A stretch of 64,000 nt of DNA from Kordiimonadales bacterium IMCC3096 (GTDB lineage: Bacteria > Pseudomonadota > Alphaproteobacteria > Minwuiales > Minwuiaceae): assembly GCA_016865035.1 (NCBI GenBank), contig CP018227.1, positions 1,272,001 to 1,336,000 of the forward strand, read 5' to 3'. Made by a program: the position numbers and the translations under genes. Positions 1 to 64,000 of the stretch are shown here, one piece after another (the first letter of the stretch is position 1; the number at the start of each line of letters is the position of its first letter). The notes under the pieces were generated by a model. It was not told the origin of the DNA, ran no database searches, and saw only the letters and a program-made list of their open reading frames with translations.

Positions 1-113
1 TTCATCTCCAGGTGACCGATGACAAGCTCATCTGCCCAGGCGACCGTGACCGGCAGCGCGAGCCCCAGCACAGCCAGAAGACCGGCGGCGAGAAGTCGGG
101 TCAGATCAGTCAT
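1..113 (-). CDS. Periplasmic ABC-type substrate-binding protein of a PQQ alcohol dehydrogenase system (5' part only)
   Basis: Only the first 37 codons lie in the window. They start with ATG at 113 and encode a typical signal peptide: basic start, then a Leu/Ala/Val core ending in AWA, followed by DELVIGHLEM. That mature start resembles the binding proteins found in PQQ-dependent alcohol dehydrogenase clusters, which usually begin with a V/AIGYLEL-like strand. The start codon overlaps the stop of the upstream beta-propeller gene by 8 nt, so the two are translationally coupled. The family call leans on this neighbour as much as on the short sequence. The rest lies left of the window. Confidence 0.6.
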   Translation of the reverse strand, partial: MTDLTRLLAAGLLAVLGLALPVTVAWADELVIGHLEM

Positions 114-1215
114 CGATCAGGACGGTATGCGGGACACGCCCGACCGGCACCGACCGGACGGCACGACGGCGTTCCATGTCGATGACCGTCATGTCGTCAC
201 TCAGACCGTTGGCGACGTAGAGCAGGCTGCCGTCCCGGTTCAGGGTGGCGTTCCAGGCCCGGTTGCCCACCAGAACCAGGTCCGCGACCTGCCGCGCGGC
301 AACATCGACGAATGCCACGTGATTGGCCCGTCCCATGGCGATCACGGCGGTCCGGCCGTCAGCCGTCATGGTGATCCCGACCGGTGTCACGTCCTCCACC
401 CGCAAGCCCCTCGGCGGTTCAAGCCGAAGCGTGGCCGAGACCGTGTTGCTGGCGACATCGATGATCGAGACGGAGGCGGCGAGTTCGTTGGACACCCAGA
501 GTTCACGCCCGTCCGGTGTCAGCGCAAAGCGGCGCGGCCGCTGCCCGACCAGAATGTTGGCCCGGATGCTGCCGCTGGCCAGATCGACCACATGCACCAG
601 GTTGGCCACTTCCGACGAGACATAGACCGTCCGGCCATCCGGATTGGCCAGAATGCCCTCCGGCTCCGCGCCGACCTCGATCGTGGTCAGGCCGGCAACA
701 CCAGCCTCTTCGCCGCCCTCTTCCTCGTTCTCGTTCCCTTCTTCCTCATCTTCCTCTTCGGACAGCGGCTCATCGCTCGGTTCCGCAACGTCCAGGTCCG
801 GCTTCGACTCGCGCTCCCGGAAATAGGTGGCGAGATCGAGGATGCCGAGCTTGGCGTCATCCTCCAGGGAGATGAAGAGCGTGCCGCCATCAGCCGAGAA
901 ATCGAACAGCTCCGGGTCATCGATACCCGTTATCCGGTCGGTCAGCTGAAGTGTCGCGATGTCGATGATGTCGATGGCATCCCCATCGCCACAGGCAACG
1001 AAGATCCGCGTCCGCGCTGGGTCGAACTGAAGATGCCGGGGGCGGGCAGCGGTGCCGATACGCTTGACGACTTCCAGCGTCTTGCCATCCAGCACATGGA
1101 CGGCATTGTCCTTCTCGCTCGACACGAAGACCAGACCGGTCTCCTTCGCCGCCGCGGGAACGACCATGGCCAGCGCCAGAACTCCCCCCAGCATCAAGTT
1201 GCGCAACCAGTTCAT
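106..1215 (-). CDS. YVTN-type beta-propeller protein associated with PQQ-dependent alcohol catabolism
   Basis: The 369-residue product starts at the ATG at 1215, preceded by GGGAGG. A GTG 36 nt upstream is less likely. Residues 1-24 form a signal peptide (MNWLRN..., hydrophobic core, PAAA). The remainder is a set of about seven propeller blades of the form VYVSSE...VHVVDLASG or LWVSNE...SIIDVAS, known as PQQ/YVTN repeats. The protein is expected in the periplasm. It belongs to a group that accompanies PQQ alcohol dehydrogenases and their ABC system, and the next gene downstream fits. Oddity: residues about 139-172 form a very acidic low-complexity insert, rich in Glu with Asn and Gly, between blades. 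Its exact molecular role is not known. Confidence 0.85.
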   Translation of the reverse strand: MNWLRNLMLGGVLALAMVVPAAAKETGLVFVSSEKDNAVHVLDGKTLEVVKRIGTAARPRHLQFDPARTRIFVACGDGDAIDIIDIATLQLTDRITGIDDPELFDFSADGGTLFISLEDDAKLGILDLATYFRERESKPDLDVAEPSDEPLSEEEDEEEGNENEEEGGEEAGVAGLTTIEVGAEPEGILANPDGRTVYVSSEVANLVHVVDLASGSIRANILVGQRPRRFALTPDGRELWVSNELAASVSIIDVASNTVSATLRLEPPRGLRVEDVTPVGITMTADGRTAVIAMGRANHVAFVDVAARQVADLVLVGNRAWNATLNRDGSLLYVANGLSDDMTVIDMERRRAVRSVPVGRVPHTVLIDD

Positions 1216-1562
1216 TTTCCTGCCCTCCCAAGCATCGCGCTTGTTCTTCACACGGACAGGACTTCACCCGACCGCACCGCGCGTGATTGATCAATTGAAC
1301 CACAGCACTCGCAAGAGTGTCATCACCAAGGAGCGGAGAAGGGCGCCGGGTACGCCGGCACTTGACCGCCCCCAACCGCTGGCACCGGTTCAGCAGACCG
1401 CCACTGGACAGGAGAGCGGCGCAGGCCATTACGGTTGCAGAAGGTCCTGCATTCTGTTGCTCTAGCAATTAATTACTGTTTCAGGCCAGGCTCTGGAGTA
1501 TCCTGCTGGCCAACCAGCACGATCCGCAATGGGGCTGGAGTTGCAGACCATGGGAGGAAGCG
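1216..1562. other. Divergent intergenic region between the PQQ-propeller operon and the P450 gene
   Basis: This 347-nt stretch holds no convincing coding frame. It should contain the promoters of both flanking genes, but I see no clear -35/-10 pair. An AT-rich patch around 1465-1480 (AATTAATTACTG) is the most promoter-like part on the P450 side. There is a short hairpin CACTC-GCAA-GAGTG at about 1303-1316. The P450 ribosome-binding site GGGAGGAAG sits at the right end. Confidence 0.4.
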
Positions 1563-2813
1563 ATGGTGGCAGACACTTCGATTCAGTCAATTGATGCCGA
1601 CGAGGGTGAGTTCCCGGATGTCAGCGATCCGGCCCTCTATCAGTCGGACTCATGGGAGGCCGCTTTTACGCGCCTGCGGCATGAGGACCCCGTGCATCAT
1701 TTCAGCGACAGCATGCACGGCCCCTACTGGGCCGTCACCCGGTACGCCGATATCATGGAAGTGGAACTGAACGACGCGGTCTTCTCCTCATCATCCGAAT
1801 GGGGCGGTATCCAGATCCAGGATTCGGGTGACATCAGCAGCCGGCGCAACTTCATCCGCATGGACCGTCCCGAGCACACGGCCCAGCGCAAGACCGTGGC
1901 CCCCATTGTCGCACCGACCAATCTGGCCAGGATGACCGACAGCATCCGGCAGCGCACGGGTGCGATTCTCGATGACCTGCCCACCGGCACGGATTTCGAC
2001 TGGGTCGATCGTGTCTCGGTGCCTCTGACGACAATGATGCTGGCGATCCTGTTCGACTTCCCCTTCGAAGAGCGGGAAAAGCTGACCTTCTGGTCCGATG
2101 TGGGACTTGCCGATATCAATGCGCCGGATTCACCGGTCAGGACCGAAGCAGAACGTGCGGTCATCCTGCAGGAAATGGCGACCCGTTTCCGGGTGCTGTT
2201 CGACGAACGGGCCGCCATGGAACCCAAGTTCGATCTGATCTCCATGCTCGCCCATTCCGATGCGACCCGGAACTTGTCCGATGCCGAATTCATGGGAACC
2301 GTCATGCTGCTGATCATCGGCGGCAACGACACGACCCGGAACTCGATGACCGGCAGCGTCCTGGCGCTGCATCAGTTTCCCGAACAGGATCGTCTGCTGC
2401 GCCAGGACCCGGGCCTGGTCGACAAGCTGGTGTCGGAGACGATTCGCTGGCAGACCCCGCTGATCCACATGCGGCGTACCGCGAACCGTGACACGGAGCT
2501 GGCCGGCAAGCAGATCGCGCGGGGCGACAAGGTCGTCATGTGGTACGTGTCCGGCAACTTCGACGAGACCGTGTTCCCGAACCCCTCCGCATTCAGCCTG
2601 CAGCGACCGAACGCGCGGCGGCACCTGTCGTTCGGCGCCGGCATCCACCGCTGTGTCGGTGACCGGCTGGCGGAACTGCAGCTCCGGATTCTCTGGGAAG
2701 AGATCCTGCGCCGGGAGATGGCGCTTGATGTGACAGGCGCGCCGGAGCGGATCTATTCCAACAATGTCCGGGGCATCAGGCGAATGCCGGTCAGGGTCGT
2801 CAGCCGCGCCTGA
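1563..2813 (+). CDS. Cytochrome P450, CYP153-like
   Basis: The 416-residue soluble bacterial P450 starts at ATG 1563 behind GGGAGGAAG. The I-helix oxygen-activation motif is GGNDTTRN (residues 253-260), the K-helix ExxR is ETIR (293-296), and the heme loop is FGAGIHRCVG with Cys364 as the axial thiolate ligand. The run RCVGDRLAELQLRILWEEIL and the GGNDTTRNS form are close to the CYP153 group, which hydroxylates the terminal carbon of alkanes and fatty acids. No ferredoxin or ferredoxin reductase gene lies next to it, so its electron donors must be encoded elsewhere. It is divergent from PQQ-alcohol-dehydrogenase accessory genes, which would suit oxidation of an alcohol product. The P450 call is certain. 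The subfamily is likely and the substrate unknown. Confidence 0.93.
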   Translation: MVADTSIQSIDADEGEFPDVSDPALYQSDSWEAAFTRLRHEDPVHHFSDSMHGPYWAVTRYADIMEVELNDAVFSSSSEWGGIQIQDSGDISSRRNFIRMDRPEHTAQRKTVAPIVAPTNLARMTDSIRQRTGAILDDLPTGTDFDWVDRVSVPLTTMMLAILFDFPFEEREKLTFWSDVGLADINAPDSPVRTEAERAVILQEMATRFRVLFDERAAMEPKFDLISMLAHSDATRNLSDAEFMGTVMLLIIGGNDTTRNSMTGSVLALHQFPEQDRLLRQDPGLVDKLVSETIRWQTPLIHMRRTANRDTELAGKQIARGDKVVMWYVSGNFDETVFPNPSAFSLQRPNARRHLSFGAGIHRCVGDRLAELQLRILWEEILRREMALDVTGAPERIYSNNVRGIRRMPVRVVSRA

Positions 2814-2825
2814 GGCGCCTCAGGC
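2808..2825. terminator. Perfect 18-bp palindrome holding both convergent stop codons
   Basis: GCCTGAGGCGCCTCAGGC is a perfect inverted repeat. The TGA of the P450 gene (2811-2813) and the TGA of the helicase gene on the other strand (2820-2822) are both inside it. It could act as a compact bidirectional terminator, but there is no T-run on either side and the symmetry leaves no natural loop. Confidence 0.35.
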
Positions 2826-5129
2826 CGGATCGACGAAGGCGGCGACGACCTTCTTCTGGCCCGCCTTCTCGAAGTCGATCAGCAGGTGGTTGCCATCGAC
2901 GCGGGCGACCAGGCCATAGCCGAACTTCTGGTGGAACACGCGCTCGTCCTTCTGGAACTTGCGCTCGCTTTCCAGCGTCCGCACCTCACGCGCCTCGCCG
3001 TCGATCACCTTGCCACGAGCATAGCCCCCGGCACGGTAGCCGCGCTCCTTCAGCCGTTTTGTCGCCTGCAGCCAGGGCGCGTCGTAGGCGAAGCTGCCCG
3101 GTGCCTGCTGGTGCCCCCGGGCACCGCCGGGCTGGGCGGACGCGCCATAGAGGCCGGTCTCCGCCCGCACCTCAACGGCATCCGCCGGCAGTTCCTCGAC
3201 AAATCGGCTGGGAATGCCGGAGCGCCATTCGTTGAACACCCGCCGGTTCGCGGCATGGCTGATGAAACAGCGCTGCCGGGCGCGGGTGATGCCGACATAG
3301 GCCAGGCGGCGTTCCTCCTCCAGCCCGGCATTGCCGGTTTCCTCCAGCGCGCGGCGGTGGGGAAAGACTTCCTCCTCCCACCCCGGCAGGAAGACCGTGT
3401 CGAACTCCAGCCCCTTGGCAGCATGCAGGGTCATGATCGACACCTTCTCGGTATCGTCCGAACTGTCGTTGGCCTGCACCAGCGCGATGTGCTCCAGATA
3501 GGCGCCAAGGGTCTCGTGGTCCTCCATCGCCAGAACCATTTCCTTCAGGTTCTCCAGCTTCGTCGGCGCGTTGGGGCTCCTGTCGCGCTGCCACATTTCC
3601 GTGTAGCCGCTCTCGTCCAGCACCATTCCCGCCAGTTCAGCCGGGTCCAGATCATCCTTCACCTGCCGCCAGCGGGCGAAATCATCCAGCAGCCGTTTCA
3701 GGGTATTGCGCGCCTTCGGCTTCAGTTCCTCCGTTTCCACCAGCGCCTCAGCGGCACGGTAGAGGGACTGGCGCGCGCCACGGGCGGCGCGATGCAGCAT
3801 CTGCACGGTGGCGTCACCCAGGCCGCGCTTCGGCGTGTTCACGATCCGCTCGAACGCGATGTCATTGTCCGGCTGGGCGACGATCTGCAGGTAACAGGTA
3901 GCGTCCTTGATCTCCTGGCGCTGGTAGAATCGCACACCGCCGAGCACCTGATAGGGCACCCCGATCTCGATGAAGCGATCCTCGAAACTGCGCATCTGGA
4001 ATGTCGCGCGTACCAGGATCGCCATCTCCGACAGGCGTTCCCCCTTGCGGTGCAGGCTCTCGATCTCGTCGCCAATGGTTCGGGCTTCCTCTTCCCCGTC
4101 CCAGACGCCGATGACCGTGACCTTCTCGCCGCCGGGAATGTCGGTCCAGAGCGTCTTGCCCAGCCGCCCCTCGTTGTTGGCGATCACCGCACTCGCCGCC
4201 TTCAGCACGGCGGCGGTGGAGCGGTAGTTCTGCTCCAGCCGGATCACCTTCGCGCCGGGGAAGTCACTCTCGAACTTCAGGATGTTGCCGACTTCCGCAC
4301 CGCGCCAGCCATAGATCGACTGGTCGTCGTCCCCGACGCAGCAGATGTTCTTCGCCCCCTGCGCCAGCAGGCGCAGCCAGAGATACTGCGCCACATTCGT
4401 GTCCTGATATTCGTCCACCAGGATGTAGCGGAACCGGCGCTGGAACTCGGCCAGTACATCCGGCGCGGTCTGGAACAGGCGGATGCAGAGCAGCAGCAGG
4501 TCGCCGAAATCCACCGCGTTCAGGGTCTGCAGGCGTTCCTGATACATCCGGTACAGGTCGCGTCCGCGCCCGTCGGCGAAACCGCTGTCGCCTTCCGGCA
4601 CCTTGTCGGGCATCAGGCCCTTGTTCTTCCAGCCGTCAATGACGCCGGCAAGCTGGCGCGGCGGCCAGCGCTTCGGGTCGATCCCCTCCGCCTCCAGCAG
4701 CTGTTTCAGCAACCGCTGCTGGTCGTCGTCGTCCAGAATCGTGAAGTCGCTGCGCAGGCCCAGCAGTTCGGCGTGACGGCGCAGGATGCGCGCACCGATG
4801 GCGTGGAACGTGCCCAGCCACATCCCCTCCACCCGGCTGCCGATCAACTGCCCGACCCGGTCCGACATCTCCCTGGCGGCCTTGTTGGTGAAGGTCACGG
4901 CCAGGATCTCCCAGGGCCGCGCCGTACCGGTGTTCAGCAGGTGCACCAGCCGCGTGGTCAGCACACGGGTCTTGCCGGTTCCGGCACCGGCCAGCACCAG
5001 AACGGCACCCTCCAGCGTCTCCACCGCCTGCCGCTGCGGCGGATTCAGGCTGTCGAGATAGGGAAAGCTGCGCGGCTGCGGGGCCGGAGCAGGTTCCTCC
5101 GCCCCGGCGAGATCAAACGGGTCATCCAT
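2820..5129 (-). CDS. uvrD: UvrD/PcrA-type ATP-dependent 3'-5' DNA helicase
   Basis: A superfamily I helicase of about 769 residues. Motif I is AGAGTGKT (about 47-54), motif II VDEYQDTN, motif III GDDDQSIYGWRGA, motif V TLHAAKGLEFD and motif VI RRLAYVGITRAR. The C-terminus (VFHQKFGYGLVARVDG...IDFEKAG) matches the Tudor-like tail of PcrA/UvrD that binds RNA polymerase. Expected roles are nucleotide excision and mismatch repair and removal of stalled polymerases. I start at ATG 5129 (MDDPFDLAG) because the preceding 14 codons from 5171 look unlike the family. Neither start has a strong ribosome-binding site. The gene converges on the P450 gene with six bases between the stops. Confidence 0.93.
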   Translation of the reverse strand: MDDPFDLAGAEEPAPAPQPRSFPYLDSLNPPQRQAVETLEGAVLVLAGAGTGKTRVLTTRLVHLLNTGTARPWEILAVTFTNKAAREMSDRVGQLIGSRVEGMWLGTFHAIGARILRRHAELLGLRSDFTILDDDDQQRLLKQLLEAEGIDPKRWPPRQLAGVIDGWKNKGLMPDKVPEGDSGFADGRGRDLYRMYQERLQTLNAVDFGDLLLLCIRLFQTAPDVLAEFQRRFRYILVDEYQDTNVAQYLWLRLLAQGAKNICCVGDDDQSIYGWRGAEVGNILKFESDFPGAKVIRLEQNYRSTAAVLKAASAVIANNEGRLGKTLWTDIPGGEKVTVIGVWDGEEEARTIGDEIESLHRKGERLSEMAILVRATFQMRSFEDRFIEIGVPYQVLGGVRFYQRQEIKDATCYLQIVAQPDNDIAFERIVNTPKRGLGDATVQMLHRAARGARQSLYRAAEALVETEELKPKARNTLKRLLDDFARWRQVKDDLDPAELAGMVLDESGYTEMWQRDRSPNAPTKLENLKEMVLAMEDHETLGAYLEHIALVQANDSSDDTEKVSIMTLHAAKGLEFDTVFLPGWEEEVFPHRRALEETGNAGLEEERRLAYVGITRARQRCFISHAANRRVFNEWRSGIPSRFVEELPADAVEVRAETGLYGASAQPGGARGHQQAPGSFAYDAPWLQATKRLKERGYRAGGYARGKVIDGEAREVRTLESERKFQKDERVFHQKFGYGLVARVDGNHLLIDFEKAGQKKVVAAFVDPA

Positions 5130-5224
5130 GGGGAGAACATATAGAGCATGTCCGCGCCCAGCGGAATCCATTGCGGTGTCAATTTCAGCCCGAATTGGCT
5201 GACAGACTGACGCTGCACCGGCCC

Positions 5225-6565
5225 TCAGTCCGGGTCGCGCTGTTCCTTCACCCCGATCAGAAGAAACAATCCGACACCGATGAAGATCAGGATCATGGAG
5301 ACCCCGACCCGATCACCGCCGATCCCCGTGGCACGGGCGATGACGAAGGGGGCCAGGAACGCCGTTGCCTTGCCGGACAGCGCGAACAGGCCGTAGTACT
5401 GGCCAAGCTGCCCCTCCGGCGCCAGTCGCGCCACCATGGAACGGCTGGCCGCCTGTGCCGGTCCCGCGACCAGTCCCAGCAGCACCGTGATGGCCAGCAT
5501 CACCTTCTCCGCTTCCGACGCGAAGAGGCCGTCATCGGGAACCGGGAAGCCCATGGGGATGAAGAACAGCACGTGGCCGTCACCGATGGAAATGATCGCC
5601 GCCGCCGTCACGAACAGGCCACCAACGGAGATGTAGAGCGTGCGCTTCGACCCGATCCTGTCGTCCAGCCAGCCACCGAGGAAGGATCCCGGCACGCCGA
5701 ACACCAGGGTCAGGATACCGAACAGCCCAAGCTCCAGCAGGCCCCAGCCGAACTGGCTGGCGACATAGACCCCGCCGAAGATGAAGATCGCGTTCAGACC
5801 GTCGTAATAGATCATCCGCGCGATCAGGAACCGGAACATGTTGGGGCGCTTGCGGCGCATGGTCAGCACCGTCTCGCGCAGTTCGCGCAGCCCGTTGCGG
5901 ATCGCCGCCATCCGGTCGGCCACCAGCTTCGGCTGGTCCGGGGTCCAGAGGATGAAGGGCAGCATGAAGACCAGGTACCAGAGACCGGAGAAGGGCCCGG
6001 CGAGCCTTTCGGCCACATGCCCCTCCGTATCGAAGCCCGGTCCCGGAATACCGGGAAGCTGGCCCGTCAGCCACAGCATGATCGGCAGGGCAAACAGGGC
6101 GCCGACATAGCCCATGGCCCAGCCGTAACCGGACAGCTTTCCGACCCTGTCGCCGATGGCCAGATTGGGCAGCATGGCATTGTTGAAGACCACCGAGAAC
6201 TCGGCGCCGATGATGCCGATCACCACCAGCGCAACGATCAGCGCGATCCGCCCGTCACTGGCGTCCGGCACCGCGAACCAGAGACCGAAACAGGCCGCGA
6301 TGCACATCAGGCTGAAGCCGATGACCCAGGGCTTGCGCGGCCCCGTGGCGTCAGCGAGGGAGCCGAGGATCGGGGCGGAAAAGGCCATGATCAGGCCGGC
6401 GATGGTCTGGGTGTCGCCCCAGAGTTCCTGCCCGCTGGAACCATCGCTGACGACTGTGTTCACGAAATAGGGGCCGAAGATGAAGGTGATGATGATGGTG
6501 AAGAAGGGCTGCGCCGCCCAGTCATACATCGCCCAGCCGAAACGACCCCGTGCGCCTGCCTGCAT
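5225..6565 (-). CDS. UMF1-family MFS transporter (Atg22-like)
   Basis: A 446-residue integral membrane protein with about 12 predicted helices. The N-terminal signature WAMYDWAAQPFFTII matches the UMF1/Atg22-like branch of the major facilitator superfamily, whose N-terminus normally reads YDWANSAF. The inter-domain stretch (about residues 205-240) is cytoplasmic and basic (TMRRKRPNMFRF). Substrates of bacterial members are mostly unknown; eukaryotic Atg22 exports amino acids from the vacuole. ATG 6565 is preceded by GGGAGGGG. It is divergent from the aminotransferase gene at 6779, across a 213-nt promoter gap. Confidence 0.85.
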   Translation of the reverse strand: MQAGARGRFGWAMYDWAAQPFFTIIITFIFGPYFVNTVVSDGSSGQELWGDTQTIAGLIMAFSAPILGSLADATGPRKPWVIGFSLMCIAACFGLWFAVPDASDGRIALIVALVVIGIIGAEFSVVFNNAMLPNLAIGDRVGKLSGYGWAMGYVGALFALPIMLWLTGQLPGIPGPGFDTEGHVAERLAGPFSGLWYLVFMLPFILWTPDQPKLVADRMAAIRNGLRELRETVLTMRRKRPNMFRFLIARMIYYDGLNAIFIFGGVYVASQFGWGLLELGLFGILTLVFGVPGSFLGGWLDDRIGSKRTLYISVGGLFVTAAAIISIGDGHVLFFIPMGFPVPDDGLFASEAEKVMLAITVLLGLVAGPAQAASRSMVARLAPEGQLGQYYGLFALSGKATAFLAPFVIARATGIGGDRVGVSMILIFIGVGLFLLIGVKEQRDPD

Positions 6566-6778
6566 CTGCTGCCCCTCCCGAGATGATGCAGCGTGGTCGC
6601 AGCACCCGGGCGGCAGACTACAGCAGTTCCCCGGGGGAAGGAATCGCCAGCTTGGTCCTCTGGCTCCGGCACGCCCTTTCTCTTGGCCATGTCCGGCAGC
6701 GCCCCTGTTTCATTTCCCGCAGATCACCGACCGGCCTAGGATTTCAGGAACGGACAGATTGCTGCGGGGAGACAGGCC

Positions 6779-8149
6779 ATGACGTTGACGGACGACGCAT
6801 TGCGGAATTCAGGGGTCGAGCGGCTGATGCTCGGTTTCTCCAACCTGCGTGAAACGCGTGAGCAGCGACCCATGGTGCTGACCGGCGGCGATGGCATCTA
6901 CGTCATCGACGAGGACGGGCGGCGATTCCTGGATGCCAGCGCATCCTTCTATTGCGCCGCGCTGGGTTACAGCAACGAACGGCTGGTGGCGGCGGCACAT
7001 CGCCAGATGCAGGCCATGCCGTTCTATGTCTCGGCGCAGCAGCGCACGGTTCCCGCCGTCATCGAACTGGCGGAGCGACTGGCAGCGATCGCGCCGGTCA
7101 ACGACGCCCATGTCGCCTTCGGCGCGACAGGGTCTGAAGCGAACGAGTTCGCGCTGAAGTTCATGCTCTACCGCAATACCTGGCGCGGCCAGCCGAAGCG
7201 CCGGAAGATGATCAGCCGCCTCGGCAGCTATCACGGCGGCACCCTGACGACCGCCGGGCTGGGTGGTTCGAAGTCGGTGCATGACGCCTTCGCCCTGCCG
7301 ATGCAGGACCACCTGCTGGTCAGCCAGCCGGACTTCTTCAACAATGGCCTGCCGGGCGAAACGGAGGCCGCCTTCTGCGACCGGCTGATCGCGGAACTGG
7401 AGCAGGTCATCGCCGATGCCGGACCTGAAACCATCGGTGCCTTCGTGGCCGAGCCGCTGAGCTTCTCCGCCGGTCTGGTGATCCCCCCGGAGGGGTATTT
7501 CGCGCGCGTCCAGGCGGTGCTGAAACAGCACGACATCCTGTTCATCGATGACGAGGTGATCACGGGCTATGGACGCACCGGGCAGATGTTCGGGGCCGAG
7601 ACCCTGGGGATCGCACCGGATATCCTCAACAGCGCCAAGGCCATGAGCGGGGCCTATTTCCCGATCTCCGCCACCATCATCGACGGCGACATCTACCGGG
7701 ACATGGAGGCACACAGCGACATGCAGGGCCTGTTCGCCCATGCCGGAACCTTTGCCGGCCACCCGGTGGGTGCGGCAGTGGCGGTGGAGATGCTGAACAT
7801 CGTGGAGGAAACGGACCTGCCCGGCAGTGTCCGCGCCAAGGCCCCCCAGTTCGCCGCCCGCGTGAAGGCGCTGGCCGACCATCCACTGGTGGCGGATGTG
7901 CGCACCATCGGCATGGCCGGGGCAATCCAGCTCAGGTCAGAAGGCGATGGTGCCGTTGCCACCGGCGCACTGGCCGGGGCTGCGAAACAGCTTGCCGCCA
8001 TCGCGCAGGATCACGGGCTGATCATCCGCGTCACCGGCCCCACCGCCATGCTGGCGCCGCCGCTGATCATCACCGAAGCCGAGATCGACCGGATGTTCGA
8101 CCTGTTCACCGGCGCGCTCGATGCTGTGGCGGATCAGGTGATCGCCTGA
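6779..8149 (+). CDS. Class III PLP-dependent aminotransferase
   Basis: A 456-residue fold-type I aminotransferase. Visible hallmarks are GATGSEANEFALK (cofactor phosphate binding), SYHGGTLTT, the Asp of FIDDEVITGYGRTG that pairs with the pyridine nitrogen, and the Schiff-base Lys in NSAKAMSGAYFP. These place it with omega-amino acid and diamine transaminases, but the donor cannot be read from sequence. It is only distantly similar to the second class III enzyme at 15815. ATG 6779 follows GGGGAGA. Its 3' end overlaps the convergent Ldh2-family gene by 16 nt. Confidence 0.9.
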   Translation: MTLTDDALRNSGVERLMLGFSNLRETREQRPMVLTGGDGIYVIDEDGRRFLDASASFYCAALGYSNERLVAAAHRQMQAMPFYVSAQQRTVPAVIELAERLAAIAPVNDAHVAFGATGSEANEFALKFMLYRNTWRGQPKRRKMISRLGSYHGGTLTTAGLGGSKSVHDAFALPMQDHLLVSQPDFFNNGLPGETEAAFCDRLIAELEQVIADAGPETIGAFVAEPLSFSAGLVIPPEGYFARVQAVLKQHDILFIDDEVITGYGRTGQMFGAETLGIAPDILNSAKAMSGAYFPISATIIDGDIYRDMEAHSDMQGLFAHAGTFAGHPVGAAVAVEMLNIVEETDLPGSVRAKAPQFAARVKALADHPLVADVRTIGMAGAIQLRSEGDGAVATGALAGAAKQLAAIAQDHGLIIRVTGPTAMLAPPLIITEAEIDRMFDLFTGALDAVADQVIA

Positions 8150-9135
8150 ATCCGCGCGATCAGGGCCTCGTCGACCGCGACACCGCCCGCCGCCAGGTTG
8201 CGCCGCCGGTTCTCCGCGCGACGCTGTCCGGGCAGGCGCGCGCCGGGCTGATCGGTGATCGCGGCGGCCAGGTCGGTCATGCGTGCCGCGAAACCGGCAC
8301 CGGAGAATGAGGCGGGGTCGAGGGCGATGAAGAACTGGCCTGTCGCAGGCGGCCCACCGGCCGTGCCCGCGAAGGGGCTGGCATCCTTGCCCAGGGTCGC
8401 GCCTGCCAGCACGGCGGCGAACAGTTCCACCATCAGCCCGGTGCCGAAGCCCTTGTAGCCGCCCGCCGGGGCCATCGTGCCCTGCAGTGCCGCGTCGGCG
8501 TCCGTGGTCGGATTGCCGTCGCTGTCATAGGCCCAGCCCTCCGGGATCGGCTTGCCCTCGCGCGCGTGCAGGGTGATCTCGCTCTTGGCGACGACACTCG
8601 CCGACTGGTCGAGGACGAAGGCCGCGCCCCCATCCCCATCCGGCGCGGCCAGCGCGAACGGATTGGTGCCGATGACCTTCCGCGCGCCACCCACCGGCGC
8701 GATGGAGGCCGGAGCATTGGTGAAACCCATCCCCACCAGACCGGCCCCGGCCAGTCGTTCCACGTGATAGCCGAGCACGCCGCAATTGTAGGAATTGCGG
8801 ATCGACAGTGCCGCGACGCCGTGTTCCCGGGCACGCGGCAACAGGGCCTCGAAACCCGCATCGATGGCCGGATGCGCGAAGCCATTGCCCGCATCCACGT
8901 TGACGGCAGTGGTGCCTGAAACATCAACTTCCGGCACTGCCGCGCCGTTCACCTTGCCGCACTGAACATGCTCGCAGTAGATCGGCACATAGATCAGGCC
9001 ATGACTGCGAATGCCGTCCATCTCCGCGGCCGCCACGGCACGGGCCAGTGACTGCGCCGACGCCGGTCGGGTGCCTGCGCGTTGCAGCGCCGCCTCGGCC
9101 AGCGCCGTGATCTCCGTCGCGTTCATCATCGCCAT
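8134..9135 (-). CDS. Ldh2-family NAD(P)H-dependent oxidoreductase (malate/lactate/imino-acid type)
   Basis: The 333-residue protein begins at ATG 9135, with AGGAGC eight bases upstream; a longer frame exists but is not family-like. Motifs are IRSHG with the conserved catalytic His near residue 45, NSYNCGVLGYH, GTNPFALAAPDG, the segment FVLDQSASVVAKSEI and GGYKGFGTGLMVE. This is the Rossmann-unlike Ldh2 fold. Members include malate and sulfolactate dehydrogenases, ureidoglycolate dehydrogenase and delta-1-piperideine-2-carboxylate reductases, so the substrate is an alpha-keto, hydroxy or cyclic imino acid. It is the last gene of a four-gene operon with the DUF3726-like, unknown and M19-like proteins upstream. 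Confidence 0.88.
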   Translation of the reverse strand: MAMMNATEITALAEAALQRAGTRPASAQSLARAVAAAEMDGIRSHGLIYVPIYCEHVQCGKVNGAAVPEVDVSGTTAVNVDAGNGFAHPAIDAGFEALLPRAREHGVAALSIRNSYNCGVLGYHVERLAGAGLVGMGFTNAPASIAPVGGARKVIGTNPFALAAPDGDGGAAFVLDQSASVVAKSEITLHAREGKPIPEGWAYDSDGNPTTDADAALQGTMAPAGGYKGFGTGLMVELFAAVLAGATLGKDASPFAGTAGGPPATGQFFIALDPASFSGAGFAARMTDLAAAITDQPGARLPGQRRAENRRRNLAAGGVAVDEALIARIQAIT

Positions 9136-9160
9136 TGCTCGCTCCTGCTTCCTGTCCGTC

Positions 9161-9772
9161 TCAATCCGTATCCACCAGCCCCGCGCCCGCCCCCGCAGAC
9201 CGGGACGCATCGGTCGAAGGCACCAGGGAGAGGTGGAAGTGTCGTTGCACGATCGTCCAGGCGCTCTGGTCCACGGCGACAAGGCCCGCATGTGCCGTTT
9301 CACCGGACGATCCTGCCCCGCCGCCATCCGCAGACATCACCACGTCGCCCGGCCCGTCGTCAGCCTGAACACCCGTCGGACCGTCGCCGGTCCGTGACGC
9401 GATGCAGGCGATCACCCAACCCGGCACGTCTACATTCCGCACCACCAGCCGGGCGGCCGGATCCTGTTTCAGGACCTGCCACCAGTCCGCGGCAGAAGGG
9501 CCGGATACCAGCGCCGAAAGTGGCCTCTCCCCGTCCGCCATCAACACGGTCGCGGTCTCCGCCGGTTCCTGTTTCACGGCGGTTTCGGCGGCATCCCCGG
9601 TCAGGGAAGCCAGCGCCACCGCCAGCAGGGGTGCCGGATCCCGGCCCTGTTGCGCCAGCCAGACGGCCGTCACCGCCGCATCCTCGGCCAGTCCCCAGGG
9701 CAGCCCTGCGCCAAAGGCTGCCCGACAGCAGTAGAAGGAAAGTTCGCCAAACGAGAGATGCAGCGCGGCCAC
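9161..9772 (-). CDS. DUF3726-like protein
   Basis: A 203-residue protein of unknown function. The N-terminus (LHLSFGELSFYCCRAAFGAGLPWGLAEDAA) has the pattern I associate with DUF3726 proteins: a short helix, a conserved R-A-x-G-A-G segment and G-L-A-E-D/E. No signal peptide or membrane helix is visible. Starting at GTG 9772, it lies four bases after the stop of the 567-residue unknown gene and 25 nt before the Ldh2-family gene. That spacing supports one transcript and a joint role, perhaps as an accessory to the dehydrogenase. The family name is from memory. Confidence 0.65.
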   Translation of the reverse strand: MAALHLSFGELSFYCCRAAFGAGLPWGLAEDAAVTAVWLAQQGRDPAPLLAVALASLTGDAAETAVKQEPAETATVLMADGERPLSALVSGPSAADWWQVLKQDPAARLVVRNVDVPGWVIACIASRTGDGPTGVQADDGPGDVVMSADGGGAGSSGETAHAGLVAVDQSAWTIVQRHFHLSLVPSTDASRSAGAGAGLVDTD

Positions 9773-9776
9773 GGGA

Positions 9777-11480
9777 TCAGTTCACCTGCACGGGCCGGAT
9801 GGCGAAGGCCCAGCCGTCCGGGTCCGCATCCGCCAGACCGTCCGGCTGCGGCGCGCCCTGAAACAGGGTGATGCGGGTCCAGAGATCGGACTTGGGATCG
9901 AATTTCGAGGCCCCGAAGAAGGCCAGCTTGAACCGCAGCAGGTCAATGGGCCGGACCCCGTCCGCCACCAGATTGTCCCGCACCTCCGCATAGTCGAGAC
10001 CGGCGATGGACTGCACCCGGCGCACCGTATGGCGATGCTGCGGGTGGCGGAGCAGGAATGCGGCAACGATGGTGTCGTCCACGGCTTCAGCCTGCGCCAG
10101 ATCGGCCACAAGGCGTCGTATGTCACGGGCGAAGGCGAGCGGCATCTCCAGCATGCCACCGGGTTCGGCGTGACGGTGACCCAGGCGCGGCTCCAGCTTC
10201 TCCTCCGAATAGTACCAGAAACGCGCCTCCGCCTCCGGCCCGTCCAGCGCGAGCGCATCGACCCAGCCCTGTTGTGCCGCGATCAGGCGGCGCAGCTCCG
10301 AAAGCCGCATCGCCGGATCGAGGGCCAGGTGTTCGGACACATGCATCCGGTCCGCCAGATCATCGACCAGCGCGCCATGCGGCTCCAGCAGCAGCGCCAG
10401 CAGCAGTTCCTGCGCCTCCACCCCCAGCCGCGCCTGACCGAACTGCCAGATCCGGTCCCATGGCGTCGTCGCGTCGAGCAGTCCCGGTGCCGCCTCCGAC
10501 AGGCGCGCCAGATCCTGGTGCAGCTCTTCGATCCGCGCCATCTGCTGCGGGTCATCGACCTGCCATTCACTCACATGCTGCCGCGCCCGGACCAGCAACC
10601 GCAGGAAGGCGGCACGTGTTTCATCCGCCCCCTCCGCCAGGGACCGCACCCGCGCCAGCGCCGTCTCCCGCGCGGTCACCCAGGCATGAACCAGTTGGGG
10701 GTGGCGCCCCAGAAAGGGTGCCATGCCCAGCCCGGTGGCATTGCCGACACCCAGAAAATCCCGAACCTCCGGAGCAAGCGGAACGGCGCTGTCGCCGCCA
10801 CGCACCCGCGCCAGATGCTCGATCAGCATCACGGTGAACCAGCGGAACAGCCAGACAGCCAGCATCTCCACCTGGAACGCGCCCTGCAGTTCGGGGCGGT
10901 CGGCAATCAGCGCCCGGTCGCCGCAGCCGAACTTGCCGCTGCCGTAGACGGCGGTGGTGCGCATCAGATAGCCGACGCCGGACAGTGTCCCGATATCCGG
11001 CTGCTGCCCCGCCGAGAGTCGCGCCGTCACATGGCTGAACAGGCGCAGGCTGCGGTTGGCGCGGCCCAGCACCAGCTCCCGCGATGTGAAGCGCCCGGCC
11101 TCCTGCTTCGGGGTATTGGCCGCCAGCCGCGCAATGTCGGCATCGGAGGGGATGCCGTCATACAGGCTGAAGGTCGCGTCCCAGGCCTCCGCGATGACCC
11201 GGTCGGTGCGCTTCTCCGGCGGCAGGTCGTGCGAGAAGACCACCAGCGAATAGGCCTGCTCCGGTGTGTGGGCGGTCAGCACGACAGTGCCGAACCCCTG
11301 CGCATCCAGATCGAAGCGCCGCTGTTCGAATCGCCAGCCCTCCCCATGCATCCGCCGCAGCAGGCTGCGCATGAAACTCAGCCGTGTCGGGAACGAGGCC
11401 CCCATGCGGGACAGGCGCATCACCTCATCGGCGGGGCGCAAAGGCACGGCGGGCGGCGATGTCTGCACCGCTGCCGTCAT
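9777..11480 (-). CDS. Conserved-looking protein of unknown function, 567 residues
   Basis: I do not recognise this family. The ATG at 11480 overlaps the stop of the upstream M19-like gene as ATGA, so the long extension before it is not coding. The protein is soluble-looking, Arg- and Leu-rich and mostly helical in composition. Blocks that look structured are VVLTAHTPEQAYSLVVFSHD, TSRELVLGRANRSLRLFSHV, TTAVYGSGKFGCGDR and IRRLVADLAQAEAVDDTIVA. There are no obvious nucleotide-binding or metal motifs. Its fixed place between the M19-like and DUF3726-like genes ties its role to that operon. Confidence 0.75.
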   Translation of the reverse strand: MTAAVQTSPPAVPLRPADEVMRLSRMGASFPTRLSFMRSLLRRMHGEGWRFEQRRFDLDAQGFGTVVLTAHTPEQAYSLVVFSHDLPPEKRTDRVIAEAWDATFSLYDGIPSDADIARLAANTPKQEAGRFTSRELVLGRANRSLRLFSHVTARLSAGQQPDIGTLSGVGYLMRTTAVYGSGKFGCGDRALIADRPELQGAFQVEMLAVWLFRWFTVMLIEHLARVRGGDSAVPLAPEVRDFLGVGNATGLGMAPFLGRHPQLVHAWVTARETALARVRSLAEGADETRAAFLRLLVRARQHVSEWQVDDPQQMARIEELHQDLARLSEAAPGLLDATTPWDRIWQFGQARLGVEAQELLLALLLEPHGALVDDLADRMHVSEHLALDPAMRLSELRRLIAAQQGWVDALALDGPEAEARFWYYSEEKLEPRLGHRHAEPGGMLEMPLAFARDIRRLVADLAQAEAVDDTIVAAFLLRHPQHRHTVRRVQSIAGLDYAEVRDNLVADGVRPIDLLRFKLAFFGASKFDPKSDLWTRITLFQGAPQPDGLADADPDGWAFAIRPVQVN

Positions 11481-12481
11481 GGGGCCGGACCGAAGGAACG
11501 TTCGAAGAAGTCGAGCCAGTTGCCACCCGCGATCCGCGCCACATCCTCGGCCGAGAAGCCGACTGCGCGCAGCCCGTCGACGATGTTCGCGAAACCGAGA
11601 CTGTCGGCGAACCAGTCCGGCTGTGGCGGGAAGCCCGCGTCGCTGGCGGAGCCTTCGCCGAAGTCCTTCGCGCGGGTCCAGGTGCCGTTGCGCATCCATT
11701 CCACCACCGAATCCGGCTGGTCCTGGCAGAGGTCGCTGCCGAAGCCGATGTGCTCCACGCCCATCAGTTCCGCCGCCTGCGCCACCATGGTGCAGAAACC
11801 GTCCACGGTGCAGTCGGACTTGCCCGCCAGATGATGCGGATAGAGGGAAAAGCCGAGCATTCCGCCACTCTGCCCCAGGGCGCGCAGCACCGCGTCGGAC
11901 TTGTTGCGCAGGGCCGGATGCCAGAACGACGGATTGGCGTGGGTGATGGCGATGGGGCGGCTGGAATGCTCGATGGCCTCCAGCGTCGAACGCTCCGCCG
12001 AATGGCTCATGTCCACCACCACCCCGACCCTGTTCATCTCCGCGATGACCTGTCGGCCCATGCGGGTGATGCCGGGGTCCTCCGCCTCGTAGCAGCCGGT
12101 CGCGAGCAGGCTCTGGTTGTTGTAGGAGAGCTGCATGAAGCGCGCGCCGAGCTGGTGCCAGACCTCGACCAGGCCGATGTCATCCTCGATCGGGGACGGG
12201 TTCTGGAAGCCGAAGATGATCGCCGTCCGCCCGCTGTCGCGCGCCGCCAGCACATCCGCCGCCGTGCGCCCCGGCACGATCAGGTCGGGGTAGGCCTCGA
12301 AGCGGCGGTTCCAGGCGATGACATTCTCCACCGTCTCCCGGAAGTCCTCGTGATAGCAGATGGTGACATGCACGCAGGCGAGGCCCACCGCGTTCATCTG
12401 CCGGAAGATCGCCTCCGACCAGTTGCTGTACTGCAACCCGTCGATCAGCAGCGGCACATCCGCCCGCCTCGCATCCACCAT
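11477..12481 (-). CDS. Peptidase family M19 (membrane dipeptidase-like) protein with altered metal site
   Basis: A 334-residue TIM-barrel amidohydrolase of the renal dipeptidase family, first in its operon (ATG 12481 after GGGAGG). Retained family features are FMQLSYNNQ, the zinc-ligand histidines in VDMSHSAE and ITHANPS, the C-terminal Asp in HIGFGSDLCQD, and a VARIAGGNWLDFF tail that normally reads IAGGNWLR. The usual first motif D-G-H-N-D, which gives two metal ligands, reads D-G-L-Q-Y at residues 14-18, so His and Asp are replaced. It has no signal peptide or lipid anchor and should be cytoplasmic. It may use one metal, act on a different substrate, or be non-hydrolytic. Confidence 0.85.
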   Translation of the reverse strand: MVDARRADVPLLIDGLQYSNWSEAIFRQMNAVGLACVHVTICYHEDFRETVENVIAWNRRFEAYPDLIVPGRTAADVLAARDSGRTAIIFGFQNPSPIEDDIGLVEVWHQLGARFMQLSYNNQSLLATGCYEAEDPGITRMGRQVIAEMNRVGVVVDMSHSAERSTLEAIEHSSRPIAITHANPSFWHPALRNKSDAVLRALGQSGGMLGFSLYPHHLAGKSDCTVDGFCTMVAQAAELMGVEHIGFGSDLCQDQPDSVVEWMRNGTWTRAKDFGEGSASDAGFPPQPDWFADSLGFANIVDGLRAVGFSAEDVARIAGGNWLDFFERSFGPAP

Positions 12482-12578
12482 CCCGCAAACCTCCCGGCCC
12501 TCACTGACCCAACAGCCTTAATGGATCAGGGATGCGCCGTACAGGTTTGCGGACTGGTGCGAAGCGTCGTCTCCCCGA

Positions 12579-13430
12579 TCAGTGGGAGAACAGGGTGGGT
12601 ACGGTCATTTCGTGCAGCAGGCTGCGGGTGACGCCGCCGAACAGGCGCTCGCGGAGGCGCGGGGTGCCGTAGGCGCCGAGGACGAGCATGTCGATGTCCA
12701 GTTCCGCGGCGCGGGACAGGATCACCTGGTCGGGGCTGAGGTCGTGGGATGTCTCGTGCATCACCTCGACCTTGATGTCATGCCGGGCCAGGTGCAGGGC
12801 AATGTCGGCGCCGGCCACTTCACCGGTGCCACCGGTGCCACCGGTACTCGTCTTCGGGTTCACCGACATGACGGTCACCTTGTCCGCGGTGGCGAGGATC
12901 GGCAGGGCGTCGTTCATGGCCCGCGCCGCCTCCCGGCTGCCGTCCCAGCCGACCAGCACGTTGTGGCCGAAGTCATGGCCGATGCCGACATAGGGGATCA
13001 CCAGCACGGGGCGACCGCCCTGCAGGATCACCTCTTCCGGCATCGCATTGCCCGCCGTGCGTTCCTTTGCCGGATCGGACTGGGTCAGCACCACCAGATC
13101 GGCGTGCCGGGCATGCATGGCAATGACCTCGTCGATCACCGAGGTGGCGGCGATCTGGCTGCGGAAGTCGTTGGACAGGGTGCTCTGCCCCAGGATCTTG
13201 CCGAAGGTCGCCTCCGCGCGCTGCACGGAAAGCTGTGCCTGCTCCCGGAGCGAGACCAGCACGTCCTGCGAGATGGGACCATCGAAGTAGAGCTGCATTA
13301 TGGGGTCGGCTGCGACGTGCAGGCCGGTCAGATGAGCCTGATGCTGTTCCGCCAGCTTGATGGCGGCACCGATCGTCTGGTCCGGTTTTCCGACTTCATC
13401 GACGACCGTGAGAATGTTGCGATAGGACAT
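12579..13430 (-). CDS. Universal stress protein with tandem UspA domains
   Basis: The 283-residue protein starts at ATG 13430 behind GGGAG. Two UspA folds are visible. The first begins YRNILTVVDEVGK; the second begins HNVLVGWDGSREAARAMNDA and ends with the ATP-binding pattern GAYGTPRLRERLFGGVTRSL and VPTLFSH. Tandem Usp proteins of this kind are induced by low oxygen, starvation or stationary phase. Regulation is suggested by a perfect FNR/FixK palindrome 63 nt upstream of the start. A 9-nt tandem repeat (12821-12847) codes for a TGG-TGG-TGE linker in the second domain. Confidence 0.92.
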   Translation of the reverse strand: MSYRNILTVVDEVGKPDQTIGAAIKLAEQHQAHLTGLHVAADPIMQLYFDGPISQDVLVSLREQAQLSVQRAEATFGKILGQSTLSNDFRSQIAATSVIDEVIAMHARHADLVVLTQSDPAKERTAGNAMPEEVILQGGRPVLVIPYVGIGHDFGHNVLVGWDGSREAARAMNDALPILATADKVTVMSVNPKTSTGGTGGTGEVAGADIALHLARHDIKVEVMHETSHDLSPDQVILSRAAELDIDMLVLGAYGTPRLRERLFGGVTRSLLHEMTVPTLFSH

Positions 13431-13492
13431 GGCGCTTGCTCCCGTTTGATCATTTCCGACCCTCAGCATCGCGCCATGTCGCAACAATCACC

Positions 13493-13506
13493 TTGATCAG
13501 GATCAA
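13493..13506 (-). promoter_or_regulatory. FNR/FixK-type operator upstream of the universal stress protein gene
   Basis: TTGATCAGGATCAA matches the consensus TTGAT-N4-ATCAA in every defined base and is self-complementary in its half sites. It ends 63 nt before the ATG at 13430, a distance that suits activation from a start site roughly 20-25 nt downstream of the box. FNR, ANR and FixK proteins activate usp genes when oxygen falls in several proteobacteria. The regulator gene itself is not in the window. Confidence 0.7.
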
Positions 13507-13573
13507 GCGACCGAATTTTCTGCAAACGATCCGCTGCAGGTGCCGGTTGGATGCGAACCGGCCATTCCTGCCG

Positions 13574-14002
13574 TCAACCGCTGTCCGGGTCGCGATAGAT
13601 CGGCCCCCGGTCGATCACCGGCTGCAACAGGTTGTCGCGCATGTAGTCGTGTTCCTCATCGACGGTCGCCGGGCGCTGTTCCTGACCGCGGTAGCCCATG
13701 ATCTGCCGCACCTCCGGCATCATGTAGTAGGCGGAGGAAGCGACCAGCCCGATGGTGGCGAGTCCGTCCGGGTCTTCCCGGTTCAGGCGCTCCGCGGCCG
13801 CGGCAGCCGCCTCCCCTGCCCCGACCCGGTCCAGCGCCTGGTTCAGGCTCCCGGTCAGTTCGGGCCGCAGTGCCAGTACGTGATCGACCATTGCATCGAC
13901 GTCGCCCGCGTCCGTGAAGCGGGGCATGCCCAGGGCCGCCGGGATCAGGACATCACCGATGGCATTCAGCGCCGCGCGCCGGGTGTCGGACAGGGCATTC
14001 AT
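13574..14002 (-). CDS. Gluconate 2-dehydrogenase subunit 3-like small subunit
   Basis: A 142-residue protein whose ATG at 14002 overlaps the stop of the GMC oxidoreductase gene as ATGA. The sequence (ALNAIGDVLIPAALGMPRFTDAGDVDAMVDHVL, later YYMMPEVRQIMGYRGQE) resembles the helical subunit 3 of membrane gluconate dehydrogenases, which partners a GMC flavoprotein. Many members carry a Tat signal that exports the complex, but this one has no twin-arginine motif and no signal peptide. There is no cytochrome c subunit beside it. Its electron acceptor is therefore unclear. Confidence 0.75.
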   Translation of the reverse strand: MNALSDTRRAALNAIGDVLIPAALGMPRFTDAGDVDAMVDHVLALRPELTGSLNQALDRVGAGEAAAAAAERLNREDPDGLATIGLVASSAYYMMPEVRQIMGYRGQEQRPATVDEEHDYMRDNLLQPVIDRGPIYRDPDSG

Positions 14003-15612
14003 GATGCAACCCTCTGGTCGGCGCGGGTCTCGATCATGTGCATCACCGAGCGGAGCGCGATGGCACAGATCGTGGCGGTGGGGTTGAACCCTGACGAGGT
14101 GACGAAGGTGCTGCCGTCCAGCACATGCAGGTTGGGCACATCGTGGCTGGTGCCCCACTGGTCCAGCACGGAGGTCTCGGGGTCATTGCCCATGCGGCAG
14201 GTGCCCATCAGATGCCAGCCGCAATCCCGCATCAGGGTGGTGGTGGAGATGCTCTTGGCGCCCGCAGCCTCCATCGCCTCCCGCTGCCGGTCCAGGTGGA
14301 AGGCGATCAGCTTCTCCGTGTTGTCGGAGTTGCGGTAGATGATCTTCGGGCTGGGGATGCCGTCCGTGTCCGTCAGGCTGTCGTCCAGCACGACACGGTT
14401 CTCCGGGTCCGGCAGGTCTTCGGCGATGATCCCCCATTCGAAGGAATGGCCGAAGCGCTTCTGCGTCGCCCGGTGCAGGTTCTCGCCCCAGGCTTCCTCC
14501 AGCGGTGCGCCGCCATAGGCGGAGCGCATGCCCAGCGGCCCGCCGGTCGGCATGGCATTCCACTTCGCGCCCCTGACGAAGCCGCGTGACTTGTCGGTCT
14601 CGTAGAACTGCATCGAATGGATCGCCTGCCCCGCCGGGCCGAGCCAGCTGTCGAGAGGCTCGTCGAAATAGCCGACGGTGGCGGCATAGGGGTGCATCAT
14701 CAGGTTGCGCCCCACCAGCCCCGACGAATTGGCCAGCCCGCCTGCGAACCGGTCACCGCCGGAGAGCAGCAGCAGGCGCGGCGTGCCGACCCCATTGGCA
14801 CAGACAATCACCTTTTCCGCCCGCTGGTGATGCTCCACCCCGTCGCGGTCGATCCAGATCGCGCCGCTGGCCAGCCCCTGCGCATTCACCGTGATCTCCC
14901 GCACCCGTGCGCCGGTGATCAGTTGTGCGCCGTGGGCAATCGCATCCGGCCAGTGGGTCAGGTCGGTGGAGGCCTTGGCCTGTTCCGGGCAGCCCTGCAT
15001 GCAGGTGCCACGGCGGGCGCACTGGCTGCGACCGCGGTAGGCGCGCGACGGGATGGCCTGCGGTGCGGGCCACCAGTGCCAGCCGAGTTCGTTCATGCCC
15101 TTCGCCGCCAGCCGCCCGATCCTGCCGATGGGCAGCGGCGGCAGCGGGGGCGGTGTCATTGGCGGATAGGCCGGGTCCCCGGCCAGGCCGGACACTCCCA
15201 TCTCCACATCCATGTGATCGTAGAAGGGTTCCAGATCCTGATAGGTGAAGGGCCAGTCGTCAGCCACGCCGTCAAGGCTCCTCACGCGGAAGTCGGAGGG
15301 CATGAAGCGTTGCCAGTGGGCCGCATAGATCAGCGTGGAGCCGCCAACACCCGCGAACATCAGCGGGTTCACATCCGACTCGCTGGTGTCGATGGGATAA
15401 TCCGTGGCCAGCCCCCGCACGTTGGGGTTCGGATGCCAAAGCCGCTGCGACATCAGCTCCCATTCCGGCTTGTCGCCGTAGAATTCGTCCGATGAGACCT
15501 CGCGGCCCTGTTCCAGACAGACAACCCCGACCCCGGCTTCCGCCAGATGCTTCGCCGCTACGGCGCCGGATGCACCGGCCCCGATGATCAGCACCTCGGC
15601 AATCTCACCCAT
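13999..15612 (-). CDS. GMC-family flavin oxidoreductase, large subunit
   Basis: A 537-residue FAD enzyme starting at ATG 15612 after GGGGGTGG. The dinucleotide-binding motif is VLIIGAGASGAVAAKHL, followed by CLEQG. Residues near 75-95 (NVRGLATDYPI...FAGVGGSTL) contain the GMC FAD-contact region. The C-terminus holds the catalytic pair His (CGWHLMGTCRMG) and Asn (SSGFNPTATICA). A Cys-rich stretch (SQCARRGTCMQGCPEQAKAS) is typical of gluconate/sorbitol-dehydrogenase-like members. It likely oxidises a sugar or alcohol with the small subunit encoded next. No export signal is seen. The substrate is unknown. Confidence 0.9.
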   Translation of the reverse strand: MGEIAEVLIIGAGASGAVAAKHLAEAGVGVVCLEQGREVSSDEFYGDKPEWELMSQRLWHPNPNVRGLATDYPIDTSESDVNPLMFAGVGGSTLIYAAHWQRFMPSDFRVRSLDGVADDWPFTYQDLEPFYDHMDVEMGVSGLAGDPAYPPMTPPPLPPLPIGRIGRLAAKGMNELGWHWWPAPQAIPSRAYRGRSQCARRGTCMQGCPEQAKASTDLTHWPDAIAHGAQLITGARVREITVNAQGLASGAIWIDRDGVEHHQRAEKVIVCANGVGTPRLLLLSGGDRFAGGLANSSGLVGRNLMMHPYAATVGYFDEPLDSWLGPAGQAIHSMQFYETDKSRGFVRGAKWNAMPTGGPLGMRSAYGGAPLEEAWGENLHRATQKRFGHSFEWGIIAEDLPDPENRVVLDDSLTDTDGIPSPKIIYRNSDNTEKLIAFHLDRQREAMEAAGAKSISTTTLMRDCGWHLMGTCRMGNDPETSVLDQWGTSHDVPNLHVLDGSTFVTSSGFNPTATICAIALRSVMHMIETRADQRVAS

Positions 15613-15814
15613 CTGTCCACCCCCGCAAATCCACAGAACACCAGCGATTCTAGACGTTTCCGTGCGATGGCCACTTGGATGCAACTGCACCAACTTCCCG
15701 CGCGTCGCGACCCGGTCAGGAATTCACTCGCAACAGCGGGCGGAAGCGGCGTATAAGGCCCCATTCCGTAGAGCCCCCGCCAATTGAACGCGGGCGCGCC
15801 AGTGGAGGACACCC

Positions 15815-17206
15815 ATGAACGATATCGGCAATTCCCCGGCAGCCCGGGACATCCGCAACCTGATCCATCCCTACACCAATCTCGACCTGCATCGCACCAA
15901 GGGTCCGCTGATCATCGAGAAGGGCAAGGGCGTCCGCGTCTGGGATGACGAGGGCAAGGAATATATCGAGGGCATGGCGGGCCTGTGGTGCGCGTCCTTC
16001 GGTTTCGGCGAGGAGGAGCTGATCGACGCTGCGGTCGAGCAGATGCGCAAGCTGCCGTTCTATCACCAGTTCGGCCACAAGAGCTCCATGCCCTCCATCG
16101 AACTGGCGGAGAAGCTGATCGAGATCGCGCCGAAGGCCATGTCGAAGGTGTTCTTCGCCAACTCCGGTTCCGAGGCCAATGACTGCCAGGTCAAGCTGCA
16201 GTGGTACGTCAACAATGCGCTCGGTCGCCCGGAGAAGAAGAAGATCCTGGCGCGGGAGAAGGGCTATCACGGTGTCACCGTCGCCGCCGCCTCGCTGACC
16301 GGCCTGCCCGCGAACCATGCCGAATTCGACCTGCCCATCGCCGGAATCGGTCATGTCTCCATGGCGTTCCCCTATCGCGGCATGCAGCCGGGCGAGACGG
16401 AAGAGGAATATTCCACCCGCCTGGCGCAGGAGCTGGAGGAGCGGATCATTCAGGAGGGGCCGGAAACGGTTGCCGCCTTCATCGCCGAGCCCGTCTGCGG
16501 TGCCGGTGGCGTGCTGGTTCCGCCCGCGGGCTACTTCCCGAAGATCCAGGCCGTGCTGCGCAAGTACGACGTGATGATGATTGCCGACGAGGTCATCTGC
16601 GGCTTCGGCCGGACCGGCAACATGTGGGGCTGCGAAACCTTTGACATCGAGCCGGATTCCATGTCCGTCGCCAAGCAGCTCTCCAGTGCCTACCAGCCGA
16701 TCTCCGGCATCATGGTCAATGACCGCATCTTCGATGCCATGGTCGACCAGTCGAAGAAGATCGGCACCTTTGCCCACGGCTTCACCTACTCGGCGCATCC
16801 GGTCGCCGCTGCCGTCGCACTGCGCACCATGCAGCTGATGGAAGAGCGGAAGATCATGGACCACGTGCGGGAGATCGCTCCGGTGATGCAGAAGCGCCTG
16901 CATTCCTTCGCCGATCATCCGCTGGTCGGCAACACCCGCGGTGTCGGTCTGGTCGGTGCCATCGAGCTGGTGGCCGACAAGGCGACGGGCAAGCCGTTCA
17001 ATCCGAAGCAGATGGTCGGTGCCTATTGCATGGGCCAGGCCCAGGAACACGGCCTGATCACCCGCGCCATGGGCGATGCGCTGGGCTTCTGCCCGCCGCT
17101 CGTCATCACCGCGGAAGAGATCAACTTGATGTTCGACAGCTTCGAGAAGGCCCTGGACGACACCACCCTGTGGGTCGAGAAGGAAGGCCTGCGCGCCGCC
17201 GCCTGA
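15815..17206 (+). CDS. Class III omega-aminotransferase (amine/diamine to pyruvate type)
   Basis: A 463-residue PLP enzyme. ATG 15815 is preceded by GGAGGA. Hallmarks are GLWCASFGFG near residue 60, FFANSGSEANDCQVKL, EKGYHGVTVAAASL, IADEVICGFGRTGNMWGCE and the cofactor Lys in SVAKQLSSAYQPIS. The MAGLWC and KLPFYHQFGHKS regions resemble omega-amine:pyruvate transaminases, which accept putrescine, GABA or aromatic amines. Neighbours do not define the physiological amine. The gene stands alone, divergent from the GMC operon and followed by a palindromic repeat. Confidence 0.9.
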   Translation: MNDIGNSPAARDIRNLIHPYTNLDLHRTKGPLIIEKGKGVRVWDDEGKEYIEGMAGLWCASFGFGEEELIDAAVEQMRKLPFYHQFGHKSSMPSIELAEKLIEIAPKAMSKVFFANSGSEANDCQVKLQWYVNNALGRPEKKKILAREKGYHGVTVAAASLTGLPANHAEFDLPIAGIGHVSMAFPYRGMQPGETEEEYSTRLAQELEERIIQEGPETVAAFIAEPVCGAGGVLVPPAGYFPKIQAVLRKYDVMMIADEVICGFGRTGNMWGCETFDIEPDSMSVAKQLSSAYQPISGIMVNDRIFDAMVDQSKKIGTFAHGFTYSAHPVAAAVALRTMQLMEERKIMDHVREIAPVMQKRLHSFADHPLVGNTRGVGLVGAIELVADKATGKPFNPKQMVGAYCMGQAQEHGLITRAMGDALGFCPPLVITAEEINLMFDSFEKALDDTTLWVEKEGLRAAA

Positions 17207-17284
17207 TCGCGATCCGGTTCACGACTGACCCTTCCGCCCCTCGCCGGGGGCGGCATGGTTGGTCGTGTCTACGACTTGTCTGTG

Positions 17285-17370
17285 GACCGTTCCTCCCCTC
17301 TCCCCCTCCCGGCCCCCCACGCAAGTATCCTGAAACGGGTGGCCGGGAGGGGGAGAGGGGAGGAACGGTC
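17285..17370. repeat. Palindromic intergenic repeat, family 1, copy A
   Basis: An 86-nt near-perfect inverted repeat with outer arms 17285-17314 and 17341-17370 (30 bp, no mismatch). The arms are pyrimidine-rich on the left and purine-rich on the right. The centre CGCAAGTATCCTGAAA is shared with copy B. It lies 78 nt after the aminotransferase stop. The right arm carries four G-tracts of three or more and could fold as a G-quadruplex. Related copies lie at 22052 and 22472. Confidence 0.85.
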
Positions 17371-17462
17371 AGCGACATAAATCTCCACCATCCCCGACTC
17401 ATTTCATCCGCAGGGACAATCCTGAGTTTCATCTGAAACACGGGACCTGTGGAGGACATGAC

Positions 17463-18077
17463 ATGCAATCGGTTGACGCGATTGCCGCCGCCATCGTGGC
17501 GCGCGAGGGCGGTTATGTGGATCATCCGGACGATCCGGGCGGGGCCACGAAGCACGGGGTGACGATCCATACCCTGCGGCGGCTCGGTCTCGATCTGGAC
17601 GGCGACGGGGATACGGATCGCGACGACGTCCGCCGCCTGACCCTCGACGACGCCATCGGCATCTTCAGGGAGCACTACTACCGCAAGCCCGGCATCTGGC
17701 GCCTGCCGGAGCCGCTTCAGCCCAGCCTCTTCGACATGCAGGTCAACGCCGGTGCCAATGCCGGGCGGATATTGCAGAGCCTGCTGAACCGGACCGGCTT
17801 CGGGCCGGTCACCGTGGATGGTGTCATCGGCCCGGCAACTGGAGACGCGGCCCATCGTGCGCATGATGCCATGGGCAGCCTGCTGGTCGATGCCTACGGC
17901 ATCGAGCGGCGCGACTACTACTATCGCATCGCGGAGCGCAATCCGCGGCTGCGCGGCTTTGCCCGCCGTCGCGACGGCGGCAAGGGCGGCTGGATCACCC
18001 GCGCCGAGGCATTCATTTCCAACAGTTTCCACCTGACCGATTCCGCACATCACGAAAGGATCGCGTCATGGGCATGA
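17463..18077 (+). CDS. GH108-type phage/GTA endolysin (N-acetylmuramidase)
   Basis: The 204-residue product has the glycosyl hydrolase 108 N-terminus: the catalytic Glu15 in REGGYVDHPDDPGGATKHG, followed by a Ca-binding-like DLDGDGDTDRDD loop. Its C-terminal part (residues about 95-180; VNAGANAGRILQ, VDGVIGPAT, RRDYYYRIAERNPRLRGFARR) is the predicted peptidoglycan-binding domain usually paired with it. Such proteins lyse cells for phages and gene transfer agents. There is no signal peptide, so export depends on a holin, and the next gene supplies one, overlapping by 10 nt. No structural phage genes are nearby. Confidence 0.88.
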   Translation: MQSVDAIAAAIVAREGGYVDHPDDPGGATKHGVTIHTLRRLGLDLDGDGDTDRDDVRRLTLDDAIGIFREHYYRKPGIWRLPEPLQPSLFDMQVNAGANAGRILQSLLNRTGFGPVTVDGVIGPATGDAAHRAHDAMGSLLVDAYGIERRDYYYRIAERNPRLRGFARRRDGGKGGWITRAEAFISNSFHLTDSAHHERIASWA

Positions 18078-18679
18078 TCCGCGATCTGCTGTTCGGTGGC
18101 CTGTCCGGTGTGGGCGAAGCGGTCGCGAATGTGGGCCGGGTCTTCGTCGGGGACAAGGCCGCAGGTCAGGCGCAGCACCATGACGAGACCATGACCACAC
18201 TCAACCAGTATGCAGCGGAATTTCGCCGTCTGGAGAACCGGACCTGGTGGGATGCGCTGGTGGACGGTCTGAACCGCCTGCCGCGCCCACTGCTCGCGCT
18301 CGGCACCGTCGGACTGTTTGCCTATGCCATGGGCGACCCCGTGGGCTTCGCGATCCGTATGGAGGGGCTGAACCTGGTGCCGGACGAACTCTGGTATCTG
18401 CTTGGCGCGATCGTCGGCTTCTTCTTCGGCGCACGGGAACTCTCCCATGGACGGAAGAACCGCACGGAGGCCGCCACGCAACACCGGAAGGTGAGCGCGG
18501 TCGTCGAGAACATCTCGAAGCTCCGCACCCTGCGATCCGCTGCCACGCCGGGTGTCGCGCGCATGGAGGACGAGGCCTTCCAGCGGGAGATGAGCCGAAC
18601 GGATCGCCCCCTCAGCAATGCCGCGATCCTGGAATGGAACCGTCGACGCACCATGAACGGGGACCCCGGACACACGTGA
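18068..18679 (+). CDS. Holin of the three-transmembrane GTA type
   Basis: A 203-residue membrane protein. It resembles the GTA_holin_3TM family in the block WWDALVDGLNRLPRPLLALG, followed by hydrophobic helices (about residues 75-100 and 118-138; LWYLLGAIVGFFFGAREL). The C-terminal 65 residues are charged and would be cytoplasmic. Its ATG at 18068 lies inside the 3' end of the endolysin gene, so the two form one lysis cassette. In Rhodobacter-like bacteria such genes are controlled by the CckA-ChpT-CtrA relay; no CtrA box was identified here. Confidence 0.85.
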   Translation: MGMIRDLLFGGLSGVGEAVANVGRVFVGDKAAGQAQHHDETMTTLNQYAAEFRRLENRTWWDALVDGLNRLPRPLLALGTVGLFAYAMGDPVGFAIRMEGLNLVPDELWYLLGAIVGFFFGARELSHGRKNRTEAATQHRKVSAVVENISKLRTLRSAATPGVARMEDEAFQREMSRTDRPLSNAAILEWNRRRTMNGDPGHT

Positions 18680-18712
18680 GCGTGACCCTGTGCGTCAAGC
18701 CCGCAGGACCTG

Positions 18713-19399
18713 TTGCCGTCGTCGCTGACATCGGCCTGTCCGCAATGCGGCAGACCGTGGCGAGTTGCAGGAGTGTCCCCGGGACCACATGTGTGCATCA
18801 GCAAGGGCAACGGCTGGCAAGGACGGGATTGGGTGAAACAGGACGGCACGACCAACTGGCAGTACGGGACGTGTCCGCTCGACACGCCCCCTGCCGCGTT
18901 CGGGCCGTTTGCCGACCTGGTGACCCTTTGGCAGGGCAAGCGGACGGAAAATGTCGGTCTGCCGCTCCGCAGCGCCTTCGATTTTGCCGACTTCCGGGGC
19001 TGGCGGGGCCGCGTCGCCATCGCCCGGATCACGCATGACCCCTTCGACGTCCGCTTCGTGCTCTGGGGAACAAGGCTCACCGACTGGTGGGGCGTGGACT
19101 ATACCAACCGCCAGCTCGGCTCCGCCGCCGCCAATCCGGACGCCTGGCGCAATACGGAGTTCCGCTACTTCGAGGCCATGGCGCAGCACCCCTTCATCGG
19201 TATCGCCAGCGGCAACCTGGCCCAGCACGACCGGTCCTACATCACCGTCCTCGGCCTGGACCTGCCCCTGTCGCAGGACGGCCGGACCCTTTCCCACGCG
19301 CTGACCGCGCATGTGGAGATGAAGCAGGGCAAGACGATGGAGACGTTCCTGCCGGATTGCCCGATCACACGGTTCGGACTGCTGGATCCTGACAGGTGA
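18713..19399 (+). CDS. PAS_5-like sensory domain protein with an N-terminal CxxC
   Basis: The 228-residue frame starts at TTG 18713, preceded by AGGA; later GTG codons are alternatives. Residues about 65-200 fit the PAS_5 pattern: LVTLWQGKRTENVGLPLRSA, then a beta strand with RFVLWGTRLTDWWGVDYTNR, normally read as YRLVGT...G.D.TGR. The first 30 residues contain CPQCGRPWRV and a later Cys, a possible metal site, if the TTG start is right. Function is unknown. Alphaproteobacterial PAS_5 proteins are common, mostly single-domain and uncharacterised. It follows the holin gene by 33 nt on the same strand. Confidence 0.65.
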   Translation: MPSSLTSACPQCGRPWRVAGVSPGPHVCISKGNGWQGRDWVKQDGTTNWQYGTCPLDTPPAAFGPFADLVTLWQGKRTENVGLPLRSAFDFADFRGWRGRVAIARITHDPFDVRFVLWGTRLTDWWGVDYTNRQLGSAAANPDAWRNTEFRYFEAMAQHPFIGIASGNLAQHDRSYITVLGLDLPLSQDGRTLSHALTAHVEMKQGKTMETFLPDCPITRFGLLDPDR

Positions 19400-19516
19400 A
19401 GCTGCGGTTCACCCCGGCACAGGCCCGCCATCGCGATCAGACCCGGAAAGCGCTACAATCCGCTGGTCGGGAACCGGGGAACGAAGCAACCGGGCGACAC
19501 TATGGGGGAGGAAAGA

Positions 19517-20617
19517 ATGATCTATGATTTCACGGAATGCGGGCCTGACCGCGTCGTCAGCGGCATCGGTGCGCTGAAGGAACTGTCGGGCATCGTCGAG
19601 CATTTGGGCGTCAGGCGCGCGCTCGTGCTCACCGGCCGAACACTGGCGACGAAGACAGACCTCGTCGCACGGGTCGAGCGCGCGCTCGGCGCCGCACACG
19701 CCGGCACCTTTGCAGAATGCGGCCAGCATGTGCCCGCCGGCACCGTCGATGCCTGCGTCGCGCAGGCGAAGGATGCGCAGGCCGACGTCCTCGTCGTCTT
19801 CGGCGGCGGCAGCCCGATCGATACCGCCAAGATGGTCGTCATGCGACTGGTCGAAGCAGGCCACGCCGCACCGCACCAGATCGTCATACCGACGACACTC
19901 TCGGCAGGCGAGTTTACCTACGCCGCCGGCATCACGGACGAAACGACACGCGTCAAGCACGTCCATGTCGACCCGGCGACGCAACCCGGGGTGATCCTCT
20001 ACGACCCGGAACTGACGCAGGCCACGCCGACCGAGCTCTGGCTCACCACGGGCCTCAAGGCCCTCGACCATGCGATCGAGGGACTCTGGTGGCCGGTCTG
20101 TCATCCGTTCCTGGAAACGCTCCGGCTTGGCGCCATTGCCGATCTTACGGCGCATCTGGCCCGTTCCAGTGACCCGAATGCGCTGGAGGACCGGCTGGCC
20201 TGCCAGCATGCGGCGTGGAAATCGATCTGGGGCCTGTTGAGCGCCAAGAACGTCGGCTTCCGGCTGAGCCATCCGCTGGGTCACCAGATCGGCGCCCGTT
20301 GGGACGTTCCGCACGGTGTCACCTCCTGCATCGCCCTTCCGGGCGCCGCGCGCTTCCTGCACCAGCGGACGCGCGACGCGCAGGCGAAGATCGCCCGCGC
20401 CATGGGCATGCCCGACGGCGACGCGGCCGCGCCTGCAATCGAGGCCTTTCTCGACACGCTCGATGTTCCGCGACGGCTCTCCCAGACCAGCGCCGTGCGA
20501 GAGGAGATCCCGCAGGTCGCCGAGGCCGTGGCGCACGAACTCAGCTATCTCGGCGCACCCGACGCCGATATCGCCACCAGGGATGCCCTGACCAAGCTGC
20601 TCGACGACATGTGGTAG
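19517..20617 (+). CDS. Iron-containing (type III) alcohol dehydrogenase / maleylacetate reductase-like
   Basis: A 366-residue protein starting at ATG 19517, placed six bases after GGAGGA; an in-frame ATG at 19502 lies upstream of that site. The NAD-binding loop is FGGGSPIDTAKMV. Metal-ligand positions appear as the Asp and His of KALDHAIEG and the histidines of SHPLGHQIGARWDVPHG. Overall it resembles Fe-ADH proteins of the maleylacetate reductase side, which reduce alpha-keto groups or oxidise short alcohols. It stands alone between the PAS protein and tRNA-Thr. The substrate is unknown. Confidence 0.88.
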   Translation: MIYDFTECGPDRVVSGIGALKELSGIVEHLGVRRALVLTGRTLATKTDLVARVERALGAAHAGTFAECGQHVPAGTVDACVAQAKDAQADVLVVFGGGSPIDTAKMVVMRLVEAGHAAPHQIVIPTTLSAGEFTYAAGITDETTRVKHVHVDPATQPGVILYDPELTQATPTELWLTTGLKALDHAIEGLWWPVCHPFLETLRLGAIADLTAHLARSSDPNALEDRLACQHAAWKSIWGLLSAKNVGFRLSHPLGHQIGARWDVPHGVTSCIALPGAARFLHQRTRDAQAKIARAMGMPDGDAAAPAIEAFLDTLDVPRRLSQTSAVREEIPQVAEAVAHELSYLGAPDADIATRDALTKLLDDMW

Positions 20618-20804
20618 GCGAACTGCTTTACCCTGCCAGGCGTCCAGCTTGGCAGAAAGCCATTGTCGATATGTCGGCGAGGTACGGGTTCAGACTTGTC
20701 GTGACAGGCGGCGGGAGAGCAAGGAGGGTGACCTGCGGGGATTCCCTGACGTTCTTCACGGTTCGACATCGCGTGCAGCACGACGCCTGAATTCCCGGAA
20801 GATC

Positions 20805-20879
<75 letters not shown>

Positions 20880-20958
20880 ATGGCAGGCCGCGCGTCATAG
20901 CCCGCGACCGGGTCCGGGTCAACCGTTTGTGCGCGCTTTGGCGTCCGGAAATCAAAGC

Positions 20959-20996
20959 GATACAAAATTATTTATTGTTCCGCCATTTTGTGTATC
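20959..20996 (+). promoter_or_regulatory. Candidate operator/promoter of the paa operon
   Basis: An AT-rich island in otherwise GC-rich DNA carries the inverted half sites GATACAAAAT (20959-20968) and ATTTTGTGTATC (20985-20996). TATCAT at 20993-20998 could be the -10 box, with TTTATT at 20971 as a weak -35 at 17-nt-like spacing. It lies 56 nt before the paaA start. Paa operons in proteobacteria are usually repressed by a phenylacetyl-CoA-responsive regulator (PaaR of the TetR family or PaaX). Neither gene is in the window, so the bound protein is an inference. Confidence 0.5.
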
Positions 20997-21051
20997 ATAT
21001 CGGCAGAACAGGCTGGGCAAGGCCTGAACCAGAATGCGGAGGGTGCGTGAC

Positions 21052-22029
21052 ATGGCAGAGGTCGAGAAGCCGGAACTGGTGACGGCAGCGGACGAGGCGG
21101 CACTGGAGGCCAGGTTCCAGGCGCGTCTGGATGCGGAGACGCGGGTCGAGCCGCGTGACTGGATGCCGGAGAAGTACCGGAAGTTCATGATCCGCCAGAT
21201 CTCCCAGCATGCCCATTCCGAATATGTCGGGATGCTGCCGGAGGGGAACTGGATCACGCGCGCGCCGACCCTGCGCCGCAAGGCCGCGCTGCTGGCCAAG
21301 ATCCAGGATGAGGCCGGTCACGCCGCCTACCTCTACAGCGCCGCCGAGACCCTTGGCACCAGCCGCGACGAGATGCTGGCCGACCTGCATTCGGGGAAGG
21401 CCAAATATTCCTCCATCTTCAACTATCCGACGCTGACCTGGGCCGACATCGGCACGATCGGCTGGCTGGTGGACGGGGCGGCCATCGTCAATCAGGTGGC
21501 GCTCTGCCGCACGTCCTATGGGCCCTATGCCCGGGCCATGGTGCGCATCTGCAAGGAAGAGAGCTTTCACCAGCGCCAGGGCTTCGAGATCATCACCACG
21601 CTGGCGCATGGCGCGCCGGAGCAGAAGGCGATGGCGCAGGATGCGCTGAACCGCTGGTGGTGGCCGGCCCTGATGATGTTCGGCCCGCATGACGCGGACT
21701 CGCCGAACTCGGAGATCGCCTTCAAGTGGAAGGTGAAGCGCCAGTCCAACGACGATCTGCGCCAGCGCTTCGTCGATATGACCATTCCGCAGGCCGACTA
21801 TCTGGGGCTGAAGGTCCCGGACCCGGACCTGAAGTGGAACGGGGAAACCGGCCACTATGACTTCGGTCCCATCGACTGGGACGAGTTCTGGCGCGTGGTG
21901 AAGGGCGATGGCCTGTGCAACCGCGACCGACTGGATGCCCGCCGCACCGCGCATGATGACGGTGCCTGGGTACGCGAAGCCGCGCTGGCCCACGCCGAGA
22001 AGAAACGTGCCGCCAGGTCGGCCGCCTGA
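21052..22029 (+). CDS. paaA: Phenylacetyl-CoA 1,2-epoxidase, catalytic subunit PaaA
   Basis: The 325-residue diiron ferritin-like monooxygenase subunit converts phenylacetyl-CoA to its ring-1,2-epoxide using O2. ATG 21052 has GGAGG eight bases upstream; an ATG 18 nt earlier is not preferred. The diiron ligands are visible as Glu and His in [14 protein letters not shown] (about residues 84-97) and in [13 protein letters not shown], along with the substrate-side MLPEGNW. First gene of a paaABCDE operon, with an operator-like palindrome upstream and a repeat element directly downstream. Confidence 0.97.
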
Positions 22030-22051
22030 GAGAAGAGAACCTGACGTCTGA

Positions 22052-22133
22052 CTGTTCCATCCCTCTCCCCCTCCCGGCCACCCACGCAAGTATCCTGAAA
22101 TGGGTGGCCGGGAGGGGGAGAGGGATGGAACAG
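22052..22133. repeat. Palindromic intergenic repeat, family 1, copy B (between paaA and paaB)
   Basis: Perfect 33-bp inverted arms, 22052-22084 and 22101-22133, enclose the 16-nt loop CGCAAGTATCCTGAAA. In the transcript this would be an extremely stable hairpin 22 nt after the paaA stop and 24 nt before the paaB start. The outer arm sequence (CTGTTCCATCCC) differs from copies A and C, yet the opposite arm carries the matching changes, so pairing is kept. Confidence 0.92.
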
Positions 22134-22157
22134 GCCACCAGAGAGGACCCAACCAAC

Positions 22158-22448
22158 ATGACGACACGCAAGGAATGGCCACTGTGGGAAGTCTTCATCC
22201 GCAGCCGTGACGGCCTGCACCACAAGCACGCCGGAAGCCTGCATGCACCGGATGCGGAACTGGCGATCCAGAACGCGCGCGACCTCTATACCCGCCGCTC
22301 CGAAGGGGTGTCGATCTGGGTGGTGCCGTCTGCCCAGATCACGGCCTCCGAACCCGCCGACAAGGACAGCCTGTTCGACCCGGCGGCGAGCAAGGTCTAT
22401 CGCCACCCGACCTTCTACACGATCCCCGAGGAAGTGACGAACATCTGA
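22158..22448 (+). CDS. paaB: Phenylacetyl-CoA 1,2-epoxidase subunit PaaB
   Basis: The 96-residue subunit begins at ATG 22158 (MTTRKEWPLWEVFIRS). PaaB bridges PaaAC dimers in the epoxidase complex and has no catalytic metal. Family signatures are WEVFIRSRDGLHHKHAGSLH, ALYTRR-like DLYTRRSEGVSIWVV and the C-terminal KVYRHPTFYTIP. An open frame extends upstream through the repeat element, but those residues are read from the palindrome and are not family-like. Palindromic repeats lie on both sides. Confidence 0.96.
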   Translation: MTTRKEWPLWEVFIRSRDGLHHKHAGSLHAPDAELAIQNARDLYTRRSEGVSIWVVPSAQITASEPADKDSLFDPAASKVYRHPTFYTIPEEVTNI

Positions 22449-22471
22449 GGCTCCGGAGACGGTTCGATTGA

Positions 22472-22552
22472 CCGGTCCTCCCCTCTCCCCCTCCCGACCA
22501 CCCACGGGATTATCCTGAATGGGTGGCCGGGAGGGGGAGAGGGGAGGACCGG
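22472..22552. repeat. Palindromic intergenic repeat, family 1, copy C (between paaB and paaC)
   Basis: Arms 22472-22504 and 22520-22552 pair over about 33 bp with a single mismatch (CCCGACCA against TGGCCGGG). The loop keeps TTATCCTGAA. It sits 23 nt after the paaB stop and 24 nt before the paaC start, almost the same placement as copy B. The outer arm begins CCGGTCCTCC, again compensated on the other side. Confidence 0.9.
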
Positions 22553-22576
22553 ACCGCAAACAACAAGGCCATCCAC

Positions 22577-23350
22577 ATGACCGCATCTGCCGATCACAAC
22601 GACGCCCTGTTCCGCTATCTGCTGCGGCTGGGGGATACCAGCCACATCCTCTGCCACCGGCTGGGGGAATGGTGCGGCCACGGGCCGATCATGGAAGAGG
22701 ATATTGCGCTGACCAACGTCGCGCTGGACCTGATCGGACAGGCGCGCCTGTTCTACCAGTATGCGGGCGAGGTGGAGGGCAAGGGCCGGACTGAGGATGA
22801 CCTGGCCTTCCTGCGCCCGGAGCGGGACTTCAACAACCTGCTGCTGGTGGAACAGCCGAACGGCGACTATGCGAAGACCATGGCGCGGCAGTTCCTGTTC
22901 GACGCCTGGAACCTGCTGCTGTTCCGTGCGCTGGAACGGTCGACGGACGCACGCATCGCGGAGATCGCGGCCAAGGCGGTGAAGGAGATCACCTACCACC
23001 GCCGCCATTCCTCCGGCTGGGTCATCCGCATGGGTGACGGGACGGAGGAGAGCCGCACCCGCATCGTCGCCGCCTTCGAGCAGCTGATGGGCTTCACCGC
23101 CGAGTTCTTCCACATGGATGATGTGGACCGGCAGATGGCGGAAGCCGGTATCGGCCCCGACCTGGAGAGCCTGCGCGACCCCTGGATGGCGGATGTGGAG
23201 GCGGTGCTGGCGGAGGCCACGCTGGACTGGCCGACGGCGACCTGGTCGGTGCTGGGCGGACGTCACGAGGGACGCCATACAGAGCATCTGGGCTATCTGC
23301 TGGCGGAGATGCAGTCCATGCAGCGCCAGTTCCCCGGCCTGAACTGGTAA
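22577..23350 (+). CDS. paaC: Phenylacetyl-CoA 1,2-epoxidase structural subunit PaaC
   Basis: The 257-residue ferritin-like partner of PaaA starts at ATG 22577 (MTASADHNDALFRYLLRLGD). PaaC is the non-catalytic subunit of the heterodimer. Seen here are GHGPIMEEDIALTNVALDLI, QFLFDAWNLLLF, the helix KEITYHRRHSSGWVIRMGDG and the end segment WSVLGGRHEGRHTEHLGYLL. The upstream in-frame ATG at 22523 lies inside repeat copy C. Followed by paaD after nine bases. Confidence 0.96.
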   Translation: MTASADHNDALFRYLLRLGDTSHILCHRLGEWCGHGPIMEEDIALTNVALDLIGQARLFYQYAGEVEGKGRTEDDLAFLRPERDFNNLLLVEQPNGDYAKTMARQFLFDAWNLLLFRALERSTDARIAEIAAKAVKEITYHRRHSSGWVIRMGDGTEESRTRIVAAFEQLMGFTAEFFHMDDVDRQMAEAGIGPDLESLRDPWMADVEAVLAEATLDWPTATWSVLGGRHEGRHTEHLGYLLAEMQSMQRQFPGLNW

Positions 23351-23359
23351 GCCACGTCG

Positions 23360-23956
23360 ATGTCGCCCCGCACACCTGTCCCGCGCCCGAAGCCCAGCGG
23401 TGCCGCCCTGCCCGACGAGATCTTCGCGGGCTTTGCCGGGGCGCCGATGCAGGCCCGCAATACGCCCGGCCCCCTGACGGAGGAATGCGCCCGCACCGTG
23501 CTGGCGACAGTCCCCGATCCGGAGATCCCCAGCGTCATGCTGCCCGACCTGGGGGTCATCCGCGGGGTCGCGGTGAGAGGCGATGCGGTGACGGTGCGCA
23601 TGTCGCCGACCTATACCGGCTGCCCCGCCACCGACCTGATGCAGATGATGATCCGGGAACAGCTCACCGCCGCGGGCTTTGCCAGCGTGACGGTCGATCT
23701 TGTGCTCAGTCCGCCATGGTCGTCCGACGACATCACGGCGGAGGGGCGGCGGAAGATGGCGGCTGCGGGCATCGCCCCCCCGGCTCACCGCGCCACTGAC
23801 AAGCGCCACCTGACCGGCACCGTGCCCGACGTTGACTGCCCCCATTGCGGATCGGCGGACACGGTCATGACCAGCGCCTTCGGCGCGACGGCCTGCAAGG
23901 CGCTCTGGCGCTGCAAGGCCTGTCAGGAACCCTTTGACTACTTCAAGTGCATCTGA
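23360..23956 (+). CDS. paaD: Phenylacetate degradation protein PaaD
   Basis: The protein combines a MIP18/DUF59 domain (about residues 38-110; VPDPEIPSVMLPDLGVIRGV, SPTYTGCPATDLM) and a C-terminal zinc ribbon (CPHCGS...FGATACKALWRCKACQEPFDYFK). PaaD is needed for epoxidase activity and is thought to help assemble or insert iron centres. The 198-residue start at 23360 gives a Pro-rich 29-residue lead; an internal ATG at 23447 would give a more usual 169 residues. I cannot decide between them from the ribosome-binding sites. Confidence 0.94.
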   Translation: MSPRTPVPRPKPSGAALPDEIFAGFAGAPMQARNTPGPLTEECARTVLATVPDPEIPSVMLPDLGVIRGVAVRGDAVTVRMSPTYTGCPATDLMQMMIREQLTAAGFASVTVDLVLSPPWSSDDITAEGRRKMAAAGIAPPAHRATDKRHLTGTVPDVDCPHCGSADTVMTSAFGATACKALWRCKACQEPFDYFKCI

Positions 23957-23968
23957 CGGAGACCCGGA

Positions 23969-25048
23969 ATGGCACCGAAATTCCACACCCTGAATGTCGT
24001 CGAGGTCCGCCGCGAGACGGACGACGCCGTCTCCATCGCCTTTCAGGTTCCGGATGACCTGCGCGAGGACTATCGCTTCGTGCCCGGCCAGTATCTGACG
24101 CTGCGCGCGACCGTGGACGGGCGCGACATTCGCCGGTCCTATTCCATCTGCTCCGGCCCGGCGGACAACGACCTGCGGGTGGCGATACGGAAGGTGGAGG
24201 GCGGCCTGTTTTCCAGCTTCGCCAATGACGGCATCACGGCGGGCGACACGGTGCAGGTGATGACGCCGGACGGGCGCTTCACCTTTGATGCCGACCCCGA
24301 CCGCGCGGGCAGCTATGCCGCCTTCGCCGCCGGATCGGGCATCACGCCGATCCTGTCCATCGTGAAGGCGGTGCTGACGGGGGAGCCGAAGTCGGAGATG
24401 ACCCTGGTCTATGGCAACCGGACGACCCAGTCGGTGATCTTCCGGGAGGAACTGGAGGACCTGAAGAACCGGTTTCCGACCCGCCTGACCCTGGTGCATG
24501 TGCTGTCACGGGAGAGCATGGACGTGCCGCTGCTCTCCGGCAGGATCGACACGGAGAAGGCGGAGGCCCTGCTGGGCAAGCTGATCGATGTTTCGGCGAT
24601 TGATGCCTGGTGGCTTTGCGGGCCGGAGGAGATGATCGGCAATGTCTCCACCGCGCTGAAGGCGCATGGCGTGCCCGCCGACCGCATCCGCTTCGAACTG
24701 TTCACCCCCGCCGTCGACGGCAACCCGAAGCCGAAACGGGTGGCGAAGCCGGGCGAGGAACTGCCCGTGCGCCACATCGGGGTGATCATCGACGGCCACC
24801 GGATCAACTTCGACATGGTGGACGATGGCACGGCGATCCTGGACGCGGCCCTGGAAAACCGCGCCGACCTGCCGTTTGCCTGCAAGGGCGGCATGTGCTG
24901 CACCTGCCGCTGCAAGCTGGTGGAGGGCGAGGTCATCATGGACAAGACCTACGCCCTGGACGATGACGAGATTGCCGCCGGGTTCGTGCTGTCCTGCCAG
25001 GCCACCCCGGTCACCGACACGGTCGTGCTGGATTTCGATCAGCGGTAG
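23969..25048 (+). CDS. paaE: Phenylacetyl-CoA epoxidase reductase subunit PaaE
   Basis: This 359-residue flavoprotein ferredoxin-NADP-like reductase passes electrons from NADPH to PaaA. Order of domains: FAD-binding (RRSYSICSGP, about residues 53-62), NAD(P)-binding (FAAGSGITPILSI and WWLCGPEEMI), then a plant-type 2Fe-2S ferredoxin domain. In the last domain the ligands lie in CKGGMCCTCRCKL and the distal Cys in VLSCQATP. Starts 12 nt after paaD. Last gene of the operon; the phenylacetate-CoA ligase (paaK) and later pathway genes are not in the window. Confidence 0.96.
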   Translation: MAPKFHTLNVVEVRRETDDAVSIAFQVPDDLREDYRFVPGQYLTLRATVDGRDIRRSYSICSGPADNDLRVAIRKVEGGLFSSFANDGITAGDTVQVMTPDGRFTFDADPDRAGSYAAFAAGSGITPILSIVKAVLTGEPKSEMTLVYGNRTTQSVIFREELEDLKNRFPTRLTLVHVLSRESMDVPLLSGRIDTEKAEALLGKLIDVSAIDAWWLCGPEEMIGNVSTALKAHGVPADRIRFELFTPAVDGNPKPKRVAKPGEELPVRHIGVIIDGHRINFDMVDDGTAILDAALENRADLPFACKGGMCCTCRCKLVEGEVIMDKTYALDDDEIAAGFVLSCQATPVTDTVVLDFDQR

Positions 25049-25127
25049 GCACCACGAACCGGAGGTCCGGGACCGCGGTCGCAACAGTTGGATTCCGTTG
25101 CGGACCAATATGATCTATGACCGCGCG

Positions 25128-26720
25128 ATGGGTGACACGCCGAAATCGCCGACGCGGGGACAGGGTGGCTTGCTGAAGGCGGCCATGACCGTGGGCGGCT
25201 TTACCCTGATCAGCCGTCTGACCGGTTTCACCCGCGATATCCTGATCGCCGCGCTGCTGGGTGCGGGGCCCGTAGGGGATGCGTTCTTCGTCGCCTTCAA
25301 GCTGCCGAACTTCTTCCGCCGCCTGTTCGCGGAGGGGGCGTTCAACGCCGCCTTCGTGCCCCGCTTCTCCGCCCACCTGAAACAGGAAGGCCGGGACGCC
25401 GCACACGGCTTCGCGGAGGAAACGCTGGCGGTCCTGCTGGCCGTGCTGCTGCTGTTCGTGGCGCTGGCGCAGATCGCGATGCCGGTGCTGATGCTGGGGC
25501 TGGCCCCCGGGTTCCGGGACGATCCGGCGACATTCGACCTGGCTGTCGAACTGACGCGCATCACCTTCCCCTACCTGCTGTTCATCAGCCTGGTCTCCCT
25601 GATGGCCGGGGTGCTGAACGGCGTCGGGCGCTTTGCCGCCGCCGCCGCGACGCCGATCCTGCTCAATCTCTGCCTCATCGCGGCACTGTTGCTGCTGGTC
25701 GGCGAGGTCCCGACTGCCGGTCACGCGCTGGCCATCGGCGTCTTCGTGGCCGGTGTCGTGCAGTTCGCCTGGCTGCTGTTCGCGCTGCGCCGCGCGGGAC
25801 TGCCGCTCTACCTGCCGCGCCCCCGCCTCACCCCGGCGGTGAAGCGGGTGCTGATGATCATGGGGCCCGCCGCCCTGGGTGCCGGTGTGGTGCAGGTCAA
25901 TCTGGTCCTGGACATCATCCTCGCCTCCTTCCTGCAGGACGGCGCGATCTCCTACCTGTTCTATGCCGACCGGATCAGCCAGTTGCCCATCGGCGTCGTC
26001 GGCGTGGCGGTGGGGACGGCCCTGCTGCCGCTGCTGTCGCGCCAGGCCGCCGCCGGAGAGGACGATGCGGCACGACAGAGCCTCAACCGTGCGCTGGAGC
26101 TTGGGCTGCTGCTGTCGCTGCCCGCCATGGCCGCCTGTCTGGCCATTCCGGGGGAACTGGTGGCCGGCCTGTTCGAGCGTGGGGCCTTCACCGCCGCCGA
26201 CTCGGACGCGACCGCCATGACACTGGCGGCCTATGCGGTGGGCCTGCCTGCCTATGTCATGGTCAAGGTACTCGGTCCCGCCTTCTTTGCCCGGTCCGAC
26301 ACATTGACGCCACTGAAGGTCGCCATTGTTGCGGTCATGGTGAACCTCGCCCTCAATCTCGCCCTCATGGGGCCGCTGCAGCAGGTGGGGCTGGCGCTGG
26401 CGACCGCGATCTCGTCGTGGCTGAACGCGGGCCTGTCGATCTGGCTGCTGCATCGCCGGGGCTGGCTGAAGTCCGACGCCCGGCTGCGTTCCGCGACCCT
26501 GAAGGCGGTGCTTGCCAGCGCCGTCATGGCCGGTGCGCTGATTGCCGCCGCGCTGGCGCTGGCGCCCCTCGCTGGTCAGGGCGAACTGATGCGTGCGACC
26601 GGACTGGCCATTCTGGTCGTCATGGGACTGCTCACCTACGCCATCCTGGCCCAGATCACCGGGCTGACGCGCCTGGCGGACCTGCGCGCCCTCATGCGCG
26701 GGCGGGGGACCGGCGCATGA
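25128..26720 (+). CDS. murJ: Lipid II flippase MurJ (MviN)
   Basis: A protein of about 530 residues with 14 or so membrane helices, of the MOP exporter superfamily; it flips lipid II across the inner membrane for peptidoglycan synthesis. The start region KAAMTVGGFTLISRLTGFTRDILIAALLG and GDAFFVAFKLPNFFRRLFAEGAFNAAFVP are classic MviN signatures. I use ATG 25128; ATG 25110, six codons earlier and weakly preceded by CGGA, is equally possible. The stop overlaps the dgt start as ATGA. Confidence 0.95.
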   Translation: MGDTPKSPTRGQGGLLKAAMTVGGFTLISRLTGFTRDILIAALLGAGPVGDAFFVAFKLPNFFRRLFAEGAFNAAFVPRFSAHLKQEGRDAAHGFAEETLAVLLAVLLLFVALAQIAMPVLMLGLAPGFRDDPATFDLAVELTRITFPYLLFISLVSLMAGVLNGVGRFAAAAATPILLNLCLIAALLLLVGEVPTAGHALAIGVFVAGVVQFAWLLFALRRAGLPLYLPRPRLTPAVKRVLMIMGPAALGAGVVQVNLVLDIILASFLQDGAISYLFYADRISQLPIGVVGVAVGTALLPLLSRQAAAGEDDAARQSLNRALELGLLLSLPAMAACLAIPGELVAGLFERGAFTAADSDATAMTLAAYAVGLPAYVMVKVLGPAFFARSDTLTPLKVAIVAVMVNLALNLALMGPLQQVGLALATAISSWLNAGLSIWLLHRRGWLKSDARLRSATLKAVLASAVMAGALIAAALALAPLAGQGELMRATGLAILVVMGLLTYAILAQITGLTRLADLRALMRGRGTGA

Positions 26721-28006
26721 TGGACTGGCGACGGTTGCTGTCGGCGCGCAGGCTGGTGGACGTGGCACCGGAGCCCTATGACGTCGCCCGCAGTCCGTTC
26801 CAGAAGGATTTCGACCGGATCGTCTTCTGTTCCGCCTTTCGTCGCCTGCAGGACAAGACCCAGGTCCACCCCCTGTCCGACAATGACTACGTCCGCACCC
26901 GGTTGACCCATTCGCTGGAGGTCGCCTCGGTCGGTCGGTCGCTGGGGGCAGGTATCGGGCAGGTCATTGCCGGACGCAGGCGGCTGCCGGCCGAACTTGG
27001 TGCTGCGGAGTTCGGCCACATCGTCTCCGCCGCCTGTCTGGCGCATGACATCGGCAATCCGCCCTTCGGCCACCGGGGGGAGGAACTGATCCAGCGCTGG
27101 TTCCGCGATGCGCCACGCGGCAAGGCCATGCTGCATGGCCTCACCCGTGCCCAGCAGCAGGACCTGCTGCAGTTCGAGGGCAATGCGCAGGGATTCCGTA
27201 TCCTGACCCGCCTGCAGAACTGGCGTGACAGGGGCGGCCTGCGGCTGACCGCGGCAACCCTTGCCACCTTCAGCAAGTATCCGCGGCTGGTTGGTGGCGC
27301 ACCTGCCCGCGACCGCCATGACGCCGGCGCGCAGAAGTTCGGCGTCATGCAGGCGGAGGCCGACATCTTCAGCGACGTCGCGCGCGAGACCGGGCTGCAA
27401 CCCGATGGCGACGGGCGCTGGCTGCGCCATCCGCTGGCGTTCCTGGTCGAGGCCGCCGATGACATCTGCTACACGATCATCGACCTGGAGGACGGCTTCA
27501 AGCTCGGCAAGATTCCGTTCGACGAGGCCGAAGCCCTGTTGCTGGCCGTGGGCGGCGTGCGCCGGCGCTATCAGGAAATCGGCGAACCGGCCCGCCGCAT
27601 CGCCTATCTGCGGGCCAAGGCGATCGGGGAACTGATCGGCCAGGTGGTGGAGGCCTTCCTGCAGGTGGAGCCGCAGATGCTGGACGGCCGCTATCGCGCC
27701 CCACTGCTGGCGCAGGTGCCGGGAAGCGCCGCGCTGGCCCATATCACCGACGTCACCGCCCGCAAGGTATTCGTCTCCGATGGTGACTATGAGCGTGACC
27801 TTGGCGCGGATCGGGTGATACAGGCACTGATGGACCGCACGGCAATGGCGACGGATCAGGGTCTGACAGCCTATGATCGCGCATTGGCGGTGACGGACCG
27901 GGTCTCGGGCATGACCGACAGCTATGCGATGCAGCAGTTCACGGGTGACGGCATGGCCCGCACGAGGATCGGCGGCATCAGTGGATTTTCGAACGGGGGA
28001 TACTGA
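26717..28006 (+). CDS. dgt: Deoxyguanosinetriphosphate triphosphohydrolase-like protein (HD domain)
   Basis: A 429-residue dNTP triphosphohydrolase. ATG 26717 overlaps the murJ stop (ATGA), so the long frame running into murJ is discarded. The N-terminus SPFQKDFDRIVFCSAFRRLQDKTQV is diagnostic. The HD metal site is seen as LTHSLEV and CLAHDIGNPPFGHRGE, with later LVEAADDICYTIIDLEDG holding the distal Asp. It hydrolyses dNTPs to nucleoside and tripolyphosphate and helps balance pools. The DsbA-fold gene follows after two bases. Confidence 0.94.
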   Translation: MMDWRRLLSARRLVDVAPEPYDVARSPFQKDFDRIVFCSAFRRLQDKTQVHPLSDNDYVRTRLTHSLEVASVGRSLGAGIGQVIAGRRRLPAELGAAEFGHIVSAACLAHDIGNPPFGHRGEELIQRWFRDAPRGKAMLHGLTRAQQQDLLQFEGNAQGFRILTRLQNWRDRGGLRLTAATLATFSKYPRLVGGAPARDRHDAGAQKFGVMQAEADIFSDVARETGLQPDGDGRWLRHPLAFLVEAADDICYTIIDLEDGFKLGKIPFDEAEALLLAVGGVRRRYQEIGEPARRIAYLRAKAIGELIGQVVEAFLQVEPQMLDGRYRAPLLAQVPGSAALAHITDVTARKVFVSDGDYERDLGADRVIQALMDRTAMATDQGLTAYDRALAVTDRVSGMTDSYAMQQFTGDGMARTRIGGISGFSNGGY

Positions 28007-28008
28007 CT

Positions 28009-28611
28009 ATGACGGCACCACGGATTGACTGCTTTGGCGCACTGGCCTCGCCCTGGACCTTCATGGGGCATGACCGCCTGCGTGCGATGGCAGGCCGGGC
28101 CGGCGCAGAGGTCCGGTTCTGCCCGGTCGATCTGCTGGCGGTCTTCGGGGAGACCGGCGGCCTGCCGCTCGGCAAGCGCCCGCCCGCACGCCGCGCCTAC
28201 CGGATGCAGGAACTGAAACGCTGGCGCGCACGGCTGGACCTGCCGCTGGTGCTGGAGCCAGCGCATTTTCCCGTTGATGAAACCGAAGCCGCCCTGGTGA
28301 CCATCGCCGCGCGTCTGGACGGAGCCGACTCGCTGGACCTTGCCGGGCGCTTCATGCGGGCGGTGTGGATCGAGGAGCGCAACATCAGCGACGCCGCGAC
28401 CATTGACGCAATCGTGACCGAGGCAGGACTCGACCCGTCACGACTTCGTGACAAGATAGCGGACGGTGAGCCTCAGGCCATTCGCGCGCAGGAGACGGCA
28501 GAAGCCATCGAACGCGGCGTCTTCGGGGCACCGACCTACTTTTTCGACGACCAGATGCTGTGGGGCCAGGATCGGTTGGAATTTCTGGAACGCATGCTGG
28601 CTGGAAAATGA
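28009..28611 (+). CDS. DsbA-fold 2-hydroxychromene-2-carboxylate isomerase-like protein
   Basis: A 200-residue thioredoxin-fold kappa-GST relative (HCCA isomerase family). Family features are FGALASPWTFMGHDRL with the catalytic Ser of S-P-W/Y, VRFCPVDLLAVFGETGG, and the C-terminal GVFGAPTYFFDDQMLWGQDRLEFLERML. True HCCA isomerases act in naphthalene breakdown with glutathione, but most genomic members lie outside such pathways, as here, and their role is unclear. Two bases after dgt; overlaps the HPt gene as ATGA. Confidence 0.88.
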   Translation: MTAPRIDCFGALASPWTFMGHDRLRAMAGRAGAEVRFCPVDLLAVFGETGGLPLGKRPPARRAYRMQELKRWRARLDLPLVLEPAHFPVDETEAALVTIAARLDGADSLDLAGRFMRAVWIEERNISDAATIDAIVTEAGLDPSRLRDKIADGEPQAIRAQETAEAIERGVFGAPTYFFDDQMLWGQDRLEFLERMLAGK

Positions 28612-28979
28612 CAACAGACAACTCGCTCCCGCTACTAGATGACGCCGCTTTGCAGGCATTGGCACAGGACACCGGCGACGAGATCGTCGGCGTGCTGGTT
28701 GATGAATTCCTGGCCGAGGCCGCGCGCCGGGTCCAGGAAGTCACGGACGCTGCCGCAACGGATGATTTCTCCCGCCTCGGGTTCGAAGGCCATGCACTGA
28801 AGAGCACATGCTCGACCTTCGGTGCCGCCCGTCTCGGGGCCCGGGCAGCGGTGATCGAGAGATCGGTGAAGAATGGTGACCACGCGGCTGCCGTGGGCCG
28901 CGCGAAGGGCATTCTGGTGGAGTTCGAGGCGACCGCCGAAGCCTTCAGGGCCCGCTTCCCGACGGGTGACAGGGCCTGA
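28608..28979 (+). CDS. Single-domain histidine phosphotransfer (HPt) protein
   Basis: A 123-residue all-helical protein, starting at the ATGA overlap with the isomerase gene. The phospho-acceptor motif is FEGHALKSTCSTFGAARLG with His62, the standard H-A-L-K-S form, and helices on both sides complete the four-helix bundle. It should relay phosphate between a hybrid kinase and a response regulator, but no such partner is adjacent. It is not ChpT-like in length or layout. Confidence 0.87.
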   Translation: MTTDNSLPLLDDAALQALAQDTGDEIVGVLVDEFLAEAARRVQEVTDAAATDDFSRLGFEGHALKSTCSTFGAARLGARAAVIERSVKNGDHAAAVGRAKGILVEFEATAEAFRARFPTGDRA

Positions 28980-29078
28980 TACCGGCTTGTCCGGGGCGCA
29001 GGCACCTGCGGATACACCGAAAATCAACGCCTGAGCGGCGATGATCACGCAAGTTTGGTCTTGCGGGAAGACGTGCCC

Positions 29079-30872
29079 ATGCAAACAATCGGTGCCATGA
29101 GAAACACACACGCCTTTCTGTCCCGCACCCGTTCCGTGCTGCTCGCGCTCGGACTTCTTGCCGGTATCAATGTCTGGCATCCCGGAATCGCGGGGGCCAC
29201 GGAACTGGCGTCGAAGGACGCCGATGCCGTCGTCTCACCGGTCACACCCGCCGCGCGGGTTTCCGGCAAGGGTTTCGGTGCTTTCCTGGCCGCGCGGCAG
29301 GCCCGCAAGGACGGCGACATCGCCGCCGCCGCGAAATATTTCAACGAAGCGCTGAAGGCGGACCCCGACAATCTCTGGCTGCTGCGGCGGGCGTTCCTGC
29401 TGACCGTATCCGAAGGGGATGTGGAGGCGGCGCTGCCGCTGGCTGAACGCATTCTGGAAGGCGACCAGGCGGCCCCGGTGGCCAATCTGACCGCCGCCGT
29501 TCATGAACTGAAGCTGGGCCAGTTCGGCAAGGGAGAATCCCGCATCTCCAAGGCCAACAAGCGCCGCGGCTCGATGCGCCTGGTCGGCCCCCTGCTGCGG
29601 GCATGGGCGTCGTTCGGCAAGGGCGACGGCGCGGATGCGGCCCAGCGGCTGAAACCGCTGGAACGGACGGAGGCCTTCGTTCCCTTCGCCAGCTACCACC
29701 GCGCCCTGATCCTGGCGACAGCCGGTGACCTCGATGGCGCACTCGAAGCCTTCGCCGCCTACGAGGAAAACAGTCGCCCCGACCTCCGGTCCATGCTGGC
29801 CAAGGCCGCCATCGTCGAACGGCGTGATGGTGCCGAGGCCGGGCGCAGGGAACTCGAGAGCCTGCTCGGCCGCTTCGGCGAGGATCACGTGCTGGTCGCC
29901 TATCTCAGCGGTGAGCGCGAACTGGCGAAAGCCTTCCCCATCCGCGATGCGAATGACGGGATTGCGGAGGCCCTCTACGGCGCAGCCTCGGCGCTGGTGC
30001 GCGACAATGTCAGCGACGTGGCGATGATCTACCTGCGCCTGTCCCTGCATGTCCGCGCTGACCTGGACGTGGCGCAGGCGTTGCTGGGGGATATTCGGGA
30101 GACCAATGACCGCTGGCTGGACGCCATCGCCGCCTATGAGGGTGTGGCGCAGGAATCCCCCTACAAGTGGGGGGCAAGGCTGCGTACCGCCTGGATGCTG
30201 GACAAGCTCGACCGCACCGACCAGGCGATCGAACTGCTGCAGCGCATGGCCTCGGAACGCTCCAAGGAAACGGTGGCCCTGATCACCCTGGCCGACCTGC
30301 TGCGCACCCACTCCCGGTTCGAGGAAGCCGCGACGGTCTACAGCCGGGCGCTGGAGCGGGTCGACGATCTGCAGCCGCGCCACTGGGCGGTGCTCTATGC
30401 CCGCGGCATCGCGCTGGAGCGTTCCGGACGCTGGAACGATGCGGAGCGTGACCTGCTGCAGGCGCTGGAGCTGCGCCCCCGTCATCCCTACATCATGAAC
30501 TATCTGGCCTATTCCTGGGCGGACAAGGGGATGCGGCTGGATGAAGCCGTCGAGATGCTGCGCAGCGCGGTCGCGCTGAAGCCGCAGGATGGCTACATCG
30601 TGGACAGCCTCGGCTGGGTCCTGTTCCGCAAGGGCGACCACGAAGAAGCAGTGAAACAGCTGGAACGGGCGGTTGAACTGCGCCCCGAGGATCCGACGAT
30701 CAACGAGCACCTGGGCGACGCCTACTGGCATGTCGGGCGACGGCTGGAGAGCTGTTTCCAGTGGCGCCGCGTGCTTGTGCTCGACCCGGACGAAGAACAG
30801 GCCGAGTCGGTAATCCGCAAGCTCAATGAGGGCCTGGACAAGACCTCCGGCCGGTTCGGCGGCTGCACCTGA
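29079..30872 (+). CDS. Exported tetratricopeptide-repeat protein
   Basis: A protein of about 597 residues. ATG 29079 (MQTIGAMRNTHAF) has GGGAAG upstream; ATG 29097 is an alternative. An N-terminal signal sequence ends near ...PGIAGA. The rest is TPR repeats, e.g. AAKYFNEALKADPDNLWLLR, ATVYSRALERVDDLQPRHWA, AERDLLQALELRPRHPYIMN and AVKQLERAVELRPEDPTINE. Proteins of this layout are common in alphaproteobacteria, are periplasmic or outer-membrane attached and act as scaffolds. A conserved lipobox Cys is not evident. Just upstream of ispE, a common neighbour. Confidence 0.88.
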   Translation: MQTIGAMRNTHAFLSRTRSVLLALGLLAGINVWHPGIAGATELASKDADAVVSPVTPAARVSGKGFGAFLAARQARKDGDIAAAAKYFNEALKADPDNLWLLRRAFLLTVSEGDVEAALPLAERILEGDQAAPVANLTAAVHELKLGQFGKGESRISKANKRRGSMRLVGPLLRAWASFGKGDGADAAQRLKPLERTEAFVPFASYHRALILATAGDLDGALEAFAAYEENSRPDLRSMLAKAAIVERRDGAEAGRRELESLLGRFGEDHVLVAYLSGERELAKAFPIRDANDGIAEALYGAASALVRDNVSDVAMIYLRLSLHVRADLDVAQALLGDIRETNDRWLDAIAAYEGVAQESPYKWGARLRTAWMLDKLDRTDQAIELLQRMASERSKETVALITLADLLRTHSRFEEAATVYSRALERVDDLQPRHWAVLYARGIALERSGRWNDAERDLLQALELRPRHPYIMNYLAYSWADKGMRLDEAVEMLRSAVALKPQDGYIVDSLGWVLFRKGDHEEAVKQLERAVELRPEDPTINEHLGDAYWHVGRRLESCFQWRRVLVLDPDEEQAESVIRKLNEGLDKTSGRFGGCT

Positions 30873-30909
30873 GACCGGCCCGGCACCCTACCGCCCGGAC
30901 GGGACAGTC

Positions 30910-31791
30910 ATGACGGTTGCCCGCAATGCTCCGGCCAAGCTGAACCTGTTCCTGCATGTGGTGGGACGTCGCCCCGATGGCCTGCACCTGTTGCAGAGCC
31001 TTGTCGCCTTTGCCGACATCGCTGACCGGATCACGGCAGAGAACTTCGGCGGAACCGGCTTTCAGTTCCAGACCACCGGCCCCTTCGCGACCGCGCTGGA
31101 GGGGGAGGCGACCGACAATCTGGTCGTGCGCGCCGCCACGGGTCTGGCCGCACTGGCGGGCCGGTCGCTTGACGGCCTGCGCCTGACACTGGCGAAGAAC
31201 CTGCCCGTGGCATCCGGCATCGGCGGTGGGTCGTCGGATGCCGCCGCCACCCTGCAGGCCCTGATGGACCTGTGGTCGTTCCGGCCCGATGATGAGGCCC
31301 TGTCCCGTCTGGCGCTGGATCTCGGGGCCGATGTTCCGGTCTGTCTGGCCGCGCGACCGAGCATGATGGAGGGTATCGGAGAGCAACTCACGCCCCTTGC
31401 CCTGCCGGCAGGGCTGGGGGTGTTGCTGGTCAATCCTGTCGTGGAAGTCCCGACGCCCTCCGTCTTCCGGCAGTTCGCGCGGGACGGTGCGTTCACAGAG
31501 CCTCTGGAAGGCTCGGCAATTCCCTCGGGAGACCGGGATGCCTGGTTCGCGGGCCTTGGCGCCTGTCGCAACGACCTGCAGCAACCGGCGATCAGCCTCT
31601 GCCCGGTGATCGGCGAGGTTCTGGCCATGATCGGGAACTGTGCCGGAGTCAGGCTGCACCGCATGTCAGGCTCGGGCGCGACCTGTATCGGCCTGTTCGA
31701 CACCCGCGCGGCGGCCGAGGCCGCGCGGCAGGCCATCAGCCAAGCATGTCCCGGCTGGTGGTGCGCCGCAGGCGTGCTGCACCACCAGTGA
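30910..31791 (+). CDS. ispE: 4-diphosphocytidyl-2-C-methyl-D-erythritol kinase IspE
   Basis: A 293-residue GHMP kinase of the MEP isoprenoid pathway; it phosphorylates CDP-methylerythritol. ATG 30910 gives MTVARNAPAKLNLFLHVVGR, the expected N-terminus. The ATP-binding glycine motif PVASGIGGGSSDAAAT lies at about 99-114, and the GADVPVCL motif follows. The C-terminal MSGSGATCIGLFD completes the GHMP fold. Convergent with trxA across a short hairpin. Confidence 0.96.
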   Translation: MTVARNAPAKLNLFLHVVGRRPDGLHLLQSLVAFADIADRITAENFGGTGFQFQTTGPFATALEGEATDNLVVRAATGLAALAGRSLDGLRLTLAKNLPVASGIGGGSSDAAATLQALMDLWSFRPDDEALSRLALDLGADVPVCLAARPSMMEGIGEQLTPLALPAGLGVLLVNPVVEVPTPSVFRQFARDGAFTEPLEGSAIPSGDRDAWFAGLGACRNDLQQPAISLCPVIGEVLAMIGNCAGVRLHRMSGSGATCIGLFDTRAAAEAARQAISQACPGWWCAAGVLHHQ

Positions 31792-31802
31792 CCGGCCTGT
31801 CC

Positions 31803-31823
31803 CTGCTCCGCAAACCGGAGCAG
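31803..31823. terminator. Hairpin between convergent ispE and trxA
   Basis: CTGCTCCG-CAAAC-CGGAGCAG gives an 8-bp GC-rich stem with a 5-nt loop in the 42-nt gap between the two stops. Being symmetric, it could stop transcription from both sides, though neither strand has a T-run after it. Confidence 0.5.
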
Positions 31824-31833
31824 CGGGCGGAAA

Positions 31834-32154
31834 TCAGATGTTCTGGTCGATCCAGGACTGCAGCTGGGACTTGGGCAGCACACCAACCTTGGTCGCCACG
31901 ACCTCACCGCCCTTGAACAGCATCAGGGTCGGGATACCACGCACGCCATAGCGGGTCGGGGTGTTCGGGTTCTCGTCGATGTTCAGCTTCGCGACCGTCA
32001 GCTTGCCATCCATCTCGGCCGAGATCTCGTCCAGCGACGGGGCGATCTGGCGGCACGGGCCACACCATTCGGCCCAGTAGTCGACCAGTACCGGCTTCTC
32101 GGAGGAAAGGACGTCGGTCTGGAAGTTGTCGTCAGTGATCTTGACGGTGCTCAT
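31834..32154 (-). CDS. trxA: Thioredoxin
   Basis: A 106-residue cytoplasmic thioredoxin with active site WCGPC (Cys31, Cys34), cis-Pro loop RGIPTLMLF and typical start [16 protein letters not shown] 32154 is preceded by GGAG. Downstream of addA on the same strand after an 81-nt gap, an arrangement widespread in alphaproteobacteria. Confidence 0.98.
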
Positions 32155-32235
32155 CGGTCTTCTCCGCAATGTTGGGATGCCTGCGCGGCAATGCTTCAGC
32201 GTTGGACATGAAACTAGGTAGGGGTCGGGGGAGCG

Positions 32236-35200
32236 TCAAGCGGTCCGCTGCAAGGCGCGATCCATCAGGCTGTCGGGCAGGGCCATGGCACGCGCCTCAT
32301 CGGTCCAGACGAGAATCGCGGTAACCGGACGGTCCGGATGCAATTGCCGCAGCACCGCGCGGTAGAGCCCCATCTGCCGCAGATAGGCGGGGGAGACATC
32401 CGCGACGTTCTGCGGCGGAGGCCGATTGGTCTTGTAGTCCGCGACGATGATCCGGTCGCCGCCGATCAGCAACCGGTCGACCTGGCCGGTCACGACGACA
32501 CCATCGACGACACCGGTGATCGCGGCTTCCGCGCGGCTGCCGGGTCCGAACAGGGGTGCCAGTGCCGCCGCGCCCATGACGGATTGCGCCTCCGCCACCA
32601 TCGCGGTCGCCGTGGCGGCATCCAGCTCCGGCGCGCGCCGCCGCAACAGCGCCAGCCCCCGCGCTTCACGCGCATCTTCCGGCAGGGTCGGCATGACCTG
32701 CAGCAGATAGTGGATCAGCACACCGCGACGCAGCGCACCGGACCCGGCCACCGGCCCCGCAAGGGGGCTGCGCACCGCAGGCTCGGCCCCGTCAGGCCGC
32801 GAGGGACTGAGCGGTCGGGGTGGTGTCGGTTCCTCCGGCATCGCGCGCAACGCCCAGTCCGGCAGGGACGTGTCCGTCTCCGGCCCCGTCAGAATTTCCG
32901 CCAGACTTTCCCCCGCCTGCCCTAGCAGCAGACCGTCTTCCGACTCGACGGCCCCTGCCTGCCGCAATCCCGCTTCCACCATACGGTACCAGCAGTCGTC
33001 CTTCGGCTCCTTCTCCCGCGCGGTCTTGCAGCCGCAGACGTAGAGCCGGTCCTCCGCCCGCGTCATCGCCACATAGAGCAGACGCCGGTACTCCCAGTTC
33101 TGTTCCAGCATGATCCGGTCACGATGGTCCTGCAGGGCAACGGGGTTCTCCGCAGCCGTTCCGGTAACCAGCGGCAGGCGCGGGTCGCTGCCGGACAGGA
33201 ACGTGAGGCGATCACGCGGTGCCAGGGGCACGCTGACCGTATCGGGCAGGAAGACGACCGGAGCCTCCAGCCCCTTCGCACCATGCACGGTCATGATGCG
33301 CACCGCATCGTGGCGGTGGTCCATGTCGCGCTTGATCTCCACATCCTGCTGCCGCAGGCGATGCAGGAAGCCCTGCATGGAGGCCGGGCCATGCCGCTCA
33401 TCGGCCAGCGCGGCCTCCAGGAATTCGTCGATCGGATCGATCTGGTCCGGGCCCAGCCGGGCGATCAGGCGCTGCCGGCCGCCCCGCGGTCCCAGCAGGC
33501 CGGAATAGAACTCGAACGGCGGCTGCACATCCACCAGGCGCAGCAGGTCCTGCAGCTCCGCCAGCGCGGCCTGCCAGTGGGGCTGCTCCCCCGCACGCGC
33601 CCGCAGGGCCTGCCACAGCGTCCCCTCCCGACCATGGGCCAGCGGAAACAGGTCCTCGTCATCATCGAAGCCGAACAGCGGTGACTTCAGGACCGTCGCC
33701 AGCGCCAGATCATCCTCCGGCAGCAGCAGGAAATCACCCAGCACCATCAGGTCCATGATCGCGACCTGTTCCGTCAGCCGCATGCGGTCAGACCCCGCGA
33801 CCGGCACACCAAAGGCCTTCAGCGCGCGGGAGATCTCCACCACCAGCGCGTCACGCTTGCGCACCAGGATCATGACGTCACCGGCCCGGATCGCGCGCGC
33901 GGGATGGTTGCCCCCCGCCACATCGCCGATGGTCTCCCCGTCATTGATCATGGCGGCGATACGGGCAGCGATGGCCTGCGCCAGTCGGCGGCGCGGACTG
34001 TCCACCGTTTCCTGGTTCAGCGGTGCGTCCCAGCGGTTCTTCTCCGGGCGCTCCACCGGTTCCACCAGCGGCCAGAGTTCCACCAGTCCCGGCGTTCCGG
34101 CACGAAACGCATGATGGCTGGGGGCGCTGTTGTCTGCGGTCACGCCATGTGCGCGTTCGCCCGAAAGCACATGATCGACGGCGGACAGGATCGCGGTGGT
34201 GGAGCGGAAGGAGAGCTGCAGATCGATGGCTGCAAAGGTTTCGTTGACGCCCTCCACACGTCCGGCAAACCATTCCCTGTTGCGCTGGAAACCCGCCGGG
34301 TCTGCCCCCTGGAAGCTGTAGATCGACTGCTTCTCGTCGCCAACCGCGAATACCGTACGCACCCCGGCACGCGCGCCCTCTCCGTCGAAGAACTCCTCGC
34401 TCAGTTCCCGCGCGATGTCCCACTGCGCCGGGGACGTGTCCTGCGCCTCGTCGATCAGGATATGGTCGATGCCCTGGTCCAGCTTGTAATGCACCCAGCC
34501 CCGGTCCCGGCGCAGCAGTTCCCGCAGACGCAGGATCAGATCATCATGATCCAGCATGCCGCGCCTCTGCTTCGCCTGCGCATAGCCGTCCAGCAACCGG
34601 CCCGCCAGGATCAGGAAATCGGCAGTCCTGTCAGCCAGCCGGGCCGCACGAAGCCGGTCATGGGTGACACATATCCGGTCCTGCTCCTCCAGCATCACGT
34701 CGGTCACGCCCGGATCGGCCTCCTCCGTCGATTTGGTCACCAGCCGCTTTACCGGTTCCCCCGACCGGGTCAGGAACATGGCGCAATAGTCGTCGAACAT
34801 TTCCACCCGACCCGCATCATCCGCCCCCAGCCAGGCGGAGAGCCTCTCGGCATTGCGTTTCGCGGTGGCGGTGCTGTCCTGCCGGAACGCGGCAAGCGAA
34901 CGGCGCAGGCCAAGCTCGTTGAACGCCCCGAAACGACAGCCGGCCAGCAGCACATCGTCCACGGTCTCGCCGGCAGAAAGTCCAAGCTGGCGGCGCAGCG
35001 CGTCCGCGGTGCCCTGCGGTCCGCCCCGGGCCTGCAGCACAGTGGCCAGCGCATCGCGGCGCCAGAGCGCGCTGTTCAGCAGGGCCTCGAACTCCGTGTC
35101 CGGCAACCAGTCCACCAGCCGGTCGACGGCGCCCCGGACAGCGGCGTCTTCATGGCGCCCGGCCAGCAGATCCTCCTTCAGTCCCGCCTTGACCTCATTG

Positions 35201-35688
35201 GCCTGCACATCGTCCATCACCCTGAACTCGGGCGAGATCCCGGCTTCCAGCGGGAACCGCCCCAGCACGGAACTGGCGAAGGCGTGGATGGTCTGGATCT
35301 TCAGCCCGCCCGGCGTCTCCAGCGCCCGCGCGAACAGGCGACGGGCGATGCCGAGGTCGATGTCGTCGCCCGCAGGCCGGCCGACCAGCTCGCCAAGTTG
35401 CGCCCGCAACTCCGCATTGCCCAGCGTCGCCCATTCCCCCAGTCGGGTGAACAGCCGGTTCTCCATCTCCGCCGCCGCGGCCTTGGTGAAGGTCAGGCTC
35501 AGGATGCGGCTGGGTTCGGCGCCGGCGAGCATCAGCCGCACCACACGGTCGGTCAGCACCCGCGTCTTGCCGGACCCGGCATTGGCGCTGACCCAGGCGG
35601 AGGTCAGCGGATGCGCCGCCTGCCGCTGTCGCCTGATGGTGTCGGGCAGATCGACGGATCGACGGTTCACGGGCACCGGATCGGTCAT
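32236..35688 (-). CDS. addA: Double-strand break repair helicase-nuclease subunit AddA
   Basis: A 1150-residue UvrD-like helicase with a C-terminal RecB-type nuclease. Motif I is SANAGSGKTRVLTDRV (about 34-49) and motif II is ILIDEAQDTS. The helicase core continues with GDEKQSIYSFQGA, MTVHGAKGLEAPVVFLPDT and LLYVAMTRAEDRLYV. The nuclease motif is IIVADYKTNRPP near the C-terminus. With AddB it processes DNA ends at Chi-like sites and loads RecA. Its ATG overlaps the addB stop as ATGA. Confidence 0.96.
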   Translation of the reverse strand: MTDPVPVNRRSVDLPDTIRRQRQAAHPLTSAWVSANAGSGKTRVLTDRVVRLMLAGAEPSRILSLTFTKAAAAEMENRLFTRLGEWATLGNAELRAQLGELVGRPAGDDIDLGIARRLFARALETPGGLKIQTIHAFASSVLGRFPLEAGISPEFRVMDDVQANEVKAGLKEDLLAGRHEDAAVRGAVDRLVDWLPDTEFEALLNSALWRRDALATVLQARGGPQGTADALRRQLGLSAGETVDDVLLAGCRFGAFNELGLRRSLAAFRQDSTATAKRNAERLSAWLGADDAGRVEMFDDYCAMFLTRSGEPVKRLVTKSTEEADPGVTDVMLEEQDRICVTHDRLRAARLADRTADFLILAGRLLDGYAQAKQRRGMLDHDDLILRLRELLRRDRGWVHYKLDQGIDHILIDEAQDTSPAQWDIARELSEEFFDGEGARAGVRTVFAVGDEKQSIYSFQGADPAGFQRNREWFAGRVEGVNETFAAIDLQLSFRSTTAILSAVDHVLSGERAHGVTADNSAPSHHAFRAGTPGLVELWPLVEPVERPEKNRWDAPLNQETVDSPRRRLAQAIAARIAAMINDGETIGDVAGGNHPARAIRAGDVMILVRKRDALVVEISRALKAFGVPVAGSDRMRLTEQVAIMDLMVLGDFLLLPEDDLALATVLKSPLFGFDDDEDLFPLAHGREGTLWQALRARAGEQPHWQAALAELQDLLRLVDVQPPFEFYSGLLGPRGGRQRLIARLGPDQIDPIDEFLEAALADERHGPASMQGFLHRLRQQDVEIKRDMDHRHDAVRIMTVHGAKGLEAPVVFLPDTVSVPLAPRDRLTFLSGSDPRLPLVTGTAAENPVALQDHRDRIMLEQNWEYRRLLYVAMTRAEDRLYVCGCKTAREKEPKDDCWYRMVEAGLRQAGAVESEDGLLLGQAGESLAEILTGPETDTSLPDWALRAMPEEPTPPRPLSPSRPDGAEPAVRSPLAGPVAGSGALRRGVLIHYLLQVMPTLPEDAREARGLALLRRRAPELDAATATAMVAEAQSVMGAAALAPLFGPGSRAEAAITGVVDGVVVTGQVDRLLIGGDRIIVADYKTNRPPPQNVADVSPAYLRQMGLYRAVLRQLHPDRPVTAILVWTDEARAMALPDSLMDRALQRTA

Positions 35689-38654
35689 GGCTCCCCCTCC
35701 CCGCCGTCACGGGTCGACCACTCGGGCACCCTGGCCAGATGGTCATAGTCCCCCGGGTAGCCCAGGAACTGCACCCTGGGGCGCGACAGGTAAGGCGTTT
35801 CGGGATCGCGGTACTCCGCGATCATCTGCGCCAGCCCGGTCTCCGTATCCGCCAGCAGTTCGTCCAGCGGTCCCTTGACCGGCGACCACTGCCCGCCCTC
35901 CCGCGCGCCATGGACGCGCACATGCACCAGATCGGTCAGTTCCGCCGCGCCGACATCCGCGAAGCCACCGTCACGCAGGATCAGCCCCTGCAAAGGCATC
36001 TGCACGGCGAAGCCTGCCTTGATCTGCGGCAGGGTCGGCGGTGTGCCGGTCTTGTAGTCGATGATGCGCGCACTGCCGTCGGACATGACATCGATGCGGT
36101 CGGCCTTCGCCGTCAACCTGAAGTCAGCCAGCCCCGGCAGGCCGGGATGCACGCCCTTGATCTCCGCGAACCGGCGGACGACAGGGGCCGGATCATTCGC
36201 CTCCTGATTCAGCAGCCAGCGCGCCGCCTTCTCGAAGCGCCGCCACCAGAGCGCATGGATTGCCGGGCGATGGGCAAGCCGGGCGAACTGTGCCTGACCG
36301 ATGGTGCGCAGGCGCGGCCAGTCACTCGCCCGCCAGATGCCCGGAATATCCTTCGCCAACTGTTCGAACGCGGCATGGATCATGTCACCCTTCAGCCGCG
36401 GTCCCGGTTCCTCGTCCAGCGGATCGAGGGCGCGGAGCTTCAGGATGCGGCTGGCGTAGATGTCATAGGGATCGCGGATCAGCCGCTCGACCGCCGTCAC
36501 CGGCAACTCGACAGGCCGCGCCGAAACCGGCGGACGCGGCGAAGGCGGTACGGCGGGCGGCTGGTCCGGTGCCCGGTCAATGGCCTGTGCCCAGATCTTC
36601 GGCAGGGGGTCGGGAGCCAGTTCCAGCCCCGCCCCGCGCACGACACTGCGCAGCCGCAGCAGCCAGCGTGACGGCACCGTCGGTGTCCCCTCCGCCTTCA
36701 GCGACCGGGTCAGGACCACGGTTGCGGACGCGGCCAGTTGCGCGAAGTCATGCGCCTGCAGCCCGATCCGCCGTTCCGGTGACGGCAGGCCGAAGTCCGC
36801 CCGCATGCCACGACTCATCCACGGGTCAGCATCGGCGGCGGTGGGCCAGGTGCCCTCGTTCAACCCCCCCAGGATGACCAGATCGGCGGTCTGCAACCGC
36901 GCCTCCAGCGGTCCCAGGATGCGGATGCGTGGATGGGTGCCGAAACGCGGACGCACGGTCGATCCGCCGATCAGGCGGTCCAGCAGGTCCGGCCAGTCGG
37001 ACAGGCCCACCGGATCGGCGTCGCCGGAAACGTCGTGCAGCTCGGTGAAAAGGTCCGCCGCCCGCTCTCCGGCCTCCCCGTGCCAGAGCCGGTCCGCACC
37101 TGTCTCGGTATCCGTGGCGGCGGTGAACTCCGCCAGTTCGAGAAAGCCGCGCAGCAGGGCGTCCAGTGTGACAGGCCCCGCGGCCAGCATGTCCCGCAGC
37201 GGTCGCGAGACTTCCGCCAGGGTCAGCAGCCAGGCCGGCGCGTCGCCCATGCGATCATTCTCCGCCACGACCGCCAGAAAGCCCTCCAGATCCGCATGCA
37301 GGCGAATGCCCCGCATGGCGCGCCGTTCGAACGCGCGTACTGCGCGCCGGAGCTCTGCGGTCGGCAGTCCCATGCCCGCGAGCGGATGCTTCAGCAGGGC
37401 AAGCAATGTGACAGGACCAAAGCCATCCGCCAGCGCCGCCGCCAGCAGCCCGAGGAAGCGACCGGGCGGAGTCAGCCGCAACGGCGTGCCACCACTGTCG
37501 TCAACCGTGACCCCGAAGCGGGCGAGTTCCGCCGCGACGCGCCGCCCCAAGGCCCGGTCCGGCGTGACCAGTGCCGCCGTCCGCCCCGGCTGTTCCATCG
37601 CCTGGCGCAGCAGCAGGGCAATGGCCAGAGCCTCCTGCCCCGGATTCTCCGCCTCCACCAGCGACAGTCCCGACAGGGCTTCCGGCGTGATCCCGCTCAG
37701 GTCCTGCCACCGGTCAGTGGTGCTGGCCGGACGCAGCGCCTCGCGCAGCATATGTGCCCGTGCCGGGGACAGCGCGGTATCGGACGACCAGACGGCAACG
37801 TCGGAGGGATTGACGTGCAACTGGCGCAGCAGCAGCCGCATGCCGTGCTGCGGATGGGCCGGTTCCTCCAGAATCTCCGAATGCTCCCGCGCATCGACCT
37901 GATTGTCGAAGCCGGGCAACACGATCTGGCCATTCGGCAGGGCGGCCACGGCCTGCATCAGGTCGGCGGTTCCGGGCACGCTGCCGGTGGAGCCCGCGAT
38001 GATGACCGGGTGGTCGGTACCGGACTGCCGCCAGCGCGCGGCCAGACGCTGCATCAGCAGGTCGCGCCGCGTCGAGGGATCGATCAGGTCCATGTCGGCG
38101 AGGATGTCCGGCCAGGCTTCCGTGATGATTTTCAGGAACCGCAGCGTCTCTTCCCAATGCGCCTGATAGGTGTCGGGCACCAGGTCCTTCAGGTTGGCGA
38201 AGTTCAGCCGCTCCGTCGCGCTCTCGTCCAGCAGCCGGGCAAGGGCATCGGCAAGTGCCAGCGCGCCCGCCGGTCCGGCGGTGGCGATCGGCCCGGCCGC
38301 GACCAGCCGGGCCAGGATCAGCCTGCGCCGGGTCTCCGGCACCGGGGCGGCCAGGTCTTCCTCATCCACCGGATCCAGCAGGCTGACCGGCGGTTCGTCT
38401 TCCGAAAGGTCACCCAGCGGTCGCATGACCGGCAGCAGCAGTGCCTGCCCGTCGCTGACCCTCAGAAAGGCCTCTGTCAGGCTCCGCACCGCGCGGCGGG
38501 TGGGCAACAGGACCAGCGCGTCGGGCAGACGTCCGTCGCCGTCGGGGCCATGGCGCTGCAGCAGGACCCGCGCCAGACAATCGACGAAGGGCAGACCCGC
38601 CGGAATGGTCGCGACACTGTGCCTGCCCGAACTGTCCCTGGCAGGCGCATCCAT
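35685..38654 (-). CDS. addB: Double-strand break repair protein AddB
   Basis: The 989-residue partner of AddA, of the alphaproteobacterial type. The N-terminal half is a degenerate helicase (LVLLPTRRAVRSLTEAFL), with a later LVILGGLNEGTWPTAADADP motif typical of AddB. The C-terminal RecB-like nuclease contains SARIIDYKTGTPPT. It starts two bases after the murU stop (GGAGACTGAGCATG) and is translationally coupled to addA. Confidence 0.95.
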   Translation of the reverse strand: MDAPARDSSGRHSVATIPAGLPFVDCLARVLLQRHGPDGDGRLPDALVLLPTRRAVRSLTEAFLRVSDGQALLLPVMRPLGDLSEDEPPVSLLDPVDEEDLAAPVPETRRRLILARLVAAGPIATAGPAGALALADALARLLDESATERLNFANLKDLVPDTYQAHWEETLRFLKIITEAWPDILADMDLIDPSTRRDLLMQRLAARWRQSGTDHPVIIAGSTGSVPGTADLMQAVAALPNGQIVLPGFDNQVDAREHSEILEEPAHPQHGMRLLLRQLHVNPSDVAVWSSDTALSPARAHMLREALRPASTTDRWQDLSGITPEALSGLSLVEAENPGQEALAIALLLRQAMEQPGRTAALVTPDRALGRRVAAELARFGVTVDDSGGTPLRLTPPGRFLGLLAAALADGFGPVTLLALLKHPLAGMGLPTAELRRAVRAFERRAMRGIRLHADLEGFLAVVAENDRMGDAPAWLLTLAEVSRPLRDMLAAGPVTLDALLRGFLELAEFTAATDTETGADRLWHGEAGERAADLFTELHDVSGDADPVGLSDWPDLLDRLIGGSTVRPRFGTHPRIRILGPLEARLQTADLVILGGLNEGTWPTAADADPWMSRGMRADFGLPSPERRIGLQAHDFAQLAASATVVLTRSLKAEGTPTVPSRWLLRLRSVVRGAGLELAPDPLPKIWAQAIDRAPDQPPAVPPSPRPPVSARPVELPVTAVERLIRDPYDIYASRILKLRALDPLDEEPGPRLKGDMIHAAFEQLAKDIPGIWRASDWPRLRTIGQAQFARLAHRPAIHALWWRRFEKAARWLLNQEANDPAPVVRRFAEIKGVHPGLPGLADFRLTAKADRIDVMSDGSARIIDYKTGTPPTLPQIKAGFAVQMPLQGLILRDGGFADVGAAELTDLVHVRVHGAREGGQWSPVKGPLDELLADTETGLAQMIAEYRDPETPYLSRPRVQFLGYPGDYDHLARVPEWSTRDGGEGEP

Positions 38655-38656
38655 GC

Positions 38657-39400
38657 TCAGTCTCCCCGGTCGTCGGAACGGCGCAGTTCCCGTTCCGCCA
38701 TCGCCAGCCCGGCAGGTGTCCCCACCTCCAGCCAGTCGCCGTCATGGCGGGTGCCGAACAGCCGCCCCGCCTCCTGCGCCAGATCGTAGATCCGGTTCAG
38801 CGAGAAGGGTTCGACCGTCATCCCGTCAAACACTTCCGGCCGCAGGATCTGCACGCCGGAGAAGAGGAACGGTGCCACCTTCGGCGCCTTGCGCCGGATC
38901 AGCCGCCCCGCGGGGTCCATGTGAAAATCACCCTGTCCGCGATAGCCGAGGGCGCGGATCGTCGGCTGCATCATCAGCAGCGCATCCATGCGATCCGGGT
39001 CGAAGTGCCGGCCCATCAGGGCCAGGGTATCCGTCAGCCCGTCGCGCCAGATCATGTCGGAATTTACCACCAGGAAAGGCTCGTTCCCCAGCAGCGGCAG
39101 GGCCTGCAGCACGCCGCCACCGGTCTCCAGCAGCACTTCCTCGTGCGACAGCACGATGTTGGGCGATCCGCGCCGGTTCAGGTGCGCCGCCAGCATGTCC
39201 GCGCGATAGTGCAGGTTGACCACGACATCGGTCACACCCACCGCTTCCAGCCGGTCCAGGGTGCGGTCGATCAGGCTGCGCCCCGCCACATTCACCAACG
39301 GTTTCGGGCGTGACAGGGTATGCGGGCGGAGCCGCTTCCCCAGTCCCGCCGCCAGAACCATGGCCGTGCGGGGCAGTCCCGGCCGCTCAGTCTCCGCCAT
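38657..39400 (-). CDS. murU: N-acetylmuramate alpha-1-phosphate uridylyltransferase MurU
   Basis: A 247-residue sugar nucleotidyltransferase with the activating motif MVLAAGLGKRLRPHTLSRPKPLV (residues 14-36), the metal-binding Asp in FLVVNSDMIW and the C-terminal DWLEVGTPAGLA. Adjacent amgK, overlapping by one base (TGATG), identifies the pair as the recycling route that turns MurNAc into MurNAc-1-P and then UDP-MurNAc, bypassing de novo synthesis and lowering fosfomycin sensitivity. Confidence 0.92.
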   Translation of the reverse strand: MAETERPGLPRTAMVLAAGLGKRLRPHTLSRPKPLVNVAGRSLIDRTLDRLEAVGVTDVVVNLHYRADMLAAHLNRRGSPNIVLSHEEVLLETGGGVLQALPLLGNEPFLVVNSDMIWRDGLTDTLALMGRHFDPDRMDALLMMQPTIRALGYRGQGDFHMDPAGRLIRRKAPKVAPFLFSGVQILRPEVFDGMTVEPFSLNRIYDLAQEAGRLFGTRHDGDWLEVGTPAGLAMAERELRRSDDRGD

Positions 39401-40404
39401 CAGTCTCTCCGCTCCATCTCGTCCGCCTGCCGGTCCTGCGGTGCATGCTGCGCCACCCAGTCCCGAACCGGCGCCAGCGCGTCATGTTCCAGATCACGCC
39501 GCACCAGTCGCCAGGTGCGCGCCAGCCAGCCTGTATAGGACGGCTTGCCGTCACGCCGCCACAGTCGGGTGAAGACGCCGAGAATGCGCATGTTCCGCTG
39601 CGCACCCAGCACGGCAAGCCGGGCGCGAAAGGTTTCACCGTCCAGACCGGTCGTTTCCAGATAATGCGCCAGCAGGTCCGACGCCAGTCCCGGGTCGATG
39701 TCGCGGCGCACATCCGACAACAGCGAAGCCACATCGTAGGCCGGATCACCACCGACAGCATCCTGGAAATCCAGCAGACCGACCCGCGCGTTTCCGGTCC
39801 GCTCCGGCAGCCAGATCAGATTGTCCACGTGATAGTCGCGCAACACCAGCGTGTCGCAGGACACGCGGCAGCCCTGAAGCACCTGTCGCCAGGCATCAAG
39901 GAAGCTGTCGGTCTCCAGGCCGGAGGCCGGTCGGCCATGCATCTCCGGGAACCGCCATTCGAGGAACAGCGCCACTTCCGACAGCAGGACCCCGGCGTCA
40001 TGGCGCGGCAGGTCCGATGGTACCTGCTGACCCTTCAGGGCGGCCAGCACATCGATGGCTGCCGTATAGAGTTTCGGCTCCAGCGACGGATCATCGCCGA
40101 TCAGATGGCTGAACAGATCGTCACCCAGATCCTCCAGCAGAAGAAAACCGGCCTGTGCATCCTCTGCCACCACCTCGGGCGCGGACAGTCCCCACTGCCG
40201 AAGCTGCTTCGCGATGCGGACGAAGGGGCGGACATCCTCGTTCACCGGCGGAGCATCCATCAGCACCAGCACCCGTCCATCCCGGCCATGGACGCGGTGA
40301 TAGCTGCGGAAGGACGCGTCGGCGGCCAGCGGACGCACCTCTGACCCGGCCAGACCCGCTCCCTGCAGCAGGGACTGCAAGGCGTTCTGTCGGTCAGGCT
40401 CCAA
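39400..40404 (-). CDS. amgK: MurNAc/GlcNAc anomeric kinase AmgK
   Basis: A 334-residue aminoglycoside-phosphotransferase fold kinase that phosphorylates the anomeric carbon of MurNAc. Visible: N-lobe with LAADASFRSYHRV, hinge FLLLEDLGDDLF, catalytic loop LRDYHVDNLIWLPE and metal-binding GLLDFQDAVGGDPAYDVASL. Its 5' end overlaps tsaE by 11 nt and its 3' end overlaps murU, the canonical alphaproteobacterial order. Confidence 0.93.
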   Translation of the reverse strand: MEPDRQNALQSLLQGAGLAGSEVRPLAADASFRSYHRVHGRDGRVLVLMDAPPVNEDVRPFVRIAKQLRQWGLSAPEVVAEDAQAGFLLLEDLGDDLFSHLIGDDPSLEPKLYTAAIDVLAALKGQQVPSDLPRHDAGVLLSEVALFLEWRFPEMHGRPASGLETDSFLDAWRQVLQGCRVSCDTLVLRDYHVDNLIWLPERTGNARVGLLDFQDAVGGDPAYDVASLLSDVRRDIDPGLASDLLAHYLETTGLDGETFRARLAVLGAQRNMRILGVFTRLWRRDGKPSYTGWLARTWRLVRRDLEHDALAPVRDWVAQHAPQDRQADEMERRD

Positions 40405-40846
40405 GGAACCGCTCCACGATTGCAGCAGGTCCGCTGACCCTGGCCTGGCGACGGTCCGATACTGCCGTGAGTTCGATCCGCAGCGCCTCCGATGGTGTCA
40501 GGTCGCCCAGCCGGTCCGGCCATTCCACGATCACTGATCCATCGTCCAGCGCATCCAGAAATCCGAGTTCCATCACATCGTCCGCCCCCTCCAGCCGGTA
40601 GAGGTCGAAATGGGTGATCAGCAGGTCACGGAACTCGTAGGGAATGACGAGATTGAATGTCGGACTGGGCACGTCGATCGGCTGACCTGCCCGCGCCCTG
40701 ATGACAGCCCGCGCCAGCTCCGTCTTGCCGGCGCCCAGGTCACCGGACAGCAGCAGTGCATCGCCGACCTGCAGGGCCTCCGACAGGCGCTGGCCCAACG
40801 CCCCTGTCGCCTGCATGCTGTCCAGCGGAATGTCGCGTGTGATCAT
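40394..40846 (-). CDS. tsaE: tRNA threonylcarbamoyladenosine biosynthesis ATPase TsaE
   Basis: A 150-residue P-loop protein that powers the TsaBDE complex making t6A37 in ANN-decoding tRNAs. Walker A is GDLGAGKT (35-42); family features are VPSPTFNLVIPYE, ITHFDLYRLEGADD and VIVEWPDRLGD. It lies six bases after the divL stop. Confidence 0.95.
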   Translation of the reverse strand: MITRDIPLDSMQATGALGQRLSEALQVGDALLLSGDLGAGKTELARAVIRARAGQPIDVPSPTFNLVIPYEFRDLLITHFDLYRLEGADDVMELGFLDALDDGSVIVEWPDRLGDLTPSEALRIELTAVSDRRQARVSGPAAIVERFLGA

Positions 40847-40852
40847 GCGGTC

Positions 40853-43102
40853 TCAGGCTTCGGGCTTGTCCGCAGGACCGGAGACCGGCACAACCATTCC
40901 GGATAGTGCGGGCGTCGGAACATCCTCGAAATCCTGATCGAACTCCGCATCAATGGCAATGAAGCGGCATGAAACCCGCGTGCCCACACCGCTCTCCGAG
41001 CGCAGCACCACCGAGCCACCCATCAGTTCCATCAGGCTGCGCACCAGCGCCAGTCCCAGCCCGGCGCCGCGGCGGGTGTGGCGGTCGCTGGTCCGGAAGG
41101 TCTCGAAGACCCTCTCCTGCTCTTCCTCCGGGATGCCGATGCCATTGTCCTCGACGGACAGTTCGACCGTGTCCTCGACCTTGCTTGCCGTGATCACGAC
41201 CTCGCCACCCGGGGGCGTGAACTTCACCGCATTGCTGATCAGGTTGCCCAGGATCTGCTCCACGCGTCGCTGGTCGCTGACCATCTCGCTGAGTGCCTGG
41301 GCGATGTCCACCCGCAGGCGAATCTGGCGACGCTGCGCCCGGTCACGATATTTCTCCAGCACCGAATCGATGGCGTCCGCGATGCGGAACGGTTCCATGT
41401 CCACATGCAGATGACCCGCCTGGATCGAAGCAAGGTCGAGCATGTCGTTGATCATGGAGAGGAACTGGCCCGACGCCTCCAGAATGCCCGACGAGTATTC
41501 CCGCTGCCGCTCGTTCAGGGTGCCGAAATAGTCATTGTGCAGGATCTCGGCAAAACCGAGGATCGTGTTGAGCGGCGTCCGCAGCTCATAGGACATGTTC
41601 TCCAGGAACTCGCTCTTGATCAGGTCGGCGGCGACCAGCGCCTCGTTCCGCTCCCGCAGGGCGCGCTCGATCCGCAGCGAATCCGTGACATCGATGTAGG
41701 TGAACAGCGTCCTCGGATCCGGCAGGCCGGTGGCGGCATAATCGACGATGCGCCCGTCCGGCAGTTCCATGCGGCCATTGCCGGCCCGCATCTCCGTGGC
41801 GGATGCGATCAGGCTTTCCCGCATCTCGGTGTAGACGCCGGGTTCCTCCCAGAGATCAATGACCCGATCGAGCAACTCCCGGACATGCGGCTGCTTCTCC
41901 GTGACCTCTTCCGTGATCCCCAGCATCTGGCGGTAGCCGAAGTTGGTCAGGTTCAGACGACCGTCCGGCCCGAAGACGGCCACGGCCTCATGCAGGTTGT
42001 CCAGCGTCGCGCGCTGCACGGCGATCAGGGTATTCAGCGTCCGCTCCAGCACGATGCGGTCCGTCGCATCCTCCACCATGAACAGCAGGCCACCGAAACT
42101 GTGGCGGGTGATGGTTTCACGAACCATCCGCTCGTCAGGTAGCTGGTACAGATCCTCGAAGGGTTCCAGCAGCGTGCTGAAGAAGGCCTCGCGGTTGCGG
42201 CGGAACTGGCGATACTCCACCTGCTCCGGCAGCTTCCGGTTCTGGTGCAGCCGGTCCATGACCTCGCCCAGGGTCGGCTGGTGCCCGACGAATTCCTCCT
42301 CAAGCCCCCAGAACTGGGTGAAGGCCCGGTTGGCGAAGATCAGCCGCTTCTCCCGGTCGTAGATACCTACAGCCGTCGACATGTGCTGCAGCACTTCGTT
42401 GTTCGCGCGGATATGGCGGCGCAGTTCCCGGCGCAGTTCCTCCGCATCCGAGATGTCGATGGCGAAGCCGGCCGACTCATCCTCCGACAGCAGCGGGGTT
42501 TCCATGACCTGAAAGACCCGACGCTGTCCCTCGACGACGAAGCGCCGTTCCTCCCCCGCGATCGCTTCCTCGTCACGTGCCTTGGCCACCAGCGCCTGCG
42601 GCCGGTTCCTGTCGGCCTTCGACGCCAGCTCCTCATGGGTACCTTCGTCGCCCAGCATCTCGGCCAGTGTGGCATTGCGCCAGATGATGTCTCCGGCGAG
42701 GTCACGACGCCAGGTCGCGAAGGGCGCAGCATTCAGCAGATTGCGGTACTGGTCCCGCTCCCGCCCCAGCGATGCCAGCTTGTCCTTCGTCAGGCCGATC
42801 TCGGCGGTCTGGCGCTGCACATCATTGCGAAACGCCTCCCGCTCCGCCGACAGTGTCGCCATCTCCGCACGCATCCTGCGCAGGGTGCTGCTCTGCCGCC
42901 GGCGCATGAATGTGGCGACGGTACCGACAATGGCCGCACCTGCGATGATGCCGACAATCAGGACCAGCAAGGGCGGATCGGGCGAATCAGGATTGTGGCT
43001 GATGGCATGTGCACCGCCGCTCCAGCCAAGGCAAAGAGCCGCGCCTGTCCAGGCGCCGGACAGACGGCACCTCAAGGACGGCGCTACGAAGCTCATTTTC
43101 AT
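40853..43102 (-). CDS. divL: DivL-like cell-cycle sensor kinase with tyrosine in place of the phospho-histidine
   Basis: A protein of about 749 residues with an N-terminal signal/membrane segment (about 8-55; LLVLIVGIIAGAAIVGTVAT), a coiled coil, several PAS domains, a HisKA-like dimerisation domain and an HATPase domain (NLISNAVKFTPPGG, VEDNGIGIPEEE, GAGLGLALVRSL). The H-box reads FLENMSYELRTPLN: the codon at 41588-41590 is TAT, giving Tyr where His is normal. This is the mark of Caulobacter DivL (Tyr550), which binds DivK and steers CckA and thus CtrA. Start set at ATG 43102; a GTG at 43147 lies in a hairpin loop. First gene of the divL-tsaE-amgK-murU-addB-addA run. Confidence 0.9.
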   Translation of the reverse strand: MKMSFVAPSLRCRLSGAWTGAALCLGWSGGAHAISHNPDSPDPPLLVLIVGIIAGAAIVGTVATFMRRRQSSTLRRMRAEMATLSAEREAFRNDVQRQTAEIGLTKDKLASLGRERDQYRNLLNAAPFATWRRDLAGDIIWRNATLAEMLGDEGTHEELASKADRNRPQALVAKARDEEAIAGEERRFVVEGQRRVFQVMETPLLSEDESAGFAIDISDAEELRRELRRHIRANNEVLQHMSTAVGIYDREKRLIFANRAFTQFWGLEEEFVGHQPTLGEVMDRLHQNRKLPEQVEYRQFRRNREAFFSTLLEPFEDLYQLPDERMVRETITRHSFGGLLFMVEDATDRIVLERTLNTLIAVQRATLDNLHEAVAVFGPDGRLNLTNFGYRQMLGITEEVTEKQPHVRELLDRVIDLWEEPGVYTEMRESLIASATEMRAGNGRMELPDGRIVDYAATGLPDPRTLFTYIDVTDSLRIERALRERNEALVAADLIKSEFLENMSYELRTPLNTILGFAEILHNDYFGTLNERQREYSSGILEASGQFLSMINDMLDLASIQAGHLHVDMEPFRIADAIDSVLEKYRDRAQRRQIRLRVDIAQALSEMVSDQRRVEQILGNLISNAVKFTPPGGEVVITASKVEDTVELSVEDNGIGIPEEEQERVFETFRTSDRHTRRGAGLGLALVRSLMELMGGSVVLRSESGVGTRVSCRFIAIDAEFDQDFEDVPTPALSGMVVPVSGPADKPEA

Positions 43103-43130
43103 TCGGTCTTGCCTGCGCGGTTTCTGCAAG

Positions 43131-43169
43131 ATCTTCCCGGTGGACACATTATTAGGCCACCGGGAAGAT
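43131..43169 (-). terminator. Perfect 13-bp hairpin between ahcY and divL
   Basis: Arms 43131-43143 and 43157-43169 (ATCTTCCCGGTGG and its exact complement) enclose a 13-nt loop. It begins 32 nt after the ahcY stop and ends 28 nt before the divL start. No T-run follows on the minus strand, so it may be a partial terminator or an RNA-stability/attenuation hairpin rather than a strong stop. Confidence 0.55.
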
Positions 43170-43201
43170 TGAAGAAAAGTAACCGAAACGCGGCCCCGTG
43201 G

Positions 43202-44497
43202 TCAGTAGCGGTAATGTTCCGGCTTGAACGGGCCGACGGCAGGGATGCCAAGGTACTTCGACTGTTCATCAGAGAGCTGGGTCAGCTTCACGCCCAGACG
43301 CGCGAGATGCAATGCCGCGACCTTCTCGTCCAGATGCTTCGGCAGCACATAGACTTCACGGTCGTAGTTCTTGTGGTTCTCCCACAGTTCGATCTGCGCC
43401 AGGACCTGGTTGGTGAAGGACGCACTCATGACGAAGCTCGGATGACCCGTGGCACAGCCCAGGTTCACCAGCCGGCCCTCGGCCAGCAGGATCAGGCGCT
43501 TGCCGTCAGGGAACTCGACCTCGTCGACCTGCGGCTTCACGTTGTGCCAGGTGTAGTTGCGCAGACCCGCGACCTGGATCTCCGAATCGAAGTGGCCGAT
43601 GTTGCAGACAATGGCGCGGTCCTTCATGTCCCGCATGTGATCGACGGTGATCACGTCCTTGTTGCCGGTGGCGGTGACGAAGATGTCCGCGGTGCCCGCA
43701 ACATCTTCCATCGTCTTGACGTCGTAGCCTTCCATGGCGGCCTGCAGCGCGCAGATCGGATCGATCTCCGTGACGATCACCCGGGCACCCTGGCTGCGCA
43801 GGCTCTCGGCGGAACCCTTGCCCACGTCGCCGAAGCCGCAGACCACGGCGACCTTGCCGGCCAGCATCACGTCTGTGGCCCGCTTGATGCCGTCGACCAG
43901 GCTCTCGCGGCAGCCGTAGAGGTTGTCGAACTTCGACTTGGTCACGGAGTCGTTCACGTTGATGGCCGGAACCTTCAGGGTCTTGGCCTTCGCCATCTCG
44001 TAGAGGCGATGCACGCCTGTTGTGGTTTCCTCCGACAGGCCACGCACGTCGTCCAGCAGCTCCGGGAAGTTCTCGTGCATGCGCTGGGTCAGATCACCGC
44101 CATCATCCAGGATCATGTTGGGACGCCAGCCGTCCGGCCCCTCGATCGTCATGTCGATGGCCCACCAGAACTCATCGTCATCCATGCCCTTCCAGGCGAA
44201 GACGGGGATACCGGCGGCGGCAATGGCTGCAGCGGCCTGGTCCTGGGTGGAGAAGATGTTGCACGACGACCAGCGGATCTCCGCGCCCAGCGCGGTCAGG
44301 GTCTCGATCAGCACCGCGGTCTGGATGGTCATGTGCAGGCAGCCGGCGATGCGTGCGCCCTTCAGCGGCTTGGACGCGCCGAATTCCTCACGCAGCGACA
44401 TCAGGCCGGGCATCTCGGTCTCGGCGATGGCGATCTCCTTGCGGCCCCAGTCCGCCAGGCCCATGTCGGCGACCTTGTAGTCGGTAAAAGTGCTCAT
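43202..44497 (-). CDS. ahcY: Adenosylhomocysteinase (S-adenosyl-L-homocysteine hydrolase)
   Basis: A 431-residue NAD-dependent enzyme that splits S-adenosylhomocysteine to adenosine and homocysteine, clearing the product of methyltransferases. Seen: start region [36 protein letters not shown]-binding [15 protein letters not shown], and the C-terminal [17 protein letters not shown] ... FKPEHYRY. Of tandem ATG codons I prefer the second (44497), six bases after GGAG. A structured leader precedes it. Confidence 0.97.
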
Positions 44498-44503
44498 CAT
44501 CTG

Positions 44504-44565
44504 CTCCGGATCTTGAATGGCACCGTTCCGCGCTTCCGGCCCCTGCCGGAAGGTGAAAGCGGTGC
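44504..44565 (-). promoter_or_regulatory. Structured 5' leader of ahcY with a possible ribosome-site switch
   Basis: In the transcript, GCACCG (44565-44560) pairs with CGGTGC (44525-44520), closing a domain with an inner 8-bp hairpin CTTCCGGC/GCCGGAAG (44552-44545 and 44540-44533). The same TTCCGG can instead pair with CCGGAG (44509-44504), which contains the Shine-Dalgarno sequence of ahcY, with one G-U pair. The two pairings exclude each other. It lacks the recognisable SAH-riboswitch core, so no class is assigned. Confidence 0.4.
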
Positions 44566-44669
44566 AGAATTACTTGGCTGGCGCGGTGTCTACCAAGCTT
44601 GGGGACAAGGGGCAAGGAAGCGGCGTTGTCGCAGCCTGGGCGCCGCAACCGACCTTGCGCACGCGCACC

Positions 44670-45506
44670 TCATCCCATCAGCTTGCCGTAGCCGTCCAGC
44701 AGGGTCAGCACCTCGTCACGCCCCTTGTCGGGGACATCGAACAGGACACGGTCAATTCCGGCTTCCCGACAGGCTTCGATATGCGCCGGTTCGGGGATGG
44801 CACGGAAGACGGTGACCGACAGGGTGGACATCGACCGACCGGCTGCATCAGCGGCCTTGCGCAGGCGGGACATGCCCTCCGCCGGATCGAAGCTGTAGTT
44901 CGCGCGCGGGAACCAGCCGTCGGCGAATTCCACGACCCGGCGGATCGTGTGGTCGGTCTCGCCGCCGATCAGGATGGGCGGATGCGGTTGCGTGGCGGGC
45001 TTCGGATAGGACCAGACAGGGTCGAAATCCACGAAGTCCCCATGGAACTCCGCCTCCTCCTCCGTCCAGAGAGCCTTGATCGCCTTCAGCCGTTCTTCCA
45101 GCACCTTGAACCGGGTCTTCGGGTCCGTGCCGTGGTTGCGCATTTCTTCCAGGTTCCAGCCGCCGCCAGCTCCCAGCACGAAACGGCCCCCGGAAAGCAG
45201 GTCCAGACTGGCCGCCGCCTTCGCCGTCACGATCGGATCACGCTGGGTGATCAGGCTGATCCCGGTCCCCAGCGTCAGCGTCCGTGTCGCCGCCGCCGCA
45301 AAGGACAGGGCCACGAAGGGATCATGCGTGTGGGCATATTTCTCGGGCAGTTCACCGCCACCGGGAAACGCGGTCTCGCGGCTGACGGGAATATGCGTGT
45401 GCTCGCAGAGGAAAAGGGATTCGAAGCCGCGATCCTCCAGTTCCTTGGCCAGATCGACGACGTCGATGGCATAGGCTGTGGGAAAGAAGAACGTGCCAAA
45501 CTTCAT
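44670..45506 (-). CDS. LLM-class (luciferase-like) F420- or flavin-dependent oxidoreductase
   Basis: A 278-residue TIM-barrel protein starting at ATG 45506 (MKFGTFFFPTAYAIDVVDLA). Family markers: GFESLFLCEHTHIPVS, FAAAATRTLTLGTGISL, RDPIVTAKAAASLDLLSGGR, LGAGGGWNLEEMRNHG and PPILIGGETDHTIRRV. These match the group annotated as probable F420-dependent oxidoreductases, though in alphaproteobacteria FMN may be used. Substrate unknown. A long frame continuing upstream is antisense to the methyltransferase gene and is not coding. Confidence 0.9.
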   Translation of the reverse strand: MKFGTFFFPTAYAIDVVDLAKELEDRGFESLFLCEHTHIPVSRETAFPGGGELPEKYAHTHDPFVALSFAAAATRTLTLGTGISLITQRDPIVTAKAAASLDLLSGGRFVLGAGGGWNLEEMRNHGTDPKTRFKVLEERLKAIKALWTEEEAEFHGDFVDFDPVWSYPKPATQPHPPILIGGETDHTIRRVVEFADGWFPRANYSFDPAEGMSRLRKAADAAGRSMSTLSVTVFRAIPEPAHIEACREAGIDRVLFDVPDKGRDEVLTLLDGYGKLMG

Positions 45507-45625
45507 GCCTGAGGTTCCTTCTGTCGGATGTAATAGGATTCTGAAGGGGGATGGTAGCGTCTGAAACCACATTATCCAGTCCGTGTGCCGGAGGCAGCCT
45601 CGACAGGCACGGGCGCTGAATGTAT

Positions 45626-45653
45626 CCCTTGTCGCTTGGACACCGGACAAGGG
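45626..45653 (+). promoter_or_regulatory. Inverted repeat covering the methyltransferase ribosome-binding site
   Basis: CCCTTGTC (45626-45633) and GACAAGGG (45646-45653) are perfect complements with a 12-nt spacer. AAGGG in the right arm is the only Shine-Dalgarno-like sequence before ATG 45663, nine bases away. If folded in mRNA it would hide the ribosome site; as DNA it could be an operator. Confidence 0.4.
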
Positions 45654-45662
45654 CTGCGAAAC

Positions 45663-46514
45663 ATGACCGTAGGCGCGATCGAACAGGTCGAACTGGAAGA
45701 TGTCGGTGCCATCCGCGTGCAGACGCGTGCCTGTCCCCAGTGCGGAACCGACAATACCGCGCGCGCCGCACGCCATTCCCGCGACCCCTGGACCATCAAG
45801 GACTGCAGCGACTGCGGCTTCGTCTATCTGGAGAAGGCACCGGTCTATGACGAGCTGTTCCGAACCCTGGCCTGGCAGAAGAACTGGAAGCGGGAGGAGA
45901 AGCGGCGCAAGAAGGCACGGCCGCTGAGCTACCGCGCATCCAAGCTGACCCGGTTCCGGCTGCACATGTTTCCGCGCAAGCAGGTCGATGACCTGACCAT
46001 CCGCTTTGCCCGTCCCGGCAACGTGATCGATATCGGCTGCGCTGGCGGCAAGCGGCTGGCGGCCCTGCCGGACCAGTTCGTGCCTTTCGGCATCGAGATC
46101 GAGGAAGAGATCGCGGCCCAGGCCGACACACTGTTCCGGACCAAGGGCGGCAGGGCGGTCAATGCGTCTTCGCTGGATGGTCTGAAACAGTTCGATGACG
46201 GCTTCTTCAGCGCCGCCACCCTGCGGTCCTATCTGGAGCATGAAGTGCAGCCGCGCGAGGTCATGACGGAGATCGCGCGCACCCTGGCCCCGGGCGGCAT
46301 CGCCATCATCAAGGTGCCGAACTATTCGTCTGTCATGCGCCCGATCATGGGACTGGAGTGGTCCGGCTTCCGGTTCCCCGACCACGTGAACTATTTCACC
46401 CCCGCCAGCCTGCGCCAGATGATCGAAGGTGTCGGCCTGTCCGTCCGCCGCTTCAATTTCTTCGACCACATGCCCACATCCGACAACATGTGGATGATCG
46501 CGGAACGGCGCTGA
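45663..46514 (+). CDS. Class I SAM-dependent methyltransferase with N-terminal zinc ribbon
   Basis: A 283-residue protein. Residues about 25-55 form a four-Cys ribbon (CPQCGT and CSDCGF), followed by a basic linker (KREEKRRKKARP). The methyltransferase domain has motif I VIDIGCAGGKRLAALP, an acidic IEIEEE strand, and motif near PGGIAIIKVPNYSS; the tail HVNYFTPASLRQMIEGVGL is typical of Methyltransf_23-type enzymes acting on small molecules or glycans. Substrate unknown. Divergent from the LLM gene. Confidence 0.85.
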   Translation: MTVGAIEQVELEDVGAIRVQTRACPQCGTDNTARAARHSRDPWTIKDCSDCGFVYLEKAPVYDELFRTLAWQKNWKREEKRRKKARPLSYRASKLTRFRLHMFPRKQVDDLTIRFARPGNVIDIGCAGGKRLAALPDQFVPFGIEIEEEIAAQADTLFRTKGGRAVNASSLDGLKQFDDGFFSAATLRSYLEHEVQPREVMTEIARTLAPGGIAIIKVPNYSSVMRPIMGLEWSGFRFPDHVNYFTPASLRQMIEGVGLSVRRFNFFDHMPTSDNMWMIAERR

Positions 46515-46601
46515 CCGACCCGACCAGCCGCTCCGGCTTGTGGTTTCGCGCCTGCTGCCCGACACTGGTGCCAGCGTAGTGTTTCATTGGGGAGATCGAG
46601 C

Positions 46602-47423
46602 ATGGACGTCATCATTCTGGGCAGTGGTTCGCCGATGCCGCACCCGGATCGGGCGGGACCGTCGACGCTGGTGCAGGTGGGACAGCAACGCTTCCTGTTC
46701 GACTGCGGGCGCGGCGTTCTGATGCGCGCCGCCGCAGCGGGCTTCGGGGCACAGAACATCTCGGCCCTGTTCCTGACCCACCTGCACAGCGACCACACCA
46801 CCGATTTCAACGACGTGATCACCACCCGCTGGGTCATGAGCCCCGGTCCGAACCCCTTGCGTGTCTTCGGTCCGGTCGGGTCCCGACAGTTCTCAGACCG
46901 GACATTGGCGACCCTGGAGACCGATATCGGCTATCGGATCGCGCACCATGAGGACCTGACGGAAGGCCCCCGGGTCGAGACCCGTGAACTGGAACCCGGC
47001 GCGGTGCTGGAGGAGGAGGGCGTACGCATCCTTGCCATGCCGACGGACCACAGTCCCGTCCACCCGACGCTCGGCTTCCGGATCGAGGCCGAGGGCAAGG
47101 TGGTGGCAATCGCAGGCGACACGGTTCCCTGCGACGGCCTCGACGCGATCTGTCAGGACGCGGACATATATGTCCAGACCGTGATCCGCAGCGACCTCAT
47201 CAGCCAGGCCCCCGCCCCGCGGATGCGGGATGTCATCGACTACCATTCGGACGTGGCGCAGGCCGGACAGACCGCCACGCGCTGCAATGTCGGACATCTG
47301 GTGCTGAACCATTTCGTGCCGCCCCCGCCCCCGGGGCGCGAGGAGGAATGGGCGGCGGACGCCCGCGCCTGCTTCGACGGAACGATCTCGGTGTCACACG
47401 ACCTGCTGAAGATCACCTGTTGA
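46602..47423 (+). CDS. Metallo-beta-lactamase fold hydrolase (RNase Z/arylsulfatase-like)
   Basis: A 273-residue protein from ATG 46602 with GGAGA upstream. Zinc motif THLHSDHTTDF (HxHxDH), then DHSPVHPTLGFRIE, IAGDTVPCDG with a metal Asp, and LVLNHFVPPPPPG with the last His. The start DVIILGSGSPMPHPDRAGPS resembles RNase Z-like family members of unknown substrate. True tRNase Z is less likely because the exosite arm is not evident. Stands alone between a methyltransferase and cobalamin genes. Confidence 0.88.
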   Translation: MDVIILGSGSPMPHPDRAGPSTLVQVGQQRFLFDCGRGVLMRAAAAGFGAQNISALFLTHLHSDHTTDFNDVITTRWVMSPGPNPLRVFGPVGSRQFSDRTLATLETDIGYRIAHHEDLTEGPRVETRELEPGAVLEEEGVRILAMPTDHSPVHPTLGFRIEAEGKVVAIAGDTVPCDGLDAICQDADIYVQTVIRSDLISQAPAPRMRDVIDYHSDVAQAGQTATRCNVGHLVLNHFVPPPPPGREEEWAADARACFDGTISVSHDLLKITC

Positions 47424-47462
47424 ACCACGCCTCCGGCGCAGGAACCCGCTAGACTGCGGCCC

Positions 47463-48548
47463 ATGACGGATCGACCGACAGGCAAGCTGCGAACAGGCTG
47501 GACCACTGGCGCATGTGCGACAGCGGCAACGAAGGCCGCCTATCAGGCCCTTCTCTCCGGCCGTTTTCCCGACCCCGTCGGCATCACCCTGCCGAAAGGC
47601 CAGACACCGGAGTTCGCGCTTGCCTATATGGGGCGCGGCGAAGGCTATGCCACCGCCGGGATCATCAAGGATGCGGGCGACGATCCGGATGTCACCCATC
47701 AGGCACTGATCATCGCCACGGTGCGACACGGTCCGCCGGGATCCGGCGTCCGCTTCCGGGCAGGTGACGGGGTCGGCACGGTGACACGCCCCGGTCTGCC
47801 GCTGCCCCCTGGCGAACCCGCGATCAACCCGGTCCCGCGGGACATGATGCGCACGGTGATCTTCGAGGTGGCGAGCGACCTCGGAGGTACCGGCGACGTC
47901 GAGATCGAGGTCTCTGTCCCCTGCGGTGCGGAACTGGCCAGACAGACCTGGAACGGTCGGCTGGGAATCGAGGGCGGGCTGTCGATCCTGGGCACAACGG
48001 GCATCGTCCGGCCCTTCTCCTGCTCCGCCTGGATCGCCTCCATCCATCGCGGCATCGATGTGGCGCGCGCCTGTGGCACGGCGCATGTGGCGGCAGCCAC
48101 CGGTTCCACATCGGAGGCAGCGGTGATTCGCCACTACGGGCTGGAGACGTCGGCGATCCTCGACATGGGGGATTTCATCGGCGGCACACTGAAGTACCTG
48201 CGCGATCATCCTCTGCCGCGGCTGACCATCGCGGGCGGCTTCGGCAAGCTGGTCAAGTTCTCCCAGGGGGCCAATGACCTGCATTCGGGGCGCAGCCAGG
48301 TCGATCTCCCCGCGCTCGCCCGTACGGCAACGGAACTGGGCGCGTCGGCTGACATTGCCGGAAGGATCGCCCAGGCCAATACCGCGAAGCAGGCACTGGA
48401 TCTGGCCATGGAGGCCGGCATCGAACTGGCCCCGGCCATCGCACGGAACTGCCGGGCCCGCGCGCTGAAACAGCTCGCAGGTGCCCCGATCCAGGTTGAT
48501 CTGATGATCACCGACAGACAGGGGCAGATCGTTGCCCACGCCAGGTGA
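47463..48548 (+). CDS. cbiD: Cobalt-precorrin-5B (C1)-methyltransferase CbiD
   Basis: A 361-residue enzyme of corrin ring synthesis. The N-terminal LRTGWTTGACATAATKAAY, PVGITLPKGQTPEFAL, GVGTVTRPGLPLPPGEPAINPVPR and the later GGFGKLVKFSQGANDLHSGR are CbiD signatures. CbiD methylates C-1 in the anaerobic route; here it sits with cobK, whose 5' end it overlaps by 17 nt. The other cob/cbi genes are not in the window. Confidence 0.95.
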   Translation: MTDRPTGKLRTGWTTGACATAATKAAYQALLSGRFPDPVGITLPKGQTPEFALAYMGRGEGYATAGIIKDAGDDPDVTHQALIIATVRHGPPGSGVRFRAGDGVGTVTRPGLPLPPGEPAINPVPRDMMRTVIFEVASDLGGTGDVEIEVSVPCGAELARQTWNGRLGIEGGLSILGTTGIVRPFSCSAWIASIHRGIDVARACGTAHVAAATGSTSEAAVIRHYGLETSAILDMGDFIGGTLKYLRDHPLPRLTIAGGFGKLVKFSQGANDLHSGRSQVDLPALARTATELGASADIAGRIAQANTAKQALDLAMEAGIELAPAIARNCRARALKQLAGAPIQVDLMITDRQGQIVAHAR

Positions 48549-49305
48549 GAGGAACAGGCCGCTGAACGTCCTGCTGCTGGCGGGCACGGCGGAAGCAGGT
48601 GCGCTTGACCGTGCCCTGGCCGATGACCCGCGCTGGCGGGTCACGGTATCGCTCGCCGGCGTGACCCGGCAGGCGAAGGGATTTGCCGCAGCGGTGCGCA
48701 GTGGCGGCTTCGGCGGCGTGGAGGGTCTCGCGGCCTACCTGCGTGAGGAACGGATCGATGTGGTGGTCAACGCGACCCATCCCTTCGCCGCACGGATGTC
48801 GCGCACCGTCAGCCAAGTGACAGGGGACATGGCGCTGCCGATGGTGCGGCTGCTGCGCCCGCCCTGGAGCCCGCCGACAGGAGCCAGATGGATCCCCGCC
48901 GCGGACCTCCCCGATGCGGCCCGGTTGCTGCCGACTGATGCGACCGGCTTCCTTGCCCTGGGCCAGCGCCACCTGGCCGCGTTTCACGGTCACCCCGCGC
49001 GACTGGTGGTGCGCACGCTGCAGGCCCCGCCCGATGGGCTGCTGCCCGACGCGCGCTGGATCATTGCGCCACCCGGCACGTCCCCGGAGGAAGAGGGCCG
49101 CCTGCTGGCCGAAACCCGGACAACCCACCTGGTCGCCCGCAACAGCGGCGGCGATGCGGGCTGGGCCAAGATCGCCGCAGCAGCGCAGACGGGTCTGCCG
49201 GTCATCATGGTCGCGCGCCCCGCGAGCCCGACGCCGCAGGTGGCACAGACCATACCGGAGGTGCTGGCCTGGCTGGATGGACTGCAGACAGGGCGCGGTG
49301 ACTGA
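48532..49305 (+). CDS. cobK: Precorrin-6A / cobalt-precorrin-6A reductase
   Basis: A 257-residue protein reducing a double bond of precorrin-6A. Features: LNVLLLAGTAEAGALDRAL at the start, VVNATHPFAARMSRTV, RLLRPPW, GFLALGQRHLAAF and LVARNSGGDAGWAKIAAA. The only usable start upstream of the conserved region is TTG 48532, with GGGG nearby, placing the first codons inside the end of cbiD. The stop abuts the convergent thiD stop with no gap. Confidence 0.93.
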   Translation: MPTPGERNRPLNVLLLAGTAEAGALDRALADDPRWRVTVSLAGVTRQAKGFAAAVRSGGFGGVEGLAAYLREERIDVVVNATHPFAARMSRTVSQVTGDMALPMVRLLRPPWSPPTGARWIPAADLPDAARLLPTDATGFLALGQRHLAAFHGHPARLVVRTLQAPPDGLLPDARWIIAPPGTSPEEEGRLLAETRTTHLVARNSGGDAGWAKIAAAAQTGLPVIMVARPASPTPQVAQTIPEVLAWLDGLQTGRGD

Positions 49306-50115
49306 TCAGCCGAACGTATGGCCGTGGTTCAGCGGGCCGTGTCCGCCCCCCAGGCCCGGCGCGGTCAGGATCGCCTTGCGCACGTAATCGCGGGCGCGGT
49401 CCACGGCATCAGGCAGCGACATGGCCTGCGCGATACCGCAGGCGACGGCGGAGGCCGTGGTGCAGCCCGTCCCGTGGGTGTTGCGGGTATCGATGCGCTG
49501 GCCGCTGAACACGTGCCGTTCACCATCGCGGGTCAGCAGCAGATCGGTCAGTTCCGGTCCCTGCAGGTGTCCGCCCTTCAGCATCACCGCACGGGCACCG
49601 GCGGCGAGCAGCTTCTCCGCCGCCCGCTCCATGTCCGCAACCGTGGTGATGGTCATTCCGGTCAGCACCTCGGCCTCCGGCAGGTTCGGGGTCAGCAGCG
49701 TCGCGCGGGGCAACAGCAGCGTCATGAGGCTTTCGGTGGTGTCATCGTCGAGCAGCCGCGCACCGCCCTTGGCCACCATCACCGGATCGATCACCACCGG
49801 CACACCGGCCAGGTGCGCGTCCAGCGTCGCAGCCACTGTCTCGATGACCGAACACCGATGCAGCATCCCGGTCTTGACGCAGTCGGCACCGATGTCATCG
49901 GCCACCAGGGCGATCTGCTGCGCGATGAAGGCATCCGGGATTTCCTGGATCGCATGAACCGTTTGGGTGTCCTGCGCTGTCAGTGCCGTGATCGCGGTCG
50001 CCGCGTAGCCGCCAAGCGCGGTCACCGTCTTGATGTCGGCCTGGATACCCGCACCACCGCCGGAATCGGATCCGGCGATGATCAGGACCCGGCCCGGAGC
50101 CTTGCGGTCATGCAC
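49306..50115 (-). CDS. thiD: Hydroxymethylpyrimidine / HMP-phosphate kinase ThiD
   Basis: A 269-residue ribokinase-fold kinase that makes HMP-PP for thiamine. [55 protein letters not shown] and the anion-hole motif [13 protein letters not shown] are all present. GTG 50115 overlaps the end of glmM by 8 nt, a coupled start; a longer frame would read into glmM. No other thiamine genes are adjacent. Confidence 0.95.
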
Positions 50116-51460
50116 CGGCGGAAACCGCCTTGATCGCGTCGCAGATGTCGTCGACCACATTGCCGACCAGGCCTTCGTCCTCGCCCTCCGCCATGACGCG
50201 GATGACGGGTTCGGTGCCCGACTTGCGGATCAGCACACGACCCGTGCCTTCCAGCCGCGCCTCACCCTCCGCGATGGCCGCCTTCACCTGCTTCTCCTCC
50301 AGCGGCGCACCGGCACCGAAGCGGACATTCTTCAGCACCTGCGGCAGCGGATCGAACAGCGCCACCGCTTCGGAAACCGGCTTGCCCGTCTCCGCGATGG
50401 CCGCCAGCGCCTGCAGCGCGGCAAGGGTGCCGTCGCCGGTCGTCGCATAGTCGGTCAGGACGATATGGCCGGACTTCTCGCCACCGACATTGTAGCCCTT
50501 TGCCCGCATCTGCTCGACGACATAGCGGTCCCCGACCTGGGTCCGGACCAGATCAAGGCCAAGGCTGTTCATGTAATGCTCCAGCCCCAGGTTCGACATG
50601 ACGGTGGCCACCAGTCCGCCGCCCTTCAGCCGTTCCTTCGCCGCCCAGTGGGAGGCGATGAGGCCCATCAGCCGGTCGCCATCGACCTCCTGCCCCTTCT
50701 CGTCGACCATGATCAGCCGGTCCGCGTCCCCGTCCAGCGCGATCCCGACGTCGGCCCCAAGCTTCAGCACCTTCTCGCGCAGCATCTCCGTCGCGGTGGA
50801 GCCGCAGCCGGCATTGATGTTCAGCCCGTTCGGCGCGACGCCGACCGAGACCACGTCGGCCTCCAGTTCCCACAGGGCCATCGGGGCGACCTTGTAGGCC
50901 GCACCATTGGCGCAATCGACCACGACCTTCAGGCCGTTCAGGGTGCGCCCGCGCGGAAAGGTGTTCTTCACGAACTCGATATAGCGCCCGCCCGCATCCT
51001 CCAGCCGCTTGGCGCGGCCCAGATCGTGGGAGTCGGCCAGGCCGATCTCCCCCGTCTTCTCCATCTCCGCCTCGATCTCCAGTTCGGTCTCGTCGGACAG
51101 CTTGAAGCCGTCGGGACCGAACAGCTTGATGCCATTGTCCTCGAACGCATTGTGGGAGGCGGAGATCATCACGCCCATGTCGGCGCGCAGGGACCGGGTG
51201 AGGATGGCGATGGCCGATGTCGGCAACGGCCCCACCATGACAACATCCATGCCGACGGAGGTGAAACCCGCCGCCAGTGCCGGTTCCAGCATGTAGCCGG
51301 AAAGACGGGTGTCCTTGCCGATCACCACACGATGCTTGTGGGCCCCACGGGTGAAGATGCGCCCCGCTGCCAGACCGACAGCCAGCGCCGTCTCAGCCGT
51401 CATCGGCGCCGTGTTGGCCCTGCCCCTGATGCCGTCCGTACCAAATAGTTTCCGCGTCAT
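50108..51460 (-). CDS. glmM: Phosphoglucosamine mutase GlmM
   Basis: A 450-residue enzyme converting GlcN-6-P to GlcN-1-P for UDP-GlcNAc, peptidoglycan and LPS. Start [16 protein letters not shown] is canonical. The phospho-Ser is Ser102 in [13 protein letters not shown]; the Mg loop is [14 protein letters not shown]; the sugar-binding loop is GEKSGHIVL; and the phosphate loop is [13 protein letters not shown]. Upstream folP is 53 nt away on the same strand. Confidence 0.97.
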
Positions 51461-51513
51461 GTCCTGATTCCGGCAAATTGCTTCGTCATGTCGATTCCTG
51501 TCCCTTCCCGAGA

Positions 51514-52602
51514 TTAGGCCGAACCGGCGGGGGCTTGTCCATGGGCGGCGGCACCGGTCACGGTCAGGGCCTCCACTGTCGCACGCACGTCGTGCACCCG
51601 CAGGATGTCCGCCCCCACCGACGCCGCGAACAGCGCCGCCCCCAGCGATCCGCCCAGACGGTCCCCGGCGGTCTTCACCCCGGTCAGCCAGCCAATGAAG
51701 CCCTTGCGGCTTGCCCCCACCAGCAGCGGCACGCCCAGCCCCTCGAACAGCGGCAGGTGCCGCAGCAGCGCCAGGTTCTGCGGGAAGGTCTTGCCGAAAC
51801 CGATGCCCGGATCGGCGATCAGCCGCCCCTGCGGGATACCGGCGGCACTGCAGGCCCCGATCCGCAGCCGCAATTCGTCGAAGACATCCAGCACCACGTC
51901 ATCATAGGTCGGGTTCTGCTGCATCACCGTCGGATCGCCCTGAGAATGCATCAGCACGATGTCCGCGCCGGTCGCCGCAGCGGCCCCGAGTGACGCAGGA
52001 TCATGCCCCAGCGCGCTGACGTCATTGATGACCGGCACGCCCAGTCCGGCGGCCTGGGTCATGATCCGGGCCTTGCGGGTGTCGATGGAGACCGTCAGCC
52101 CGTCGGCGAGCAGCGTCCGCAGCACCGGCTCGACCCGTCGCCATTCCTCCGCCTCCGCCACCGGCTCGGCGCCGGGCCGGGTGGATTCGCCGCCGACGTC
52201 GATGATCGCCGCGCCCTCCGCCGCCAACTGCCGCCCGCGCGCGATGGCCGCATCATGTTCGGCGGCGAGGCCCCCGTCGGAGAAACTGTCCGGGGTGACA
52301 TTGACGATGCCCATGACGCGGGGACGTGTCGCCCGACGCCGCACGGTCGCCGCCTCGATCCCCCGCAGGGCCACCATCAGTGCGGGTCCTGCGTCGCCCG
52401 GCAGTGCCGTGGCAAGGGCAACGGCGCCGTCGCGGCCCGTGCGCCAGCGGCGCACCGTCTCCGCCCGGCTGAGGATATCGACGGCCAGCAGTTCCCCGGC
52501 CGGATCGCGGTGCGGCAACGCGTAGAGCCGCGCGTCCGCCAGGGCCAGATCCTCCGCCCGGGCGACCGTCCGCCATTCGCCTATGCCGGTTTCGCGTGTC
52601 AT
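51514..52602 (-). CDS. folP: Dihydropteroate synthase
   Basis: A 362-residue folate enzyme joining p-aminobenzoate to hydroxymethyldihydropterin-PP. The core (from about residue 95) has [61 protein letters not shown] and [17 protein letters not shown]. About 90 extra residues precede it, a lead common in alphaproteobacterial members and of unclear role. Likely co-transcribed with glmM, the usual order. Confidence 0.95.
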
Positions 52603-52714
52603 CCCCTGCGCCTAGCCCAAGCCGGGAACATCGGCAAGCTTCCTTGGTGGTTGTCGGAGCGTCCGTTATCGGCTCTGTTGATGGCAACCACACTTTTCAG
52701 CCGGAGCAGACACC

Positions 52715-52963
52715 GTGAACACGTTCGACGACCCCGCGACCCCGCAGAAGCTGGCGGAAGCCGCCGAGATCATCACCCGCAACCTCGACAAGGCGCTGGA
52801 GGAATGCGCGGAACAGGGGCTGGACCGGGAGATCTTCTCCGCCGCCGTCATGGCCACCCTTGTGCAGTCGATGCAGACCACGCTGGGTTCCGCCGCCAAG
52901 GACGCGCTGCGCGACATGGTGGAGCTGCTGGGCGCGGACGGCACCGACGGCCCCGCCAACTGA
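52715..52963 (+). CDS. Small acidic helical protein of unknown function
   Basis: An 82-residue product starting at GTG 52715, preceded by GGAG. It looks wholly helical (EAAEIITRNLDKALEECAEQ, FSAAVMATLVQSMQTTL, AKDALRDMVELLG). No known family comes to mind. It ends 10 nt before the crotonase gene, with the second ribosome site (TGAGG) at its stop, so the two are probably one operon. Confidence 0.7.
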   Translation: MNTFDDPATPQKLAEAAEIITRNLDKALEECAEQGLDREIFSAAVMATLVQSMQTTLGSAAKDALRDMVELLGADGTDGPAN

Positions 52964-52973
52964 GGTCACAGCC

Positions 52974-53741
52974 ATGACGGACGGCATCCTGCTTGCCCGC
53001 GACGGCGCCATAGCCACCGTCACCATCGACCGCCCGCAGGCCCGCAACGCGCTGGACCCGAAGGCGGCGGCCGCGCTGGGCCGGGCCATTGCGGAGGTGG
53101 AGGCGGATGACGCCATCGCCGCCGTGCTGCTGACCGGCGCGGGCGGGCGGTTCTGCGCCGGGGCCGATCTGAAGCAACTCGCCAGCGAGGGCGCGACCTA
53201 CCAGGCCTGGGCCGGGACCGATGGCCCGCTCAGCCGCCCCTGCACCAAGCCGGTGATCGCGGCGGTGGAAGGACATGCGGTTGCCGGTGGGCTGGGCGTG
53301 GCCCTCTGGGCTGACCTGCGCGTGGCCGGCGAGACGGCGGTCTTCGGCGTCTTCTGCCGCCGCTTCGGCGTGCCGATGAGCGACGGCACCCCGACCCGCC
53401 TGCCCCACGTGGTTGGCCGTTCCCGTGCACTGGACATGCTGCTGACCGGGCGGGAGGTCCGCATCGACGAGGCACTGGCCATCGGTCTGGCCGACCGGCG
53501 GGCGGCTGCGGGTGAAGCCCTGAACGACGCCCGCGCGCTGGCGGAGGAGATCGTGCGCCACCCGCCGCTGGCCATGCGCGCCGACCGCGCCTCCGCCTGG
53601 GCCGCCTTCGACAGCAGCGAGGCCGAGGCCCTGATGGCCGAGGCGGTCCGTGCCGAGGCCGCGAAGCACACGGAGGCACAGGCCGGTGCCAGCCGCTTCA
53701 GCGCCGGCGACGGACGCGGCGGCCGCTTTCACGAGGAGTGA
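52974..53741 (+). CDS. Enoyl-CoA hydratase/isomerase (crotonase) family protein
   Basis: A 255-residue crotonase-fold protein. RPQARNALDPKAAAAL, LTGAGGRFCAGADLKQL (oxyanion-hole loop) and KPVIAAVEGHAVAGGLGVALWADLRVA are typical. At the two usual catalytic Glu positions the sequence reads FCRRFGVPMSDGTPTRLP, so the standard hydratase glutamates are not obvious; it may be an isomerase, hydrolase or other crotonase reaction. The C-terminus has a Gly/Ala-rich tail. Confidence 0.88.
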   Translation: MTDGILLARDGAIATVTIDRPQARNALDPKAAAALGRAIAEVEADDAIAAVLLTGAGGRFCAGADLKQLASEGATYQAWAGTDGPLSRPCTKPVIAAVEGHAVAGGLGVALWADLRVAGETAVFGVFCRRFGVPMSDGTPTRLPHVVGRSRALDMLLTGREVRIDEALAIGLADRRAAAGEALNDARALAEEIVRHPPLAMRADRASAWAAFDSSEAEALMAEAVRAEAAKHTEAQAGASRFSAGDGRGGRFHEE

Positions 53742-53786
53742 GGCGGAGAGAAAACCCACCGCATCGCCGCCTTGTAGGAACAGACA

Positions 53787-53825
53787 CCGCCGCGGGACTT
53801 GATCCGGCGGCCCAGCAGTGCCGCA
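53787..53825 (+). repeat. Dispersed palindromic repeat, family 2, copy 1
   Basis: An imperfect inverted repeat around GGACTTGATCC with arms CCGCC/GGCGG, followed by CCCAG and the box GTGCCGCAC. It occupies part of the 157-nt gap between the crotonase and terminase stops. Copies 2 and 3 lie at 56858 and 56996. Confidence 0.55.
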
Positions 53826-53898
53826 CGAACGTGGGAGACCGGACACCCGGGTCAGGCCTGGGTGAGGCGTGGAACGGGACTGGGCGACTTGCGCACCC

Positions 53899-55443
53899 CT
53901 ACAGCGGGTTGAAAGTCGTCCGGGCCATGAACCGCTGATGCAGCCTGCGGTTGGCGGCGACCGGGTCGGCGAAGGTGAGGGCCAGAGCGTCCGCCGCATC
54001 GGGGCTGGCCAGGCCCCGCGCCTTCATCTTCTCCTTCTTCTCCAGCAGGATATGGCCGGTGCTGTCGAAGCCGTACTCCGGTCCCTTCAGGTCGCTGATC
54101 AGGTCAGCGTCGTCGGGCAGCGCGCCGGTGCGCAGCCACTTGCGCATCCGGTCCCACATCTCCGCCCGGCGGTTGGCATAGTCCCGGCGCTGGCGCGGGG
54201 CGCTGCCGCCATTGACGTCATGCACCTTGCGGCCCAGCTGCCGCAGCCGGTCCACCACGCCGCCGCCCACGCCTGCCCCGTCTACGAAGACGCCATTGGG
54301 TTTCCACAACTCGATCCGGTCGTTGACGATGGCGGCGAACTGCATCAGGTCGAGACCCTGGTGACGCTCGATCTCGCCGACGACCCGGTTGCCCTGGCGC
54401 AGCAGGATGACGGAGCAATCGTCGCCGAAGCGGGCCACATCCACCCCCATCACACGCGGCGCCTCCGGGTCCAGATCCACCTCCCCCTGTCGCGCCCGTG
54501 CCGCATCCACCAGCCGCGCGGGTATGAACTGGCGCACGCTGGTGGCGGGGAACTCCCCCTTCACCCGCACCTTCACGAAGTCCGAATCGGGACCATAGTC
54601 GGCAATCCAGCGGTCGATCTGGATGCTGTTGGTCAGGCGGGTCGAGCGCGAATCCACCGTCCAGCACTGCCAGCGGTGGCGCAGCCCGTGGAAGCAGTCG
54701 AAGAACCGCCCCGTGGTCTGGGTCGGATTGCCGAAGACCACCCAGACGATCTCCGTCCCCCGGTCGATCAGCGATCCCTCCGTCACCTCCCAGATCAGGT
54801 CGGGAATAGCGCTGGCCTCGTCGAAGACCAGCAGCAGCCGTTTCTCCAGATTGTGCAGCCCCGCAAAGGCTTCCGTCTGGGTCAGCGACCAGGGCACCAT
54901 GTCGATGCGCCAGTTGCCGGAACTGCCCGCCGCCTTCGCCCGGATCGAGTTCGACATCTGGCTGAACCGGTGCCGCACCCGCGCCAGCCGATGCCACTTC
55001 GACAGCTCCGCCCAGGTCTTGGTGCGCAACTGGGTCTCGGTATTGGCGGTGACCGTACCACGCGTGTCCTCCATGGTGGCGATGGCCCAGAGCACCAGCC
55101 AGGACACCAGCGCCGACTTGCCCACGCCATGGCCGCTGGACACCGCGATCAGGGTCGGGTCGGTGGGCTGTTCCGTCCTCAGCCCAGCCCGAAGCCGCGC
55201 GCCGATGGCGTCCAGCACCTCGGCCTGCCAGCGGTCCGGCCCCATGTGCCGACTCAACGGCGTCCCCTTCCGCCCCCACGGAAAGGCCCAGCGCACGAAG
55301 CCCAGCGGATCATTGCGAAAGACGGAAAGCCGCTGGTCGAGGGCATGCTCTCTGGCGACGGCCTGCGGATCAGTCTCCGGCGCGGCGGTCTTGCGGCGTC
55401 GGCTCGGGGCGGGTCTGGCGGTCTCGGAATCTGGCGCTGTCAC
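53899..55443 (-). CDS. Phage-type terminase large subunit, orphan
   Basis: A 514-residue DNA-packaging motor protein. GTG 55443 has GGAGG seven bases upstream. The ATPase domain has Walker A SSGHGVGKSALVSW (about residue 100) and Walker B LLLVFDEAS. The RNase H-like nuclease shows Asp motifs VMGVDVARFGDD, FVDGAGVGGGVVDRL and SPDAADALALTFA. Both domains look intact. No small terminase, portal, protease or capsid gene is adjacent, and it stands next to tRNA-Gly. It is either a prophage remnant or part of a dispersed gene-transfer-agent-like set with the lysis genes at 17.5 kb. Confidence 0.9.
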   Translation of the reverse strand: MTAPDSETARPAPSRRRKTAAPETDPQAVAREHALDQRLSVFRNDPLGFVRWAFPWGRKGTPLSRHMGPDRWQAEVLDAIGARLRAGLRTEQPTDPTLIAVSSGHGVGKSALVSWLVLWAIATMEDTRGTVTANTETQLRTKTWAELSKWHRLARVRHRFSQMSNSIRAKAAGSSGNWRIDMVPWSLTQTEAFAGLHNLEKRLLLVFDEASAIPDLIWEVTEGSLIDRGTEIVWVVFGNPTQTTGRFFDCFHGLRHRWQCWTVDSRSTRLTNSIQIDRWIADYGPDSDFVKVRVKGEFPATSVRQFIPARLVDAARARQGEVDLDPEAPRVMGVDVARFGDDCSVILLRQGNRVVGEIERHQGLDLMQFAAIVNDRIELWKPNGVFVDGAGVGGGVVDRLRQLGRKVHDVNGGSAPRQRRDYANRRAEMWDRMRKWLRTGALPDDADLISDLKGPEYGFDSTGHILLEKKEKMKARGLASPDAADALALTFADPVAANRRLHQRFMARTTFNPL

Positions 55444-55524
55444 AAGGCGACCTCCGGTTCATGGCTGCGATGCCATGGACCCTAGGTGCCTGAATGGAAA
55501 TGAGTTCCGGGGGATGTGGACAGT

Positions 55525-55598
55525 TGGAGCGGGTAGGGGGAATCGAACCCCCGCGTTCAGCTTGGGAAGCTGACAGGCTACCATTACATCATACCCGC
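55525..55598 (-). tRNA. tRNA-Gly (anticodon CCC)
   Basis: On the minus strand the acceptor GCGGGTA pairs with TACCCGC. The anticodon stem TCAGC/GCTGA has loop TTCCCAA (anticodon CCC), and the T-arm is GGGGG-TTCGATT-CCCCC. CCA is encoded at 55525-55527. It reads GGG. Lies 81 nt upstream of the terminase gene; such tRNA genes are frequent phage integration sites, but I see no duplicated tRNA end in the window. Confidence 0.97.
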
Positions 55599-55843
55599 CG
55601 GGTGGCCTCGCCAGCGCGTCAGCCACGGACAAGCGCATAACCGGAATCAGGGGCGCTGGCAAGCGGGGCTGCGCGGGTGCAGTGGTGCAATCGGCCTCAC
55701 ACGTCCCCATCACCCCCGCGTGAGCGGCGGGGGCAGCGCGTTGACAAGGGGGGCGGACCTGCCCACCTTCGCCGGATGCCGGGCGGAGGGTGAGGCGAAT
55801 CAATGTCTTGTCCCGACCGTGCCGGAACAGACCGGGAGTGACC

Positions 55844-56803
55844 ATGACCGATGCCGCGCTGAACCCCGTCCATCCGGGCATCGACCCGGCAAAGTTCCGC
55901 GATCCGGCGACCACTGCCGATGGCAGCACACGGGCCTCCGTGGCGCTGAAGCGGCTGGCGACGCTGTGGTTCAATACCGGCACCCTGTGCAATCTGGAAT
56001 GCGCCAACTGCTACATCGAGTCCAGCCCGAGCAATGACCGCCTCGTCTATCTGACGGCGGCGGAGGTGCAGCGGTTCCTGGACGAGGCGGACGCGCGCGG
56101 CGGCACCGCGGAGATCGGTTTCACGGGCGGGGAGCCGTTCATGAATCCGGACTTCCTGCCGATGCTGCGCGACGCGCTCAGCCGGGGCTATCGCGTGCTG
56201 GTGCTGACCAACGCCATGCGGCCGATGATGAAGTGCGCCGATGGTCTGCTGGCGCTGCGGCAGGAGTTCGGGGAACAGCTTCGGGTGCGGGTCTCCATCG
56301 ACCATTACGCGGCACGGCTGCACGAGCTGGAACGCGGGAGCCACGCCTGGGAACGCATGCTGCCCGGCCTCGACTGGCTGGCGGCGAACGGGTTTCATCT
56401 CTCGGTGGCCGGGCGCACCATGTGGCAGGAAACGGAGGCACTGTTGCGCGCCGGGTTCGCGCGGTTGTTCGCGGAGCGCAACATCGGCATCGACGCGCAG
56501 GACCCGGAGCGGCTGGTGCTGTTCCCGGAAATGGACGGCTCGGCGGACGTGCCGGAGATCACCACCGCCTGCTGGGGCATCCTGAACGTCAGCCCCGATG
56601 CGATGATGTGCGCCACCTCGCGCATGGTGGTGAAACGCAAGGGGGAGCCGGCGGCGACCGTGGTGCCCTGCACCCTGCTGCCCTACGACGAACGCTTCGA
56701 CCTGGGTGAAACACTGGAACAGGCCGCCGCCGACGTGCCGCTGAACCACCCCCATTGCGCGCGGTTCTGCGTGCTGGGCGGGGGGTCGTGCAGTGTCGGC
56801 TGA
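55844..56803 (+). CDS. Radical SAM protein of unknown reaction
   Basis: A 319-residue protein from ATG 55844 (GGGAG upstream). The 4Fe-4S motif CNLECANC has the Cx3Cx2C spacing (Cys49, Cys53, Cys56), followed by IGFTGGEPFMN (SAM amine contact) and VLVLTNAMRP. The C-terminal third has further cysteines (TACWG, MMCATS, VVPCT, HCARFC, GGSCSVG) that could hold an auxiliary cluster as in SPASM proteins, though the spacing is unusual. No peptide precursor or partner enzyme is seen nearby. Flanked by tRNA-Gly and a repeat-rich gap. Confidence 0.87.
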   Translation: MTDAALNPVHPGIDPAKFRDPATTADGSTRASVALKRLATLWFNTGTLCNLECANCYIESSPSNDRLVYLTAAEVQRFLDEADARGGTAEIGFTGGEPFMNPDFLPMLRDALSRGYRVLVLTNAMRPMMKCADGLLALRQEFGEQLRVRVSIDHYAARLHELERGSHAWERMLPGLDWLAANGFHLSVAGRTMWQETEALLRAGFARLFAERNIGIDAQDPERLVLFPEMDGSADVPEITTACWGILNVSPDAMMCATSRMVVKRKGEPAATVVPCTLLPYDERFDLGETLEQAAADVPLNHPHCARFCVLGGGSCSVG

Positions 56804-56857
56804 AACAGGTGCCGGGACCGCGCGGGCGTGACTCGCCCGTCCAGTCCCCCACACTGA

Positions 56858-56892
56858 TGCGGCACGCTGGATGCCCGGATCAAGTCCGGGCA
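56858..56892 (-). repeat. Dispersed palindromic repeat, family 2, copy 2
   Basis: Eight-base arms TGCCCGGA/TCCGGGCA around TCAAG at 56872-56892, with the box TGCGGCA at 56858-56864. Read on the minus strand the order GGACTTGATCC, CCAG, TGCCGCA matches copy 1. The core resembles a palindrome widespread between alphaproteobacterial genes. Confidence 0.65.
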
Positions 56893-56995
56893 AGACGTCT
56901 TGGGGAGGTGGTGGCCGTGCGGCGATTGCACTGTCCTGTTCCGTTCACACGGGCGATCCCTACCGTCTGTGGCCGCGTGCCCTCCCCACCACGAC

Positions 56996-57043
56996 GCTCG
57001 CGGACTTGATCCGCGAGCCCAGTCTCCAACCCCGGTGCGGCAC
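56996..57043 (+). repeat. Dispersed palindromic repeat, family 2, copy 3
   Basis: Nine-base perfect arms GCTCGCGGA (56996-57004) and TCCGCGAGC (57010-57018) around CTTGA, followed by CCCAG and GTGCGGCAC. It is in opposite orientation to copy 2, 104 nt away. Arm bases differ from copy 2 but remain paired. Confidence 0.65.
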
Positions 57044-57129
57044 GCCGGTTCCGGCAAGACGCGTGCAAACTGCTGATCCGGCAATCCGCTCGCTGGACAA
57101 TCAACGGGGTGCGCCGGATACTCCGCGGC

Positions 57130-57555
57130 ATGTCCGCAGAACAGCAATTCGATACCGATGGCCGCTATGTCGCCCGCACCGGCGACCTGACGGTGCGTGT
57201 GAAGCCCGTGTATCTGGCGAAACAGTCGGAACCGGCAAAGAGCCGCTACGTCTGGGCCTATGAGGTGACGATCGAGAACGGGGGCCAGGACACGGTGCAG
57301 TTGCTGGACCGCTACTGGCACATCACCGACGGCAATGGCCGTGTTGAGGAAGTCGAAGGCCCCGGCGTGATCGGCAAGCAACCGATCCTGCAACCGGGGC
57401 AGAGCTTTTCCTACGCCAGCGGCTGCCCGCTGAGCACGCCCAGCGGCATCATGGTGGGGCACTACGGCATGCTGTCCGGCACCGGCGAGCGGTTCCGCAT
57501 CGCCATCCCGCCCTTCTCCCTCGACCTGCCCCGCCGGGCCACCCAACTGAACTGA
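57130..57555 (+). CDS. apaG: ApaG-domain protein
   Basis: A 141-residue beta-sandwich protein. Start at ATG 57130 (MSAEQQFDTDGRY). Family blocks: LTVRVKPVYLAKQSEP, RYVWAYEVTIENGG, VQLLDRYWHITDGNGRVEEV, EGPGVIGKQPILQPGQSFSY and STPSGIMVGHYGM. Bacterial ApaG is linked to Co/Mg resistance and diadenosine tetraphosphate levels, with no firm biochemical role. trkH follows after 11 bases. Confidence 0.94.
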   Translation: MSAEQQFDTDGRYVARTGDLTVRVKPVYLAKQSEPAKSRYVWAYEVTIENGGQDTVQLLDRYWHITDGNGRVEEVEGPGVIGKQPILQPGQSFSYASGCPLSTPSGIMVGHYGMLSGTGERFRIAIPPFSLDLPRRATQLN

Positions 57556-57566
57556 ATTGGACCCGC

Positions 57567-59015
57567 ATGGGTGATCCCCGGGGCATATTCCTGATCAACG
57601 GCATCTTCGCGGTGATGCTGGCGGCTGCCATGCTGATCCCGGCGGCGGTGGACCTGATGGCAGGGAACACGGACTACCAGGTCTTCCTGGCCGCGGCGTC
57701 CGCATCCGGTTTCGTGGGCGGCACGGTGGTGGCCTGCACATGGCGGCGGGGCATCCGGCTGACCCTGCGCGGGGCCTTCGTGCTGACCACCTCCGTCTGG
57801 CTGGTGCTGCCGACACTGGCCGCGCTGCCCTTCGCCATGGCGGGACTGGAGATGTCCTATACGGATGCCTTCTTCGAGGCCATGTCGGGCCTGACCACCA
57901 CCGGTTCCACCGTCATCATCGGGCTGGACAATGCGCCGCCCGGCATCCTGATCTGGCGTTCCATCCTGCAATGGCTTGGCGGGGTCGGCATCATCGTCAC
58001 CGCCATTGCCGTGCTGCCGCTGCTGCAGATCGGCGGCATGCAGCTCTTCCGCATGGAAAGCTCGGAAAGCTCCGACAAGGCCATGCCGCGCGCGGCGCAG
58101 ATCGCCGGCGCGACCGCCGTGATCTATCTGGTGCTGACACTGGTCTGTGCCGCGTTGCTGTGGGGCACCGGGCTGGGGGCCTTCGACGCCATGGCCCATG
58201 CCATGACCACCGTCGCCACCGGCGGGTTCTCCACCCGCGACGCCTCGGTGGGCGGCTTCGCCAACCCGCACATGGAATGGATCATCATCGTCTTCATGGT
58301 GTTGGGGTCGCTGCCCTTCGTGCTCTACCTGCAGGCGGTACGCGGGCGACCGATGGCCCTGTGGCGCGATACCCAGGTGCGCTGGTTCTTCCTGACCGTC
58401 GGCGGGCTGCTGGCGCTGGTGGCGCTGCTGACCGACCTGTTCCTGCATGTGGAACCGCTGGAGGGTCTGCGGCTGATGCTGTTCAACGTCATCTCGGTCA
58501 TGACCGGCACCGGCTATGCCTCCGCCGATTATGGCGAGTGGGGGCGCGCCGCGACGGTGGTGTTCTTCTTCGCCATGTTCATCGGCGGCTGCGCCGGGTC
58601 CACCAGTTGCGGCATCAAGATCTTCCGCTTCCGGGTGATGTTCGAGAATGCGCGGGTGCAGATCCGGGAACTGATCCGGCCCAACTCCGTGCTGGTGCCA
58701 CGTTTCAACGGTCGCCCCATCGAAAGCCATGTGACCGACGCGGTGATGAGCTACTTCTTCCTGTTCGCGATGGTGTTCGCGATCCTTGCCTTCCTGCTGA
58801 CGCTCACCGGTCTGGACATGACGACGGCATTGTCCGGCGCCGCGACCGCCGTGGCGAACGTCGGCCCCGGACTGGGCGACATCATCGGCCCCAGCGGCAA
58901 TTTCCAGCCCCTGCCGGATACCGCCAAATGGCTGCTGTCGGCGGGCATGCTGCTGGGCCGGCTGGAACTGTTCACCGTTCTGGTGCTGTTCACCCGCCGG
59001 TTCTGGGTGGCCTGA
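57567..59015 (+). CDS. trkH: Potassium uptake protein, TrkH family
   Basis: A 482-residue membrane protein with repeated helix-pore-helix units. The four K-selectivity loops can be followed: FEAMSGLTTTGSTVI, TTVATGGFSTRD, NVISVMTGTGYASADY and ATAVANVGPGLGD, plus GGCAGSTSCGIKIFR. Works with the NAD-binding regulator TrkA, whose gene is not in the window. It follows apaG closely on the same strand. Confidence 0.95.
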   Translation: MGDPRGIFLINGIFAVMLAAAMLIPAAVDLMAGNTDYQVFLAAASASGFVGGTVVACTWRRGIRLTLRGAFVLTTSVWLVLPTLAALPFAMAGLEMSYTDAFFEAMSGLTTTGSTVIIGLDNAPPGILIWRSILQWLGGVGIIVTAIAVLPLLQIGGMQLFRMESSESSDKAMPRAAQIAGATAVIYLVLTLVCAALLWGTGLGAFDAMAHAMTTVATGGFSTRDASVGGFANPHMEWIIIVFMVLGSLPFVLYLQAVRGRPMALWRDTQVRWFFLTVGGLLALVALLTDLFLHVEPLEGLRLMLFNVISVMTGTGYASADYGEWGRAATVVFFFAMFIGGCAGSTSCGIKIFRFRVMFENARVQIRELIRPNSVLVPRFNGRPIESHVTDAVMSYFFLFAMVFAILAFLLTLTGLDMTTALSGAATAVANVGPGLGDIIGPSGNFQPLPDTAKWLLSAGMLLGRLELFTVLVLFTRRFWVA

Positions 59016-59132
59016 ACCGCAACCGGGGCGCGACCGGACGAGCGATTGCGGCAAAGCTTACCGTTGCGGCACAGGCGTCTTGCATGTCACGTTTCAGCCA
59101 ACAAGAAACGCGCGCCCGGAGGACACCGCACC

Positions 59133-61073
59133 ATGGCAAATACCTATCCCGTCAGCGACGATTGGGCGGCAAGCGCCCACGTGGACAACGACACCTACCT
59201 GGCCATGTACAAGCGCTCCGTTGAGGACAACGAGGGCTTCTGGGCGGAACACGGCAAGCGCATCACCTGGTCGAAGGACTACACCCAGGTGAAGGACGTC
59301 TCCTTCGACGCGGATGACCTGCACATCAAGTGGTATGCCGATGGCGAACTGAATGCCTCCGCCAACTGCCTCGACCGCCATCTGGCCGACAAGGGCGACC
59401 AGACGGCGATCATCTGGGAGGGGGATGAGCCCGACCAGGACGAGAGCATCACCTACCGCGACCTGCATGAACGCGTCTGTCGCCTGTCCAACGGGCTGAA
59501 GGCGCGCGGTGTGCAGAAGGGGGACCGTGTCACCATCTACATGCCGATGATTCCGGAAGCCGCGGTCGCCATGCTGGCCTGCGCCCGCATCGGCGCGGTG
59601 CATTCCGTCGTCTTCGGCGGCTTCTCCCCCGAGGCCCTGGCGGGACGGATCGAGGATTGCGAGTCCACCTGCGTGATCACGGCGGATGAGGGGGTGCGCG
59701 GCGGGCGCAAGATCCCGCTGAAGGCCAATACGGACGCCGCCATCGACGGGCACGGCCTTGACGTGAAGACCGTTGTCGTGGTCCGGCGCACCGGCGGAGA
59801 CGTGGCCTGGAACGACAGCCGCGACGTCTGGTACGAGGAACTGACGGCGGCGCAGTCCGCCGACTGCCCGCCGGAGCCGATGAATGCTGAGGATCCGCTG
59901 TTCATCCTCTATACCTCCGGCTCGACGGGGAAGCCGAAGGGTGTGCTGCACACCACGGGCGGCTACATGGTCTATGCCTCCATGACCCATGAATATGTCT
60001 TCGACTACAGGCCGGGGGAGGTCTACTGGTGCACCGCCGATGTCGGCTGGGTCACCGGCCACAGCTATATCCTCTACGGACCGCTGGCCAATGGTGCCAT
60101 CACGCTGATGTTCGAAGGCGTGCCGAACTATCCCGACAATGGCCGCTTCTGGCAGGTCTGCGACAAGCACAATGTCAGCCTGTTCTATACCGCGCCGACC
60201 GCCATCCGCGCGCTGATGGGTGCGGGCGACGGCCCGGTGAAGGCCGCCAGCCGCAAGTCGCTGCGCCTGCTCGGTTCCGTCGGGGAACCGATCAATCCGG
60301 AAGCCTGGCAGTGGTATTACGACGTGGTTGGTGACGCCCGCTGCCCCATCGTGGACACCTGGTGGCAGACGGAAACCGGCGGCATCCTGATCACGCCGCT
60401 GCCCGGAGCCACGGCCCTGAAGCCCGGCTCCGCCACCCGCCCCTTCTTCGGCATCAAGCCCATTCTGGTGGACGAGCAGGGCAAGGAACTGGAGGGTGCC
60501 GCCAGCGGCAACCTCTGCATCACCGACAGCTGGCCGGGGCAGATGCGCACGGTCTATGGCGACCATGAACGGTTCATCCAGACCTATTTCTCCACCTATC
60601 CGGGGCGCTATTTCACCGGCGACGGGGCGAACCGGGACGAGGACGGCTATTTCTGGATCACCGGTCGCGTCGATGACGTCATCAACGTCTCCGGCCATCG
60701 CATGGGCACCGCAGAGGTCGAGAGCGCCCTGGTCGCCCACGCCAATGTGGCCGAGGCCGCCGTTGTCGGCTATCCGCACGATGTGAAGGGTCAGGGCATC
60801 TATGCCTATGTCACGCTGAATTCCGGTGTCGAGAGCAGCGACGAGTTGAAGAAGGAACTGGTGCAGTGGGTGCGCAAGGAAATCGGCCCCATCGCCAGTC
60901 CCGACAAGCTGCAGTGGGCCCCCGGCCTGCCGAAGACCCGCTCCGGCAAGATCATGCGCCGCATCCTTCGCAAGATCGCCGAGGATGATTTCGGCAGTCT
61001 GGGCGACACCTCGACCCTGGCGGATCCGGCCGTGGTCGACGACCTGATCGAGAACCGCCAGAACCGGAGCTGA
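59133..61073 (+). CDS. acs: Acetyl-CoA synthetase (acetate-CoA ligase)
   Basis: A 646-residue AMP-forming enzyme, from ATG 59133 with GGAGGA upstream. ATP loop [56 protein letters not shown] and the C-terminal [20 protein letters not shown], whose Lys is the usual site of inhibitory acetylation. Converts acetate, ATP and CoA to acetyl-CoA. Single gene; its promoter lies in the 117-nt gap after trkH. Confidence 0.97.
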
Positions 61074-61090
61074 CGGCAGCACCGGCAGGG

Positions 61091-61846
61091 TCAGATCGCG
61101 CTGCGGGGCACCACGCTCAGGATGCCCTGCCCGACGTCGTGAATGTCGGCGCGGACACGGTAGGTCCGGCGCAGCAGGCCCGCCTTCAGCACTTCTGCCG
61201 GTGTCCCGTCGCCGACCAGCCGCCCCCCTGAAAGGCACAGGATCCGGTCGGCGAAGCTGGCCGCCTGGGTCAGGTCGTGCATGGCCGCCACCGCGATGAC
61301 GCCATCGGTCGCCACGCGCTGGCGGACCTGTTCCAGCACGACAAGCTGATGCCGCAGGTCCAGCGCCGACGTCGGCTCATCCAGCAACAGCACCTTCGGG
61401 CTGCGGAACATGGCCTGGGCCAGGAAGACAAGCTGCCGTTGCCCGCCGCTGACCTGATCCAGCGTGCGATGCTGGATCGCGTCCAGCCCGAAACGGGCCA
61501 GTGCCGACAGGGCGCCGTCAATCAGGTCGCGGGGAACGGACAGCGACAACGAGCGGATGCGGCCCAGCAGCACCACTTCCAGCAGGGTCAGCGACGATGT
61601 CGCGCCGGTGTCCTGCGGCATGTAGGCGATGTCCCGCCCCCGTGCGCGGCTGTCGAGCACCTGATCCCCCAGCGCGACAGATCCGCCATGGGCCTGCAAC
61701 CCTGCCACGGCCCGCAGCAGGCTGGACTTGCCTGATCCGTTCGGGCCGATCAGGGCAGTGAAGGTGCCGGGGCGCAGGCTGGCGGATATGCCGTCCAGCA
61801 CCCGTGTCCCACCATAGCGAACCGTCAGATTACCCAGACGAAGCAT
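61091..61846 (-). CDS. ABC transporter ATP-binding protein, iron-siderophore type
   Basis: A 251-residue FepC/FecE-like ATPase. Walker A is LIGPNGSGKSSLLRA, the Q-loop is AYMPQDTG, the signature is VSGGQRQLVFLAQAM, Walker B is VLLLDEPTSALDLRHQ, and the switch His is in AAMHDLTQAA. ATG 61846 overlaps the permease stop as TGATG and AGGAGG is present; GTG 61849 is an alternative. Last gene of a binding protein-permease-ATPase operon. Confidence 0.93.
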   Translation of the reverse strand: MLRLGNLTVRYGGTRVLDGISASLRPGTFTALIGPNGSGKSSLLRAVAGLQAHGGSVALGDQVLDSRARGRDIAYMPQDTGATSSLTLLEVVLLGRIRSLSLSVPRDLIDGALSALARFGLDAIQHRTLDQVSGGQRQLVFLAQAMFRSPKVLLLDEPTSALDLRHQLVVLEQVRQRVATDGVIAVAAMHDLTQAASFADRILCLSGGRLVGDGTPAEVLKAGLLRRTYRVRADIHDVGQGILSVVPRSAI

Positions 61847-62892
61847 CACCAGAACCTCCTGCGGCCATGCATGATCAGAATGAACAGGAACGGCACACCG
61901 ATGACGGCGGTGACGATCCCGATGGGGATGACCGAACCGGGGGAAATCACCTTCGACAGGATGGATGCCCCCATCATGACAAGCGCGCCCATCAGCGCCG
62001 AAACGGGTTGCAGGAACCGCTGGTCCTCCCCCACCAGCATGCGGGCGATGTGGGGGGCCACCAGCCCCACGAAACCGATGGTACCGACGAAGGCCACCGC
62101 CCCGGCAGTCAGCAGGGCGACAACGGCGAAGACACGGATACGCAGGCGACGGACATCCACCCCGATGGCCGCGGCACGGTCATCCCCCATGCGCAGGGCC
62201 GTAAGCCGCCACATGTCGGGGATCAGCAGGGCGGCACCGGCGGCAACCACCAGTGCGGCGATGGGTACATTGGTCCAGTTGGCCTTGGTCATCGATCCGA
62301 ACAGCCAGAACACGATCTGCTGCAACACCTCCGGCGATGCCATGTACTGGGCCATGGACTGCAACGACTGGAACAGGAACATGGTGGCGATCCCGGCCAG
62401 CACCATGACTTCCGCGCTCAACCCCCGCATGCGGGAGAAACCGTAAACCAGCACCGCCGCGACCAGGCAGGCGAACAGGGCCGCGACCGGGATCGACAGG
62501 GCGGGGAACACGGGCAGCGAGAACCCGGTGAGGATCGCCGCCGCGGCCCCGAAGCCCGCCGCCGACGAGAAGCCGAGCGTAAAGGGGCTGGCCAGCGGGT
62601 TGCCCAGGATGGTCTGCATGTGCGACCCGGCCAGGCCCAGCGCCGCACCGACCAGCAACGCCATGCAGGTCATGGGCAGACGGATGGCGTGGATGATGGC
62701 AACGGAAACCCGGTCGGCATCGCCGGGCCGGAACAGCGCCGACACGACCTCGCCGACATCCAGCATGGCCGGTCCGGTCAGAATATCGGCAATGATCGTC
62801 AGGCCCAGCACCAGCGTGGATGCGGCCAGCACGACCAGCCGCCGTGCGGTCAGGCCCTGATAGCTGGCGGGCGAAAAGGTATCGTTGGTCAT
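61846..62892 (-). CDS. FecCD-family ABC transporter permease
   Basis: A 348-residue protein with about ten helices. ATG 62892 follows GGGGTG. Signatures: IIHAIRLPMTCMALLVGAALGLAG, MQTILGNPLASPFTLGFSSAAGFGA, VGTIGFVGLVAPHIARMLVG and the end IPIGIVTAVIGVPFLFILIM. This group imports ferric siderophores, heme or cobalamin. Only one permease is present, so it should act as a homodimer. Confidence 0.94.
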   Translation of the reverse strand: MTNDTFSPASYQGLTARRLVVLAASTLVLGLTIIADILTGPAMLDVGEVVSALFRPGDADRVSVAIIHAIRLPMTCMALLVGAALGLAGSHMQTILGNPLASPFTLGFSSAAGFGAAAAILTGFSLPVFPALSIPVAALFACLVAAVLVYGFSRMRGLSAEVMVLAGIATMFLFQSLQSMAQYMASPEVLQQIVFWLFGSMTKANWTNVPIAALVVAAGAALLIPDMWRLTALRMGDDRAAAIGVDVRRLRIRVFAVVALLTAGAVAFVGTIGFVGLVAPHIARMLVGEDQRFLQPVSALMGALVMMGASILSKVISPGSVIPIGIVTAVIGVPFLFILIMHGRRRFW

Positions 62893-62968
62893 GGTGTCAC
62901 CCCTGCGGATCAGGCGAAAGGGTGCATGCGCGGTGGTCCTGACCACCGGCGCATGCGCCCGTTTCAGG

Positions 62969-64000
62969 TCAGGGCAGTTTCGTCATGTAACTGCCCCTGG
63001 CAGGGATCGGCAGATAGGTGTCGAAGAAGCTGTCCAGCGTTGCCTGCGGATCCAGATCGGCAAAGGCATCCGGATACAGCACCTTCCCGATGTACTGCAG
63101 GTAGGCATGGTCATACAGCGTCCGCGCACCACCATGGTAAAGCGCGTGAACCTGGCCATTCCTGACGGCCTTGAGGTCCTGCCAGCCCGGACGATCCAGA
63201 TACGGCCGCAGCCGCGCATGGGTCGCGTGGGCGTCGATGCCCGGTCCCATGACCACGGCCTGATCCCGACCGATCCAGCCGGACCCGGCAACAAGGATCA
63301 CGTCCGGGTCCTGTGCCAGCACGAATTCGGCGCTCAGCGGGCTCCACTTCGCGACCTGTCCGTCAGCAATGTTACGCCCCCCGGCTAGGTCGATCATGGC
63401 CCCCCACATGTGTCCGGCATAGGTATTGCCAAGCTCGTCCGGTCCCCGGTTGCCAAGCTCCACATAGACTTTCGGCGCGGATGTGGTGACCCCGGCGACA
63501 CGGGCGCGCACATCCGCGACGGCGGCGGCATAGGCATCGGCCAGCGCCTTCGCACGATCATGCTGCCCCAGCACGGCACCCAGCAGCAGGGTGGACGCGA
63601 CATGCCGCTCCACGGTCTGCGCGTTGTAGTCCGCAACGACAACGGGGATGCCTGCATCCTCCAGACGGTTCACCACGTCGCCGAGGGCATTGAACTGCCA
63701 CTCCGCCAGGACAGCGACGTCAGGGCGGGCGGCCAGCGCCTTCTCGACGGAGAAGGTACCCGCATCGACCTCGCCGACATCGATCAGCTGTTCCAGCCGG
63801 GGATCGACGGCGGTATAGGCCTTCCATTGCAGGTTCCGCCAGCCTTCCCAGGCATCGCGGGAGATTGCAGCGACCCGGCCATAGGCATCCGGGCCGCCAA
63901 CGGCATAGAAGTCCTCGAAATAGAACCCGAGCAGGATGCGCTCGGCCCTGACGGGGATCGTCACCTGGCGATCCAGCACATCGGTCACGGTCTTCGTTTC
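62969..64000 (-). CDS. Periplasmic iron-siderophore-type ABC binding protein (5' end beyond the window)
   Basis: The visible 343 codons run off the right edge with the reading frame still open, so the signal peptide is missing. TVTDVLDRQVTIPVRAERI is the normal first strand of FecB/FhuD-like class III binding proteins. LAARPDVAVLAEWQFNALGD, GIPVVVADYN, VYVELGNRGPDELGN and LAQDPDVILVAGSGWIG are the two lobes. It should feed the permease encoded 76 nt downstream. The ligand is not identifiable. Confidence 0.88.
   Translation of the reverse strand, partial: ETKTVTDVLDRQVTIPVRAERILLGFYFEDFYAVGGPDAYGRVAAISRDAWEGWRNLQWKAYTAVDPRLEQLIDVGEVDAGTFSVEKALAARPDVAVLAEWQFNALGDVVNRLEDAGIPVVVADYNAQTVERHVASTLLLGAVLGQHDRAKALADAYAAAVADVRARVAGVTTSAPKVYVELGNRGPDELGNTYAGHMWGAMIDLAGGRNIADGQVAKWSPLSAEFVLAQDPDVILVAGSGWIGRDQAVVMGPGIDAHATHARLRPYLDRPGWQDLKAVRNGQVHALYHGGARTLYDHAYLQYIGKVLYPDAFADLDPQATLDSFFDTYLPIPARGSYMTKLP

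Follow-up and report, generated by a model that had tools for sequence, protein, structure and literature searches.

The window, i.e., the whole stretch of 64,000 nucleotides analysed here from Kordiimonadales bacterium IMCC3096 (contig CP018227.1), carries a tightly packed four-gene operon on the minus strand between positions 12481 and 8134. The first gene (11477–12481, minus strand) encodes an M19-like protein of the amidohydrolase fold (334 amino acids; Pfam Peptidase_M19, 3.7e-70) and overlaps through an ATGA with the second (9777–11480, minus strand), whose 567-residue product, here called U567, has no family match in Pfam or NCBIfam. A 4-nt gap separates U567 from a GTG-initiated gene (9161–9772, minus strand) for a 203-residue DUF3726 protein (Pfam DUF3726, 2e-7, 31.2 bits vs. 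a cut-off of 22.1), and after a further 25 nt the operon ends with an Ldh2-family reductase of 333 residues (8134–9135, minus strand, ATG at 9135; Pfam Ldh_2, PF02615, 1.9e-99, 333.4 bits vs. a cut-off of 38.8). This packing is as an earlier note on this DNA described it, and the lack of a family match for U567 agrees with the note's listing of this protein as unknown. A class-III aminotransferase gene (6779–8149, plus strand; Pfam Aminotran_3, 1.9e-79) converges on the operon and shares 16 bp with the 3′ end of the Ldh2 gene.

Conservation of the gene set was assessed in 80 related loci and in 37 further ones (variety picks or near relatives; 117 loci in total), as well as across 385 sampled alphaproteobacterial genomes, 52 with U567 and 333 without. 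U567 is followed by DUF3726 in 77 of the 80 loci and M19 is present in 69, in support of the earlier proposal of one unit serving one pathway. Ldh2 is the least constant member; counted by eye, it lies directly downstream in at least 20 of the 80 loci, the complete four-gene set being present in at least 18 (contigs that break off make both figures minima). The expectation that the four genes are kept together in other genomes thus held for M19, U567 and DUF3726, but for Ldh2 only in part. At the genome level, M19 proteins of at least 50% identity were found in 46 of the 52 U567-positive vs. 2 of the 333 U567-negative genomes, and 44 of the 52 have an M19 gene (matches down to E 1e-60 counted) no more than 3 kb away from U567. 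The linkage of these genes is not due to chance. The carriers comprise many marine and some soil bacteria, including records named SAR116, Rhodobacteraceae and SAR324, and genomes of 1.2–1.4 Mb are among the U567 carriers of the 385-genome sample.

Fuller relatives of the operon have the order LysR-ALDH-M19-U567-DUF3726-Ldh2, with an aldehyde dehydrogenase (ALDH) of semialdehyde type present in 28 of the 80 loci and with LysR and betaine-transporter genes recurring around the related loci. The six genes are found together with BCCT or OpuA genes on annotated plasmids of Phaeobacter, Aminobacter, Shinella and Tritonibacter, and a Sulfitobacter plasmid carries the same set and transporter without Ldh2. 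Sarcosine-oxidase-type genes adjoin the cluster in Phaeobacter and Shinella, the latter also with purU. Because no ALDH, LysR or transporter genes adjoin the operon in the window, we regard it as a reduced version of these fuller relatives. The convergent aminotransferase, previously considered a partner in the pathway, did not prove to be a general one: class-III aminotransferases occur in 12 of the 80 loci, and the arrangement of the window recurs in only three close loci (L012–L014), making it a genus-level neighbour.

The M19-like protein shares the Pfam M19 domain with dipeptidases such as renal dipeptidase and GliJ and with its best PDB relative, 2i5g, and retains the two His, the Arg and the Asp of the conserved motifs; for these residues, as for the metal-ligand Glu and HxD, we assume the roles they have in M19 proteins. 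Where the dipeptidases 3id7 and GliJ have the Glu of a G-x-E-G motif, the operon proteins have Gln, in all 91 M19 relatives with 55% identity or more (duplicates counted) and in all six more distant ones. The Pfam alignment begins at profile position 36, and the N-terminal HxD metal motif presumably falls within the 35 unmatched positions. The closest solved protein, 2i5g, shares this Gln with the operon proteins, as well as their N-terminal DGL. Since Gln replaces a metal-ligand Glu that true dipeptidases have, the usual peptide hydrolysis is unlikely, which speaks against the peptide substrate that had been suggested as one option.

The Ldh2 protein has as its best PDB relative a Δ1-piperideine-2-carboxylate reductase (1wtj, 3.7e-55). 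DpkA, a Δ1-piperideine-2-carboxylate reductase/N-methyl-L-amino acid dehydrogenase, represents the nearest solved type within the Ldh2 family, and the SHG motif and catalytic His are common to both. Residue R58 is the catalytic-site Arg of Pseudomonas syringae DpkA according to PMC6775277, whereas operon-type Ldh2 proteins have Tyr at this site, in 34 of 36 aligned frames including that of the window (some are copies of one genome). The exceptions are a Trp in L017 and an Arg in the distant L117; in L070 the Tyr is present and SHG is absent. A Tyr where DpkA has this Arg is unusual for a simple imino-acid reductase.

Further searches with U567 found neither a family nor a related fold. Its 61 members gave scattered weak Pfam matches only (best: CHASE3, 9e-5, one member), its profile matched two coiled-coil chains alone among PDB sequences (E 0.64 and 5.1), and a fold search of the PDB with the confidently predicted whole model (pLDDT 89.8, pTM 0.92) returned no match (lowest E 0.87, top Z 5.0), although a single domain may have a known fold. 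A relationship of U567 itself to Ldh2 was also considered, and profile comparison gave it no support. Across the 61 sequences 80 columns are invariant, many of them Arg, Trp, Asp or Glu, and on this basis the protein appears enzyme-like.

The predicted model of the DUF3726 protein (pLDDT 90.3) fared differently: the first 27 rows of its Foldseek search are all Ldh2 enzymes (best E 2.3e-4; six rows with E ≤ 0.001), and its Z scores against 15 Ldh2 entries are 10.1–12.4 vs. 5.1 for the next unrelated protein. These structural alignments span 150–177 residues at an rmsd of 3.2–3.9 and 9–15% identity; roughly one half of an Ldh2 chain is aligned in this way. The corresponding profile match is weak, with the first 53 columns in register at E 0.001 in one comparison and a probability of 21%. 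The DUF3726 protein is predicted to adopt a shortened version of the Ldh2 fold. The term DUF3726 retrieved no paper from the literature searched, and the Ldh2-like predicted fold is a first structural handle on this Pfam family of unknown function.

Neighbouring and co-occurring genes point to the type of substrate. Among the 52 U567-positive genomes, 7 of 34 BCCT genes lie within 10 kb of U567 (0.24 expected), as do 6 of 112 OpuAC genes (0.83 expected). Genes of the sarcosine-oxidase alpha type, with N-methylglutamate dehydrogenase (Mgd) and sarcosine oxidase counted together, are present in 49 of the 52 vs. 98 of the 333 other genomes, although part of this association could stem from shared ancestry and habitat; near the operon they were found in 7 of the 117 loci, only one of them in the 80 and six in the 37 further loci. 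A heterotetramer of sarcosine-oxidase type is N-methylglutamate dehydrogenase or a close relative (PMC3160333). The genome of the window has a single Glu_synthase-domain gene; reading this as absence of Mgd was rejected, as Mgd resembles sarcosine oxidase (PMC3160333) and the glutamate-synthase-like set is Mgs. RidA-type genes, which weakly fit an imine or enamine intermediate, occur in 6 of the 117 loci, none within the flanks of the 80 and all in the 37. The one clustered ALDH that was scanned scored best, below the respective cut-offs, with models for 2,5-dioxovalerate and α-ketoglutaric semialdehyde dehydrogenases, a ranking expected for a C5 semialdehyde.

Based on the conserved neighbourhood, the nearby betaine transporters, the sarcosine-oxidase/Mgd-type genes, the type of ALDH and the DpkA-type relative, we consider it reasonably probable that the operon is the enzymatic core of a pathway that breaks an N-methylated heterocyclic betaine down to N-methylglutamate, the likeliest substrate being homarine (N-methylpicolinate). 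A cyclic nitrogen compound as substrate, as had been proposed, is thereby supported as likely. A homarine catabolic pathway was reportedly published by Ferrer-Gonzalez et al. in Nat Microbiol in 2026, with an operon said to be named homABCDER and to occur in Rhodobacterales, SAR116 and SAR11. The full clusters seen here, with five enzyme-like genes plus LysR, presumably fit this name, and the Rhodobacteraceae and SAR116 carriers would overlap with those hosts, the only hint of SAR11 coming from the carriers of 1.2–1.4 Mb; the version in the window differs in that it is without the ALDH, LysR and transporter of the full clusters that may correspond to homABCDER. Because the fuller relatives appear to fit this operon, the label "undescribed" given in the earlier note is probably wrong. 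Mgd takes part in homarine catabolism according to PMC13390433; sarcosine-oxidase/Mgd-type genes are present in most U567 genomes.

In the proposed pathway, U567 as large and DUF3726 as partner subunit would together make up a single enzyme, which would attack the N-methylpyridinium ring and open it, and the M19-like protein would take off the one-carbon unit left on the nitrogen (N-formyl or hydroxymethyl). The aldehyde dehydrogenase would oxidize the new C5 aldehyde, Ldh2 would reduce the N-methyl imine or enamine to N-methylglutamate, and a MgdABCD/sarcosine-oxidase-type complex encoded elsewhere in the genome would convert the latter to glutamate. Two versions are conceivable by stoichiometry. 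In the first, homarine and 3 H2O would yield N-methylglutamate and formaldehyde without O2, the Ldh2 and ALDH steps balancing each other; in the second, homarine, O2, 2[H] and 2 H2O would yield N-methylglutamate and formate, with U567/DUF3726 acting as an oxygenase. A comparable logic is known from trigonelline (N-methylnicotinate), whose degradation pathway uses an ALDH and a hydrolase in its later steps. There TgnA/TgnB carry out ring opening on an N-methylated pyridine carboxylate (PMC8269262), as is proposed here for U567/DUF3726. Unlike TgnAB, the four operon proteins include no member of the flavin monooxygenase or flavin reductase families in Pfam and NCBIfam, and TgnAB was argued, also in PMC8269262, to be unlikely to act on homarine.

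Several observations fit the homarine reading less well. Besides the Tyr in Ldh2, the lack of adjacent ALDH, LysR and transporter genes in the window and the scarcity of sarcosine-oxidase alpha and RidA genes around the 80 loci, PotD-type transporters are found in 15 of the 80 loci vs. 18 with BCCT or ProX. In the genome of the window, the two sarcosine-oxidase-type loci lie 1.7 and 2.5 Mb from the operon, and the protein closest to the clustered ALDH reaches an identity of only 38%. Ruegeria pomeroyi grew more poorly on homarine than on trigonelline in one study (PMC8269262); another reports fast drawdown of homarine by this organism (PMC12817926).

With a modest share of the probability, the operon could instead serve another betaine or N-methylated amino acid, e.g., proline betaine, hydroxyproline betaine, a carnitine-like compound or N-methylproline, likewise through demethylation and the oxidation of a semialdehyde. 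BCCT/OpuA-type transporters and sarcosine-oxidase, Rieske and dimethylglycine-dehydrogenase-like neighbours do serve many betaines, but Rieske genes are not core, being found in 0 of the 80 and 4 of the 37 further loci, while the hosts appear to match those of the homarine operon and the ALDH is of a type suited to a C5 semialdehyde. We consider it unlikely that operon inheritance accounts for the linkage, with U567 and DUF3726 in an accessory (chaperone or regulatory) role and an unlinked enzyme performing the first step. The lack of a known fold in the U567 search and the alignment of DUF3726 to only about half of an Ldh2 chain would agree with this, yet the invariant, enzyme-like columns of U567 and the persistence of the U567-DUF3726 pair in loci without M19, ALDH and Ldh2 (e.g., L029, L045 and L085) oppose it. 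Slightly less likely still, and akin to the idea in the earlier note, is an unmethylated substrate (a modified or cyclic amino acid, a small peptide or a compound resembling a polyamine) with participation of the aminotransferase. In its favour are the PotD-type transporters, the class-III aminotransferases and a distant subfamily in Sinorhizobium meliloti, whose neighbours include ABC genes of the PotD type, RidA, an aminotransferase and an ALDH-like frame. These are countered by the Gln of the M19 protein, the enrichment of betaine transporters near U567 and the restriction of the window's aminotransferase arrangement to the genus.

If the operon is indeed a homarine sink, U567 and DUF3726 would be marker genes for that carbon flow. 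Homarine was reported to make up as much as 3% of surface-ocean particulate carbon (PMC8269262); an author correction states that concentrations had been overstated (PMC10134881), and homarine is still an abundant algal osmolyte. The opener of the N-methylpyridinium ring would then be a protein without a solved relative in fold searches, and U567 and DUF3726 may together represent a novel type of ring-opening enzyme. More tentatively, and with somewhat more doubt than confidence, we suggest that the pair constitutes a new enzyme class, in which a large subunit without a PDB fold match joins a substrate-holding Ldh2 relative that has lost the middle of its chain, and that this pair, aided by helpers that vary, serves to open several N-heterocycles across marine bacteria, rhizobia and haloarchaea. 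In Mesorhizobium (L093), one gene is annotated as a natural fusion of U567 and DUF3726.

At the place given in the earlier note, four genes lie in series on the minus strand of the window, encoding an M19-like protein (Peptidase_M19-related, amidohydrolase fold; 11477-12481), the 567-aa protein without a family, here U567 (9777-11480), a DUF3726 protein (9161-9772) and Ldh2, an Ldh_2-family reductase (8134-9135). The first two overlap at an ATGA, and the next two junctions have gaps of 4 nt and 25 nt. A class-III aminotransferase gene (6779-8149, plus strand) is convergent with the operon. A Pfam scan of the operon proteins confirmed the M19, DUF3726 and Ldh_2 assignments and returned no match for U567, and none of the four exceeded the cut-off in an NCBIfam scan. 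Elsewhere in the window, the stretch 13574-15612 holds a minus-strand GMC oxidoreductase gene and, next after it and overlapping it by 4 bp, the gene for a 142-aa protein that belongs to no family; a second class-III aminotransferase gene lies at 15815-17206 (plus strand).

Scanning named genomes for U567 yielded 248 relatives, and the counts below refer to the 80 best loci. DUF3726 follows U567 in 77 of these. As to the other three, the U567 frame of L023 is broken, though DUF3726 is present in its neighbourhood, the sequence of L079 stops about 270 bp past the U567 match, and DUF3726 was not detectable in L048. M19 is present in 69/80 loci, mostly immediately upstream of U567 and at times with a transporter in between. 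Ldh2 is immediately downstream in at least 20 of the 80 (a manual count that omits L017, where Ldh2 is distant and upstream, and includes L070 despite a poorly matching frame) and the complete four-gene set occurs in at least 18, both counts being lower bounds owing to contig ends. Going by the record titles, Minwuia, SAR324, SAR116, Rhodobacteraceae, Rhizobiaceae and gammaproteobacteria are among the carriers. Across a class-wide sample of 385 alphaproteobacterial genomes, U567 was found in 52, fragments and distant relatives counted; M19 at ≥50% identity occurred in 46 of these 52 vs 2 of the 333 U567-negative genomes, and in 44 of the 52 an M19 match (E 1e-60 or better) lay within 3 kb of U567.

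Fuller clusters add an aldehyde dehydrogenase in 28/80 loci by clustering (30/80 by a looser count); the one member scanned, from L054, had 2,5-dioxovalerate and alpha-ketoglutaric semialdehyde dehydrogenase as top models, both below cut-off. Genes for LysR (13/80) and for a transporter of the BCCT (8/80), ProX (10/80) or PotD (15/80) type also recur. By annotation, a plasmid of Phaeobacter inhibens 2.10 carries LysR, aldehyde dehydrogenase, M19, BCCT, U567, DUF3726 and Ldh2 adjoining sarcosine-oxidase-type genes and an HTH regulator; a Shinella plasmid has the same core plus OpuA genes and purU, with sarcosine-oxidase-type genes nearby. Annotated plasmids of Aminobacter and Tritonibacter show the fuller set, that of Sulfitobacter shows it without Ldh2, and in Pseudomonas sp. 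MPC6 the set is annotated in two divergent halves with no Ldh2 shown. Among the 34 BCCT genes of the 52 U567-positive genomes, 7 lay no more than 10 kb from U567, where random placement predicts 0.24; for the 112 OpuAC genes the number was 6, where it predicts 0.83. Gene pieces were merged for these counts, distances judged by eye and genome sizes rounded.

N-methylglutamate dehydrogenase, MgdABCD, is similar to heterotetrameric sarcosine oxidase according to PMC3160333, and PMC13390433, citing a 2026 study, has Mgd participating in homarine catabolism. The sarcosine-oxidase alpha-subunit type (E 1e-200 or better) was found in 49/52 U567-positive vs 98/333 U567-negative genomes, kinship being ignored. 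It lies inside the flanks of 7 of 117 loci examined: only L075, with a weak and partial match, is among the 80, and the other six come from 37 further loci (L094 and L124, near relatives; L105 and L106, from 1.2-1.3-Mb genomes; L102; and L118). In the SAR116 locus L081, glutamine-amidotransferase and glutamate-synthase-like frames in an Mgs-like arrangement lie 6-10 kb past U567; a formamidase-looking frame (judged by eye, no NCBIfam match) stands with these Mgs-like genes at L081:17297-21656. RidA-type genes within the flanks of 6/117 loci, two from S. meliloti and all outside the 80, are weakly compatible with an intermediate that is an imine or enamine. A candidate Mgd locus of the window genome (L132:6099-12123) has beta and alpha genes of the sarcosine-oxidase type, with a GlxA/AraC-type regulator gene pointing away from them.

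M19 dipeptidases carry an N-terminal HxD metal motif, a metal-ligand Glu, and conserved His, Arg and Asp residues. Gln occupies the metal-ligand Glu position in all 91 M19 relatives of ≥55% identity (same-genome copies counted) and in 6/6 more distant ones, two His, Arg and Asp being retained in all 91. The Pfam match begins only at profile position 36, and the closest solved relative, 2i5g, shares the Gln and an N-terminal DGL. DpkA, a solved imine reductase of the Ldh2 family, has a catalytic-site Arg according to PMC6775277. Its SHG motif is kept in Ldh2, whereas this Arg is replaced by Tyr in 34/36 aligned frames; the exceptions are L017 (Trp) and L117 (Arg), and L070 has the Tyr but lacks SHG.

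U567 has 80 invariant columns in a 61-sequence alignment, and its confident predicted model found no match among solved structures in a fold search. The DUF3726 model, also confident, recovered Ldh2 enzymes in all top 27 Foldseek rows (best E 2.3e-4), with Z 10.1-12.4 across 150-177 residues against 5.1 for the next unrelated row. Most alignments span the Ldh2 chain end to end, yet only about half its residues are aligned, so that DUF3726 lacks a large middle part of the chain, which we infer to hold much of the cofactor region. In a profile comparison the N-termini gave a weak match that keeps the register (one pair at E 0.001 with 21% probability); when a global alignment was forced, the C-termini came to lie together as well. 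In Mesorhizobium sp. 131-2-1, a single 2445-bp gene annotated as a DUF3726 protein covers the U567 match (L093:9950-12394) and, if the annotation is right, would be one case of natural U567-DUF3726 fusion.

Conversion of homarine (C7H7NO2) to N-methylglutamate (C6H11NO4) would require loss of one carbon. By our own arithmetic, with Ldh2 as the one reductase and a single aldehyde dehydrogenase, redox would balance in two versions: without oxygen when this carbon is released as formaldehyde, or with O2 plus two reducing equivalents when it is released as formate; in both, U567-DUF3726 would be the remaining operon candidate for ring opening. In the window organism, the best homologue of the clustered aldehyde dehydrogenase is only 38% identical; therefore another aldehyde dehydrogenase must serve there, or the substrate differs.

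The PotD-type loci, together with several further relatives, show that U567 relatives serve in more than one setting, and the substrate in the window organism could therefore be other than homarine. S. meliloti pSymB carries a distant U567/DUF3726/M19 set with IclR, PotD-type ABC genes, a class-III aminotransferase and RidA (L097:8214-19662); a plasmid in the haloarchaeal species Natrinema versiforme holds a U567 relative of 32% identity that is followed by a hypothetical gene, with a BCCT gene near (L098:9091-11621); and Mesorhizobium ciceri also carries a relative. In a 1.4-Mb genome, a DMSP demethylase gene above the NCBIfam cut-off (L107:12314-13420) lies about 0.6 kb past DUF3726, with a minus-strand ORF between.
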